Shown piece by piece: positions 1 to 48,484 of a stretch of DNA of 48,484 nt; within the stretch, counting starts at the first letter, position 1, and every line of letters begins with the position of its first letter. The translations under genes were made by a program, and so were the position numbers. The notes under the pieces are model-generated. The model worked only from the letters and a program-made list of their open reading frames with translations, ran no database searches and was not told the origin of the DNA. Origin of the DNA: Sphingomonadales bacterium (GTDB lineage Bacteria; Bacteroidota; Bacteroidia; UBA7662); assembly GCA_016872215.1 (NCBI GenBank), contig VHAX01000015.1, positions 1-48,484 of the forward strand, in the 5' to 3' direction.

Positions 1-542
1 TCGGTGGGGTGGTCTTCGCTGAGCGGCATGCGGGTGTTGAGTCCGTATACGCTCGATGTGCTGGCGAAGATGAGGTGTCCGGTTTGTGCATGCCGGCATC
101 CTTCGAGAATGCTGAGGAACCCGTCGATGTTGGCGTGGGTGTAGGCCCTTGGGTTTTCGAGGCTGTAGCGCACGCCGGCTTGTGCGGCCAGGTGCACCAC
201 GGCATCGAAGCGCTCGGCGCGCATGAAGTCAACGATGCGGTCGTGCTCGGCTAAATCGACCTGCCAGAAGCGGTACTGGCTGTGCAACGTACTCTGCACG
301 GGTTGATTCGTTTCGGGTTGCCTCGCTGCCGTTTGCCCCCCGGCCGTTTGACCCCCGGCCGTTTGACCCGCTGCGCCCTCCCCTATTTGAATGCCCTGTT
401 GGGCTAGTCGATCGTGCTTGAGCTGGGGGTCGTAGTAGTCGTTGATGACATCCACACCCACCACTTCATGCCCCTCGGAGAGGAGCCGACCTGCCAGGTG
501 AAACCCGATGAATCCGGCGGTGCCGGTAACCATTATTTTCAT
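1..542 (-). CDS. NAD-dependent nucleotide-sugar epimerase (UDP-glucuronate 4-epimerase-like), C-terminus outside window
   Basis: This is the N-terminal ~180 residues of a short-chain dehydrogenase/reductase-type epimerase, which would interconvert a UDP-sugar for polysaccharide assembly in the cytoplasm. The ATG at 542 is followed at once by the Rossmann glycine motif TGTAGFIGFHLA, then the INDYYDP segment typical of CapI/UDP-glucuronate epimerases, DAVVHLAAQAGVRYS, and the start of the Ser-rich active-site strand (FASTSSVYG). The catalytic YxxxK lies beyond the window edge. Between the first helix and the QYRFWQVDL strand there is an extra hydrophilic stretch of about 30 residues holding three GGQTA-like pentapeptides, which I would not expect in this family. 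It is the last visible gene of the exopolysaccharide locus, separated from the preceding glycosyltransferase by about 500 bp of repeats. The exact sugar specificity is inferred. Confidence 0.85.
   Translation of the reverse strand, partial: MKIMVTGTAGFIGFHLAGRLLSEGHEVVGVDVINDYYDPQLKHDRLAQQGIQIGEGAAGQTAGGQTAGGQTAARQPETNQPVQSTLHSQYRFWQVDLAEHDRIVDFMRAERFDAVVHLAAQAGVRYSLENPRAYTHANIDGFLSILEGCRHAQTGHLIFASTSSVYGLNTRMPLSEDHPT
331..375. repeat. 15-bp in-frame tandem repeat (3 copies) inside the epimerase gene
   Basis: Three consecutive 15-bp units (331-345, 346-360, 361-375) share the core GTTTGACCCCCGGCC on the plus strand. The third copy diverges at its end. Read on the coding strand they give GQTAG-type pentapeptides, so copy-number change would keep the reading frame. 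The unit falls in a surface loop between conserved epimerase motifs. Confidence 0.8.
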
Positions 543-1054
543 GTGTTTGGAGCTCGTTTCAGCTGTTTTGGTTTCGTTTATGCGCCGCTTTAGGTGTCGA
601 TAGACACACTGTTTTTGGTTTTGCCTTGGACGAAGTTGATTTTACCCCAGCTCCATTTTTGTAGTTCTGCGGCTCTGTTTAAGTTGTGCCTGTGCACCAT
701 TTTAGGTATCGCTAGACACACTGTTTTTGGTTTTGCCTCGGACGAAGTTGGTTGTACCCCAGAGCAGCTTGAGTTGTTCTTCCTCGCTGTTTAAGTTGCG
801 CCTGAACGCCATTTGAGTAGCTCTTCGACTCTGTATAAGTTGTGCCAAGGCACGGCTTCGCCGCGTCAGTCACATCGACCGTCGGCGGAGGTTTATGCAC
901 CCGTCAGACCTCGGACTGGCAAGTGAGCAAAAATTTTGCTCAAAGAAAAGCGGTCCGCAACACAAATGCAAGTGTTTTGATTATAATTTAACAAAGAGTG
1001 GGCTTTTTTTATCGGGCCTGTGGCGTTTGCAAACATTACTTTCACATGGATGAA
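543..1054. other. Gene-free interval between glycosyltransferase and epimerase
   Basis: No convincing coding frame is visible here. The left part holds an imperfect 112-bp direct repeat (listed separately). The right part holds a perfect inverted repeat, GAGCAAAA-A-TTTTGCTC (925-941), and a 10-bp palindrome, GTTTGCAAAC (1025-1034), just after the glycosyltransferase stop. The A+T content rises around 950-1010. These could act in transcript ending or processing between the two minus-strand genes, but no classic hairpin plus T-tract is seen. Confidence 0.5.
589..846. repeat. Imperfect direct repeat, period 112 bp, about 2.3 copies
   Basis: Copy 1 begins near 589 and copy 2 near 701. The most alike blocks are TAGGTGTCGATAGACACACT at 591 and TAGGTATCGCTAGACACACT at 703, each followed by TGTTTTTGGTTTTGCC and GGACGAAGTTG. 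A second shared block (GTAGTTCTGC at 661, GTTGTTCTTC at 773, then TGTTTAAGTTGTGCC) reappears a third time near 817 without the first block. Copy 1 contains the inverted repeat GTGTC-GATA-GACAC. No coding frame runs through the copies. Confidence 0.8.
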
Positions 1055-2026
1055 CTAATTTGCTTGACCTTGTTTCGTTTCCACGGCAAGTTCTCCCAAC
1101 CAGTTGGCTTTTAATCCCTGAATAAAATTATTGTGTTGGGGATCGATGGGTTCTAAATTATTAAAATTGAGAGACTGCACTTCTGAAATACTATTGAGCA
1201 TATACAAGCCACGTTTTTTAAAATCGGGCATTATAGAGCGATAAAATTTATTTTCCAATGCAATAATTGGCTTACAAAAGGAAACCGCGTAGAAGAAACT
1301 GCCACTTGTGATCATATCTTCACTTTGGTGGGGCAGTATTACGGCAGAGCTATTTTCAATAATTTCTTCCAATTCTTGTCTCTCGTGATACCTCGCCTGA
1401 ACCACAATTTCTTTGTCTTGAATTAAACTTTGTAGTTCGTGAACAAACTCCGGTTCATCACAATAACCACATATTCTCAGTGGCATAACTGAGGGCCAAT
1501 ATTTCACCAGGTTTTCCAGATTTTTGTATCTCGATAATTTTCCGAAAAACAGAAAATACGCACCCTTCTTAATTGATGTTGAAATTGGCCTGTAGAGCGG
1601 GTGGGGAATATAATGGTAGCCCTTTTCTATCAGGGCAGGGGAATGCGACGACTTCCTATCAAACATATTTTCCAATATTCGCATCGCCCACTTGACTCGT
1701 TCAATGTCCTGTCTTTGGGTTTTATGGGGGTAATGGTTGTGCCTGATAAAAACCTGCTTTTTGGTTATTAGCTTCAAAAGCGCAGCAATGGTCAGCGTCT
1801 TAATGAAACCATACCAAATGAATCGTCCCCGCTTGTTAATCAGCCTATTTTCTAGCCAATTTATTAGAACTAAGTCCTTTTTGAATGGTCGTGAAATCAA
1901 CGGTATAGGTCTTATGCAATAAACCTTTATCCCATTCGAATTCAACCCATTTTTGAGTAGCTCGATATAATCGTTGTATTGACTTGAGCACGGAAAATGC
2001 AGGCTGTCTTCATTAGGCCCCCTCAA
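1055..2026 (-). CDS. Glycosyltransferase, GT-B type (family 4-like)
   Basis: This is a 323-residue cytoplasmic glycosyltransferase that probably adds one sugar to the lipid-linked exopolysaccharide repeat unit. The C-terminal half carries a GT-B-like pattern: FLFFGKLSRYKNLENLV opening the second Rossmann domain, then VVQARYHERQELEEII, SSAVILPHQSEDMITSGSFF in the sugar-nucleotide binding region, and a 'CKPIIA' turn. No signal peptide or membrane helix is visible. The frame has no ATG at its head. The TTG at 2026 is the best start, although the frame stays open upstream to a TAG at 2057-2059, so the N-terminus may be mis-set or slightly truncated. The gene is distinctly richer in A+T and Lys/Ile/Asn than its neighbours, which suggests separate acquisition. 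It follows the WecA-type gene by 44 bp. Acceptor and donor sugars cannot be told from sequence. Confidence 0.75.
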   Translation of the reverse strand: MRGPNEDSLHFPCSSQYNDYIELLKNGLNSNGIKVYCIRPIPLISRPFKKDLVLINWLENRLINKRGRFIWYGFIKTLTIAALLKLITKKQVFIRHNHYPHKTQRQDIERVKWAMRILENMFDRKSSHSPALIEKGYHYIPHPLYRPISTSIKKGAYFLFFGKLSRYKNLENLVKYWPSVMPLRICGYCDEPEFVHELQSLIQDKEIVVQARYHERQELEEIIENSSAVILPHQSEDMITSGSFFYAVSFCKPIIALENKFYRSIMPDFKKRGLYMLNSISEVQSLNFNNLEPIDPQHNNFIQGLKANWLGELAVETKQGQAN

Positions 2027-2070
2027 AGAAAAAATAAACCCACGATCCGAATCTACCTAATGTTTGGCAC

Positions 2071-3264
2071 TTACGATCCTAAATCGACTTTTCGATTATT
2101 ACCCACCTGATCTATATTGATGATTTGGTCGGCTTCCGCCTTTGGTGTCTCTGAGATCGATCCGATATTTCCAATACCCCCTATTTTCAAAGCAGGCATC
2201 AACTCGTTTAATACAAATCGGATGATTCCTCGCTTTATACCCACAGTTGGAAGCAATGCAAGCGAAAGCACGCACAGCGTGAGCATGATGGTGTACGCAT
2301 GTCTATTCGAATAAACCATATTGAGAACAATACCTGAGACGAGGATGTTCACACCAAGTGCGTAGAGCGCTACTGAATTATGTCGAAAGCCTATATTCAG
2401 CATCTCGTGGTGGATATGATCGCGGCCTGGTTCGAATGGTGATTTCCTGCGGCTGATGCGAACGAGTATCACCCGAATGGTGTCATAAATCGGGATAATC
2501 AGAAATGAAAAGACAACGAGCGGCGCATGTCTATGCAATGGAAGTAGCAGTGGATCAAGCTTGTATGATTCTCGGCTCATAAACCTCAGGGCAAACACGG
2601 CCAACAAAAAGCCTATGGTGAGCGAGCCGGTATCGCCCATGAAAATACGCGCTGGAGCAAAGTTGAACCGCAAAAATCCTACAATGGATCCGGCCAATGC
2701 CAAAGCAAGTAAGGCGTACACACGATCGGCTGCCAAATAACTCACTAATCCCATACCAAAGCAAATCCAAACCCCTAAACTACCCGCCAGACCATCGACC
2801 CCATCAATGAGGTTGTAGGCATTGGTGAAGAATACCAGAAACAATACACAAAAACCAAAGCCTACGGCAAAAGGCAACTGCTCCAATCCAAAATAACTTC
2901 TGAAGCTGTAGGTCCAATGCGACATTAATAAAGCAAACAGAATTGCAACCGATAATTGCCACAGAAACTTATGCTGGGCCTTCATGTGAAATAAATCATC
3001 GCGAACACCAACCAAGGTAAGAACCGCTACACATAGGGCAATTACCCCCATTTTGTAGTAGTCCTCCATACCCTGTATGACCATCATGCTCACAAAAAAG
3101 CCCAGCATAATTCCAATTCCACCCAATGATGGTGTAGCACGCGCATGCAATTTGCGCTCGTTGTCGGGCTTATCAAGTAGATTCCAATGCCTCGCCATCA
3201 CCAATACCCAGGGGATGGTAACCATGCTCATGGCCAAGGCTAATAAAAACAGGGCAAAATACAA
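2071..3264 (-). CDS. wecA: Undecaprenyl-phosphate N-acetylhexosamine-1-phosphate transferase, WecA/TagO family
   Basis: This integral membrane enzyme transfers a HexNAc-1-phosphate (usually GlcNAc-1-P) from its UDP donor to undecaprenyl phosphate, an initiating step of surface polysaccharide synthesis. The 397-residue protein has about ten hydrophobic segments and the family motifs in order: LLDKPDNERKLHARATPSLGG near 34-54, VGVRDDL near 85, NAYNLIDGVDGLAG near 148-161, RFNFAPARIFMGDTGS near 199-214, and the cytoplasmic histidine motif GRDHIHH near 281. No ATG is available; TTG at 3264 is the most plausible start (an ATT lies three codons upstream, right after a stop). A TAnnTTTG box at 3304-3311 suggests its own promoter. 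A polar tail of about 40 residues follows the last helix. A second initiating transferase is encoded two genes upstream (4353-5078), so which one primes the exopolysaccharide is open. Confidence 0.9.
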   Translation of the reverse strand: MYFALFLLALAMSMVTIPWVLVMARHWNLLDKPDNERKLHARATPSLGGIGIMLGFFVSMMVIQGMEDYYKMGVIALCVAVLTLVGVRDDLFHMKAQHKFLWQLSVAILFALLMSHWTYSFRSYFGLEQLPFAVGFGFCVLFLVFFTNAYNLIDGVDGLAGSLGVWICFGMGLVSYLAADRVYALLALALAGSIVGFLRFNFAPARIFMGDTGSLTIGFLLAVFALRFMSRESYKLDPLLLPLHRHAPLVVFSFLIIPIYDTIRVILVRISRRKSPFEPGRDHIHHEMLNIGFRHNSVALYALGVNILVSGIVLNMVYSNRHAYTIMLTLCVLSLALLPTVGIKRGIIRFVLNELMPALKIGGIGNIGSISETPKAEADQIINIDQVGNNRKVDLGS

Positions 3265-3303
3265 ATGACTAATTTATATAGTAATTTATTGATGTTCGAA
3301 GCA

Positions 3304-3311
3304 CAAAGATA
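3304..3311 (-). promoter_or_regulatory. Candidate -7 box (TATCTTTG) before the wecA-type gene
   Basis: On the minus strand TATCTTTG fits the Bacteroidota -7 consensus TAnnTTTG. It lies 40 bp before the TTG start, in the short gap after rfbD. No good TTTG -33 element is seen, so this is a modest candidate for an internal promoter serving the last genes of the locus. Confidence 0.35.
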
Positions 3312-3332
3312 ATAAAAATGTGGATAACTTGT

Positions 3333-4301
3333 TCATAACACTATCCTCAATAGGTAGCTAATGCCCTCTTGCCAATCGGGGATGCTCAATTGGAAGTTCT
3401 CACGTAGTCGAGTTGTGTTAAGAAGGGAATTCTGAGGCCTCATGGCTAGCGTTGGGTATTCCGCTGTGGTGATCCGTAGAATTCTTTCGGGATTGAGGAC
3501 TAAATCGCGTCCATTTTTTTGGGCAGAATGCACAATATGGGTGGCAAGGGTATGCCAATCGGTGGCACCACCTGCTGTTAGGTGGTAGAGACCGAAGGGA
3601 AATTCTATTTTCTTGTTTAGATCTGCTTCGGCAACATTGGAGTATTTCCCATAGGCCTTCAGGTACTGGCGCAGGATGTGGGCGGTTGTGTCGGCAATCA
3701 GCTGGGTCGATGTGGGCGCACCAACCTGGTCGCCCACCACTTTGAGCTCATTTCGGCTGGCGGCCAACCTGAGGATGGTGCGCATGAAATTATGTCCGTG
3801 GGCTCCTACCAACCAACTGGTGCGCAGGATGAGGTGGCGGGGGTTGGTGCACTCAATGGCTAATTCACCAGCGCGCTTGGTTAATCCATATTGATTGAGT
3901 GGATTGGTGGGTTGCGATTCTGTGTAGGGCTCGGTTTGTTTACCATCGAACACGTAATCGGTGCTGTAGTGGATGAGTAGCACGTTCATCTGCCGGGTCT
4001 CCTCTGCCAGTAGTTTGGGCAACAAGTGGTTGAGGGCATCTGCTTGTTGGGGCTCGCTCTCTGCTTTATCGACTGCGGTGTAGGCCGCGGCGTTCACGAT
4101 CGCATCGGGCTGTAGATTTCTGATGTAGTGAACGAGCCGGTTGGAGTCTGACAGGTCGACCTCCGCGCGGGTGGGTGCCTGCACGTGACCTATCGGTGCA
4201 AGGGTTCTCTTCATTTCAAAGCCCAGTTGTCCGCTCCCGCCGAGCAAGAGAATATGGGGGATTCTGGGTTTGAATCCTGTTGTTGGGTCGTTATGGTTCA
4301 T
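3333..4301 (-). CDS. rfbD: dTDP-4-dehydrorhamnose reductase
   Basis: This enzyme reduces dTDP-4-dehydro-L-rhamnose to dTDP-L-rhamnose in the cytoplasm, the last step of rhamnose donor synthesis. The protein is about 322 residues, slightly longer than usual because of a short N-terminal extension. Visible motifs are the Rossmann loop LLLGGSGQLG, the DAIVNAAAYTAVDKAE segment, STDYVFDGKQTEPYTE, the catalytic YGLTKRAGE (YxxxK), RTSWLVG, and the D-Q-G-A-P-T segment near the substrate site. The ATG at 4301 is preferred over a TTG at 4322. It sits between the initiating sugar transferase (51 bp upstream) and the wecA-type gene, implying rhamnose or a related 6-deoxysugar in the polymer. rfbA, rfbB and rfbC are not in the window. 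Confidence 0.9.
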   Translation of the reverse strand: MNHNDPTTGFKPRIPHILLLGGSGQLGFEMKRTLAPIGHVQAPTRAEVDLSDSNRLVHYIRNLQPDAIVNAAAYTAVDKAESEPQQADALNHLLPKLLAEETRQMNVLLIHYSTDYVFDGKQTEPYTESQPTNPLNQYGLTKRAGELAIECTNPRHLILRTSWLVGAHGHNFMRTILRLAASRNELKVVGDQVGAPTSTQLIADTTAHILRQYLKAYGKYSNVAEADLNKKIEFPFGLYHLTAGGATDWHTLATHIVHSAQKNGRDLVLNPERILRITTAEYPTLAMRPQNSLLNTTRLRENFQLSIPDWQEGISYLLRIVL

Positions 4302-4352
4302 GCCGACAAAAATACCGCGCAAATCAGCATGCCGCGTGGTGTATTCACTGTC

Positions 4353-5078
4353 CTAATGCCCGCCGCCTTTCATCATCAGGCGTATTCCCTTTCCAATGAT
4401 CTGCAGGTCGAGCAGCAGCAAATTCAGCGAACTGCGTTTGAGGTACTGATCGATATATGCGTATTCGGGCTCTGGATTTCCCATTTCGGGCGTTCCTTTG
4501 AGGATATGACCCAATCCGAGCAAGCCTCCGGGGAGTAACTTACGGGTTATGTTTCCCTGTGCCAGGTCACGCTCATAATGCAATTCCGACAGGGGGCGGG
4601 GGCCTACTATGCTCATGTCGCCCACCAGTACACTCCAAAACTGTGGTAGCTCGTCGAGGTAGAATTTTTTAACAAACTGGCCTACGTGGGTAAGGCCGTC
4701 GGGGATCCATTCGGCCGAAAAGGCGATCCATTCGTGTCGACTAGCCCCAACGGGCTCGATGTATTGCATTTTGATGAGCCGTATTTTGTATTTGGGAATC
4801 CGGCGGCCCTTACTAACAGCCCAATAGAAGAATATCATCTGGCCTCTATTTTCGGGTATGAGCCATCCTTCTATCAGGTAAGCAATTTTGAGGAGTAACA
4901 GTATGGGTGCCGCCAAGATCAACAGGATCAGCGCCACCACTTTGTCGAACAAGACTTTAAAAAATCGGGTAGGTAGTGGTTCCTTGAGGGCGAATATATG
5001 CGCATAACGTGCTCTCACCTCATCTGTTGGGGGTTTATAGGGGAACGCCTCCTTGGGCTCAACGGGACTACTGGTCAT
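4353..5078 (-). CDS. Initiating sugar transferase (polyprenyl-phosphate hexose-1-phosphate transferase, PF02397 type)
   Basis: This membrane-anchored enzyme transfers a sugar-1-phosphate to undecaprenyl phosphate to start an exopolysaccharide repeat unit. The ~241-residue protein has one strong hydrophobic segment near residues 45-65 ([20 protein letters not shown]), then the cytoplasmic catalytic domain with [20 protein letters not shown] and IVGPRPLSE, the hallmark Asp-Glu and GPRP motifs. It lacks the four extra helices of WbaP/WcaJ, so it resembles the short PglC/WlaG-like class. The segment usually reading TKFRSM is replaced by [11 protein letters not shown], and the stretch before [10 protein letters not shown] looks divergent from common homologues. 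ATG 5078 is chosen; an in-frame TTG lies at 5093. It directly follows the GH10-like gene (17 bp) and precedes rfbD. Confidence 0.85.
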
Positions 5079-5095
5079 CGATGGAAAAGACAAAC

Positions 5096-6499
5096 TTAAG
5101 GGATTTGGCTTTTTCTTCTTAGGTTAATTTTCAGTTTCTGGTTTTTCTGACCTACAATTAGAGTCACCCTATACAACTCTTCCCCTGTTTGGGCGTCGCT
5201 GATCCGTAGTTCGTGCTCGCCTTTGAATAAACCTATCAGGTGCTTCTGTTGGGGGATCGATTGCTTGAATTCATGTTGCGACCACCATTTCTGGTATACG
5301 GCATCGAGCCAGGCTTGTCCGTTGGGCTTGATGGCCCATGCTCTGTCCCACAAAGCAGCGGCGGGATGATAATGCGCTTTTTCCCAAAAGCCCCACATGA
5401 GTATGCCTTCCACGGCGGGGTGTGAAAAGCACAGTGTGAGGAAGTCTTCGGTGAATCGCTTTTGAAGCTGTAGTTCTTGTGCTGATTGGGTGTAGGGACG
5501 CATCGGCTGCCCGAATTGCACATCGAATTCGGTGATTTTGATGGGCAACTGAAGTTTTGCCAGGCTGTCGAGCCTGGTTTCGAGGGTAGCCATCGACGGC
5601 AGGTTGTCGGGCCTGAAATGGGCCATGCACCCGATGCCATGTAGGGGCAGCTTACGCTGCTGCAACGCGCGTGCAAGCTGGGTGTATTCGATGAATCGTG
5701 TTCCTTGTTGCGTGAGGATGTCGCTTTCGTTGAGGTAGAGCTTGAGCGCGGGATTTTTGCTGTGGGCCTGTTGCAGCACTTCTGCATACAAATCGCGTTG
5801 CATCCATTCGTGAACCATGACGCCCCGGTCTTTGCCATCGCGCACTTGTTGTTTGAGATTGCGGTGCACAGGGTGGTTGAGGGCATCCCATTCATACACA
5901 TAGTTCTGCGTGAGTTCGAGCACCGTGTCGATATAATGCGTCAGCTTTTGGTTGAACGCTAGGGGTTGCGCATGGGCGATTGAATCGATCAACGGCCGAT
6001 AGCTATCGACCTGCATATATGGCCCCCAATGCAGGTAGTGCCCGCGTACACTGATGCGATGCGCCTTTAAGTACTCGAGCGCTTTTAGGGTGGTGGGTAT
6101 GCTGCTTAGTCCACGCCCTGGTTTGGGGGTGAACCACTGCCATTTGAGGTCATTTTCTAAAACCACCTGATTGAAGTAGTGCTCCACGATTTGCCTGTAT
6201 TTACGGGCATCATCACTGCTGTCGAGTAGGTGGTGGGCGATTACGGCTGATCCGAATGGAAAGGCATGTCTCTGCTGCCGAATTTCGATGCTGACGGGTC
6301 TTTTGCTGCTGATGTTGAGGCGCACATCTGCCATTCGGTGTTTGCGTATGCGCTCTTGCGCGGATGTTTCCCAGCTGCGCGGGGAATCTGGATCGTAGGG
6401 ACTTCCTGTTGGCATTTGAGCGTGGCTGCAGGACAGTGCGAACAGCGCAAGCAACAGTACTCCAAAATAATTCGAGCAAAGTTTACGCCGAAATCTCAT
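5096..6499 (-). CDS. GH10-like glycoside hydrolase lipoprotein with altered acid/base position
   Basis: This 467-residue protein resembles GH10 endo-beta-1,4-xylanases and sits inside the polysaccharide locus. The signal peptide ends in the lipobox FALSC (Cys24), so it should be a lipid-anchored envelope protein. A short beta-rich N-terminal part (around [13 protein letters not shown]) precedes the (beta/alpha)8-type domain, with ENDLKWQWF near 115-123 and RGHYLHWGP near 152-160. In canonical GH10 the acid/base glutamate lies in WDVVNE; here the equivalent is YEWDALNHP, with His209 in its place. The nucleophile region KITEFDVQF (Glu324) is kept. The usual GHTLVWH is also changed. It may be a hydrolase with a different acid/base arrangement, a transglycosylase, or a binding protein acting on the exported polymer. 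It is spaced 22 bp and 17 bp from its neighbours, so it is probably co-transcribed. Confidence 0.75.
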
Positions 6500-6521
6500 A
6501 GTTATACAATCTTATGTGCCA

Positions 6522-7427
6522 TTAAGGGCCTATTCCCAGGCGAGCGAGCAGGTCCGATAGCTTCCGATAACTTTTTGCGCTCAAAATAACTTGCAGAAAA
6601 ACCACTACAGCCATTTTTGGTGCATAACAACCGCGTACTAAGGCATTCAAATAGAGTGCGGCCGCCCTGCGTTTATGTCCGGCTGCAGAATGGAATTTGG
6701 CCACTGTCCAACCTCGATCACCGTAGTAGGCCTTATCTGTAAGCAGATGCCTCACCCTTTGGAGCCATGCGGTGCGAGCGGGCTCATGGCGCTCCGAAGA
6801 TACCCTACCACCGGTTGACCGATCTGTCCACTGCACAGTGGGTCGACTGATGAAAGTGAACCTGATTCCATAACTCCAGAGTCTCAATGCAAAATCGGTG
6901 TCTTGGCCGTAGGGCAGTTCCTCATCGTATCGTACTGTTTGCGCTATGAAGGATGGCACAATCAGGCTGCTCGTTTGCACGAATCCTCGGTCGCACAGAA
7001 GGTACTCCGACATGTGTTCTTGCTCGCCCAATGCCCTGGGCGGCTTGTGGAAGGTAACTCCATCGCCCCGATCCACTTCGATTCGTGCATAGGTACAGCA
7101 AGCCTCACCCTGGGTTAGTAGGGGTAGTGCCTGACTGAGGTGGTGGGGCAGCCAAACATCATCTGAATCGAGAAATGCAATGAATTGACCCCGTGCGGCA
7201 TCGATCCCCGTATTGCGTGCCGCGGAGCCGCCCCGATTACTCTGCCGAATTAACCGTATTCGATCGTCGGCCAATGCTTCAACGCGAGCGGCCGTTTGAT
7301 CGGTAGATCCGTCGTCTACCACAATGATTTCCCAATCGGCTATTTCTTGTGCCCGAACCGATTCTATGGCCGCCAAAATACAATCCTCCCGGTTGAAGGC
7401 CGGTATGACTACGCTAAAGCGGGGCAT
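6522..7427 (-). CDS. Glycosyltransferase family 2 (GT-A)
   Basis: This roughly 301-residue cytoplasmic GT2 enzyme probably adds a sugar to the lipid-linked repeat unit using a nucleotide-sugar donor. The classical N-terminal motif is present: FSVVIPAFNRE, then WEIIVVDDGSTDQTA (first Asp-Asp), NRGGSAARNTGIDAARG, and FIAFLDSDDVW (the DxD metal-binding site). A C-terminal helical region holds conserved aromatic residues. ATG 7427 gives the typical MPRFSVVIP start; an upstream ATG at 7448 would add seven residues. Both overlap the end of the polymerase gene, implying coupled translation. Sugar specificity cannot be read from the sequence. Confidence 0.85.
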   Translation of the reverse strand: MPRFSVVIPAFNREDCILAAIESVRAQEIADWEIIVVDDGSTDQTAARVEALADDRIRLIRQSNRGGSAARNTGIDAARGQFIAFLDSDDVWLPHHLSQALPLLTQGEACCTYARIEVDRGDGVTFHKPPRALGEQEHMSEYLLCDRGFVQTSSLIVPSFIAQTVRYDEELPYGQDTDFALRLWSYGIRFTFISRPTVQWTDRSTGGRVSSERHEPARTAWLQRVRHLLTDKAYYGDRGWTVAKFHSAAGHKRRAAALYLNALVRGCYAPKMAVVVFLQVILSAKSYRKLSDLLARLGIGP

Positions 7428-8754
7428 ATGGTTCTCTTTCTTTATCATTTTTGTTGTTGAGCATGAGTAAGGCCAAAAACATGAGCCAAAATGGGTTATC
7501 CGCTCTCAGAAATGTTGATTCCAGAAGATTATGCAGGATTGTGAAGATCAATGCTGAGTAGAACAAAAAATGAAACGAATGCCTTGGTCTACCCCTTAGG
7601 AAAAAACTAATAATTGATTGGGCCAATACAAGAAAGAGGAACAACCCTAATCCACTGACTCCAAGCGACAATACCAAATCCAAATATCCATTATGACCTT
7701 GGTTGTTGAGTACCACCCAATCGGCATAAACCGGTGCAAATTCGGATAGAATGTTATGATTACCCACTTGCCACACCGATCCATAGCCCATGCCCATTAG
7801 CCAATAGTGGGGCAAGGCCAGCACCATGGTAAGCCAAATCATCGCTCTTCCGGTGAATGCTTCCGGATCCTCTAAGATTTTGAGTAGTTTGGGCATCCAA
7901 ACGGACTGTGTGGCCACCAGGCCGAGGATCAGGCCGGTAAGAGACAGGCCCAGCATAAGGCGGCGCAGCCGCGACTCTGAACTTAGATAAAAAAGTAAGC
8001 CAGCTACCAAACTGGGCATCAGCAACAATAGGGTTGTTTTGGATTGGGTGAATCCAATAAAAAGGAGGGATCCTAAAACAGCCAACCACCACAATGGATC
8101 TTTACTGCGGATGTAGGCATAAATGAACAGCAGTATGCTGATCAGTTGGGCAGGGCCTGCGTGGTTTTTATGCTGGAATATGCCTTTCCAATTGCCCACC
8201 AGCATGGGGTCGCCTTCTTCTACATAGGTATGGCGGGCGCCTTTCAGGATGGGTATGGCCATAAGACTCACCATCAACAGCAGCACATGGGTTCGGGCCA
8301 ACCAGGTAATAATCCGCTCGCCTGCCAGGTCGGTGAGCATGAACAGCGTGGTGGTGGTGATCCATAACAAAAACACCCGGCGAAGCGCGATGCTGGGCAC
8401 GACCGACCAGCCCACACTGGCTGTGGCATACAACAAAACTACCCACAAAGCCGGATGCCGAAATACAGCGGTTGCATCGCCTTTGCGCCAATACATGACC
8501 ACAGAACCCATCCAAAACATGATAAATAATACTTGGCGTATGGCATTGGCGCCCCCTGTTTCTCCGAGTTCCTTTTTTGGTTCGGAAACGGCGAATGGAT
8601 GTATGCCTATATAGGTGTAGGCCAGAAACAAGCAGAGCCAGAGCGACGCAAGGAGTTGCTCATCCACGACCCATGTGCGCCAGTTCCAGGCATCGGACTG
8701 AGGCTGGGCGGATGCACTTGTGCTTATGGGTTTATTGGCCGTGGGTGGTTGCAT
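7414..8754 (-). CDS. O-antigen polymerase/ligase-like membrane protein (Wzy/WaaL, ExoQ-like)
   Basis: This 446-residue polytopic membrane protein most likely polymerises exopolysaccharide repeat units at the periplasmic face (Wzy) or ligates a glycan to a carrier. About ten to twelve hydrophobic segments are visible. The family signature appears as GIFQHKNHAGP near the middle, FTQSKTTLLLL following it, and the large periplasmic loop motif NNQGHNGYLDLVLSLG. These match ExoQ-type members of the O-antigen ligase superfamily. The first ~25 residues are polar and probably cytoplasmic. Start and stop overlap both neighbouring GT2 genes (23 and 14 bp), a tight operon arrangement. With the flippase, Wzz-like and Wza-like genes next to it, a Wzy role is favoured over ligase, but this is inference from context. 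Confidence 0.8.
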   Translation of the reverse strand: MQPPTANKPISTSASAQPQSDAWNWRTWVVDEQLLASLWLCLFLAYTYIGIHPFAVSEPKKELGETGGANAIRQVLFIMFWMGSVVMYWRKGDATAVFRHPALWVVLLYATASVGWSVVPSIALRRVFLLWITTTTLFMLTDLAGERIITWLARTHVLLLMVSLMAIPILKGARHTYVEEGDPMLVGNWKGIFQHKNHAGPAQLISILLFIYAYIRSKDPLWWLAVLGSLLFIGFTQSKTTLLLLMPSLVAGLLFYLSSESRLRRLMLGLSLTGLILGLVATQSVWMPKLLKILEDPEAFTGRAMIWLTMVLALPHYWLMGMGYGSVWQVGNHNILSEFAPVYADWVVLNNQGHNGYLDLVLSLGVSGLGLFLFLVLAQSIISFFLRGRPRHSFHFLFYSALIFTILHNLLESTFLRADNPFWLMFLALLMLNNKNDKEREPYAPL

Positions 8755-9682
8755 ATTCGGAGATGGAACGCCCCATCCAGGCCTCGAATTTTCCGATCTG
8801 GCGTTGGATTTTTAGGGCATAGAAGGCGCGGCGTAGCGGAAAAATGACCCAGAGCACGGGCAAGGCACCCATCAGCATCATGGCCTTCAGGAGTTCGATC
8901 AGCGACTTTAGCCAACCGCTGTGCAGGCGGTGAATGCGCATATCGCCTTGCCCTATTCGACGGCTTCGTTGGGTGGCCCACTTCCACGACAAGCGGCTAG
9001 TATCAAATCGTTCATAACTGAGAGCCCGACCAGCATAGGCAAACTGCGCACCTGCTTTCTTCATGCGGGTGAAAAATTCCTTGTCGCCTCCGCCTGTTAG
9101 GGCGTATCTAGGATCGAAGCGTTGGGCGCCTGATTGGCGCCAGCCCGCTGCTTCGATGAGTACGGCTGTAGTGCCCTCGATGAGGTTTACCCGTCCTTCG
9201 GGGGTGGTTTGAGCGCGGTAGTATAGGTTAATGCCTTCTGTCCAGGCGGGGGGCGGACTACTGAACTGCGGGTTCACTTTTCCTCCCGTTACGGTGGCGC
9301 CGTAGCGTTTCGCTGCATCGTAGAGGGCCTGAATCCAGGTGGGCTCTGCGGTCTCATCATCGTCGATCATGGCTAAATAATCGGCCGATTGGTAGTGAAA
9401 TGCCTCGTGCAGCAGGGCATTTCGAACCTGTGAGATTCCGCGTTCGGGCACGGGAAGGGCTTTAATGGGGTAGGGATACGCCGCCGCAAGCGCCTTCACA
9501 CAGGCCATACCGGCGCCCCCTTCCCCTTCGTTGTCGGCCACCAAAATCATCAGGCGCAGCGGTGTTTGTTGCGCGGCCAAGGACTGGAGCAGTTCCATGA
9601 GCCCCTTCGGTCGCTTAAAGGTGGGCACCCCTATGCAAATGAAGGGATCGGCTGGGGCGGTGGTATGCTGATCAGCGTTCAT
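8732..9682 (-). CDS. Glycosyltransferase family 2 (GT-A)
   Basis: This 316-residue glycosyltransferase is expected to build the exopolysaccharide repeat unit at the cytoplasmic membrane face. Visible features are FICIGVPTFKRPKGL at the start of the GT-A fold, ILVADNEGEG, the RGISQVRNALL helix, and the metal-binding AMIDDDETAEP (DxD-like). FDPRYALTGGGDKEFFTRM matches the acceptor-side motif of this subfamily, and a hydrophobic stretch near 270-290 suggests membrane association. The gene overlaps the flippase gene by 11 bp and the polymerase gene by 23 bp. Donor and acceptor are unknown. Confidence 0.85.
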   Translation of the reverse strand: MNADQHTTAPADPFICIGVPTFKRPKGLMELLQSLAAQQTPLRLMILVADNEGEGGAGMACVKALAAAYPYPIKALPVPERGISQVRNALLHEAFHYQSADYLAMIDDDETAEPTWIQALYDAAKRYGATVTGGKVNPQFSSPPPAWTEGINLYYRAQTTPEGRVNLIEGTTAVLIEAAGWRQSGAQRFDPRYALTGGGDKEFFTRMKKAGAQFAYAGRALSYERFDTSRLSWKWATQRSRRIGQGDMRIHRLHSGWLKSLIELLKAMMLMGALPVLWVIFPLRRAFYALKIQRQIGKFEAWMGRSISEYATTHGQ

Positions 9683-10994
9683 TCAAAACTTCTTTATTCC
9701 TGGGGCTCATGATGAGGTACAACAGCACACATTCTCCTGCCAGTATACCGATGAGTGAGGCTTCTGCCCCCATAAAATAAGCCAAAAGTGCGGTGGTGGG
9801 CACCGTAATGAGGGCGCTGTAGAGTGTAAATCGACTCAAGGCACGAAACTGGTCTTGCGCTTGCCAAAGTACGCTGCTGGGGGCTCGCACGGTGGAGAGC
9901 AAGCGAATGAGGATGAGCATAAACAAAGATGATTGGAATATGGGCATGCTCGACTGTTCTTTCCAATAATAGCCACTGGCAAACAGCAGAATTCCGCAGG
10001 CGAGCAATACATTACCTAACCAGGCAGTGAGGTTCAGGATTCTAAAGCGCTTGAGCGATTTTTGGGCTTCAGTAGCCTGCCCATCATGGATCAGTTTTCG
10101 CAGGCGCGGCCGTTCGACCTGCGTGAGGCTCATATTCACCACGGCGAGTGGTCGGAACAACAACATGGCTGCGGCGAGGGGTGCGAAGGCCTCACTGCCC
10201 AGCAGGAGGGTCACGATATAGGGATGGGCGTTGGCTGTGGCCTCGGTGGTAACCACTCCCAGGAGTGCGTGTTGTCCCTGCCGTTTGAATCCTTCGCGAA
10301 ATGGGTCCCATGGCGACACCATATGACCTACAAATTCCGGTTCGTTTCTCTTCTTTTTATCCCCAAACATGGTGAACAACACCTCCCATTGAAGTCGGTG
10401 GTAGGCTCGAGGTAGGGCGGGGAGGGCAAGCAGGGCCGCAAATGCATTCAACCCAGCTGTTTGTAAGAGTCCAATATTGTGGGTGACGAACAGCAGGGCA
10501 ATCCCTATTAGTCCGACTACTGCATAAACAGCATCGGAAGTCACCACCCGGCTGTGTGCATGGGTGTTGTTGCCATAGGCACGACCGAACCACCTCAAGG
10601 TAGTGAATAGTCCGCTCAATCCGAAGGCGATTGAGGTGTGTATGGGTGCATCCATCCCCCACGCGATCGACGCTTGGAGCAGCCCGGCGATCAACGACAA
10701 AAGCAGGTTCACCCGCAGGTAGCTCCGCATCCGTTGGTCGCGCTCTGGCCCCTCGTTGGCCGATAACTCGATCAGCGCGGGCGAACCCAACAGCGCATTG
10801 GATAGGCCCATCAACAGGGCTTGGGTAACGAGCAAAAAAGCGAATATGCCATACTCCTTTTGGCTGCACATCTGCATGATGGCCAAACCATGCAGGAGAT
10901 TGGTGAGGGCGGTACCGGCCGAACCACCCACAGCGCCTATGGCCCGCCTCAAACTTAAGCGATCGGCCATAACGGGTGTATGCGTTTGCCCCAT
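9672..10994 (-). CDS. Polysaccharide flippase (Wzx/MATE-like membrane protein)
   Basis: This multi-pass membrane protein of about 440 residues probably flips the undecaprenyl-linked repeat unit to the periplasmic side. It has roughly twelve hydrophobic segments with the spacing of Wzx/oligosaccharide flippases and an N-terminal amphipathic stretch (ADRLSLRRAIGAVGGSAGTALTNLLHG). The frame is open up to 11093, but that would overlap the GT26 gene by about 90 bp and add an unlikely Cys/Pro-rich leader. ATG 10994 (MGQTHTPV) sits 7 bp after the GT26 stop and is preferred; ATG 10970 is a second option. Family assignment rests on hydropathy and gene order more than on a sharp motif. Confidence 0.75.
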   Translation of the reverse strand: MGQTHTPVMADRLSLRRAIGAVGGSAGTALTNLLHGLAIMQMCSQKEYGIFAFLLVTQALLMGLSNALLGSPALIELSANEGPERDQRMRSYLRVNLLLSLIAGLLQASIAWGMDAPIHTSIAFGLSGLFTTLRWFGRAYGNNTHAHSRVVTSDAVYAVVGLIGIALLFVTHNIGLLQTAGLNAFAALLALPALPRAYHRLQWEVLFTMFGDKKKRNEPEFVGHMVSPWDPFREGFKRQGQHALLGVVTTEATANAHPYIVTLLLGSEAFAPLAAAMLLFRPLAVVNMSLTQVERPRLRKLIHDGQATEAQKSLKRFRILNLTAWLGNVLLACGILLFASGYYWKEQSSMPIFQSSLFMLILIRLLSTVRAPSSVLWQAQDQFRALSRFTLYSALITVPTTALLAYFMGAEASLIGILAGECVLLYLIMSPRNKEVLNER

Positions 10995-11001
10995 CGAGCC
11001 A

Positions 11002-11784
11002 TCAGCCTCTACGCGATTTGCGGTACCGCCAAGCGCAAAACACGCTGTGGGGATTGGTGAGCGCATACCGCCAAAACAGCTTCTTGGGATCATCCATCAG
11101 GCGAAATACCCACTCCAACCCGGCATTCTGCATCCACATCGGAGCACGAGGATAGTGCCCTGTTACGTAATTATAGCAACCTCCACATGTTATAATAACA
11201 GGAACTTTGAGTTTATTTCTGTTTCTAAGGCAGAATTTTTGTTCGGCGGGCTTTCCCATTCCCACCCACAACACATCGGCACCTGATGCACTGATCTGCT
11301 CGCATAGCTCATCCTCATCCTCAGATCGGAAGTATCCGTTGCGCACCCCCACCACCTCCATGCGCTCGTGCTGAGCGCCTAAAATGCGCGCGGCTTCGTG
11401 AACCACTTCCTCCTTACCGCCTAACAAATAGTGCCGCAAATTCTGTTGAAAACGCTCAGGTAGGTCGTGGATCATATCGGTGGTTGCTGCACGCTCCGGG
11501 ATGTGCGTGGCGTGAAACCAACGGGAAAACGACACCACACTTTGTCCGTCTGCATGTATACAGCTCCCTTCATCCATGATGGCCGCAAATTCGGAGTCGC
11601 TGTGGTAGGATGATATAGCGTGCCCGTTGCTGCTGAACACCAAATAAGGCTCGGGCCGTTCAGATTCAGATGCTTTACGCCACTTCAAACAATACGCCCC
11701 CAGCATTTGAGCCAGTGTTGTGCGGTCGATCGCAGCCGTGGAAATGCCGGCCACATCTACTGTTGGAAATTCTGGATACTTCAA
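11002..11784 (-). CDS. WecG/TagA/CpsF family glycosyltransferase (GT26)
   Basis: This 260-residue GT26 enzyme transfers a sugar such as ManNAc(A) or a glucosyl-type residue to a polyprenyl-diphosphate-linked acceptor, usually as the second sugar of the repeat unit. Conserved landmarks are SSNGHAIS, the GSCIHADGQSVV segment with the catalytic-site Asp, the HYLLGGKEEVV strand, VLWVGMGKPAEQKF, and the C-terminal CGGCYNYVTGHYPRAP with MQNAGLEWVFRL. The last motif is almost diagnostic. It is spaced 28 bp from the wzz-like gene and 7 bp from the flippase start, so it lies in the same operon. A GT26 partner fits with a WecA-type initiating enzyme downstream. Confidence 0.92.
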   Translation of the reverse strand: MKYPEFPTVDVAGISTAAIDRTTLAQMLGAYCLKWRKASESERPEPYLVFSSNGHAISSYHSDSEFAAIMDEGSCIHADGQSVVSFSRWFHATHIPERAATTDMIHDLPERFQQNLRHYLLGGKEEVVHEAARILGAQHERMEVVGVRNGYFRSEDEDELCEQISASGADVLWVGMGKPAEQKFCLRNRNKLKVPVIITCGGCYNYVTGHYPRAPMWMQNAGLEWVFRLMDDPKKLFWRYALTNPHSVFCAWRYRKSRRG

Positions 11785-11812
11785 TCTTTGATGGCAGTTC
11801 GTTCAGGGGGGT

Positions 11813-12841
11813 CTACGAAAGTTCATTACGGGGACGAAGTCGGATTAATCCGATGACCCCACCCATAAACCCGAATAATAAGCCAAACAGAATTCTTCCC
11901 TTCCCGTAGCGCTCCAAGGGTAGGCGTGGTTGATCGATGATTTGAATGACTGGCTCCTCACGCTCGAGCGCATATTTGGCCATTTCATAGCTTTTCACCA
12001 ACTCTCCATACACGGCTCCAAGCATTTGCACCTCCATTTCTTTGCGCATACGGGGCACTTTGGTTTTGGCCTGCACATAGCCGAGCATCTGATCCTGCTC
12101 ATCGGCCACTTGATAAACCGCCGAATTCATGACTCTTTCTACCGAATCGACCCGATTGGCGAGGATCTGCACATGTTTACGGGTCTTCCCCACTTTGAGG
12201 TCCATATACATAATGGTGGCTTCGCGCAGGAGCTCATTACCCAAATCGAGCACCCAGCGCTCATCGTTGGCTATAACCTTTAGGTTGATGAGCGATGCCT
12301 TTCGGTCGACCCGTTCCAAACTGATCCCTTTTTCAACCAATTCGAGGGTCAACTCTGTTAGCACACTATCCTCCAATCGGGTGAATTGATCGCGGGCTTT
12401 GCCCACAGGAATTAACTGTACCTCACCCTTTTGAAGCGTGCGTGGGTAGTTGCGCTGAAGCCAGTCGTTAAACAAACTGCTATCGCCTCTGTGCGGGATG
12501 GGTTTGAGCAGCGCATTTTGGATGATTCGGTCCGATTTAAGCAGGAGCATCAGATTGTCCGCTGAAAACAGACTAGCATCGCCGAATAAGCCCAACCCTA
12601 GTTGATTGGCGAGCCCTGAGAGCCCTCCCATACCGGCAGTCTTTTCCTCGACGGCGAAGGTGATCCGGCTTTCAAACTTCTCCTCACGAAAAAAATGAGC
12701 CAAAAGCACCCCTACGATCGCCATGCCAAAACCATACATCGCCATTCGAAGGCGCTGCTTCCAATAATGCTGTACCCAATGACCCAAGCGGTCGGTGAGG
12801 TCACCCAGCGTTACCACTCTTTGGGTCGGTTGATCATTCAT
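11813..12841 (-). CDS. Chain-length determinant (Wzz-family) inner-membrane protein
   Basis: This 342-residue polysaccharide co-polymerase sets chain length and couples polymerisation to export. It has the expected layout: a short cytoplasmic N-terminus, a transmembrane helix near residues 33-52, a long periplasmic alpha-helical/coiled-coil region with GNELLREATIMYMDLKVGK, and a second helix near 311-330 (LFGLLFGFMGGVIGLI) following a Pro-rich PRLPLERYGKGR segment. There is no BY-kinase domain, so it is a Wzz-type rather than a full Wzc-type protein. It lies between the Wza-like gene (39 bp) and the GT26 gene. Confidence 0.88.
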   Translation of the reverse strand: MNDQPTQRVVTLGDLTDRLGHWVQHYWKQRLRMAMYGFGMAIVGVLLAHFFREEKFESRITFAVEEKTAGMGGLSGLANQLGLGLFGDASLFSADNLMLLLKSDRIIQNALLKPIPHRGDSSLFNDWLQRNYPRTLQKGEVQLIPVGKARDQFTRLEDSVLTELTLELVEKGISLERVDRKASLINLKVIANDERWVLDLGNELLREATIMYMDLKVGKTRKHVQILANRVDSVERVMNSAVYQVADEQDQMLGYVQAKTKVPRMRKEMEVQMLGAVYGELVKSYEMAKYALEREEPVIQIIDQPRLPLERYGKGRILFGLLFGFMGGVIGLIRLRPRNELS

Positions 12842-12880
12842 ACTGATAATTAAGTTCAGGCATCGGGCTTGGGTTCACGA

Positions 12881-15610
12881 CTATAGGCGTGTTAAAAGCA
12901 ATAAAACTGTTGTTAGGGAGGTTAAAGCTTGAAGTGTGCGGGCAAATACCAAATCCACGTCCACATCTTTCTTTTCTTCTTTAGGCTTTTCGAACTTATA
13001 TTCCAATGCAACAACTGATCCAGCCTGAACCGGTGGCGTTCTTTTAAATATTAGATAATTGTTCGTGCCCCGCACACTGCCATCGGGGTAGCGCACGATA
13101 AGGCTTGATATATCCGCCTTTTCAGCAAATCCACCGGCCAGTTTACTCACATACCAACGGGCACCATGTTTGCCCTGGTAGACGTAGTCGCTCACTTCAT
13201 ACGATTTTTCTTGTCCCAACACATCCGCGAACATTTCCTCTAGTCTTGTGGCCTTCAATCGTATCCCAACGGTGTTGCTGAAAGTGAGGATACTGACCTC
13301 ATCGCCTTCCACCAAAACCGGATCGTAGCGCCGGCTTCCCGGATTTTTAAGGCATTTTTCGAGGTTGATGCCCACGTTCTTGATGTTGTTGTGGGATCTT
13401 ATCAAAATGGCATACTTCTTTTCGGCAAGTTTATTGAGTCCTCCCGCCTCTCTAATCAACTCGCTCAGGTGCATGCGGTATTCCTTCAATGGATATTCAC
13501 CCGGATACATGATTTGCCCATCGATTCTAACGCTGCGTTTGAGGTCGAACAACGGCAATTTACGTACATAAATTTGATCGAATGGCGCCAGTTGATATGG
13601 CCGTGTACTACCGGTCTCTCTGTACTGGGAATCGACCTGTAGACTGATGCGTCGGTATCTACTGCCCTCCCCTACGGCGTATTCGAGTCGAAACAAATCG
13701 ATGCGCGAAGGGTCTGCCGACTCAGTGAATCCCCCGGCCATGAGAATCAAATCGGATAGGTTCACTTTAGGATCGTAGGTGAGCGTGCGCATATTTCGTA
13801 CGGCGCCTGAAATCGATAAGCCCGCCGTTCGGGTGTAGGTCATGCGGTCGTAGACTGTCAGCTGATCGCCTGCCTGCAATTTGAAATCGCCGGGTTGGTT
13901 GAGGTCAACCCTCAGGTATTCTTCCAATTTGGGGTTTGCTGGATCGCGTCGGCGTACAAAAGCTTCGGGATGGGCTGTTGGTTCAGTGCCACCAGCCAAT
14001 TGAAGGGCATCTGACAAGGAAATCATGTCGCCAAGCTCAAACGGACGATTGAATGGTCTGCGTACGGAACCTTGTACGGCCAATTCATCGGTGTAAGTGA
14101 AGGTGGCTTTGTCGAATACCCGAATGAGGTCGCGTGGCTGCAGGGTGAATCGGTCGGCCTCATCGCCCGGAACACGGAGCAGCTCTGTAGTTCCGTCACG
14201 TCGCCTGCGTTCCACCATAAAAAATTGCAGGCGCGACTCTGGTGTGGTCTGAGCACGTGACAGGGCCCCTGCCAGGGTCAGATTGGGGGTGAGGTCGTAG
14301 CGACCTGGGTAGAAAACCGCACCTACTACTTCGGTGTAGGTTTCCAGGGGGCGACTGCTTTCTCTGATGCGCACCACATCTCCATCGCGCAATGTTGGAT
14401 TTTGTTTGCCGTCAAGGATGTCTTGCAGGCGATATTCAAGCAGCACAACGGAATCGGCCTGGATGCGTTCGATTTGTACGTATTCCACGTAGGTATTGTA
14501 GCGGAGTCCGCCCGCCAGATCAATCAGTTGTTTGAGGCCTTCCCCACCGATCAACTCATAGCGCATGGGGCGGCGCACAGCCCCGTCGAGGCGCACCACC
14601 TGTTCGGCCATGGGCACGAACAGCACGTCGTTGTGCTGCAAGTCAAAATCGTATTGAAGGGCTGGGTCTTTCATGAAACGGTACACATCGAGGGTCTTGC
14701 GCTCCTTACCCCTGATGATCTGAATTTTACGCACCGTTCCCTGTTCCTCTGGGCCCCCAGCCGCGGCCAATGCATTGAACGCGCTGTTGAGAGCCGATAG
14801 GGTGAACGTACCGGTAAGAACTGTTTCGCCAAATACGCTGACTTGCAGTGTGCGGGCGGTTTGGAGGGTAACGCTGAATTGGTCGCTCCTGAAACGATAG
14901 GCGCCACTGAGTCTTTGGAACAGAAGTCGACGGGCATCCCCCAGTCGAATCCCTTGAAGGTAGATTTGGGCCATCCCCGAAGGCTGCACATAGCCCTGAG
15001 GGTTGATTTCGAGTGACAAATCGTCTTGTGAGTTGCCAAATATGGTAATCCGCAGTTGGTCGCCCGCCCCCAGGGTGTAGTGGTCGGGTGCTTTAGCACC
15101 CTCCGTGGTGCGGAACACGGCCAGACTCTGATCGGTGAAGAGGTTATGTCCATAGATGTCGGAACCTTTCTTTTTCTGCAAAGCGGCTTTTTGTGCCACC
15201 ATAGCGGCCTCGTCGGCCTCCTTTTCCTCTTGTGTTGCACGGGGTTCACGCACGTCGACCGATTCTGCTGCCTGTTCACCACTATTTGAAGCCGAATTTT
15301 GGCGATTGTTTCCTTCGCTATTCCCCTTTGCTTGTCCACCCATCCGCTTTTGCCTCGCTATGTCATCCAACACCTTTAGGATTTCTTTTTGTCGGGCCAT
15401 CAATTGCTCGGGCGACAAATTCTGCAGGTTGATGCCGCGACTCTGCAGACCGCTTTCGGCCTCAGCAAGGGTGAGGCCCCGCTCCTCAAGTTCCTTGTTG
15501 ATGAGGGCCATTTGGGCAGGATTGGGCTGGTTCTGAGCCCATGTGCTCGTTGACATACCCACAAAAACAATCCCCACAAACAGCAGTATGGTGTGGATTT
15601 TTCTAATCAT
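12881..15610 (-). CDS. Wza-like polysaccharide export protein with multiple SLBB domains
   Basis: This outer-membrane exporter would form the channel through which the finished polymer leaves the cell. The 909-residue protein begins with a signal peptide (MIRKIHTILLFVGIVFVG...TWAQ). A Gln/Asn/Lys-rich linker follows, then the poly-export domain around DHYTLGAGDQLRITIFGNS. Repeated SLBB-type beta-grasp domains follow (for example VRRPMRYELIGGEGLKQLI, VFYPGRYDLTPNLTLAGAL, VRRPFNRPFELGDMISL), and a hydrophobic C-terminus ends it. ATG 15610 is chosen; the frame is open to 15760 but only the 15610 start puts the signal peptide at the N-terminus. No lipobox is seen, unlike E. coli Wza. It is the first gene of the exopolysaccharide operon, with a good promoter 31 bp upstream. 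Confidence 0.9.
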   Translation of the reverse strand: MIRKIHTILLFVGIVFVGMSTSTWAQNQPNPAQMALINKELEERGLTLAEAESGLQSRGINLQNLSPEQLMARQKEILKVLDDIARQKRMGGQAKGNSEGNNRQNSASNSGEQAAESVDVREPRATQEEKEADEAAMVAQKAALQKKKGSDIYGHNLFTDQSLAVFRTTEGAKAPDHYTLGAGDQLRITIFGNSQDDLSLEINPQGYVQPSGMAQIYLQGIRLGDARRLLFQRLSGAYRFRSDQFSVTLQTARTLQVSVFGETVLTGTFTLSALNSAFNALAAAGGPEEQGTVRKIQIIRGKERKTLDVYRFMKDPALQYDFDLQHNDVLFVPMAEQVVRLDGAVRRPMRYELIGGEGLKQLIDLAGGLRYNTYVEYVQIERIQADSVVLLEYRLQDILDGKQNPTLRDGDVVRIRESSRPLETYTEVVGAVFYPGRYDLTPNLTLAGALSRAQTTPESRLQFFMVERRRRDGTTELLRVPGDEADRFTLQPRDLIRVFDKATFTYTDELAVQGSVRRPFNRPFELGDMISLSDALQLAGGTEPTAHPEAFVRRRDPANPKLEEYLRVDLNQPGDFKLQAGDQLTVYDRMTYTRTAGLSISGAVRNMRTLTYDPKVNLSDLILMAGGFTESADPSRIDLFRLEYAVGEGSRYRRISLQVDSQYRETGSTRPYQLAPFDQIYVRKLPLFDLKRSVRIDGQIMYPGEYPLKEYRMHLSELIREAGGLNKLAEKKYAILIRSHNNIKNVGINLEKCLKNPGSRRYDPVLVEGDEVSILTFSNTVGIRLKATRLEEMFADVLGQEKSYEVSDYVYQGKHGARWYVSKLAGGFAEKADISSLIVRYPDGSVRGTNNYLIFKRTPPVQAGSVVALEYKFEKPKEEKKDVDVDLVFARTLQALTSLTTVLLLLTRL

Positions 15611-15640
15611 GACATTTCCCGTTTGTAGAATTATGGTTTT

Positions 15641-15668
15641 CAAACTTACTACTATAAGAAGTGGCAAA
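15641..15668 (-). promoter_or_regulatory. Bacteroidota-type promoter of the exopolysaccharide operon
   Basis: On the minus strand a TTTG (15665-15668) is followed 16 nt later by TAAGTTTG (15641-15648), matching the Bacteroidota -33/-7 pattern TTTG...TAnnTTTG. The -7 box ends 31 nt before the ATG of the Wza-like gene, a short untranslated leader as is common in the phylum. The same TTTG-N16-TAnnTTTG spacing recurs before the cohesin operon. Confidence 0.6.
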
Positions 15669-16088
15669 ATTAACGGATTTGGGTGCATAATTCGACCATG
15701 ATCTACAGCTTCGCCTGGTCGATCACATGTCAACATAGTTTCATCCGGTATCACGCGCAAATCGCAATCACTTATTCCCGAAACAGATTCAGTCGTTTTT
15801 CAAGAAAAATACTACTTATGAAAGTCTTCTGGAGGGTAATTTCTTTGTTTTTATCCACAGTCGGTGTGGGTAGCCGCCCCTTCAATTGGGTTATGGGTAG
15901 AAGGGTTGTTGTTTGCCCTATTTTTGCACCTATCCGCCATTTTATTGGCTCTCTCGATTTACCTTTTTTCAGTGAGCGGTTAATTCACTTTTCATCATCT
16001 CTAGTTATATCCCCCACATCATCCTCTTTCTTCCCCGACCTCAAATACAGAGCACTTAATGCCCATTACTTCATACCCTCTATAATAT
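15669..16088. other. Divergent intergenic region between the export gene and kbl
   Basis: About 420 bp with no convincing gene. A 165-codon open frame on the plus strand (from 15683) runs out of phase into kbl and has no recognisable features, so I treat it as spurious. The stretch 15900-16088 is T/C-rich on the plus strand. A lone TATTTTTG at 15919-15926 could be a -7 box for kbl, but it lacks a well-spaced -33 element and would leave a long leader. No hairpin riboswitch was recognised. Confidence 0.4.
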
Positions 16089-17279
16089 ATGTACACCCCA
16101 CTCATTCAGCAGCAAGCCGAACAGGAACTGGCCCGCCTCGAAGGGGCCGGACTCCTGAAACGCGAACGCATTATCAATAGTCCACAGGATGCCCTCATTA
16201 CCCTGGCCGACGGCCGGCAGGTGCTGAACCTGTGCGCCAACAACTACCTGGGTTTGTCGAACCACCCCCGGGTGATTCTGGCCGCCAAGGATGCACTTGA
16301 TCGTCACGGCTTTGGGATGAGCAGCGTTCGGTTTATCTGCGGAACGCAGGACATCCACAAGGAGCTGGAGCAGACCATTGCGCGGTTCTACCACACCGAC
16401 GATACGATCTTGTATGCCGCGGCTTTCGATGCCAACGGGGGCTTGTTTGAACCGCTGCTCGACGAAAACGACGCGATTGTGAGCGACAGCCTCAACCACG
16501 CCTCCATCATCGACGGGGTGCGCTTGTGTAAGTCGCGCCGCTACCGCTATGCGAACAACGATATGGAGGACCTGGAACGTCAGCTGCAAAAAGCGCGCGA
16601 CGAAGGGGCGGGGCACATCCTGATTGCCACCGACGGCGTGTTCAGCATGGACGGTTATGTGGCCCAGCTCGACCGTATTGTGGCCCTGGCACGGCGCTAT
16701 GAGGCGCTCACTATGGTGGATGAGTGCCACGCAGCTGGCTTTTTGGGTGCAACGGGCAGGGGCACCCCCGAATTGTGCGGGGTGATGGGCGAGATTGACC
16801 TGGTTACGGGTACCCTGGGTAAGGCCCTGGGCGGGGCGATGGGGGGATACACTACGGGTCGACAGGCGCTGATTGACTTGCTGCGCCAACGCTCGCGCCC
16901 CTACCTGTTCTCGAATTCGCTTGCCCCGGCGATTGTGGGTGCTTCGCTGGAGGTGTTCCGTATGCTCGGCGAAACCACCGAGTTGCGCGACCGTCTGGAA
17001 GCGAATGTTCGGCAGTTTAAATCGGACATGATCCGCGCCGGGTTCGACATCCGCGAAGGCGCTTCGGCCATTGTGCCGATCATGCTCTACGACGCTGCTT
17101 TGAGTCAGCATTTCGCCGATGCCATGCTCGAGGAGGGGGTTTATGTAGTTGGATTCTTCTATCCGGTGGTACCTCAAGGGCAAGCGCGGATTAGGGTACA
17201 GTTGTCGGCCGCCCATACACCAGAGCAACTCAGCGCCGCCGTAGAGGCATTTGTGCGGGTAAAAAACAGGTTAATGTAA
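16089..17279 (+). CDS. kbl: Glycine C-acetyltransferase (2-amino-3-ketobutyrate CoA ligase)
   Basis: This PLP enzyme of the alpha-oxoamine synthase family cleaves 2-amino-3-oxobutyrate with CoA to glycine and acetyl-CoA in threonine breakdown. The 396-residue length is standard. Seen in order are NLCANNYLGLSNHP near 47-60, GFGMSSVRFICGTQDIHKELE near 74-94, SLNHASIIDG with His137, the DECHAAGFLGATGRG segment with Asp211 and His214, and the PLP lysine motif TGTLGKALGGAMGG (Lys245). The GMSSVRFICGTQ signature favours Kbl over BioF or serine palmitoyltransferase. No threonine dehydrogenase gene is adjacent. The ATG at 16089 has no upstream alternative that fits the family. A TlpA-like lipoprotein gene follows after about 10 bp. 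Confidence 0.93.
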   Translation: MYTPLIQQQAEQELARLEGAGLLKRERIINSPQDALITLADGRQVLNLCANNYLGLSNHPRVILAAKDALDRHGFGMSSVRFICGTQDIHKELEQTIARFYHTDDTILYAAAFDANGGLFEPLLDENDAIVSDSLNHASIIDGVRLCKSRRYRYANNDMEDLERQLQKARDEGAGHILIATDGVFSMDGYVAQLDRIVALARRYEALTMVDECHAAGFLGATGRGTPELCGVMGEIDLVTGTLGKALGGAMGGYTTGRQALIDLLRQRSRPYLFSNSLAPAIVGASLEVFRMLGETTELRDRLEANVRQFKSDMIRAGFDIREGASAIVPIMLYDAALSQHFADAMLEEGVYVVGFFYPVVPQGQARIRVQLSAAHTPEQLSAAVEAFVRVKNRLM

Positions 17280-17289
17280 TATTATTGTG

Positions 17290-18603
17290 ATGTGTATTTA
17301 TAATCAATTTTCTATCTTTTGCTCCTTATTTGGCTCTTGGTCGCGCCAAAGGATGGGATTGCTCCTCTTTGTTTTGGGCCTTTTTACCCTATCCGCCTGC
17401 AAATGGGGAACCGACCTGCCGGGTAAGTACCGACTTATGGAGGGCGATTGGCGGGGCTCGCTCATAACTGAGGGCGGAGAACTGCCGTTTTTGTTCGGGC
17501 TGAGCCGCACGGGCGACTCCACTTTTCGACTGGAACTTATCGATGGTCGCGACACCCTGCGCACCGAAGAAATGCAAATCGTGGGCGACAGCCTGATTGT
17601 GCGCTTTCCGGTGTTTGAGAGCGTGCTGATTGCGGGCATATCGAAGGGGGGCGACAGCCTCGTGGGCCGATTGGTGAAGGTGAAGAACGACGAGGAGAGT
17701 TACATTCCCTGTGTAGCCACCCGTGGGGGTAAATACAAGTTTGCCGCACAGGTGAGTCGACTGCCCGATGAGGTGGGGGGAATTTGGGCGACTACCTTCT
17801 ACAAGGCCGACGGTGATTCGCAAGCAGCAATCGGTAGTTTTAGTCAGACCGGCAGCGCCGTTTCGGGTACCTTCCGCACTCCTTATGGCGATTACCGCTA
17901 CCTCGATGGCATCATGGATGGTGATTCCTTGTTTTTATCGGGTTTCGACGGCTCAGGCGCCTACCTGGTGCGGGCCTGCCTGCAGGAAGACCAAAGCCTG
18001 ACCGGCATGCTCTACCCCGGCTCCGGTCCGGGGCGAAGATTCGTGGCCCGCAACAATCCCGAGGCATCTCTCCCCGACCCCCACGGCCTCACCCGTTTAA
18101 AAGACCCCAGCCACCGGCCCGATTTCCGGTTGACCGATATCGAGGGCAAACCGGTGGGGCCCCAAATAGAGAGCACAGCCGGCAAGGTGGTGATTCTACA
18201 AATACTCGGAAGCTGGTGCCCCAACTGCCTCGATGAAACGGCGCTGTTGGCGAAATGGCGGGAGGAGTACGCTCCGCGTGGTTTTGAGATCATCGGCCTC
18301 GGCTTTGAACGCACCAAGCAGCCTGAAAAGGCGCGCAACAACCTGCGGAGGCTGGCTGTCCGCTATGGCGCCCACTACCCGATGGCCGTGGCCGGCACCC
18401 CAGACAGCGCATCGGTCCACGCCGTCCTTCCCATGCTGGAGAAGTTCATCGCCTACCCAACCACCCTCTTCCTCGACCGCACGGGGCGCATCCGGAAAGT
18501 GCACACGGGCTTCGATGGACCGGCAACAGGATCGGCACACAGCCAATTTGTGGCCGAAACACGGCAGTTTATCGAACAGCTCCTGGCGGAACCCGCACCT
18601 TAA
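17290..18603 (+). CDS. TlpA-like thioredoxin-fold lipoprotein
   Basis: This is a probable envelope-anchored thiol-disulfide protein of about 437 residues. The N-terminus has a basic stretch (SWSRQR), a hydrophobic core, and the lipobox LSAC, predicting lipidation. A middle domain of about 230 residues is beta-rich with repeated GDSL/GDW-type turns and resembles uncharacterised domains fused to TlpA in Bacteroidota. The C-terminal domain (from about residue 275) is thioredoxin-like: PDFRLTDIEGKPVG, VVILQILGSWCPNCLDE with the CxxC pair, the cis-Pro region IAYPTTLFLD, and RTGRIRKVHTGF. Typical Bacteroidota TlpA-like proteins reduce cytochrome maturation or periplasmic thiols; the real partner is unknown. 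ATG 17290 is preferred because it keeps the positive charges before the hydrophobic core; ATG 17353 is an alternative. It is co-oriented with kbl. Confidence 0.8.
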   Translation: MCIYNQFSIFCSLFGSWSRQRMGLLLFVLGLFTLSACKWGTDLPGKYRLMEGDWRGSLITEGGELPFLFGLSRTGDSTFRLELIDGRDTLRTEEMQIVGDSLIVRFPVFESVLIAGISKGGDSLVGRLVKVKNDEESYIPCVATRGGKYKFAAQVSRLPDEVGGIWATTFYKADGDSQAAIGSFSQTGSAVSGTFRTPYGDYRYLDGIMDGDSLFLSGFDGSGAYLVRACLQEDQSLTGMLYPGSGPGRRFVARNNPEASLPDPHGLTRLKDPSHRPDFRLTDIEGKPVGPQIESTAGKVVILQILGSWCPNCLDETALLAKWREEYAPRGFEIIGLGFERTKQPEKARNNLRRLAVRYGAHYPMAVAGTPDSASVHAVLPMLEKFIAYPTTLFLDRTGRIRKVHTGFDGPATGSAHSQFVAETRQFIEQLLAEPAP

Positions 18604-18609
18604 TTAATT

Positions 18610-18757
18610 TGACCCGCTATTTACATCAGCCTGTGCTTAAAATCAACCCGCGGCCTTGCATCAACCCAAGCCCTTGTATTCAACAAACACCATAAGTCAA
18701 CCCGGGGCCCCGCATCAATATAAGCCCCGAATTCAACCCACGCCCTGAAGTCGACTC
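18610..18757. repeat. Degenerate ~18-bp periodic array (core TCAACCC) before mfd
   Basis: The core TCAACCC or a close variant recurs at 18610, 18626, 18643, 18661, 18680, 18697, 18715, 18733 and 18751, with steps of 16-19 bp, mostly 17-18. Each core is followed by a G/C-rich tail such as GCGGCC, AAGCCC, GGGGCC or ACGCCC, giving units like TCAACCCGCGGCCTTGCA. Nine units fill most of the interval between the TlpA-like gene and mfd. No protein-coding frame is evident. Confidence 0.75.
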
Positions 18758-18773
18758 ACCCCATTTTTTTTTC

Positions 18774-21700
18774 GTGCCAACTCCACCCACTGCAGATCGG
18801 AAAAGTTCAACATTTCGGCTCGATGACCTGAAACAGGCCTACCGGAATGACCCAAGAACGCGTAATCTCCTGACTGCGCTCTCAGCACAAGACAGTCTAT
18901 CACCGATCTGCATTCAGTTGCAGCAACTGAGCGGCTCCCTACCAGCCATCGTGGTCTCAGCCCTTCACTTTGAACTGCGTGAAACCCTGCTGTGTGTGGC
19001 CCGCGACCGTGAGGAGGCGGCCTACCTCCACCACGACCTCGAGCAACTTCAGGAAACGCAATGCCCATTGAAGCCCCTGTTTTTCCCGGCTTCCTACCGA
19101 GGACGTCGTGCGCTGGAGCGACAAGATCCGGGGCAAAACCGACAAAGGGCCGAAGTACTCAGCATCGCTGGTCACCCCGACGCTGGTCCACTGCTGATTG
19201 TGACCTATCCCGAGGCGCTGGCCGAACAGGTGGTTTCACGCAGCACCCTCTCCCAAAACACCCTTGACCTGCGCACAGGCGCACTCCTCGACCTAGACTT
19301 CCTCATCGATGTACTCATCGAATATGGATTCGAGCGCGTCGATTTCATATTCGAAGCGGGTCAGTTTGCCTTGAGGGGTGGACTCATCGACGTGTTCAGC
19401 TACGCCCACGAGCTGCCATGCCGTATTGAACTTGACGGCGACACCATCGCCGGTATGCGTAGCTTCGAACCCGACACCCAGCGGTCGGTTCGCCGCATAG
19501 AGCTGATGAGCCTGATGCCCAATCCCGCCCAATCGCTCCCCGACGAGCAACGACAAAACCTTCTGGAATTTCTGCCCGCTAATACCATCCTTTGGGCGCA
19601 TGACCCGGGGGCCGTGACCGAACGCATTGGAATCATGCACCAGGAACTGCAGCAAATGCACACTGCCGACCCCTCCAATCAGGTATATGAGGATGAAATC
19701 GAGGCCCATCCCCCCGACCCCAACCGTCTGGTTCAGTCACGGCAGTGGGAGTCACACACCCTCAAACATCGCTTGCTGTGCCAATCGCCCCCCTCCGCTG
19801 GTCGGCAAGTCGACTCAACCCTTTCCTGGGGAGCCTCCCCGCAGTCCGCGATCCGCAAAAACTTCAAGCTTCTGATCGAACAGATGAACGGCCATGAGGC
19901 CTCGGGCTACCGAAACCTCCTGTTCAGCGATGCGCCGCGACAAATCGACCGGCTCTACCAGATTTTCGAGGACCTGAAGGCGGGGCTCCTCTTCACCCCC
20001 CTGCCGGGTAGCCTTCACGAGGGCTTTATCGACCACGACCTGAAGTTCAGCGTGTATACCGACCACCAGCTTTTTGAGCGCTACCATAAATACAACCTGC
20101 AAAATCGCTACCGCAAGAGCGAGTCTCTATTGGTGAAGGAACTGCGTGACATGAAACCCGGCGATTTTGTGGTGCACATCGACCATGGGGTGGGGGTGTT
20201 CGACGGCCTGCAAAAGCTCGACATCAACGGCCAACAGCAGGAAGCGGTGCGCCTCCTCTACCGCGACGGCGATTTGCTGTATGTGGGCATCAACTCGCTC
20301 CACAAAATTGCCCGATACAGCGGAAAAGAGGGCGTGCCACCCAAGGTCAACAAGCTCGGGAGCGAGCAGTGGGAGAAACTGAAATCGCGCACAAAAGCAA
20401 AGGTCAAAGACATCGCCCGCGATCTGATCGCCCTCTACGCCCGCCGCCGCACCACACCCGGTTTTGCCTTTTCGCCGGATGGATACCTGCAAAATGAGTT
20501 GGAGGTGAGCTTTATGTATGAGGACACGCCCGACCAGTTCAAGGCGTCGGAGGCCACCAAGGCAGATATGCAGCGGCCCTATCCGATGGACCGACTGGTG
20601 TGCGGCGATGTGGGCTTCGGCAAAACTGAAATTGCCATCCGTGCCGCCTTTAAGGCTGCGTGCGATGGAAAGCAGGTGGCCGTGCTCGTGCCCACTACCA
20701 TTTTAGCTCTGCAACATTACAAGACATTCTCGCGTCGACTAGCTGAATTTCCTGTGTCGGTCGATTACCTTAACCGCTTCCGCAGCGCCCGCGCGGAGAA
20801 GGAAGTGCTGCAAAAGGTGAAGGAAGGCAAAATCGATATTCTCATCGGCACCCACAAGCTCGTTTCAAAAAGCCTGGCGTTCAAGGACCTCGGCCTGTTG
20901 GTAATCGACGAGGAACAAAAATTCGGGGTAGGCGTGAAGGAGAAGCTGCGGCAGCTGCGGGTACACGTTGACACCCTGACACTCACGGCCACGCCCATTC
21001 CGCGCACACTCCAATTTTCACTCATGGGCGCGCGCGACCTCAGTGTGATCCACACGCCTCCGGTGAACAGGCAGCCGGTACACACCGAACGTATTCCGTT
21101 CGATGAGGAGCGAATCCGAGAGGCTCTGTTATTTGAAGTAGGCCGGGGCGGACAAGTGTTTTTCGTGCACAACAGGGTTCAGCAAATCGGCGAGATGGCC
21201 GGTCTGGTGACACGGTTGTGTCCGGGCCTCCGGGTGGGCATTGGTCACGGTCAGATGGAGGGCGAAGCGCTGGAAAAGGTCTTGCTGGAGTTTATTGAAG
21301 GGCATTACGATGTTCTGGTGGCCACCAACATCATTGAGTCGGGCCTCGACATTCCCAACGCCAATACGATTTTCATAAATGGTGCCCACCACTTTGGCCT
21401 CAGCGATCTCCACCAGATGCGCGGGCGGGTGGGCCGTTCCAACACCAAGGCGTTTTGCTATCTGATCGCCCCAGCGTCGGGTTTACTAACCACTGAAGCG
21501 GCGCGCCGGCTCAAGGCGATGGAGGATTTCTCAGATCTGGGCAGTGGTTTCCTGATTTCGCTGCGCGACCTCGACATACGCGGAGCCGGAAACATTCTGG
21601 GCGCAGAGCAAAGCGGTTTTATTTCGGAGATTGGCTTTGATATGTACCAGAAAATCCTCGACGACGCCTTGCGCGAACTTAAGGAAGACGAGTGGAGAGA

Positions 21701-22352
21701 TGCGGAATTTGAGGATGCGGACGTCACGGGGGGTTCTGGGGGCGATCCCGGTGTTGCGGACGTGCAATCGGGTGATGCAAATGCCGGGGACAAAGGGTAC
21801 AGTACGCGTAATGAAGGTGGGGTCTCGGTAGGTTCAGGTGGCGGAGGGTTTGCGGAAGGTTCAGGTGGCGAGAGTGGCTCCTCCGGCAGCCGTGACTGGT
21901 CGCGCGAGGTGCAGCTCGACACGGATGTGCATGCTTTGTTGCCCGACAACTATGTTCGCTCCACCAGCGAGCGCCTGAGTCTGTATATGCAACTCGACAA
22001 CCTGGAAACGGAGGAGGGTCTGCAGCAGTTTCGCCTCGATTTGGAAGACCGATTCGGGCCCCTGCCCCCATCGGGTGAAACGCTGTTTGACCTCATGCGC
22101 CTGCGCCACGCCGGTCGCCGCTTGGGTATAGAAAAAATAGTGCTCAAAAAGGGGATACTCAAGTGCTACCTCCTTGATGGCCGACATGAACGGTATTACC
22201 AAAGCACAGAATTCGGAAAATTGTTGGCCGTTGTGCAGGTGAGCAACAACAGAATCGCTATGAAGCAACATAAAAATACCGTTTTCCTGGAGGTGGAAGG
22301 CATCTCCACGGCGCACGCTGCCCTCAGTATTCTGAAACAATGGCTACAATAG
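18774..22352 (+). CDS. mfd: Transcription-repair coupling factor (TRCF)
   Basis: Mfd is a DNA translocase that removes RNA polymerase stalled at lesions and recruits UvrA for nucleotide excision repair. The 1192-residue protein has the UvrB-like N-terminal part (FFPASYRGRRALE, GFERVDFIFEAGQFALRGGLIDVF), the RNA-polymerase-interaction domain (GDFVVHIDHGVGVFDGL near 463), and the RecG-like helicase motor. Motor motifs are VCGDVGFGKTEIAIRAAF (Walker A, near 611), LLVIDEEQKFGVG (Walker B), LTATPIPRTLQFS, and MRGRVGRSNTKAFCYL. The TRCF C-terminal domain starts near 1043 (LDTDVHALLPDNYV). Between motor and C-terminal domain, residues about 978-1043 form a Gly/Ser-rich low-complexity linker, making the protein some 70 residues longer than I would expect for the phylum. 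The start is GTG at 18774, right after a T8-9 run. An 18-bp periodic array precedes it. Confidence 0.95.
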   Translation: MPTPPTADRKSSTFRLDDLKQAYRNDPRTRNLLTALSAQDSLSPICIQLQQLSGSLPAIVVSALHFELRETLLCVARDREEAAYLHHDLEQLQETQCPLKPLFFPASYRGRRALERQDPGQNRQRAEVLSIAGHPDAGPLLIVTYPEALAEQVVSRSTLSQNTLDLRTGALLDLDFLIDVLIEYGFERVDFIFEAGQFALRGGLIDVFSYAHELPCRIELDGDTIAGMRSFEPDTQRSVRRIELMSLMPNPAQSLPDEQRQNLLEFLPANTILWAHDPGAVTERIGIMHQELQQMHTADPSNQVYEDEIEAHPPDPNRLVQSRQWESHTLKHRLLCQSPPSAGRQVDSTLSWGASPQSAIRKNFKLLIEQMNGHEASGYRNLLFSDAPRQIDRLYQIFEDLKAGLLFTPLPGSLHEGFIDHDLKFSVYTDHQLFERYHKYNLQNRYRKSESLLVKELRDMKPGDFVVHIDHGVGVFDGLQKLDINGQQQEAVRLLYRDGDLLYVGINSLHKIARYSGKEGVPPKVNKLGSEQWEKLKSRTKAKVKDIARDLIALYARRRTTPGFAFSPDGYLQNELEVSFMYEDTPDQFKASEATKADMQRPYPMDRLVCGDVGFGKTEIAIRAAFKAACDGKQVAVLVPTTILALQHYKTFSRRLAEFPVSVDYLNRFRSARAEKEVLQKVKEGKIDILIGTHKLVSKSLAFKDLGLLVIDEEQKFGVGVKEKLRQLRVHVDTLTLTATPIPRTLQFSLMGARDLSVIHTPPVNRQPVHTERIPFDEERIREALLFEVGRGGQVFFVHNRVQQIGEMAGLVTRLCPGLRVGIGHGQMEGEALEKVLLEFIEGHYDVLVATNIIESGLDIPNANTIFINGAHHFGLSDLHQMRGRVGRSNTKAFCYLIAPASGLLTTEAARRLKAMEDFSDLGSGFLISLRDLDIRGAGNILGAEQSGFISEIGFDMYQKILDDALRELKEDEWRDAEFEDADVTGGSGGDPGVADVQSGDANAGDKGYSTRNEGGVSVGSGGGGFAEGSGGESGSSGSRDWSREVQLDTDVHALLPDNYVRSTSERLSLYMQLDNLETEEGLQQFRLDLEDRFGPLPPSGETLFDLMRLRHAGRRLGIEKIVLKKGILKCYLLDGRHERYYQSTEFGKLLAVVQVSNNRIAMKQHKNTVFLEVEGISTAHAALSILKQWLQ

Positions 22353-22473
22353 ATCACGATTGTCTTCTACATCCCCATTAATCAATATACAGATATAATT
22401 CTCCTCTTATCTTTTTTGGCATTTTTCCCTATATCTGTAGGATTACGTTTTTGCCTGGCCCTATTTCATACCT

Positions 22474-23307
22474 ATGAACAAAATTCTTCTAATGGTCGAC
22501 CAGAGCCTGAATTCGGGCGATTATTTGCAGCACGCATTTCATTTGACCCGCATAAACGACGCGGTGCTTACCGGTTTGTTCATACAAGACGCCACTCTGG
22601 CTGATTTCTACACGATTTTGGGAGGGGAACCAGTCTACTACGAGCATATGTTTGATGTGATTAAGGAGATTCTCAGCGAATCAGAGGCTAAATCGGTTGC
22701 AAGCATGCGGTATTTTGTGGGTCGCTGAAAGGAGGAAGGGGTGCGCTTTTCTGTTCACTTTCGCAAGGGGGAACCGCTCGACGAAATCGTTCGCGAAAGC
22801 CGTACGGCTGATCTGCTTCTTATGGGCTACCACCATTACCACACTTTAGGTGGGGAAAACAACACGACGCTCGTGAAGGACACACTGAAAAAGTCGTTTT
22901 GTCCGGTGCTTCTTATGCCGGAAACGGGCTATAATCCGGATCGGGTTTTTTTGTGTTACGACGGGTCTGACAGCAGCCACAAGACGATTGACCGCTTCTA
23001 TCACCTATTCAAACCTCATTGCCGCATCTGGCCGGTACACTTGGTGTAGGTGAACGAGATGGGTAGCACGGAAAAGAAGGCCGATAAAAGTTTCACGGAA
23101 CTGATGCTTCTGCGGTTCTCGAATCTGGAATGGCTGACCCTCAAAGGCAAGGCGAGTGAAGAACTTCCCTATTTTTCCTGTCAAAGGGGAAACCGTATGC
23201 TGGTGATGGGGGCATATGGAACAGGCGGGGTGAAGGGTTTTCTGAAAGGGAGTAAGGCCGACCATTTACTCGAAACCGGAAATATTCTTGCTTTTATCAC
23301 CTATTAA
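22474..23307 (+). pseudogene. Universal stress protein (UspA) gene interrupted by two in-frame stops
   Basis: One continuous reading frame of 278 codons encodes a two-domain UspA-type protein but is cut by TGA at 22726-22728 and TAG at 23047-23049; no frameshift is needed. Before the first stop is a UspA N-terminus (MNKILLMVDQSLNSGDYLQ). Between the stops lie the GEPLDEIVRESRTADLLLMG segment, the end of domain 1 (CPVLLMPETG) and the start of domain 2 (RVFLCYDGSDSS). After the second stop come the ATP-loop-like LVMGAYGTGG and the terminal strand. The stops do not fall at domain boundaries. Each is followed soon by a GTG, the first with a strong AAAGGAGG just upstream, so restart is formally possible. 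The simplest reading is a recent pseudogene, since an intact homologue lies about 140 bp downstream. Confidence 0.75.
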
Positions 23308-23443
23308 CACCGGAATCCGAAAATCAAGTCTTACTTGTTCATTTCATAAAATTTTGGTGTTTTAACTTTCCGTGAAATTCATTGCGACGTGAACATCCGC
23401 TGATTATCTTATTTTTACGCTGCTCTCTGCTTTGAGTCACCCC

Positions 23444-24304
23444 ATGAAAAAATCGAATTATCCTCGCCGCATTTTGGTTGCTAGCGATTTCAGCGCCGAA
23501 TCAGACCGCGCCCTCGAACTTGCCGCCACAATCGCCCGTCCGGTGAAGGCTTCGGTGCACTTGTTGCATATACTGGAGGTTCCCTACACCGTGCAGTTGT
23601 CGCGCGATAAACTCCGCAGCAGCATGGGGAACACGGCAGATTCGATGCTGAAAAAGCAGTCGAAGGTGTTGAAGTCAATGCTCAAATTGCCCAAAGATTC
23701 CATCACCACCGAGATTCGGGAAGGGAAGCCGTTGCAGGAAATCCTGAATGTGGCCTCTTCTGGCTCATTCGATCTTATTTGCATGGGCAATCACATCAGT
23801 AGTACCCTCAGCAGGCTGGTTTTCGACAATACCACCTCGGGGGTTATTGACTTGGCCCCCTGTACGGTGTTGACCACCACAGCGTACCGCCCCCAGATTG
23901 ATCTGGGCCGCATAATGTTGGCCAGCAGTTTTCATGAAGGGGATATGGGCCTGTTGGGTGAGGTCATCGGATTGGCCAGGAACCTGAAAAGCAGGGTCGA
24001 CGTGGTGCATGTAACCCGTCACCGGCAGTTCGACGCCCAGTTGAAAATGGAAGGGCTGGCCTCATGGGCATCGAAGAAATACGATACCCGTAAGGTAAGC
24101 TTTCGCTACATTCATGGCGATGCAGTGGGCGAAGGTCTGGCCAAGGCCGTAGAGTCGCTCGGCTCGGGACTGGTGGTGGTGAGTCGCGAAAGCCGTGGGT
24201 TGCTCGACACCCTGTTTGGTTCCGACCTCATTCATGAAATGGTTTACCGCATGGAAATTCCGGTGATGGTCTTCCCCATCTCCCCAGAACCAGCGAAAGT
24301 CTGA
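23444..24304 (+). CDS. Universal stress protein, two tandem UspA domains
   Basis: This is a cytoplasmic stress-response protein of about 286 residues with two Usp folds. Domain 1 runs from RRILVASDFSAESDRALELA to about residue 150, with the loop LICMGNHISSTLSRLVFDNT in the nucleotide-binding position (a G-x2-G-x9-G(S/T) motif is only partly kept). Domain 2 begins at GRIMLASSFHEGDMG and ends with VVVSRESRGLLDTLFGSDLIHEMV and a hydrophobic strand. ATG 23444 is chosen; the upstream frame starts with a TTG at 23432 that adds four residues. It lies next to the broken paralogue, so this copy may carry the function of the pair. It converges on the methyltransferase gene with a 7-bp gap. Ligand and trigger are unknown. 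Confidence 0.85.
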   Translation: MKKSNYPRRILVASDFSAESDRALELAATIARPVKASVHLLHILEVPYTVQLSRDKLRSSMGNTADSMLKKQSKVLKSMLKLPKDSITTEIREGKPLQEILNVASSGSFDLICMGNHISSTLSRLVFDNTTSGVIDLAPCTVLTTTAYRPQIDLGRIMLASSFHEGDMGLLGEVIGLARNLKSRVDVVHVTRHRQFDAQLKMEGLASWASKKYDTRKVSFRYIHGDAVGEGLAKAVESLGSGLVVVSRESRGLLDTLFGSDLIHEMVYRMEIPVMVFPISPEPAKV

Positions 24305-24311
24305 GGATCAT

Positions 24312-25037
24312 TTATTTTGCCTGCACGGCAAAAACTGCGGGTATTTTGTGGAGGTCGGGCCAGTTCCCCTTCCATTCAGACAAGGTGCGGGTTAAGAGAA
24401 GCGGTTGAGGACTCCCAAGTGAGGCGCCTATACACAGGCGGGTGCTGCCCCTCAGGCTGTCTTCAAGAGCCGCCATCATCTGCCGGTTGCGGTATGGTGT
24501 TTCGATAAACAACTGGGTGGCGCCGCCCTGCCTTCGACTTTCGTCTTCCAGTCCCTTCAGCGCTTTGGTGCGGGCCGAGGCATCCACCGGAAGGTATCCG
24601 TGCATACTGAATTTTTGTCCATCCATCCCCGAGCCCATGAGGGTCAGCAAAAGTGAAGAGGGGCCGGCCACAGGATGCACGGGCACGAAGTGTTTGTGAG
24701 CCTCGGCCACCAATTGTGCGCCCGGATCGGCTACGGCCGGACAACCAGCATCTGACATCAGTCCAATATTATGTCCCGCCCGAGCTGGCCCGAGCATGGG
24801 CAACACCTCCTCGGGTCGGGTGTGTTCGTTGAGCAGGGAAAATTGCAGGGTATCGATTGGACAGCCCGGATTTAGCGCCCTCAGGAAACGGCGCGCACTG
24901 CGTTCGCTTTCGACCACCCAATATGTTAGTTGCAGGGCTAAAGGGGCGAGCATGACAGGAAGGCTTTGGGGGTCAGCCTCCGGGTGAAGGGGGGCGGGCA
25001 ACAAATAGAGCGTCCCCGGCTTTGGTCCATTGCTCAT
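24312..25037 (-). CDS. SAM-dependent methyltransferase, RsmI-like (tetrapyrrole methylase fold)
   Basis: This 241-residue protein belongs to the SAM-dependent (uroporphyrin-III C/tetrapyrrole) methylase superfamily and resembles the shortened RsmI-like enzymes of Bacteroidota. RsmI 2'-O-methylates C1402 of 16S rRNA. Visible pieces are GTLYLLPAPL at the N-terminus, VVESERSARRFL, NIGLMSDAGCPAVADPGAQLV (the RsmI-type GTPLISDPG region in variant form), VHPVAGPSSLLLTLMGSGMDGQ, and QLFIETPYRNRQM. The usual C-terminal extension of RsmI is missing. The start ATG at 25037 lies 11 bp after the transporter stop, so it ends the men/M16/scpA gene string. rRNA methylation is probable by family but not shown for this subgroup. 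Confidence 0.82.
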   Translation of the reverse strand: MSNGPKPGTLYLLPAPLHPEADPQSLPVMLAPLALQLTYWVVESERSARRFLRALNPGCPIDTLQFSLLNEHTRPEEVLPMLGPARAGHNIGLMSDAGCPAVADPGAQLVAEAHKHFVPVHPVAGPSSLLLTLMGSGMDGQKFSMHGYLPVDASARTKALKGLEDESRRQGGATQLFIETPYRNRQMMAALEDSLRGSTRLCIGASLGSPQPLLLTRTLSEWKGNWPDLHKIPAVFAVQAK

Positions 25038-25048
25038 GGCTTCGGGAT

Positions 25049-26005
25049 TTAATCGCCTTCGGGCGCTTCGGTGGGGGGTGGATCCGTTTTTTCACTGGTA
25101 AATTGAACGCGCATCCAGCGATTCATCCGCCTCATCTGCAGATTCAACCATTTTATAGCCAGAGCCATCAGTATGGTGCTAGCGAATGTGAGGGTACCGT
25201 ATACCACCCCCACCAGAGCCATAGGACCAGATCTGAGCAGGCTTTGTGCCACGTATATGGCGAGCGAGCTGTTTTGCAGGCCCACTTCTGTAGAAATGGT
25301 GATTCCGCTACTGCTTCCAAGTCCCATAATGCGGGTTAGCAGGTATCCAACCACCATACTTAATGCGTTGAGCAGGAGCACGGGTTTCACCAGGGTCATT
25401 GCGTCCTCAAATGAATGCGTTTCACCCCCGGTATCGAAAAAGATTACGCCCAGGAAGGCCGCCAGAAGCAAAATGGGTAGGATGTAGCGAAGGGGCTGCT
25501 CCAGTTTTCGACTGAAAACAGGTCGGAAGCGGCGAATGAATATGCCAACCAATGCCGGGACCACTGTCATCAGAGCGATGTCGCCTACAGTTCGTACGAA
25601 TGGCAGACTAATCAACACTGAATCGCCTATGTAGCGCTCGAGGGCAAGTCTGGTCAGGTAGGGCATGGTGAAGACCACGAGAAGGCTGTTGATGGTGGTG
25701 AGGCTCACCGAAAGGGCCACATTGGCACGCAACAGGTGGTTGACGAGTCCGGAGGAGGCACCGCCGGGACTAGCAGCAATGATCACCAGGCCAACCTTGT
25801 ATTCGGGTGATATGTTCATCCGGTCGGCCAGTGCAAATGCTATGATCGGGAGCAGGCCCATTTGGGCAAACAGGCCGATCAGTATCGCCTTTGGATACAA
25901 AATAATACTACGAAAACTCTGGAGGGTGAGGGACAGACCCACGCCGATCATGATTACCACCAGCGTTGCCGGTAGAAAAACTCCGGAGAATAGTCCCTCG
26001 CTCAT
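25049..26005 (-). CDS. Bile acid:sodium symporter (BASS) family transporter
   Basis: This 318-residue membrane protein has about nine or ten hydrophobic helices and the fold of the bile acid:Na+ symporter family, which moves organic anions with sodium. The conserved crossover region is visible as VIIAASPGGASSGLVNHLLRANVALSVSLT near residues 90-120, and a second part reads SSSGITISTEVGLQNSSLAI in the C-terminal half, matching the paired unwound helices of BASS proteins. The first codons overlap the scpA stop (ATGA), showing coupling with scpA. In bacteria these proteins have been linked to transport of pyruvate, pantoate and other anions; the substrate here is unknown. Confidence 0.88.
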   Translation of the reverse strand: MSEGLFSGVFLPATLVVIMIGVGLSLTLQSFRSIILYPKAILIGLFAQMGLLPIIAFALADRMNISPEYKVGLVIIAASPGGASSGLVNHLLRANVALSVSLTTINSLLVVFTMPYLTRLALERYIGDSVLISLPFVRTVGDIALMTVVPALVGIFIRRFRPVFSRKLEQPLRYILPILLLAAFLGVIFFDTGGETHSFEDAMTLVKPVLLLNALSMVVGYLLTRIMGLGSSSGITISTEVGLQNSSLAIYVAQSLLRSGPMALVGVVYGTLTFASTILMALAIKWLNLQMRRMNRWMRVQFTSEKTDPPPTEAPEGD

Positions 26006-26760
26006 TCGTTGTTTGTTGATTCGGCGGGTTGGGCCAGGCTGAAGTAAAACTGATTATAACCTTCCCCGGCAAACAGGTTTATTTTTTGTTCCTGCAGCAA
26101 CTCAAGGATGGCGAGGAATGTAAATATAGCCTCCATTTTATCGCGAAATGCTTCAAAAATCTGCATAAATGCGGTTTTTTTTGTGGTCTCCAGACTGCCG
26201 AGTAACCATTTTTTCTTGTCGGCCAGGGAATAGGGCCATGAGGCGATGCGGTGCCTGATTTCTTCCCCGCGTCCTTCAAACCGCTGCATGGCGCGGACAA
26301 AGGCTTTAAAGAGGGGGTAGACCCCCACAGGAAGAAGCCCCTGCTCGTTACCAATCTGCTTCTGGAGGGCCAACAGTTCTTCGGCAAGGTTGCCCCGCTG
26401 GAGTCGCTGCCGCTGATCGCTTTCGAGTCGTTCTATGGTCGACAGCACTTCCTTGTAGCGTTTGTATTCCAGCAGTTTCTGCACGAGGTCATGCCGGGGG
26501 TCGATTTCGTTACCGGCTTCGTCGAGTTCGGGCCGGGGAAGGAGCATCCGCACCTTGATGCGCATAAGGCTCGATGCTACCCAGATGAATTCGGCAGCCA
26601 GCGCGATATCGCGCTCCTCCATCTGCCGCACATAGGCCAGAAATTCGTCAGTTATGCGGCCGATTGGGATGTCGTAAATATCAAGCTCATCGCGTTCGAT
26701 AAAAAACAAGAGCAGGTCGAAGGGGCCTTCGAAGTGCTGTAGCCTGATTTCGTAGCTCAT
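26002..26760 (-). CDS. scpA: Segregation and condensation protein A
   Basis: ScpA is the kleisin subunit that bridges SMC heads in the bacterial condensin complex for chromosome compaction and segregation. The 252-residue protein has the N-terminal helical motif FEGPFDLLLFFIERDELDIYDIPIG and AAEFIWVASSLMRIKVRMLLP, which bind the SMC neck, an acidic/Gln-rich middle, and a C-terminal winged-helix region ending in EQKINLFAGEGYNQFYFS. The length and layout match Bacteroidota ScpA. The start ATG at 26760 lies 174 bp after the M16 gene; the stop overlaps the next start by 4 bp. scpB is not in the window. Confidence 0.92.
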   Translation of the reverse strand: MSYEIRLQHFEGPFDLLLFFIERDELDIYDIPIGRITDEFLAYVRQMEERDIALAAEFIWVASSLMRIKVRMLLPRPELDEAGNEIDPRHDLVQKLLEYKRYKEVLSTIERLESDQRQRLQRGNLAEELLALQKQIGNEQGLLPVGVYPLFKAFVRAMQRFEGRGEEIRHRIASWPYSLADKKKWLLGSLETTKKTAFMQIFEAFRDKMEAIFTFLAILELLQEQKINLFAGEGYNQFYFSLAQPAESTNNE

Positions 26761-26934
26761 ACCGTTTTGCTAGAGGGTTTGTGGATTCTGTGTAGGGGTA
26801 CTGCAGGGGAAAGGTATGGGTCGTGTATGATTAGGGTAGCGGTGGCGCAGGGATAGTGTATGGCTTTTGTAGGGCTACGACAGCGATGGTGTAGGGGTAT
26901 TGTCAGTTTCGTGAAAGAGTTTTGTCGACCTACA
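26761..26934. other. G-rich gap between M16 peptidase and scpA
   Basis: This 174-bp gap has no gene. It is rich in GTGTAGGG/GTGTATGG-like words on the plus strand. The 14-mers GTGTAGGGGTACTG (26790) and GTGTAGGGGTATTG (26889) lie 99 bp apart. The pattern is irregular and may be a decayed repeat. Confidence 0.4.
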
Positions 26935-28275
26935 TCATTGCTTAGACACTGAGCCTCCCGCCACAACGGCGGTGAAGGTGTCGGGACGAAGATAAGTGGC
27001 CGCGAGCTCTTGTAGTTGCGCCGACTGAACGCTGCGGAGGGTTTCCAGGTAGCGGAGATAGTAGCCGAAATCCAACCCGAACACCTGCACATCTGAGAGC
27101 CGATCGGCCGGGGAAAAAGGGCCCTCGAAGGCACTCCTGAGGTTGCCCTCCAGATAGGCCCTTACCGTATTCAGCTCTTCCTCGCCGACCGTTTCGGTGC
27201 ACAAGCGGTTCATTTCGTGGATGATCTCCTCTCTTGCTTCAAGCTCCACCGATGCGCCGACCTCGGTGGCCACGCTGATCCATCCGCTCTCTACCCGCGA
27301 ATGCAGTGCCGCCCCCACCCCATAGGTGTAGCCCTTGTCTTCCCGTAGATTTTTCATGAGACGTGATCCGAAGTAGCCTCCGAAGAGGGTGAGCAGCACC
27401 TCAAGGGCGGGGTAATCGGGGTGGGTGCGTGCCGGAGCCCTACGACCCAGGCGTATGGAATGCTGAGTGGCGTCGGCTTTCTCGACCCGGTGCCATTCGG
27501 GCAGTCCGGTGGGATCGGGTGCCGCATCGAATGTGCGCCTTTGGGGATGTTCTGCGCCTCTGGGCAGCTCAGCGGGACAACTATCCTGTAGTTTGCGCAG
27601 GGCTTCACGGGTGTTGCCCCCGGCAACCACCAATCTTAGTCCACCCGCCTGATAAAAACAACGATGGAAGTCAACCAGATCCTCGGTGGAAACCGCAAGC
27701 AGGTCGCCCTCACGGGTGCTGTACCCATACGGATGCTGGTCGCCGAACAGCAAACCCATCAACCGGTTGCGTGACAAAACACTTACCTTGTTGAGCGAAA
27801 CGGCCAGTTCCTGCAGTCGGTTCTTCAGGGTGGTCTGCAGTTCCTGGGCAGGGAAATTGGGTTGGAAGATGAGTTCCCAAACCACGGGGAGGACCGGTTC
27901 AAGGTGTTTGCCGAGACTATAAACCCCCACCATGCTGCGGTGAATTCCGCCTTCATGGTGCAGGTAGGCCCCGTAGTAGGCGAGCTTCTCGGCAATCTGC
28001 TTGCTGCTGTGCCCCACGCTACCTTCCTGAAGCATCCGGTTGGTGAGTGAGGCCACCAGGGGCTTGGATTCATGCCAGGAACCTACGGGGAATTGCCACT
28101 CAATCCGAACCAGATCGTGTCCGCCAGCCTCAATCAGGTCGACCGGCAACAAACCTCCCGACCACTCGATCTGGTGCTGTTCCACCACGGGCCACACCAT
28201 ATCGGCCAACGGCATAGTGCGTGGGGGGCGACTGCGGTCGGGCGCGGTTGCCGCAACAATCTCTTCTTCCTTCAT
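26935..28275 (-). CDS. M16 family peptidase homologue lacking the zinc-binding motif
   Basis: This 446-residue protein has the two-lobed M16 (pitrilysin/mitochondrial-processing-peptidase) architecture. The N-terminal lobe has LTNRMLQEGSVGHSSKQIAEKL and a G-x-Y-L-HHEGG strand. The C-terminal lobe has LFGGYFGSRLMKNLREDKGYTYGVGA, the conserved R/Y-bearing substrate-binding motif. The HxxEH zinc motif that should follow the first strand is absent, so it is probably the non-catalytic partner of the neighbouring active M16 protein, as in two-subunit M16B peptidases. No clear signal peptide is seen, suggesting a cytoplasmic or unconventional location. A 233-bp gap separates the two M16 genes, so the second may have its own promoter. 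Confidence 0.85.
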   Translation of the reverse strand: MKEEEIVAATAPDRSRPPRTMPLADMVWPVVEQHQIEWSGGLLPVDLIEAGGHDLVRIEWQFPVGSWHESKPLVASLTNRMLQEGSVGHSSKQIAEKLAYYGAYLHHEGGIHRSMVGVYSLGKHLEPVLPVVWELIFQPNFPAQELQTTLKNRLQELAVSLNKVSVLSRNRLMGLLFGDQHPYGYSTREGDLLAVSTEDLVDFHRCFYQAGGLRLVVAGGNTREALRKLQDSCPAELPRGAEHPQRRTFDAAPDPTGLPEWHRVEKADATQHSIRLGRRAPARTHPDYPALEVLLTLFGGYFGSRLMKNLREDKGYTYGVGAALHSRVESGWISVATEVGASVELEAREEIIHEMNRLCTETVGEEELNTVRAYLEGNLRSAFEGPFSPADRLSDVQVFGLDFGYYLRYLETLRSVQSAQLQELAATYLRPDTFTAVVAGGSVSKQ

Positions 28276-28508
28276 CTTTTCTTCCTTGATGTGTTATTAT
28301 GTCTTATTATTTTCCTTTTTGAATGCGCTCATCATGTGCCTAATCTAGTGATATTCCTCTATAAAATACCTCTGCCGCCACCGAGTCTTACCCCTTTTTT
28401 TAGCTATTATTGACCCAGAAACTTGTCAATCCACGCCTTGAGTTGCCTTTTCTACCAAAGCGTTGCAACTGCATCGCTCGTTCACCATTCACAATATTAA
28501 GCCATCCA

Positions 28509-29744
28509 CTAGCGACGATACACCAGTAGGCTGCTCCGGTCTTCGCAAAACACCTCGCCGGCAGCCGACCGGATCGCATCAGGTTCAACGGCCATGTAGC
28601 GGGCCACATGTCGGTTGATGCCCTCAACTTCACCAAGCAACGCATTGTAGCACAGATTCAGTGCCACATTGAGTCCCTGAACGTGGCCAAAGTGATATTC
28701 CGCCTCAATCTGGTTAATCTGCCGCTGCCATTCCTCGCGTTCCATAGGTTGTGATTTCAATTCATTCAATTCGTTCCACAAAGCCGATGTGGCCGCTTCT
28801 ATGCTGACCCCCTCGGCTGGGTGACCGCTCAGCACGAGGAGGCCTGGATCGCGCTCACCACTTACATACGCGTTGATTTGTCCGAACACCTGCTTATCGC
28901 GCACCAAACGCCTGTAGAGTCTCGCCGAGCGGCCCCGACCGAGTACGTCCGACAACATATCGGCCGCCACATAGCCTTCTTCATCGCGACCACTCATGGG
29001 GAAGGCGAGGTACAGCGCATCCGCGGGCAGTGCGGGGTCACACACCTCTTCGTAGCGAGGCGCCTCGGGTATAGGTTCCCTGGGCAAGTTGCGAGGGAGG
29101 CGTGCTCCGCATGGGATATCGCCAAACCACCGCTCTACCGACTCAAATATCTGGCTGAACTCGTAGGGCCCGCTCACGGCCAGATAAGCATAGTTGGGAC
29201 GATAATGACGATAGAAAAATGCCTCCACTTCTGCCAGTTCGGCCTTCTCAATGTGGGCTATCTCCTTGCCGATTGTGGCCCATCGGTAGGGATGGATTCG
29301 GTAGGCCAGGGCCCTCAAACGCAGCCAGGCATCACCGAAGGGCTGGTTGAGGTAGCGCTGGTGGTACTCCTCCACTACGACTTGTCGCTGCACCCCGAGA
29401 CTGCGTTCGCTGAAGTCGAGTTGCAGCATACGGTCACTTTCGAGCCACAGCGCTGTTTCCAATTGAGCGGCAGGAAAGCTGATGTAGTAGTTGGTGAGGT
29501 CGCTGGAGGTGAATGCATTGTTCTCAGCGCCCATATTCTGAGCCACCCGATCGTAATCTGGTATGTTGGCCGACCCGCCGAACATCAGGTGTTCGAAGAG
29601 GTGGGCAAAGCCGGTGCGTTCGGGCTGCTCATCGCGCGAGCCCACATCGAAAAGCAGATTCACCACGCCCATTCCACTGCGTGAGTCTTGATGGGCAATC
29701 ACCGTTAGCCCATTCCGGAGCTGTTTCGACTGATATTCGATCAT
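28509..29744 (-). CDS. M16 family zinc metallopeptidase (catalytic subunit)
   Basis: This 411-residue M16 peptidase has an intact inverted zinc motif, GFAHLFEHLMFGG (His48, Glu51, His52), and the distal glutamate in VVVEEYHQR (Glu125 or Glu126). The C-terminal lobe holds the MLSDVLGRGRSARLYRRLVRDKQ substrate-binding region. It should form the active half of a two-chain M16B enzyme with the downstream inactive homologue, degrading peptides inside the clam-shell chamber. No signal peptide is visible. The start lies 8 bp after menB, so it is likely part of the menaquinone transcript. A link to menaquinone is not evident; co-transcription may be incidental. Confidence 0.9.
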   Translation of the reverse strand: MIEYQSKQLRNGLTVIAHQDSRSGMGVVNLLFDVGSRDEQPERTGFAHLFEHLMFGGSANIPDYDRVAQNMGAENNAFTSSDLTNYYISFPAAQLETALWLESDRMLQLDFSERSLGVQRQVVVEEYHQRYLNQPFGDAWLRLRALAYRIHPYRWATIGKEIAHIEKAELAEVEAFFYRHYRPNYAYLAVSGPYEFSQIFESVERWFGDIPCGARLPRNLPREPIPEAPRYEEVCDPALPADALYLAFPMSGRDEEGYVAADMLSDVLGRGRSARLYRRLVRDKQVFGQINAYVSGERDPGLLVLSGHPAEGVSIEAATSALWNELNELKSQPMEREEWQRQINQIEAEYHFGHVQGLNVALNLCYNALLGEVEGINRHVARYMAVEPDAIRSAAGEVFCEDRSSLLVYRR

Positions 29745-29752
29745 TTTTTTGG

Positions 29753-30580
29753 CTATGGGAATTTCGGAAACTGCCCAAAATCCGGCTTTCTCTTTTCGAG
29801 AAAGGCATTTTTACCCTCTTTGGCTTCTTCGCTTAGGTAGTAGAGTAACGTGGCGTTGCCTGCGAGTTCCTGTATGCCGGCCTGACCGTCGAGTTCGGCG
29901 TTGAACCCAGCCTTAAGCATACGCAGGGCGATCGGACTCTTCTCCAGGATTTTGCGGCACCAGTCAACCGTCACCTCCTCCAGCTCAGCCAGTGGCACTA
30001 CTTTGTTGACCAAACCCATATTGAGGGCTTCCCCCGCGTTGTATTGCTCACAAAGGAACCAGATCTCGCGGGCTTTTTTCTGTCCCACAATCCGGGCCAG
30101 ATAGGAGGCCCCAAATCCACCGTCAAAGCTTCCCACTTTCGGTCCGGTCTGACCGAAACGAGCGTTGTCTGCGGCTATGCTGAGATCGCAAACCACGTGC
30201 AGAACGTGGCCGCCCCCGATGGCCCAGCCGGCTACCATGGCGATTACGGGCTTGGGGATGCGCCGAATCTGCATTTGGAGGTCGAGGACGTTGAGCCGGG
30301 GTACCTGATCGTCTCCCACATATCCGCCGTGACCGCGTACACTCTGATCGCCCCCGCTGCAAAATGCAGCACCGCCCTCTCCTGTGAGGATCACCACCCC
30401 CACCTTAGGGTCCTGCCGGGCCAGTTCCATCGCTTCACTGAGTTCCTGAACGGTGAGTGGGGTGAAAGCGTTGTGTTTTTGTGGGCGGTTGATGCTGATT
30501 CGGGCTATGCCGTCGGCATACTGGAAGAGAATTTCACGGTATTCGCGCTGAGTTTCCCAGGGGAGAGCGGTGCGGATCAT
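29753..30580 (-). CDS. menB: 1,4-dihydroxy-2-naphthoyl-CoA synthase
   Basis: MenB is a crotonase-fold enzyme that cyclises o-succinylbenzoyl-CoA to 1,4-dihydroxy-2-naphthoyl-CoA in menaquinone synthesis. The 275-residue length is normal. Seen are [33 protein letters not shown] (oxyanion and CoA-binding region), [20 protein letters not shown], and [22 protein letters not shown], closely matching E. coli MenB. The last motif fits the bicarbonate-dependent type by resemblance. The ATG at 30580 overlaps the menD stop by 4 bp (ATGA), fixing the start; the longer upstream frame is out-of-phase menD sequence. Confidence 0.95.
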
Positions 30581-33147
30581 ATTGGGTTTAAAATGGCTTT
30601 TTGATAGGACTGGTAAACAATTTGATTGGCTTTTGGTTCGGTAACGACTTCCACTACCACAGGGCCCCGACCAGCGGGTCGTGTACCGAGTTGCTGCAGC
30701 ACTATGGTAAGCTCGTGGGCGGTTGATGCCCGGTGGGTGTCGCACCCCCAGGCTCCGGCCAGTGCCTGCAGGTCGATGCAACGGGGTGTTGCAAAGAGGG
30801 GTTCGCACTCTGACTGCCGCGAGGGTCCGTCGATCAGCCGAAAAATATCACCTCCCTGGTTGTTGATGACCACGATTCGAAAGTTGTCGGGACGCTCACT
30901 GCAACTGAGGGCGTTGAGGTCATACACAAAAGACAGGTCGCCGGTGATCAGCCACACGATACGTTCGGGATTGCTTATCGCGAATCCGAGCGCGGTGCTG
31001 TTTACCCCATCGATGCCACTGGTACCCCGGTTTGCATGTAGCCACCACGGACGAATGCTGGCGCCAAGCATTTGCCAGTAACGGATGGGCATGCTGTTGC
31101 CGAGGTGAACTGCATCCTGGCTGCTAATGTGCCGGCCTACTTCCTGAATGGCGGCCAGATCGCCAAAGGGCAGGTATTTCATGAAGGGGATCAGTGCGTC
31201 TTCTGTTTTTTGTTCCAGAACCCGCCACTGTTCTTGGTAGGTTTCAGTAGATGAATGGGCCGCTGTGCCTTCAATTAGGGTATATTGTGTATGGCCGTGG
31301 TTGATTACCTCCTGATTCTGGCTTTTTTTCAGTTGTTGGAGTACTTCTGATTGCGATTCGCTTGCTATACTAACTGTCCGTTTTATGCCCAATTCGTTCT
31401 CGGGGGTCTCACCAATTGTCTGGCTTGTGTCTACTATTGGCCTGCTCGTGTCACCGTCTGTCCGGCTTGTGTCAGTGTCTTTTTGGCTTGAGAATCCGCC
31501 TGTCCTTCTATTGTCACCGTCTGTCCGGCTTGTGTCAGTGTCTTTTTGGCTTGAGAATCCGCCTGTCCTTCTATTGTCACCGGACATATGGCTTGTGTCA
31601 CTTCCAGGTTGGCTTCTGAAACCGCTTGTCATGCTAGTGTAACTGTGGATTTGCAACGTGTCACTTACGGTTCTTAGAGCTTCAAATGGCGTTATTCTGA
31701 AGACTACCGGGGGGTTGTGGTAGGGATCGGCCCCCAACCCGATTGGGTCGAGCCGAAAGTGTCGGGGCCGACCCGCGCTTGTGGGCATTTTATCGTCTGC
31801 TTCGGCCTGACGGCGTAGCCAGTTGCGGGTGCACTTCCCCACGATTTGTAGTCCCCAGCTGATGATCACATCAGGGCGTAGCCTTCGGGTTTCTGCGGTA
31901 TCTCTGGCCAGCAGATCTTCATGCCGAACTATCAGTCCCGGGGTATCGCCCGTGTTCCGTCCTTCCGAATCGGATAGCTTGATTCCATGCAGGAGGTTGC
32001 TCACGGATTCCGACAAAACTACCACTCTGCTATCGCGCAGCCAATGCCGAACTTCGGCATCGAGCATGGCATCCGGCGCTGTTTGTCCCGGCACCAGCAA
32101 GATCCTCCGCGCATGGCGCAGAGTTTCCCGAAAGATCAGCATTAACGCCATCTCGTTACCTTGCTTGTTCAATTCCTCCCGTGCATCGGTTGCCGAAGAC
32201 GATAACGCCGATTCATCGCTTGGTTTATCCATTCCCTCCTGCGCATCGGTTGCCGAAGACGATAACGCCGATTCATCGCTTCGTTTATCCATTCCCTCCC
32301 GTGCATCGGTTGCCGAAGACAATAGCGCTGATTCGTTGCCCTGTGCCCCTACAAATCCAACTGTGCGTTCATCCGGAACAATGCGATCGTTTTGGTCGAC
32401 TTGCGTATGCAAGGGTTCAAATAGGATTGATGTACGTGGGGTGGAGTCCGCGACTGGATCCGGGTCGGCCGTTAGAGGATGATTTTCTATTTCTTCACTG
32501 TCAAATAGGGTCAATTCAATGGGCTTCATTCGGCCGCTGCTGTGCGCGAAACCATCGGATAGTCGGTCATCGACAGCCCCCGCTGGGGGAAAGGGGGGCA
32601 GTTCGTAGAGGGGTTCATGCAGGGGAACGTTGAGGTGCGCAGGCCCCTGCTGCTGCAGCATGACCGTCCACGTATGGTGCATTATAGTCAGGCTGCGTTT
32701 GCAGTCTATTTTCGTGCTTCCGTGTTCGGGTAGCGTGCCTGAAAACACGGTGTGGGACTCAAATACTTTACCCTGGCGGATGGTTTGTCCGTCGAGCTGG
32801 TCGATGCTGATCGCAGGCCGGTCGGCCGACAAGACCAACAGGGGCAGACGCAAATAGAAGGCCTCGGCCACGGCGGGCCCCATGTTCAACAAGGCGGTGC
32901 CTGAAGTGCACACCAGAGCCACGGCGGTTCTGCCGCGGGTCGACAGTGCTTGTCCGACTGCCACATAAGCTGCCGACCGCTCGTCTATGACCGTGCACAA
33001 CTGGAAATTTCCGTGCCGCGCGAAGGCCAAAGTGAGGGGGGCGGAGCGTGAGCCGGGACAAACCACCACGTTTCGGAGGCCCAATCGGTAGAGCCCATCC
33101 ACCAAATCAATGATGTGCTGTTTGTCGGAGTACAATTTTCTGCCCAT
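30577..33147 (-). CDS. menD: SEPHCHC synthase MenD with two large repeat-bearing insertions
   Basis: MenD is a thiamine-diphosphate enzyme joining isochorismate and 2-oxoglutarate to SEPHCHC in menaquinone synthesis. At 856 residues it is about 280 longer than typical. The N-terminal PYR domain is well kept ([53 protein letters not shown]). The C-terminal PP domain has [12 protein letters not shown] and NNQGGDIF, the ThDP/Mg site, plus NRGTSGIDG. Two inserts interrupt the fold. One at about residues 210-330 carries a 20-residue repeat (three copies). One at about 495-645 carries a 21-residue [21 protein letters not shown]-type repeat (two full copies plus decayed ones). Both fall at the edges of the central domain, and the frame stays intact, so the enzyme may still be functional. 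ATG 33147 is chosen; an in-frame TTG lies at 33195. It is flanked by menF and menB. Confidence 0.9.
31385..31650. repeat. 63-bp coding tandem repeat in menD (second insertion)
   Basis: The plus-strand word GTCACCGTCTGTCCGGCTTG starts at 31450 and again at 31513 with nearly identical 63-bp units; a third, decayed unit starts at 31576. Within and around them GGCTTGTGTC recurs more often, suggesting growth from a shorter 21-bp-like unit. All periods are multiples of three, so the menD frame is preserved. Confidence 0.85.
32161..32340. repeat. 60-bp coding tandem repeat in menD (first insertion), three copies
   Basis: Units 32161-32220, 32221-32280 and 32281-32340 share GCATCGGTTGCCGAAGAC and GATTCATCGCT with few differences. 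On the coding strand they give three 20-residue units of the [18 protein letters not shown] type. The period is a multiple of three. Confidence 0.9.
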
Positions 33148-33191
33148 ATTGATGGTCTTTCCGGGTATCGCTCTCAGGATATTCAAATTGA

Positions 33192-34643
33192 TCAAACAGG
33201 CAATGTGTCCTTTGGGTTTTCCGATTGCAGATGCTGCAGGAGGGTCTTTGACTTATGGACCGTTTCCGCCCACTCGCTGTGTGGCTCGGAACCACCCAAA
33301 ATCCCGCATCCCATATGCAGATGGGCATATTGACCGCGCAGCTGAAGGGTACGCAGGTTCACAAACAGCCGGGCTTCATCGGGCGACTCGACAGGGCCCA
33401 AAAATCCGCCGTACAGCTGACGTGAACCCCGCTCGATTTCAGCCATAACACTCAGCGATGCGTCTTTTGGCCACCCGCCCACTGCGGGTGTGGGATGCAG
33501 CTGACCCACGAGCTCATCGAGGGGCAGATCACTCTCGCCCTCAAGCAGAGTACAGAGATGCTGAACAGGCCCGGCGCGCAGACTTTTGCGATCGCTTCTG
33601 CGGAAGTTACGGATGCGGGTCGACCAGTTGTGCGCGATAAAGTCGTCGACCACCTGCTGTTCGCGGATCTCCTTTTCGCCCCATTGCTCAGAACTGCCAT
33701 ATGCCGGCAGGGTGCCAGCCAGCGCCATACTGCGCAACCGCCTCAGCGGATGGATTTCGGGGGATGCGGAGTCGCCACCGCCGCCCGGCACCATCTCGAG
33801 TAAGAGTTCGGGGGTGGCCCCGATCCACAGCCCCCAATCGGGGTGCAGCACCAAGTTCACAAACGCCTGGGGATAGTCGCCGCACAACCGCCTCACAAAA
33901 TTCACCGGATGCAGATGCTTCGGCCAGGGGTGCGATTCGCTTCGGGCCAGCACGACCTTTCCGATGCGGCCCGTCGCAATCTCATGGAGAGCGGCATTGA
34001 CCCGCTCTTCAAATTCAGATTGACTCACCTCATTCAACACCACGTCTATCGATCCCGCGGGGAATCCATCGGGTAAGCCGTTCAGCCCCTGTTTCGATGC
34101 ACCGGGCCGTAGTCCACCCAAATACCCCTCCCATTCTGCTTCCAGCAAAACATCCTGTTGCGCTTGCGATTCACCGGATTCTGAATTATCCAAATGCCCG
34201 TGCGTTTCAATGGTATGTAAATTGTCCAATTGCGGCTGACCCGCTCTGGGCTCTGGAGCATTTAGTTGCTCAATGGATTTGAGTTTCTCGGCTTGTGTTT
34301 GATTCGATTTCCCTTCCATCGGGCCGTCCGTCGCTCGGCTCAAGGACTGTAAGGCTGAAAATAGCGGATCAGGCAGGGTTTTCCATTCGTCGCTCAGACC
34401 ATCGAAACCAGTAAAACTGAAATCACGCGCAATCCAATGAGCCGGAGAGGTGGGAAAGGAAAACGGAGCCAGCACAAAACCAAGGCTTGGCTGTTTGTTC
34501 CATAATGTGGGGGTTGGGGTGGCCGGAAGCGACCATCGGATGGTTTGGGCATCGGGCAAGCGGTAACCCACTAGGGTCCAACCAGTCTGCAAGGCCGCGT
34601 CGAAGAGGTGGTGCACGGAGTAATCCCCCGCCGGGTTGCTCAT
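33192..34643 (-). CDS. menF: Isochorismate synthase with an internal polar insert
   Basis: MenF converts chorismate to isochorismate, the first committed step of menaquinone synthesis. The C-terminal chorismate-binding domain is complete: GRIGKVVLARS (catalytic Lys), WIGATPELLLEM, RSMALAGTLPAY, the KEIREQQVVDDFI helix, GQLHPTPAVGGWPKDASL, ERGSRQLYGGFLGP, and GCGILGGSEPHSEWAETVHKS with the metal-binding acids. Residues about 100-200 form a Gln/Glu/Asn-rich insert with little predicted fold, lengthening the protein to 483 residues. It begins 4 bp after the menI-like stop; menD follows. The assignment to isochorismate (not salicylate or anthranilate) synthase rests on the men gene order. Confidence 0.92.
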   Translation of the reverse strand: MSNPAGDYSVHHLFDAALQTGWTLVGYRLPDAQTIRWSLPATPTPTLWNKQPSLGFVLAPFSFPTSPAHWIARDFSFTGFDGLSDEWKTLPDPLFSALQSLSRATDGPMEGKSNQTQAEKLKSIEQLNAPEPRAGQPQLDNLHTIETHGHLDNSESGESQAQQDVLLEAEWEGYLGGLRPGASKQGLNGLPDGFPAGSIDVVLNEVSQSEFEERVNAALHEIATGRIGKVVLARSESHPWPKHLHPVNFVRRLCGDYPQAFVNLVLHPDWGLWIGATPELLLEMVPGGGGDSASPEIHPLRRLRSMALAGTLPAYGSSEQWGEKEIREQQVVDDFIAHNWSTRIRNFRRSDRKSLRAGPVQHLCTLLEGESDLPLDELVGQLHPTPAVGGWPKDASLSVMAEIERGSRQLYGGFLGPVESPDEARLFVNLRTLQLRGQYAHLHMGCGILGGSEPHSEWAETVHKSKTLLQHLQSENPKDTLPV

Positions 34644-34647
34644 CCGA

Positions 34648-35079
34648 TCAACCAGGTTTGGGAATGAGGATAGCGGTGAACCGACATATACAGTTCATTT
34701 GTCCATGTTCGTCATATAGTCGGATGTCCCACACATGGGTCTGCTTTCCGCGGTGCACCAATTGGGCCTTGCAGATGACGTCGCCCCCATGCACCGTGCG
34801 CACGTGGTTGGCATTGATCTCCAGACCCACGGCAACATAGTCCTCAGGCGCGAGGATGTTCGATCCAATACTGCCCAGGGTTTCGGCAAGAGCCACTGAA
34901 GCCCCACCATGAAGAATACCGAAGGGCTGTTTCGTGCGTTCATCGACTGGCATGCTTCCCTCCACATAGCCCTCCTCGATTTTAATCAGGCGAAAGCCCA
35001 ATCGACTGCTTAGGCCCTGCCGATCATTCTGGTTGTAGAGCTGCATCCACTCCTCTATCCGTTCTTCTGTGTTTTCCAT
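34648..35079 (-). CDS. menI: Hotdog-fold acyl-CoA thioesterase, probable DHNA-CoA thioesterase
   Basis: This PaaI/YdiI-type thioesterase of about 143 residues probably hydrolyses 1,4-dihydroxy-2-naphthoyl-CoA to DHNA, the step after MenB. The central hotdog helix carries PFGILHGGASVALAETLGSIG, with the HGG motif and the downstream Glu that acts as nucleophile or base in this class. It is followed by VGLEINANHVR (the strand lining the CoA tunnel) and a typical last strand. The ATG at 35079 is chosen; a GTG at 35103 adds eight residues. It heads the men operon: the gap to menF is 4 bp and the tRNA-Val gene ends 46 bp upstream. The exact acyl substrate is inferred from context. Confidence 0.8.
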   Translation of the reverse strand: MENTEERIEEWMQLYNQNDRQGLSSRLGFRLIKIEEGYVEGSMPVDERTKQPFGILHGGASVALAETLGSIGSNILAPEDYVAVGLEINANHVRTVHGGDVICKAQLVHRGKQTHVWDIRLYDEHGQMNCICRFTAILIPKPG

Positions 35080-35125
35080 GGTCGGTTTGGGTGGGGTCGT
35101 CACATCAAATCGCCCCGGTTTAATG

Positions 35126-35203
35126 TGGTGGGTGATGGCGGATTCGAACCGTCGACCCCTACCCTGTCAAGGTAGTGCTCTGAACCAACTGAGCTAATCA
35201 CCC
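35126..35203 (-). tRNA. tRNA-Val (anticodon GAC)
   Basis: On the minus strand the acceptor stem GGGTGAT pairs with ATCACCC. The D-arm GCTC..GAGC, the anticodon stem CTACC/GGTAG with loop TTGACAA (anticodon GAC), and the TTCGAAT T-loop are all present. The discriminator is A and the 3' CCA is encoded (35126-35128). One T-stem position looks mismatched. It lies directly upstream of the men genes in the same direction, with no visible terminator between. Confidence 0.93.
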
Positions 35204-35210
35204 CAAAATG

Positions 35211-35218
35211 CAAAAATA
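35211..35218 (-). promoter_or_regulatory. Candidate -7 box (TATTTTTG) for tRNA-Val(GAC)
   Basis: TATTTTTG on the minus strand matches TAnnTTTG and ends 8 nt before the mature tRNA 5' end, the correct distance for a transcript starting at or near the tRNA. A clear -33 TTTG is not seen. If transcription continues past the tRNA it would also serve the men operon. Confidence 0.5.
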
Positions 35219-35257
35219 CGGAAAAAGGGTGACTAGTGGGCGAAACAATAACCTGGA

Positions 35258-35322
35258 AAATGGCCCCAGGTCGACCGCAGCTATTCATGTTCAGAGAAAT
35301 GGCTCCAGGTCGACCGCAACTA
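35258..35322. repeat. 26-bp direct repeat spanning the end of the subtilase gene
   Basis: Two near-identical 26-bp segments, 35258-35283 and 35297-35322, start with AAATGGC and share CCAGGTCGACCGCA; they are 39 bp apart and differ at two positions. The second copy contains the stop codon of the subtilase gene, the first lies downstream of it. This looks like a short duplication of the gene's 3' end. Confidence 0.75.
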
Positions 35323-37455
35323 CTGCGGGGTGAACGAAGCATTCACATCGCCTGTGGCGATCGACTGAAGGTTCACCGTGGTGGTTTGTCCGGCCACGAG
35401 CGTCACAGACTGGGGCGCAGAGAAGACCCACGGCCCACGGGCGAAACTGCTTTGGAGCAGGGAGGCGTAGCGTTGAATCTGCAGGGCATCCGTACCATTC
35501 GTTTGACCGCTGTTGTTTACATCGCTGGCCACTAGAGGGAGTCCCGTCAGCAGGGCAACCAGCGAACCGTGCCTTGAGGCCTGCAAAGCATCGCTCGCGT
35601 TGATGCTGGCAGGAACCGGCATTCCGGTGGTGGTGATTGCATCAATCGTGTAGGTACCCGGCGGTAGGGTGAAAGAAAATTGGCCCTGTGTGTTGGTGAG
35701 GGTACTATCGACCCGAACGGAACCCTGCATGGCACGCACCCGAACCCCACGAACGGGCGACTGGGAGGTATTGACGTAACGCACCGATCCGCTTACAGTG
35801 GCATTCGGTGCGGTGAGTCCACTCACCCCACTCACAATCAGACTAAAAGCCTGCGGAGCCGTGATCGAGCCCTTGTGGGTTACCCGAACAGTATACATAC
35901 CCGCCTGTGGGAGTCCGTCGAGCAACACCTGCTCCACATTATCTCGGATGTTGTCGGCACGAGTCGCAGGCGACTGGGGTGATTGCAGGTTGAGCACCCA
36001 CGGAAGAAAGGTGCTGTTGTCGGATGAACGCACTATTCGTACGTCCAGGTCACGCACCAAACGAGGCGATGTCTGGTTCAGAACTGCGGTGTTGGGTGTT
36101 CCGGCCGGATCCGTCCAGCACAAAGTGGCCTTAAGCGGCAGGGTACTGTCGTTGTAGAACGAAAAAGTATAGGTAGCCCCATTGCTCAACGACTGCTGGA
36201 GGATCCGATGAGAAGAAGCGGCTTCTGAAATGACCCCTGCCGCACGGGCCGTGTTCATAAGTCCCCACCCAAAGGTGTAATCGGGGCCTGCACCCGGACC
36301 AACTTCATCGGCCGTGTGGACAATCAGTCCCCTCAGGGTGGCCGAACGCATCACCTGGTTGGAGTTGAGGGCTTTGTAGTGCTGCTGCAGCAGGATGGCG
36401 GATCCCGAGGCCATAGGTGAGGCCATACTAGTGCCGTTGTAGGTGTCGTAGCTGGTGTTGGAAGCAGCGGTCGACGAGTAGACCCCCACGCCTTTGGTCA
36501 CCACATCCGGCTTGATCCGCCCATCGTCGGTGGGTCCCCAGCTGTGGAAACTGCTCCCCACAACCAACGCGGCCGAGGTATAGCCCCCTGCCAGACCTTC
36601 AACTGCCCCCACGCTCAGAACATTTTTGGATACGCTGGCGTGCGACAAGCAGTCGTAGCCAGTACTGCCGCCCCCTCTTTGGCGGGTTGTCGTACTACTG
36701 GTCCAGCTGCCGGTCCATTCATAGTGGGTGGTCCCGGGTGCTGGCCCGTATCCGCGCGAGTTGCCAGCCGATTTCACGATTAAGTAGTTGGGGGCATTGA
36801 AGGCCACCTGGTCCCAGTCCGCTGATTCCTCCGAATAACGACCAAAGTTGTAATCAATTGTATCGCCAGGCGCACCATACCAGTACCAGGCATCGCTTCC
36901 GAAGTCACCATAATCACCCCACGCCCAACCGGTGACGAGCCCGTAGGAGTGGTTGGACACCAGGAGTCCCCCTGCGCCCTCCGATGCCATCTCCGCTACA
37001 TCATCGGTCCAGTCGAAGCTCCGTAGACTGGCCGAAGACGCCATTCCCCTGGCGGTCGACTGCCCCGTACCCGACCCCACCATAGTTCCACCCACGTGGG
37101 TGGCGTGGTCACTATTGGTGGTGGTGCCATCAAGTATGCTTGCACGTCCGCCGAAAGCTTGGTGACCCGTGCGCACGGCCTTGCTGTCCCAAATACCCAA
37201 GGTCATACCCTGACCGTTGAGCTGCAATCCGCTGCTGCCGCCTGTCCACACCCGATTGGTCCCGATGGTTTGTGCCCCGTTCAGGTTATGGGTGATTCGG
37301 TACACCGGCGGCAAGATGCCGTTCATCTGCTTGAATTCCGCATAAGTTGAGCCAGTCAGCACTTCCCGTTTCAATCGCAAACCGGATGGGATGCTTGTTT
37401 GGGCCATGACCGTGTTGAACAGCAACAACAGAGAGAAAAGGGTGGGGTATTTCAT
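35320..37455 (-). CDS. Secreted S8 (subtilisin-like) peptidase with C-terminal dockerin-like module
   Basis: This 711-residue extracellular serine protease has a signal peptide (MKYPTLFSLLLLFNTVMA). The catalytic triad is visible: Asp90 in LGIWDSKAV, His117 in DHATHVGGTMVG, Ser343 in NGTSMASPMASG; Asn232 (KSAGNSRG) fits the oxyanion hole. A beta-rich domain (about 415-545) follows, as in many subtilases with P/PPC-like C-terminal domains. Next comes a carboxypeptidase-regulatory-like domain (about 553-612), and then a dockerin-like module (about 615-711). That module holds NASDALQASRH, the calcium-loop motif DVNNSGQTNGTDALQIQR, and a final GDVNAS. No T9SS sorting domain is seen. It is the third gene of a three-gene operon with the cohesin protein and alpha-amylase, 56 bp after the amylase stop, so it could dock on the cohesin scaffold. 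The target protein substrate is unknown. Confidence 0.88.
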   Translation of the reverse strand: MKYPTLFSLLLLFNTVMAQTSIPSGLRLKREVLTGSTYAEFKQMNGILPPVYRITHNLNGAQTIGTNRVWTGGSSGLQLNGQGMTLGIWDSKAVRTGHQAFGGRASILDGTTTNSDHATHVGGTMVGSGTGQSTARGMASSASLRSFDWTDDVAEMASEGAGGLLVSNHSYGLVTGWAWGDYGDFGSDAWYWYGAPGDTIDYNFGRYSEESADWDQVAFNAPNYLIVKSAGNSRGYGPAPGTTHYEWTGSWTSSTTTRQRGGGSTGYDCLSHASVSKNVLSVGAVEGLAGGYTSAALVVGSSFHSWGPTDDGRIKPDVVTKGVGVYSSTAASNTSYDTYNGTSMASPMASGSAILLQQHYKALNSNQVMRSATLRGLIVHTADEVGPGAGPDYTFGWGLMNTARAAGVISEAASSHRILQQSLSNGATYTFSFYNDSTLPLKATLCWTDPAGTPNTAVLNQTSPRLVRDLDVRIVRSSDNSTFLPWVLNLQSPQSPATRADNIRDNVEQVLLDGLPQAGMYTVRVTHKGSITAPQAFSLIVSGVSGLTAPNATVSGSVRYVNTSQSPVRGVRVRAMQGSVRVDSTLTNTQGQFSFTLPPGTYTIDAITTTGMPVPASINASDALQASRHGSLVALLTGLPLVASDVNNSGQTNGTDALQIQRYASLLQSSFARGPWVFSAPQSVTLVAGQTTTVNLQSIATGDVNASFTPQ

Positions 37456-37511
37456 GGCGCATTGACTAAATATTGGAACGAATCGGATTAAAACTAAAAT
37501 ATATGCCTCGA

Positions 37512-40085
37512 CTATGGGGCAGGGGGGGGTATGTAGCTTCGGTTCACATCCCCGGCGGCCTGAGCCGTGATGTTTCTGAGCAGGGAATTACCCGCGATCA
37601 GGTTCAAGGACATTGGGAGTGCCCAAACCCAATTACCAATGCTGAAGCTGGCGTTTACCCCCGAAAAACGGCGTGAAATCTGAAGGGCATCCGTGGAGTT
37701 GATGACACCCGAGCCGTTCACATCGGCCGCGGTGAGCGATAGGCCGGTGAGGCTGTCTAGGGTCGCGAAGTGGCGGGAGACCTGTAGCGCATCTGTGGCA
37801 TTCACTCCACCCCATACAGCGGATGAGGTGGCCGTAAATGTGGTGAAGCCGGGGGGTATGCCGGCCAGAGTGTACTGACCGTTGCTACCGGCCGTGGACT
37901 GGGCTACCATTTCTCCATCCTGCCAGGTGCTCACAACCGTGCCAGCCATCGGTGTTTGAGCCGTGTTGTTGTAGTTGATCTGACCGGAAACCATTGCCGA
38001 ACCCACACAACTGCAGGCCAACCGGGCCGGAATGCTGGCCGATGTGGTCGGCGCCATATAAGTTGCCTTCACCCAGCATTTTTGTCCGGGATGTTGAGCG
38101 GTCGCGTTGCGAATCCGGATGTTGTACCATCCATCAGCCACAGGTACATAGTTCACCACCAAAGTGCCACTACCAGTGAGCGAGTCAACAATCTGGCATT
38201 GCCCGTCGAGGAGCATGATTTTCATGGCATACTGGGGAGATCCAGCGTACAATTCGAGCGTTATTGTGTCACCCGACTTCGCAAAAATGCGGCCTACCGA
38301 TCTGCAGAACAAACTATTGTCGGGCGTTCTCCCTCCTTGCTGCAGGCTCAGCACATGACTGTCGCCCAAATCATTGTCCATTTCCCATTCCTGAGATACC
38401 CGCCGTGCATTCCTAACATAATTAGCAGAGATTCCGGTCGGTGCCCACACGCCATAACCGCGGCGACCGGAAGGAGCGGTTCCGTTGCAGGGCGGAATCA
38501 TAAGATCCACTTTTCCCCCGCCGTATACGGTACTTGTAGTGGTTACCGCCCCGGAATAATCAGCCAATACCGTTCCATCGGGCCAATTGGTCTGCACTGC
38601 GGTGAGGTTCTGCCAGGTACTCCACTGATCGTTGACCGCAATCAAGGCCTTTCCGCTCCGCTCGATCACGAGGGCATCGGCGGCCTGCCAACGCACATTG
38701 TAGGCGCCTTCCTTAAAACGAAGGTTTTGGTGGCACCAAATAAGGTTGGCGATGTCGCTGCGCACGGGCAGGGTCGATGCCACCTTCGGGTTGTGGTTGT
38801 AGCGGTTTCCGTTGTAGCCTATATTGAATAAGTCCTCGAAAAACACCTGTGGACTCCCGTCAACGGCCATGATGATGGCGTAGACAACCGATAAACGTCC
38901 GTCGTTGGGTTCGATGTGTGTGCCCAGCTGCTGTCCGGTGTTCCAACCAGTATAGTTTCCCGAGGCGTTCAGTTGCGGTCGAAATGTATCGTGGTTGTTC
39001 ACAAACGGCACCGTTCTCTGCCGGTTGCTCTGCTGATAGCCCGGTACGCTACCCAAATTGAAACCGCCCCCACCCTGTACGACACCGATCAGCGCATTCC
39101 GGAGCGCGAAATCGAATGTGCCCGAACGGTTTTGCACCGAATTCACCCAATTGTCGAGATCCGAGGCCCCGCCAACCCATTCCCCCACTGCGTACATGCT
39201 GTTGGAACCGCTGGCCCAACCCGCATTGTTCTGCAGATTCCACAGAATGTCCTCGGTCACAGCCGAAGGAAAATGCTTCACGGCATCGAGGCGAACGCCA
39301 TCCCAACCCATCTGTTTTTTGTACCATATCATCCAGCTGCGCATCTCATTGCGCATATAGGAGGTGGATTGCGTTGGATTAAAGGTTGCATTGCTGCTTT
39401 GGCCGAAACCATTCGACTCAAAACTGATGTCGGGACCCCAATAGGGTGAGTTGATGTCGTTGGTGCAACAAGCATTGCCTGGATTGGGGTAGAAATTCTG
39501 CCAGTTTTTGGAAAACCGTCCGTTTCGATTTAGGTAATTCGCCGCACTTTCATCTGTTGCGGGACGGGTGAAGCTGACGTACCGAAAATTCTTATAGCGA
39601 TTCGTGGCCCCGTCATCCAAGGCCGCCGGATCCTGTCCACCTGCGCCTGTGTTACTCCCTGCACTTGCCACATGGTTAAGAACGATGTCCTGGATCACAT
39701 CCAATCCGTTGGCCTTCATCATAGCCACCATCCGCAAAACCTCATCTTTGTCGCCTACCCGGGTTTTCAGTGCCCCCTTCTGGTATTTGTCGCCCAAGTC
39801 ATAGTGGTCGAAGGGCGCATAGCCGACCGAGTTCGTGCTGGAATTCTTCATTGTCACAGGCACCCAGACCGCATCGATTCCCAACTCATTCAGTCGGGGT
39901 GCCAGATCTGCAAGGTAGGACGACCAGGCATTGGGGTACAAGCTGTTCCAGTAGTCCCACCAAAACCCCTGCAACACCACCTGCCGACTCGGCGGATTCA
40001 GCGCCTGTGCAGTGACACTTGGGCCGAACAACAGCAGGCCGCCGACCAATATCCCGTTGATACAAAGTGTCACAATACGCTTCAT
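37512..40085 (-). CDS. Secreted GH13 alpha-amylase with C-terminal dockerin-like module
   Basis: This endo-acting starch hydrolase has 857 residues. After a signal peptide (MKRIVTLCINGILVGG..) comes the (beta/alpha)8 domain with all four GH13 regions: DVIQDIVLNH, GWDGVRLDAVKH (nucleophile Asp267), AVGEWVGG (acid/base Glu302) and FVNNHDTF (Asp366). A C-terminal beta domain ending RRGYGVWAPTG follows, then a beta-sandwich (about 590-685), a carboxypeptidase-regulatory-like domain (about 698-755) and a dockerin-like module (about 758-853). The module has WGGVNATDALQVSRHF, the calcium loop DVNGSGVINSTDALQISRRF and GDVNRSYIP. ATG 40085 gives the signal peptide; it is 13 bp after the cohesin-gene stop. 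No T9SS domain is seen. Gene order suggests the enzyme is displayed on the neighbouring cohesin protein. Confidence 0.92.
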   Translation of the reverse strand: MKRIVTLCINGILVGGLLLFGPSVTAQALNPPSRQVVLQGFWWDYWNSLYPNAWSSYLADLAPRLNELGIDAVWVPVTMKNSSTNSVGYAPFDHYDLGDKYQKGALKTRVGDKDEVLRMVAMMKANGLDVIQDIVLNHVASAGSNTGAGGQDPAALDDGATNRYKNFRYVSFTRPATDESAANYLNRNGRFSKNWQNFYPNPGNACCTNDINSPYWGPDISFESNGFGQSSNATFNPTQSTSYMRNEMRSWMIWYKKQMGWDGVRLDAVKHFPSAVTEDILWNLQNNAGWASGSNSMYAVGEWVGGASDLDNWVNSVQNRSGTFDFALRNALIGVVQGGGGFNLGSVPGYQQSNRQRTVPFVNNHDTFRPQLNASGNYTGWNTGQQLGTHIEPNDGRLSVVYAIIMAVDGSPQVFFEDLFNIGYNGNRYNHNPKVASTLPVRSDIANLIWCHQNLRFKEGAYNVRWQAADALVIERSGKALIAVNDQWSTWQNLTAVQTNWPDGTVLADYSGAVTTTSTVYGGGKVDLMIPPCNGTAPSGRRGYGVWAPTGISANYVRNARRVSQEWEMDNDLGDSHVLSLQQGGRTPDNSLFCRSVGRIFAKSGDTITLELYAGSPQYAMKIMLLDGQCQIVDSLTGSGTLVVNYVPVADGWYNIRIRNATAQHPGQKCWVKATYMAPTTSASIPARLACSCVGSAMVSGQINYNNTAQTPMAGTVVSTWQDGEMVAQSTAGSNGQYTLAGIPPGFTTFTATSSAVWGGVNATDALQVSRHFATLDSLTGLSLTAADVNGSGVINSTDALQISRRFSGVNASFSIGNWVWALPMSLNLIAGNSLLRNITAQAAGDVNRSYIPPPAP

Positions 40086-40098
40086 CGAAAATAATGTC

Positions 40099-42537
40099 TC
40101 AAGGCAAAGATTCAAATGAATTATTTCTTTTGCTGTTATTATATATCATGTACGAAATATTTATTCTATGATTGAACAACCCGGAAGAGTTGCCAAATAA
40201 CAAAATTCCGGCATTTTGGTTTGGAACGTTCACCACCGTTCGCAGGTTTAGGGACGGAAAATAACTGCCGTTCACATCTCCATAACACAATACGCCCAGT
40301 GAAAGGGTGTCACGGGTTCCGCTGCCGCCAAGGCTGATGGTATCCACAGCCAGAGCCCAATCCCCAACGCTGAAATTGCTCGTAATGACCGCGAAGCGCC
40401 GCGATATGTTCAAGGCATCCGTCGAGTTCAACAACCCACTTCCATTCACATCCGCAGCCTTGTAGTTGAGTCCCGTAAGCACCAGCAGATTGGTGAAATG
40501 CCGCGAAACCAGCAGTGCATCCGTGGCATTCACCCCCCCCCATGGTTTGGAGGTTTGTATGCTTAAGGTGTAGAGGCCAGGGTCGGTCTGGGGGATGTCG
40601 AACTCACCGGTCGACTGCACCGCCGCAGTGTACCTCAATTGTTGTCCCTGCCACAACTGAAGCGTAGTATTGGTCATCGGCGTCTGCCCTGAATTGAGAT
40701 ACCGGACTTGTCCACCCAATCCCCCGCACGTCTGTGCGGTAAACGAGCCGGCTGTTAGGACGGGACAAGCATACACGTTGCCAACACTGTCGGCGAGTTC
40801 GGTAAGTGACGGCACCCAGGCAATTTGCCCAGTACCAACGGAACGCACCCTAAATCGCAACTGGAACAGAACCGTAGTCGGCGCCGCGGGTATAAACGAA
40901 GCGACGTTGTACCATGCGAGATAAAATCTGTTTTGATTGTTGTTGGTGATCAAAGTGGCTCCCTGAAGCTGTGGTTGCACATCTTGTATCGAGAGATACG
41001 ACAGTCGGGCGGTGTCGTACTGCAGTACCATCGATAAAGCACCAAAGTGGCTCACGTTCGAAACAAGTACCGGCACCAGCACGTCTGACTGCGCGCAAAA
41101 TGCCGGCATATTGAGGATCAAACTCGGGGGCGCAATTGGCATCACTACATATACACTATCTGTGACCCTGCAAGCACCTTGAGCGAGGGCACAGACATAC
41201 CAACCCGTACCGGTAACCTGAACGACCCGGGTCGAATCGCCCGTACTCCACATATAGGTATAGGGGCCAACGGGGGCCGACAGGCTAAAACAACTCCCAG
41301 TTGGTCGAAGGGTATCTACAGCGAAGACTACCGGATTGATGACCGTTGCCGCAACCTGTCCGTTTCCAAAAAGCACGGACATAACATCCCCAGCACTATT
41401 GGCCAATTCACAGCCACTTTGACTGGTATCCAATTGTAGGTTTGCGCTGCCCATTACCCGAAAGCGGTAGTACACCAGCGGTCCCTGAGGAAGGGTGATG
41501 GGAGCCACAGAAAACCACGCTAAATAGACGGCTTGTCCACCCACCGGGGCATTAATGATGAGATTTGAAGTGTTCAATCCGGGTAACACATCCTGAAAAT
41601 CGATAAACTGCAGTTGCTGGCCCGGAAAGCGGAGGGTGAGCGACACGGCCGATACGTCCGCTATGGCCACTGATGCGTTGACCGGCACGCGTATTGTGTC
41701 ACCCAAACAAGCCACAAGGTTTCCTGCACTGATTTGGGGGAAATTTCCCGTCACAGTGAGGGTAGCGGTACTACTAAAGGTCGTTTGACCACACCGATTG
41801 ACAGCCCTCAACCGATAGACCACACCATTCAGGCTGAGGGGGGCTCCTGTGATGCTAAGTTGTGGTGTTGCCACACCCTGATAAATTGTGCCGTTCTGCA
41901 GGTCGACCCAGCCGGAACCCGACGACCGCTGCCAGCGGTACACATCGGCTCTTAAGGCCTGGGCTGCAATACTCGTGGAGCCCCAGATGGGAATCGCGAC
42001 AGCAGTAGGCGGCTGTAGAGTGAAGGTTGGGATCTGCAAAAGGGTGACGCCTCCGTTGGTATAGGCCACTTGTGGAATCACATCGCCTGCACCATCTGCA
42101 ATTTCGCAAACGAATGTATTGAATACCAGACTTCCTGGTGCTATTAACACAAATTTCAGCTGCATAAGGGTCGATCCGGCCTGAAGCGTTGTGGGCTGTA
42201 TGTTCCACCAAGCTATATACAGGGATCCCCCGGGCGCCGGTGCGTTGTCTATGGTTTGTCCCGCCCCTGGCAAAATATTGTTTTCCAACCCCACATACCG
42301 CAATCCCGCAGCGGGATAATCGATCTGCAATGAGATGGCTGCAATGTTACCTGCGGTCGTCAGGGCTTGAAGGGGCATCCGAACCGTATCGCCGACGCAG
42401 GCCTGCATTTGTCCGAGTCCGAGCGAAACCGCCTGAGCACTGTATTTCCCGAAAATAATGCACAACAATACCAGGAATACTTTGCTTACCGCTCTTAAAG
42501 ACGGCATTCTGAAAGACGGCATTCTGAAAGACGGCAT
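40099..42537 (-). CDS. Secreted scaffold-like protein with three cohesin-like domains and a dockerin-like module
   Basis: An 812-residue exported protein. After a signal peptide come cohesin-like domains 1 (about 36-168), 2 (267-401) and 3 (471-605). Each shows the same marks: GDTVRMPL-type first strand, AAISLQIDYPA-type strand, LYIAWWN/VYLAWFS/FYLAWYN, and a late E(L/I)A-x-(S/G)-x-G-(D/N)-V strand. Ig-like domains separate them (about 169-263 and 402-468). A carboxypeptidase-like domain (608-663) and a dockerin-like module (666-760; DVNGSGLLNSTDALNISRRF, GDVNGSYFP) follow, with a 50-residue tail unlike its partners. The protein therefore has both receptor-like and ligand-like modules, as adaptor scaffoldins do. 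It is the first gene of the amylase-protease operon, with a good promoter upstream. The start lies in a 15-bp repeat that offers three possible ATGs. Cohesin assignment is by pattern; binding is inferred. Confidence 0.85.
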   Translation of the reverse strand: MPSFRMPSFRMPSLRAVSKVFLVLLCIIFGKYSAQAVSLGLGQMQACVGDTVRMPLQALTTAGNIAAISLQIDYPAAGLRYVGLENNILPGAGQTIDNAPAPGGSLYIAWWNIQPTTLQAGSTLMQLKFVLIAPGSLVFNTFVCEIADGAGDVIPQVAYTNGGVTLLQIPTFTLQPPTAVAIPIWGSTSIAAQALRADVYRWQRSSGSGWVDLQNGTIYQGVATPQLSITGAPLSLNGVVYRLRAVNRCGQTTFSSTATLTVTGNFPQISAGNLVACLGDTIRVPVNASVAIADVSAVSLTLRFPGQQLQFIDFQDVLPGLNTSNLIINAPVGGQAVYLAWFSVAPITLPQGPLVYYRFRVMGSANLQLDTSQSGCELANSAGDVMSVLFGNGQVAATVINPVVFAVDTLRPTGSCFSLSAPVGPYTYMWSTGDSTRVVQVTGTGWYVCALAQGACRVTDSVYVVMPIAPPSLILNMPAFCAQSDVLVPVLVSNVSHFGALSMVLQYDTARLSYLSIQDVQPQLQGATLITNNNQNRFYLAWYNVASFIPAAPTTVLFQLRFRVRSVGTGQIAWVPSLTELADSVGNVYACPVLTAGSFTAQTCGGLGGQVRYLNSGQTPMTNTTLQLWQGQQLRYTAAVQSTGEFDIPQTDPGLYTLSIQTSKPWGGVNATDALLVSRHFTNLLVLTGLNYKAADVNGSGLLNSTDALNISRRFAVITSNFSVGDWALAVDTISLGGSGTRDTLSLGVLCYGDVNGSYFPSLNLRTVVNVPNQNAGILLFGNSSGLFNHRINISYMIYNNSKRNNSFESLP
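42500..42537. repeat. 15-bp tandem repeat containing three possible start codons
   Basis: The unit GACGGCATTCTGAAA occurs at 42500 and 42515, and its first half again at 42530. On the minus strand it encodes MPSFR-MPSFR-MPSLR, so ATG occurs at 42537, 42522 and 42507, all in frame with the cohesin protein. Gain or loss of a unit would change the length of the signal-peptide n-region by five residues. Confidence 0.85.
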
Positions 42538-42561
42538 AAAATAAATTTCAGTCTGAAAATA

Positions 42562-42589
42562 CAAAAATAAGGGAAAAAAGAGGTGCAAA
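42562..42589 (-). promoter_or_regulatory. Bacteroidota-type promoter of the cohesin-amylase-subtilase operon
   Basis: On the minus strand TTTG (42586-42589) is followed 16 nt later by TATTTTTG (42562-42569), a -33/-7 pair of the Bacteroidota primary sigma type with the same spacing as the exopolysaccharide promoter. The -7 box ends 24 nt before the first ATG. No operator-like palindrome is obvious. Confidence 0.6.
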
Positions 42590-42638
42590 CCGCCTGCAAA
42601 CGCAAAAATCGCAAGCATGTCTCTGCAAACATTTTTTC

Positions 42639-42646
42639 TATATTTG
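42639..42646 (+). promoter_or_regulatory. Candidate -7 box (TATATTTG) for tRNA-Val(TAC)
   Basis: TATATTTG matches TAnnTTTG and ends 8 nt before the mature tRNA start, the same distance as for the other tRNA in this window. A -33 TTTG is not clear. Confidence 0.55.
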
Positions 42647-42654
42647 CACTCCTA

Positions 42655-42729
42655 GGGCGCATAGCTCAGCCGGTTCAGAGCATCTGCCTTACAAGCAGAG
42701 GGTCCGCGGTTCGAATCCGTGTGCGCCCA
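42655..42729 (+). tRNA. tRNA-Val (anticodon TAC)
   Basis: Acceptor GGGCGCA pairs with TGCGCCC. The D-arm GCTC..GAGC, the anticodon stem TCTGC/GCAGA with loop CTTACAA (anticodon TAC), and a T-arm with TTCGAAT are all present. The discriminator base is A; CCA is not encoded in full. It is followed by an intrinsic terminator and by degraded gene fragments. Confidence 0.95.
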
Positions 42730-42740
42730 CTTAATAATCA

Positions 42741-42776
42741 GGGAGTTACCAATCTAATTTGGTAGCTCCTTTTTTT
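42741..42776 (+). terminator. Intrinsic terminator of tRNA-Val(TAC)
   Basis: An 11-bp inverted repeat, GGAGTTACCAA / TTGGTAGCTCC (one G-T type pair), has a 6-nt loop and is followed directly by a run of seven T. This is a classic rho-independent terminator shape, about 12 nt after the tRNA. Confidence 0.85.
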
Positions 42777-42940
42777 ATGTGCATACAATTTGCATACAGA
42801 AGGCGTCAAAACCTCAATCGCCTTAATTTGGGCGAAGAGGAGTGATGGCTCGGATGCCACTCGTCCTTTGGCTTTAGCTGGCTCGAAGGAACCCCCACCC
42901 ACTCCCACCGCACAAACGCGAAAAAGTCAAAATTCAAGGT

Positions 42941-43612
42941 TCAATCCCTGACGCTGCGAACCGAAAAATCATAACGGTGGGAGTTGAAGTAGCGGTACAC
43001 ATTCGCAGGGTCGTTGCTCAAGGTGCGGTTCCAGGCAGTGCCCGACCCAGCATCCGAAGAACTCCACCAGTACCCGTTGCTGCCCAAATCGTTGAACCCG
43101 CCACCAGAGTAGCGGTGCCACCAGGCAGACCCGTGAAGCCGCTCGAGTTCGTGGCTCCTGTGTTCGGGGAAGTCCAGCCTCCCGAAGTGGGTTGCGTGGC
43201 TGTGCTCTTCATCTTGCCCCCTGCTACACTACTAGACCAAACAATTCCCACAAACCGTGTCAGCATTCGGGTCATGATACTTAACTAATCTATTCCACTC
43301 CGCATCTGATGGTACATGCCAGCCCGTAGGACATAGTCCCCTTGAATCAGTTGCCGAATACCAATTGTAGAGCTTGCCGTAGAGAGCGTCGTTTGCTGCA
43401 TCGTTGTTGTAAATGGCATACGCCCCTGATGTGGCGGAACCCCATTGTGCATCTGATAGTCCCGTGGGAATATTGTTGCCATTCCTATAATTAGTCACCT
43501 TTAAGTTACTCTGGGTCCAACACTGTGTGGCAATCTTTACTGTGTTGTAGCTGTTGCCGTCCACATCCATTATTGTTTTTCCGCAACTCATTATGGTTAG
43601 CTCCGCGTACAA
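42941..43612 (-). pseudogene. Degraded FISUMP-domain protein gene
   Basis: A FISUMP (Fibrobacter succinogenes major paralogous domain) protein, normally a secreted or surface lipoprotein of unknown role, is present in broken form. The first part (43232-43612) reads DVDGNSYNTVKIATQCWTQSN, LYNWYSATDSRGLCPTGWHV and PSDAEWNRLV, then hits a TAG. The next part (ending near 43140) continues in another frame with SSSVAGGKMKST and GATNSSGFTGLPGG. A third part in a further frame gives FNDLGSNGYWWSSSDAGS, NVYRYFNSHRYDFSVRSVRD and a stop at 42941. At least two frameshifts are needed. The N-terminus has no signal peptide and seems lost. It lies head-to-head with another gene fragment. Confidence 0.8.
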
Positions 43613-43639
43613 ATCACACTCGAACTACCCCACATCCTT

Positions 43640-44011
43640 GAGCGTCCCCCAACCTATTGCTTTGCAACACCTACCCTTTCAATTTCCGGCGCGCATCGCA
43701 CGCTTTATGGGAGAACGCGCGGGAATCATACCCGACAAGCGCTGGGTGGAGATGCGACAGAAGGACTTGAACCGATTGGCAGCGCTGCTGTCAGACGACA
43801 CCTACGAGGCCAAAGGCAAGACCACCTTCAAAGAGGAATTTGTGACGGCAGGAGGGGGGTACATCTTGGCAACGTGGATCTCACCGATATGCAAAGCAAG
43901 TGTCTGGCAGGACTTTACTTTGCAGGTGAGGTACTCGACATCGACGGGGTGACCGGGGGCTTTAACTTTCAGTCGGCCTGGAGCACCGGATGGATCGCCG
44001 CGCAGGGGATG
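43640..44011 (+). pseudogene. C-terminal fragment of an HI0933/YhiN-family flavoprotein gene
   Basis: This piece matches only the last third of HI0933-type NAD(P)/FAD-dependent oxidoreductases. Visible are [35 protein letters not shown] and then, in another frame, [20 protein letters not shown] and [16 protein letters not shown]. The frame changes at a run of six G near 43857-43862. The FAD-binding N-terminal two-thirds is absent and no stop follows the conserved end before the next gene. It is therefore a truncated, frameshifted remnant, likely left by a deletion or insertion event beside the tRNA. Confidence 0.82.
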
Positions 44012-44029
44012 TCATCATTTCCCCAATCT

Positions 44030-44863
44030 TCAAATTTTGACCCAGCGGCGGCGGAGCACGCAGTCGGGGAGGTTGACTTCCAGCATATAGGTGCCTGGCG
44101 ACAAATGTCGGACATCGATGCCCTCATCACCTGGGCTCATCAGTCCACCGCCCACGCTACGCCCGCCTGAGTCCAGAATGCGCCACAGGCCAGAGCGTTC
44201 GAAGTAATGGCCGAGGTCGACCCGCAACACATCTCTACACGGATTAGGGTATACCTTTATGTCATCGGCATGCCCCTCCGCCGCGATACCCGTACCCTGT
44301 CCGCACTGAATAAAGGTGTAGCTGAGGATGCCCAAAAGCGTTTGCAGGAAATTGGGGCAAATCTCCGGGGCACCGGAAACGCAGTAATCTCCTGTACTAG
44401 TCACCAACAACGTATCGTCGTTCGCCCCCGGAATGGGCTGTCCGTTGAGCGTCCACTGTATGGAGGTGGTGTATGGGGGGCGCAGGATCAGGATCAGCGT
44501 ATCGCGCCCCAGACAAAGTGTGTCGCGCAGACCGATTGTCTGCACAACGGGCATTAAAAACAACCAGCCGTCGACCAGCACCGGGGGCGAGAGTTCATCG
44601 CAGCCGTTGAGCCGGGCGCGGACGGTGAACTGGCTCCCGGCATCGACCGGACCCACCACCCGATACCGCAGGGTATCGCCCGGCAGGAGCTGCCCATCGC
44701 GAAACCACTGGTAGGCATCATAGACCTGCGTCCACAGGGTATCGCTGGAGGCGGGACACAGCACCAAATTGGCAGGGGTGATCGTGGGGTTATGTGGACA
44801 TTGGGCGCATACAGCCGACATGGGTCCCAAGAAGGTAAATAAAATCAATACGATTCTTTTCAT
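44030..44863 (-). CDS. Secreted protein with T9SS type A sorting domain
   Basis: This exported protein of 277 residues begins with a signal peptide ([20 protein letters not shown]). Two Ig-like segments follow, of the kind often seen in Bacteroidota surface proteins ([19 protein letters not shown] and [20 protein letters not shown]), with several Cys that could pair. The C-terminal ~75 residues fit a type IX sorting domain: [44 protein letters not shown] and a final basic RRRWVKI. It should cross the outer membrane through the T9SS and be attached or released. ATG 44863 is chosen for the signal peptide; the frame is open to 44896. Role unknown; adhesion or matrix building are possible. Confidence 0.85.
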
Positions 44864-44901
44864 TTGAAGGGTGATTTGAATTCTGAGGACAATCATAATC
44901 T

Positions 44902-44909
44902 CAAAAATA
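44902..44909 (-). promoter_or_regulatory. Candidate -7 box (TATTTTTG), leftward T9SS gene
   Basis: TATTTTTG on the minus strand lies 39 nt before the ATG at 44863, in the 120-bp divergent gap. No good -33 element is visible. Confidence 0.4.
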
Positions 44910-44950
44910 CCAAGATCGGTTTTTTAATTTTTATTTAACGGGCCTGCGTT

Positions 44951-44958
44951 TATTTTTG
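44951..44958 (+). promoter_or_regulatory. Candidate -7 box (TATTTTTG), rightward T9SS gene
   Basis: TATTTTTG on the plus strand lies 25 nt before the ATG at 44984, a short leader like others in this window. The region before it is T-rich and has no exact TTTG at the expected distance. Confidence 0.45.
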
Positions 44959-44983
44959 TAAAGGTTTTATTAATCCGTTTCCT

Positions 44984-47431
44984 ATGTACTACCCATCTCT
45001 TTCCCCACGTACGTCAGTCAACCGAGCCCTCGCTCTGTTGTTTTTTACCCTGTTTGGCCTAACGGCATCGGCTCAAAACATCGTGGTGCGTGGACAAGTG
45101 CTCTTCAACCAGCTGCCGACCGCGGGTATTCCGGTTGTGGTGGTCATCACAGGTGGGGTTACGGCAACCACCATCACCGACTCCATGGGCAACTATTCCA
45201 TGTCGGTTGCAAGACCCGTCATTTCTCAGGGAACCGTCAGCGCCACTGCTACTTGTCCGACCGGCGCTCCGGTAACCACGTCTGTCCCTTTCAACCCGGT
45301 GAGCCAGATTTACACCTTAAATATCGGATGCGGCACGGGTGGTAGTATGCAGTCCATTGTTTTGTACGGGAGTTTGCTCGACACCAACGGCACCAATGTA
45401 GCAGGTCTGACTGTGCAGTTTTTCCTGGGCGGGCCGTCAAACCTGTTGTTGGGCAGCACCACTACCCTGAACGGGGGATGGTTTGCAGACACCCTTATGG
45501 TGCCCACCGTGGCCGGGGGCGCAAGCATTGTAGCCAGCGGCCCTTGTCTGTTGGCTGGAGGAGTTGCCCGTGATACGATGCCCTACACCTCTTCGACCAC
45601 TTCGCTTCAATTCGCACTACAGTGCACCCCACCCAACAGCGGTGGCGGCGGATCAGTCCAGGTACTCAACGTTACGGGGACTTTAATCGGCCCGGCTGGA
45701 GCGGGATTATCCGGACAAGCCGTACTGTTTCAGAATGCTCTAAATGGCTCCTTCGTGGGTAGTACGGTGACCCAGACGGGTGGCTTTTTCGCAGATACGC
45801 TCACACTTCCCCTGAACCCAGCCGGGATGGGCATGCTCATCGCCATCGCCCAATGCGGCAACGGCATGGTGACGCGCGATACGGTTAGCTTTTCCGCTAC
45901 GGCGACTTCGGTCAACTTTCAATTGAACTGCTCCAACACTGGGGGAGGAACCCGAACCGTGACGGTTTCCGGTGTTGTGAGCAGCAATGTGGGCGTACCG
46001 ATGAGTAATATTCTTGTGCAGGTAGTGCTTGGCAGTGGCGCGGCACTAACCGACTTCACAGATAGTAGTGGCTTTTATTCGGTGACGGGCACATTCATAT
46101 CCCCCAATGCCGCGATTGTTGTCACGGCCCAATGTCCATCAGGTCCCATAGTAGGCAACGCCACTTTTTCGCACAATGTGCAGCAGTACGTGGTGAATCT
46201 GACCTGCGGTACGGGTGGGGGTGGGGGAACGCCACAGGTCTATAACCTACAGGGAACTCTGACCGATACCAACGGAAATGGTCTAGCTGGCGTTCAGGTT
46301 CGGATTTTCCGTCCCGGACAAACACTGCCGCTGAGAACGCTTACTACCGGAGCTGGTGGATTTTTCAGCGACACCCTCAGTCTCACCCCCTCTTCAACGC
46401 TCACTTATCTGGTGGCCTCTGCATCCTGTAGTAACGGCACCGCAGCGCGCGATACGGCTAGTCTATTGCCAACAACCCAGACCATTGTATTCCAGTTGTC
46501 GTGCGGGGGCAGCAGTGGCGCCCGTCTCAATGGTATGGTCATGGGATATCAATCACGCGGAGGAGGCATCCCCGATACGCTGGAGGTCATCATCATTCAG
46601 GTCACTTTACCGGGCACTCCACAGACGATTTGGATGCCCATCGACACCCTCGTGGTTGAGGATAGTTCAGGTTACGCGCCATTCCAAACTACGGTGGTGC
46701 CCGGCACGTATAGTGCTTTGGCGATTTTGCGTACGGGAAATGCTGCTCTCTATTTGCCCACCTACTACGGCGATACCACAACCTGGTCGCAGGCCTCAAC
46801 TCTAACGGTGGCAAACATGAATTCTTTCATGGTCATCGACCTCATGGAGACGCTTAGTCCCGGCACGGGCACCGGTGGCATCGGTGGCGGCGTGGGCGGC
46901 ACCCTCCCCCGTTTGGCTAGTCCACTCACCGGCGTCTGGGTTCAGCTGTTGAATGCACAACAAGACCGGGTGTATCGTTCGGTTTCGACCAATGCCCAAG
47001 GTGCTTATTCCTTCAATAACCTCCCATACGGCACCTATTACATCCGTTGCGAGTACCCGGGTGAGCATTCAGATCGTATTCGGGTCGACCTCACGGCTAC
47101 AAGCCCCGTTCAACTCAACCATTCGTTTACTTCTGGTCCGAGCGGCTTCAGCATCGCCACGGGAATTGGCGTCCCGTCAGACCTGCCACGCTTGCATGTT
47201 TATCCCAACCCGGTTACGGAGGGTCGCCTCCGGGTGGCTTGTGCTTCGGGTGATTGTGCTGCCCGATGGATGATTCGGGATTTGAGCGGAAGGGCCGTTT
47301 TGTCGTCTGTTTCTTCTGAAGTCTCTGAATCGACCATAGATCTGGATGTGCGTGTACTCGCACCTGGCATGTACACCCTGGAATGGTTGTCGACCTCCAG
47401 CCTCCATCTGGGTCGATTTATCGTACGTTGA
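44984..47431 (+). CDS. Large modular surface protein, five Ig-like modules plus T9SS sorting domain
   Basis: This 815-residue exported protein has a signal peptide (NRALALLFFTLFGLTASAQ). Five beta-rich modules of about 90 residues follow, in an A-B-B-A-B order: A at 32-116 and 326-408, B at 122-214, 225-316 and 418-507. All are separated by Gly-rich linkers. A modules have TDS-x-G-x-YS; B modules have GG-(W/F)-F-(A/S)-DTL and a late RDT. Each module has one Cys in a central TA-x-C/AS-x-C strand and one near its end (LNIGC, FALQC, FQLNC, VNLTC, FQLSC). A unique region (510-640), a carboxypeptidase-regulatory-like domain (646-715), and a T9SS sorting domain (735-815; LHVYPNPVTEGRLRV, MYTLEWL) complete it. 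It is probably a cell-surface stalk or adhesin; no catalytic motif is visible. Confidence 0.85.
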   Translation: MYYPSLSPRTSVNRALALLFFTLFGLTASAQNIVVRGQVLFNQLPTAGIPVVVVITGGVTATTITDSMGNYSMSVARPVISQGTVSATATCPTGAPVTTSVPFNPVSQIYTLNIGCGTGGSMQSIVLYGSLLDTNGTNVAGLTVQFFLGGPSNLLLGSTTTLNGGWFADTLMVPTVAGGASIVASGPCLLAGGVARDTMPYTSSTTSLQFALQCTPPNSGGGGSVQVLNVTGTLIGPAGAGLSGQAVLFQNALNGSFVGSTVTQTGGFFADTLTLPLNPAGMGMLIAIAQCGNGMVTRDTVSFSATATSVNFQLNCSNTGGGTRTVTVSGVVSSNVGVPMSNILVQVVLGSGAALTDFTDSSGFYSVTGTFISPNAAIVVTAQCPSGPIVGNATFSHNVQQYVVNLTCGTGGGGGTPQVYNLQGTLTDTNGNGLAGVQVRIFRPGQTLPLRTLTTGAGGFFSDTLSLTPSSTLTYLVASASCSNGTAARDTASLLPTTQTIVFQLSCGGSSGARLNGMVMGYQSRGGGIPDTLEVIIIQVTLPGTPQTIWMPIDTLVVEDSSGYAPFQTTVVPGTYSALAILRTGNAALYLPTYYGDTTTWSQASTLTVANMNSFMVIDLMETLSPGTGTGGIGGGVGGTLPRLASPLTGVWVQLLNAQQDRVYRSVSTNAQGAYSFNNLPYGTYYIRCEYPGEHSDRIRVDLTATSPVQLNHSFTSGPSGFSIATGIGVPSDLPRLHVYPNPVTEGRLRVACASGDCAARWMIRDLSGRAVLSSVSSEVSESTIDLDVRVLAPGMYTLEWLSTSSLHLGRFIVR

Positions 47432-47455
47432 TGCCGTTCGGGAATTGCCGTTAAC

Positions 47456-47704
47456 CTATTTGCACCGGCATTCCTCGCAGGCTTCGCGGGTTTCAAAGCC
47501 CCTGAATGAGCAGCCGTTGTAGCTGATTTGTACACATCGGTTGCTCTCTTTTTGGTAGAACCACCGCTGAAAGGCGGCCTGACATAATTCACCCACCGGA
47601 GGTTGGTCGCTACATGCTGGCAGTATAGGGTCTGGACAATCGCGGCGGCAGGCCGTGGCGATCACCAGGCAGCTGAGCAGTAGTGCGGGTATGGTGTATT
47701 GCAT
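47456..47704 (-). CDS. Small Kunitz/BPTI-type lipoprotein
   Basis: This 82-residue lipoprotein has a signal peptide ending in a lipobox (VIATAC, Cys19). The rest follows the Kunitz protease-inhibitor pattern. Compared with bovine BPTI, the segment QPPVGELCQAAFQRWFY lines up with the reactive loop and the RYFY strand; C-x15-C-x7-C spacing is exact, and NGCSFRGFETREACEEC fits the end of the fold with about two residues missing. The P1 position (after the second Kunitz Cys) is Gln rather than Lys or Arg. It may inhibit serine proteases at the cell surface, or use the fold for another purpose. Its start is 23 bp from the divergent tag gene, and an extracellular subtilase is encoded about 10 kb away. 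The fold call is confident by pattern; function is inference. Confidence 0.8.
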   Translation of the reverse strand: MQYTIPALLLSCLVIATACRRDCPDPILPACSDQPPVGELCQAAFQRWFYQKESNRCVQISYNGCSFRGFETREACEECRCK

Positions 47705-47708
47705 GTAT

Positions 47709-47716
47709 CAAAAATA
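47709..47716 (-). promoter_or_regulatory. Candidate -7 box (TATTTTTG) for the Kunitz lipoprotein gene
   Basis: TATTTTTG on the minus strand ends only 4 nt before the ATG at 47704, so a transcript starting about 7 nt downstream would be essentially leaderless. No -33 TTTG is seen, so the call is tentative. Confidence 0.35.
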
Positions 47717-47727
47717 AATAAATCGGA

Positions 47728-48309
47728 ATGAACCTGAACCTAATAACCGACAACGAGCGCTGCGGTTGGTGTTTGGTTGATGATCTATACCGTCAGTACC
47801 ACGACCACGAATGGGGCCGCCCCTCATTCGACGATGATCATTTGTTTGAACATCTGATTTTGGAAACCTTTCAGGCCGGACTGAGCTGGCATATTATTTT
47901 GAAAAAACGACAGCACTTCAGTGATGCGTTCCATGGTTTCGATGCCCGGGCAATGTCGCAAATGGATGAGGTCCAAATCGAGCGTCTCCTTCAAAACCCC
48001 GGAATCGTACGAAACCGGCAAAAAATTGTGGCGGCTATCGAAAACGCGCGCGTCTATTTAAAAGAATTCCCCCAGAAGGGCGACTTCGTTCGCTTTATGT
48101 GGGGTTTTGTTGGGGGAACGCCCGTTATGAACCACCCGAAACAATTGAGCGATCTACCAGCCCGGTCAACCGATTCGGACGCCATGAGTAAGACCCTCAA
48201 AAAACTGGGCTTTCGCTTTGTGGGGAGCACCACCTGCTATGCCTATATGCAGGCCCTGGGCATGGTGAATGACCACCTGGAGCACTGTCGATTTAAACAC
48301 GCAGAATGA
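47728..48309 (+). CDS. tag: DNA-3-methyladenine glycosylase I
   Basis: Tag excises 3-methyladenine from alkylated DNA in base-excision repair. The 193-residue protein closely follows E. coli Tag: RCGWCLVDDLYRQYHDHEWG, LFEHLILETFQAGLSWHIIL with the catalytic-site Glu46 and base-stacking Trp, NPGIVRNRQKIVAAIENA, FVRFMWGFVGG, ALSK-like MSKTLKKLGFRFVGSTTCYAYMQA and NDHLEHC. The zinc ligands are kept: Cys12, His25 and the C-terminal His and Cys in NDHLEHC. ATG 47728 is the start. It is divergent from the Kunitz gene and upstream of ppsA. Confidence 0.96.
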   Translation: MNLNLITDNERCGWCLVDDLYRQYHDHEWGRPSFDDDHLFEHLILETFQAGLSWHIILKKRQHFSDAFHGFDARAMSQMDEVQIERLLQNPGIVRNRQKIVAAIENARVYLKEFPQKGDFVRFMWGFVGGTPVMNHPKQLSDLPARSTDSDAMSKTLKKLGFRFVGSTTCYAYMQALGMVNDHLEHCRFKHAE

Positions 48310-48324
48310 GGATATATTATTCTT

Positions 48325-48332
48325 TATATTTG
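48325..48332 (+). promoter_or_regulatory. Candidate -7 box (TATATTTG) for ppsA
   Basis: TATATTTG fits TAnnTTTG. A start about 7 nt downstream would place two inverted repeats inside the leader (see next entry). No -33 TTTG at the usual distance. Confidence 0.45.
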
Positions 48333-48368
48333 GCGAATATTCGCTATTAAAAATTATGCGATAATTTT
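48333..48368 (+). promoter_or_regulatory. Two adjacent inverted repeats in the ppsA leader
   Basis: A perfect 12-bp palindrome, GCGAATATTCGC (48333-48344), is followed by a perfect hairpin-forming repeat AAAATTAT-GCG-ATAATTTT (48350-48368). They start right after the -7 box and end 26 nt before the ppsA start. Placement suggests operator sites or RNA structures controlling ppsA. Confidence 0.5.
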
Positions 48369-48394
48369 CACACCGCATAAAACGCCCCGATCTT

Positions 48395-48484
48395 TTGGAA
48401 TATATTATACCGCTCCGCGACATCGCCCTGGCCGATTTGACCCGTGTGGGCGGCAAAAATGCCTCTTTGGGGGAAATGATCCAA
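48395..48484 (+). CDS. ppsA: Phosphoenolpyruvate synthase, N-terminal fragment
   Basis: Only the first 30 codons are in the window. From a TTG at 48395 the frame reads MEYIIPLRDIALADLTRVGG and then KNASLGEMIQ, matching the conserved N-terminus of PEP synthase (the VGGKNASLGEM motif of the nucleotide-binding domain). PEP synthase makes phosphoenolpyruvate from pyruvate and ATP for gluconeogenesis. No ATG is available after the upstream TAA at 48362, so TTG is the likely start. Pyruvate phosphate dikinase shares a similar N-terminus but usually begins differently. Confidence 0.85.
   Translation, partial: MEYIIPLRDIALADLTRVGGKNASLGEMIQ

Follow-up and report, generated by a model that had tools for sequence, protein, structure and literature searches.

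A cohesin scaffold with dockerin-tailed amylase and subtilase points to a cellulosome-like organisation for starch and protein in a freshwater Bacteroidota bacterium

Results

A three-gene cluster encodes a scaffold, an amylase and a subtilase

The DNA analysed here, a stretch of 48,484 nucleotides that we refer to as the window, comes from an uncultured freshwater Bacteroidota bacterium whose genome assembly (G000) comprises 2.09 Mb and is 99% complete. Three genes on its minus strand encode, in order, a scaffold protein (40099..42537), a GH13 alpha-amylase (37512..40085) and an S8 subtilase (35320..37455), with intergenic gaps of 13 bp between scaffold and amylase and 56 bp between amylase and subtilase. 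The scaffold starts at an ATG at 42537, in a reading frame that itself opens at 42618, and consists of a signal peptide, three cohesins with Ig-like spacers and a C-terminal X-dockerin, without a T9SS tail. The amylase (ATG at 40085; Pfam Alpha-amylase, E 3.5e-10; PRK09441-type amylase, 216 bits) and the subtilase (Pfam Peptidase_S8, E 1e-25) each carry an X-dockerin at their end. When inspected by eye, all three N-termini resembled signal peptides and none showed a lipobox, for which reason lipoprotein anchoring of the three proteins was rejected. Upstream, 24 bp 5' of the scaffold ATG, we found a candidate promoter, TTTG-N16-TATTTTTG (42562..42589, minus strand), matching the Bacteroidetes-type consensus, of which the window holds three matches against 0.7 expected. 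The layout given by the initial annotation, including coordinates, strand, both gaps and a promoter ahead of the trio, was therefore recovered on re-examination, the promoter as a candidate.

The trio is flanked on both sides by tRNA-Val genes (GAC and TAC anticodons), at 35126-35203 on the minus strand and 42655-42730 on the plus strand, and the operon possibly occupies an insertion site bounded by tRNA genes. Further out lies a broken FISUMP (PF09603) gene (42960-43612, minus strand), the first part of which matches the domain before the frame is lost.

The scaffold carries three cohesins

The Pfam Cohesin profile matched the scaffold with an E-value of 3.6e-11 (43.8 bits; cut-off 24.1), and a profile built from cohesins of the same genome placed three such domains along the protein, all encoded on the minus strand. 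Cohesin 1 (residues 65-196; 42031..42426) was recognised by the own-genome profile at E 4e-39, and cohesin 2 (residues 295-427; 41338..41736) by the same profile together with a phmmer match to the A. fulgidus cohesin 2xdh (E 0.015); judged by sequence, both are cohesins. In the case of cohesin 3 (residues 499-631; 40726..41124), which was matched by Pfam, structure prediction gave an AlphaFold2 model with a mean pLDDT of 91.9. All 50 of the PDB matches listed for this model are cohesins or complexes that contain one, with TM scores of 0.60-0.83 and a best E-value of 2.5e-10, some of them solved with dockerins, so that cohesin 3 is predicted to adopt the nine-stranded cohesin sandwich and an unrelated beta-sandwich was rejected for this domain. 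A search of the scaffold with Pfam returned no match to a substrate-binding module or CBM.

All three proteins share an X-dockerin module

The module at or near the end of all three trio proteins (X-dockerin, XDoc) consists of an X module of CarboxypepD_reg/CnaB-like type, followed by a dockerin and ending in GDVNxSY. It occupies residues 630-791 of the scaffold (40246..40731, minus strand; Dockerin_1 E 6.9e-7, XDoc profile E 1e-65) and residues 705-866 of the amylase (37518..38003, minus strand; Dockerin_1 E 1.6e-9), where orthologs have their T9SS tail. The subtilase module (residues 550-711; 35323..35808, minus strand) scored 18.7 bits against Dockerin_1, under the Pfam cut-off of 22.9, and E 6e-54 against the XDoc profile, which includes the subtilase itself. 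With these matches, the three cohesins and dockerin initially described for the first gene, and the same dockerin-like ending on the amylase and the S8 peptidase, were all borne out.

At the sequence level, the XDoc profile matched solved dockerins in the PDB with E-values of 1.7e-6 to 1e-5. The AlphaFold2 model of the module was poor (pLDDT 71); the X half was similar to CnaB and transthyretin-like domains, and clostridial X-dockerins were matched only weakly. All 18 Dockerin_1 matches in the genome start at profile position 8-11, and the first calcium loop lacks ligands 1, 3 and 5 in 54 of the 69 modules examined, while loop 2 is complete. A GDxNxS segment follows loop 2 by ~44 residues in 65 of the 69 and could complete loop 1; the XDoc model is of too low confidence to settle the geometry of the calcium site. 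This pattern suggests a permuted first EF-hand loop that is completed by the C-terminus; a literature search for permuted dockerins yielded no relevant title. In two genomes of the sample (L195 in G004, L196 in G012), the XDoc of an S8 protease is split by ~130 residues ahead of its closing GDVDGS.

Between sister species, XDocs keep 75-88% identity, with dN/dS of ~0.05-0.10 where dS is measurable, compared with 0.02-0.03 for the catalytic domains and 0.07-0.08 for two scaffold cohesins, all of them rough ratios given that synonymous sites are near saturation. Conservation is lost in the 48 residues that follow the XDoc at the end of the scaffold (27% identity between sister species). Since sister species have the same ends, chance or frameshifted C-termini in the trio were rejected.

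The X-dockerin replaces a T9SS tail on both enzymes

Comparison with orthologs showed that the X-dockerin takes the place of a T9SS C-terminal sorting domain (CTD). A T9SS type A tail closes 72 of the 80 amylase orthologs compared; in five an XDoc occupies the same position, no ortholog carries both, and the remaining three are truncated or have a broken frame, two of them with the start of a CTD still visible. The five XDoc amylases come from metagenome-assembled genomes of the window's family (L095-L099, matching G002, G003, G001, G009 and G007, respectively). In a maximum-likelihood tree they lie among the CTD amylases, and their closest CTD relative (L100, apparently from G010) belongs to the same family, implying one or two replacements. 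The subtilase behaves likewise: in four congeneric genomes and in two from a second genus it has an XDoc but lacks a CTD, and in four relatives of other families, these being the ones with a readable C-terminus, it has a CTD. On the amylase and the subtilase, then, the dockerin replaces the T9SS tail.

Cohesins and X-dockerins are spread across the genome

Genome-wide profile searches of G000 identified 18 XDocs, at least 22 cohesins (22 by the scaffold's profile, 24 by the one built from the genome itself) and 52 T9SS type A tails (E up to 1e-3), as well as SprA (2507 bits), which shows that a T9SS is present. The cohesin count is a lower bound, because contigs C23 and C21 start inside frames homologous to cohesin arrays of a congeneric genome, G001 (~47% and ~38% identity). 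Ten of the 18 XDoc proteins have the order body-XDoc-cohesin-CTD, so that every XDoc protein with a CTD (10/10) has a cohesin between the two. In the other eight, trio included, neither cohesin nor CTD was detected after the XDoc; one of these runs off its contig (C2). The XDoc forms the protein end in four cases, the three trio proteins and a C29-encoded M43 peptidase. In another four, the C2 protein among them, it lies near the N-terminus or centrally before FISUMP-type domains (Pfam-tested for two), with no CTD detected; such XDoc-FISUMP proteins without a detected CTD are encoded at L065:2583-5660 and L069:2188-6243, and probably in L063 and L068, and are possibly a second class of dockerin clients. 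Cohesins also occur in proteins without an XDoc, namely a 3xCoh-CTD protein (C16), a two-cohesin protein (C11) and a type B CTD protein (C19).

Several XDoc proteins have domains that relate to starch or protein. One on C18 carries ~6 tandem CBM48-like domains, another on C3, of the XDoc-Coh-CTD type, combines an esterase-like domain with CBM20/CBM48, and further XDoc proteins include one more S8 and two M43 peptidases. As starch-binding and peptidase XDoc proteins are thus found elsewhere, starch and protein are the theme of the whole system, beyond the trio. The only SusC/SusD pair of the genome is divergent to the C3 XDoc protein (C3:74527-82815; L279, L066), and a second GH13 gene, with a T9SS-like tail of its own, lies ~8 kb from this locus.

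These counts bear on three statements of the initial annotation. Its description of the system as small, and by implication confined to the trio, does not survive the finding of 18 XDocs and at least 22 cohesins across the genome. Its remark that SusC/SusD genes are absent nearby is correct within the window, where none adjoins the trio amylase, and has to be qualified for the genome, whose only SusD, with its SusC, is on another contig. Finally, it had named as a refuting result the presence of the module on most secreted proteins as a plain sorting signal; this is not what the genome shows, since 18 XDocs stand against 52 T9SS tails, and 10 of them coexist with such a tail.

Cohesin genes adjoin dockerin-tailed enzymes in related genomes

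A search of relatives, likewise proposed at the outset, recovered the full trio in a sister species (L095/G002) and adjacency of cohesin and enzyme genes in further genera. In G009 and G007, of another genus, the gene following the XDoc amylase encodes two or more cohesins, and in G006 and G010, of a third genus, an S8 protease is clustered with cohesin genes, one of which encodes 5xCoh-XDoc-Coh-CTD (G006). Cohesin genes therefore adjoin the XDoc amylase in two genera and an S8 protease in two genera. In G258, which belongs to a different class, two XDoc-tailed proteins without a CTD are encoded beside a Coh...CTD gene. In another sister species, G003 (L096/L182), no cohesin gene adjoins the amylase-subtilase pair. 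Within the second genus we also observed a 460-aa XDoc-Coh-CTD gene beside a 2xCoh gene of ~700 aa in seven loci (L175-L181; G004, G009, G011, G012 and G014-G016), two of them (L178, L181) cut by a contig edge or stretch end; by eye, the pair adjoins an apparent E2-type acyltransferase gene.

Very large arrays were found in G001, of the same genus, where two open frames, at least 5272 and 5737 aa long (L214, L215; contigs C15, C10) and both running off their contigs, contain 18 and 20 cohesins. The longer ends in XDoc-Coh-CTD and the other is cut just past its XDoc. Repeats of this kind are a probable cause of assembly breaks in this family.

Among 345 genomes drawn evenly from the phylum, 41 had XDoc-like modules. 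Cohesins were detected in 24 of 40 XDoc-positive genomes (G000 left out) and in none of the 20 XDoc-negative genomes searched, which all belong to the window's class, a co-occurrence that is partly driven by XDoc-Coh fusions. Fifteen XDoc-positive genomes without cohesin belong to one family (f65) and have weaker XDoc-like ends, GDVDGSW, from which it follows that the module can exist without a partner. GDVDGSW or GDVNGSW C-termini were seen on large proteins with cohesin undetected at L239, L241, L243-L245, L251-L253 and L255, mostly in f65.

Discussion

Taken together, these data make it probable that the trio supplies three components of a T9SS-anchored, cell-surface cellulosome-like complex for starch and protein, in which the XDocs dock in the scaffold or in other cohesins. 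We infer that cohesins and dockerins bind one another. The amylase and subtilase, carrying an X-dockerin where other Bacteroidota have a T9SS CTD, would plug into one of the three co-encoded scaffold cohesins or into multi-cohesin proteins encoded elsewhere in the genome, and the tail-less scaffold would hook by its own XDoc onto cohesins of T9SS-anchored proteins. Candidates for such anchored partners are the 3xCoh-CTD protein on C16, the XDoc-Coh-CTD proteins and the large arrays whose ends lie on C21 and C23. Dockerin-tailed clients are thus most likely held at the surface by scaffold cohesins and T9SS-anchored cohesin proteins.

Clients without a CTD would also have to cross the outer membrane, for which no route is known, a point against the complex. 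One scheme would have the tail-less amylase, subtilase and scaffold bind the cohesin of a CTD partner in the periplasm and leave with it through SprA as a complex, the module being a permuted dockerin whose loop 1 is completed by the C-terminal GDVNxSY; in this specific form we regard it as unlikely.

Some observations count against a complex. CTD-bearing XDocs mostly stand in cis with a cohesin, and such a pair could be an intramolecular unit; in addition, the XDoc model is poor, loop 1 is incomplete at its usual place, G003 lacks a cohesin neighbour, f65 has the module without detectable cohesins, and no substrate-binding module was detected on the scaffold. Were XDoc and cohesin-like domain a unit within one chain ahead of the T9SS tail, the XDocs of the trio would be leftovers or stabilising caps and no complexes in trans would form. 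The 10 of 18 XDocs directly followed by a cohesin fit this idea, as do the recurrence of the XDoc-Coh-CTD order in other classes of the phylum and the occurrence of cohesins outside cellulosomes (A. fulgidus 2xdh is among the matches listed). We nevertheless consider it improbable, since XDocs with no cohesin after them are still conserved between sister species (75-88% identity, dN/dS ~0.05-0.10), take over from the T9SS tail at a constant position and adjoin multi-cohesin genes that lack an XDoc in cis, and since arrays of 18-20 cohesins have a single XDoc each.

Still less probable is a role for the XDoc in C-terminal sorting, as a T9SS tail variant or another export tag, in place of docking. 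Its exact placement at the T9SS tail position of orthologs, the 27.0 bits that the subtilase X module scores against TIGR04183 (cut-off 23) and the XDoc-like C-termini of f65, where cohesins were not detected, would all agree with such a role. Sorting signals of the T9SS-tail kind are C-terminal, however, and 10 proteins have a genuine CTD downstream of an internal XDoc, and four place the XDoc N-terminally or centrally ahead of other domains, while its dockerin part matches PDB dockerins. With 14 of 18 XDocs not C-terminal, 10 of those being followed by a CTD, a plain sorting signal was rejected as the main reading. Equally hard to credit, and if anything a shade more so, is the notion that the enzymes with a dockerin tail are released or remain in the periplasm, and that the cohesin proteins act as adhesins towards another target, the genes being neighbours for historical reasons. 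Although the cohesin genes of G000 carry many Ig-like repeats typical of adhesins, and the G003 enzymes have no cohesin gene alongside, cohesin genes adjoin the XDoc amylase and S8 proteases in varied orders in several genera, and orthologs of both enzymes bear T9SS tails.

A surface complex therefore remains our preferred reading, and a cellulosome-like organisation for starch and protein, the central proposal of the initial annotation, is well supported by the cohesin fold, the tail replacement, the gene neighbourhoods and the starch-binding and protease XDoc proteins; the part of that proposal which did not stand is a small trio on its own, and the absence of an adjoining cohesin gene in G003 weighs on the other side.

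The glycan breakdown for which Bacteroidota are best known relies on SusCD loci and T9SS enzymes. The small freshwater genome described here has one SusC/SusD pair and, layered on its T9SS, a set of cohesins and dockerins, and the clean swap of tails makes it testable whether dockerins act as a sorting tail and how tail-less proteins reach the surface. The trio is not a SusCD-type starch utilisation locus, as no SusC/SusD lies beside its amylase. Nor is it a cellulosome in the strict sense of plant cell-wall enzymes with a scaffoldin CBM, its enzymes being GH13 and S8 and its scaffold having no CBM match. A multi-cohesin scaffoldin (three cohesins here, 18 and 20 in G001) and dockerin-tailed catalytic subunits are both present. 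Searches of the open-access literature turned up no Bacteroidota system in which a cohesin scaffold is described together with dockerin-tailed enzymes.

Like clostridial cellulosomes with a type II X-dockerin, the system combines a multi-cohesin scaffoldin, dockerin-tailed enzymes, a scaffoldin X-dockerin for anchoring and the cohesin fold; unlike them, the trio has no cellulases, its scaffold lacks a CBM, anchoring would be through T9SS proteins as opposed to SLH domains, and loop 1 is incomplete at its usual place. Ruminococcus bromii is a Gram-positive gut bacterium that is not known to have a T9SS. Its amylosome assembles on the cell surface from cohesins and dockerins to act on starch, and its starch-active proteins include Sas20 (PMC9112005). 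Both systems place dockerins on an amylase and on starch-binding proteins (here tandem CBM48-XDoc and CBM20/48-XDoc) and have a cohesin scaffold, but the present set includes proteases, and the likeness is one of function only. In rumen Bacteroidetes, dockerins occur on glycoside hydrolases (PMC6071333, PMC7480376); rows for camel rumen bins in the first of these, such as Bin49 with 11 dockerins, list no cohesins, and the relevant passage of the second calls the role of dockerins in such loci undefined. In contrast to what these excerpts describe, cohesins here are abundant and adjoin the dockerin genes.

The nearest described system is the complex predicted for Ca. Stygibacter (Cloacimonadota) from Ace Lake, the account of which refers as well to a 'planctosome' of freshwater Planctomycetes (PMC8542988). 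Its passages on the complex describe dockerin-tailed GH18, GH57, S8 and C25 enzymes and a cohesin scaffoldin of 3,755 aa whose C-terminal domain would attach it to the cell surface, with starch, chitin and protein as proposed substrates (PMC8542988). Compared by description, the two differ in phylum, in the amylase (GH13 here, GH57 there) and in the CBM2/CBM3 of the Stygibacter scaffoldin, and the same passages report no X module, split calcium loop, XDoc-Coh-CTD order or tail replacement. What these passages and our data have in common are C-terminal dockerins on an amylase and an S8 peptidase, a cohesin scaffoldin, starch and protein as substrates, and a lake habitat.
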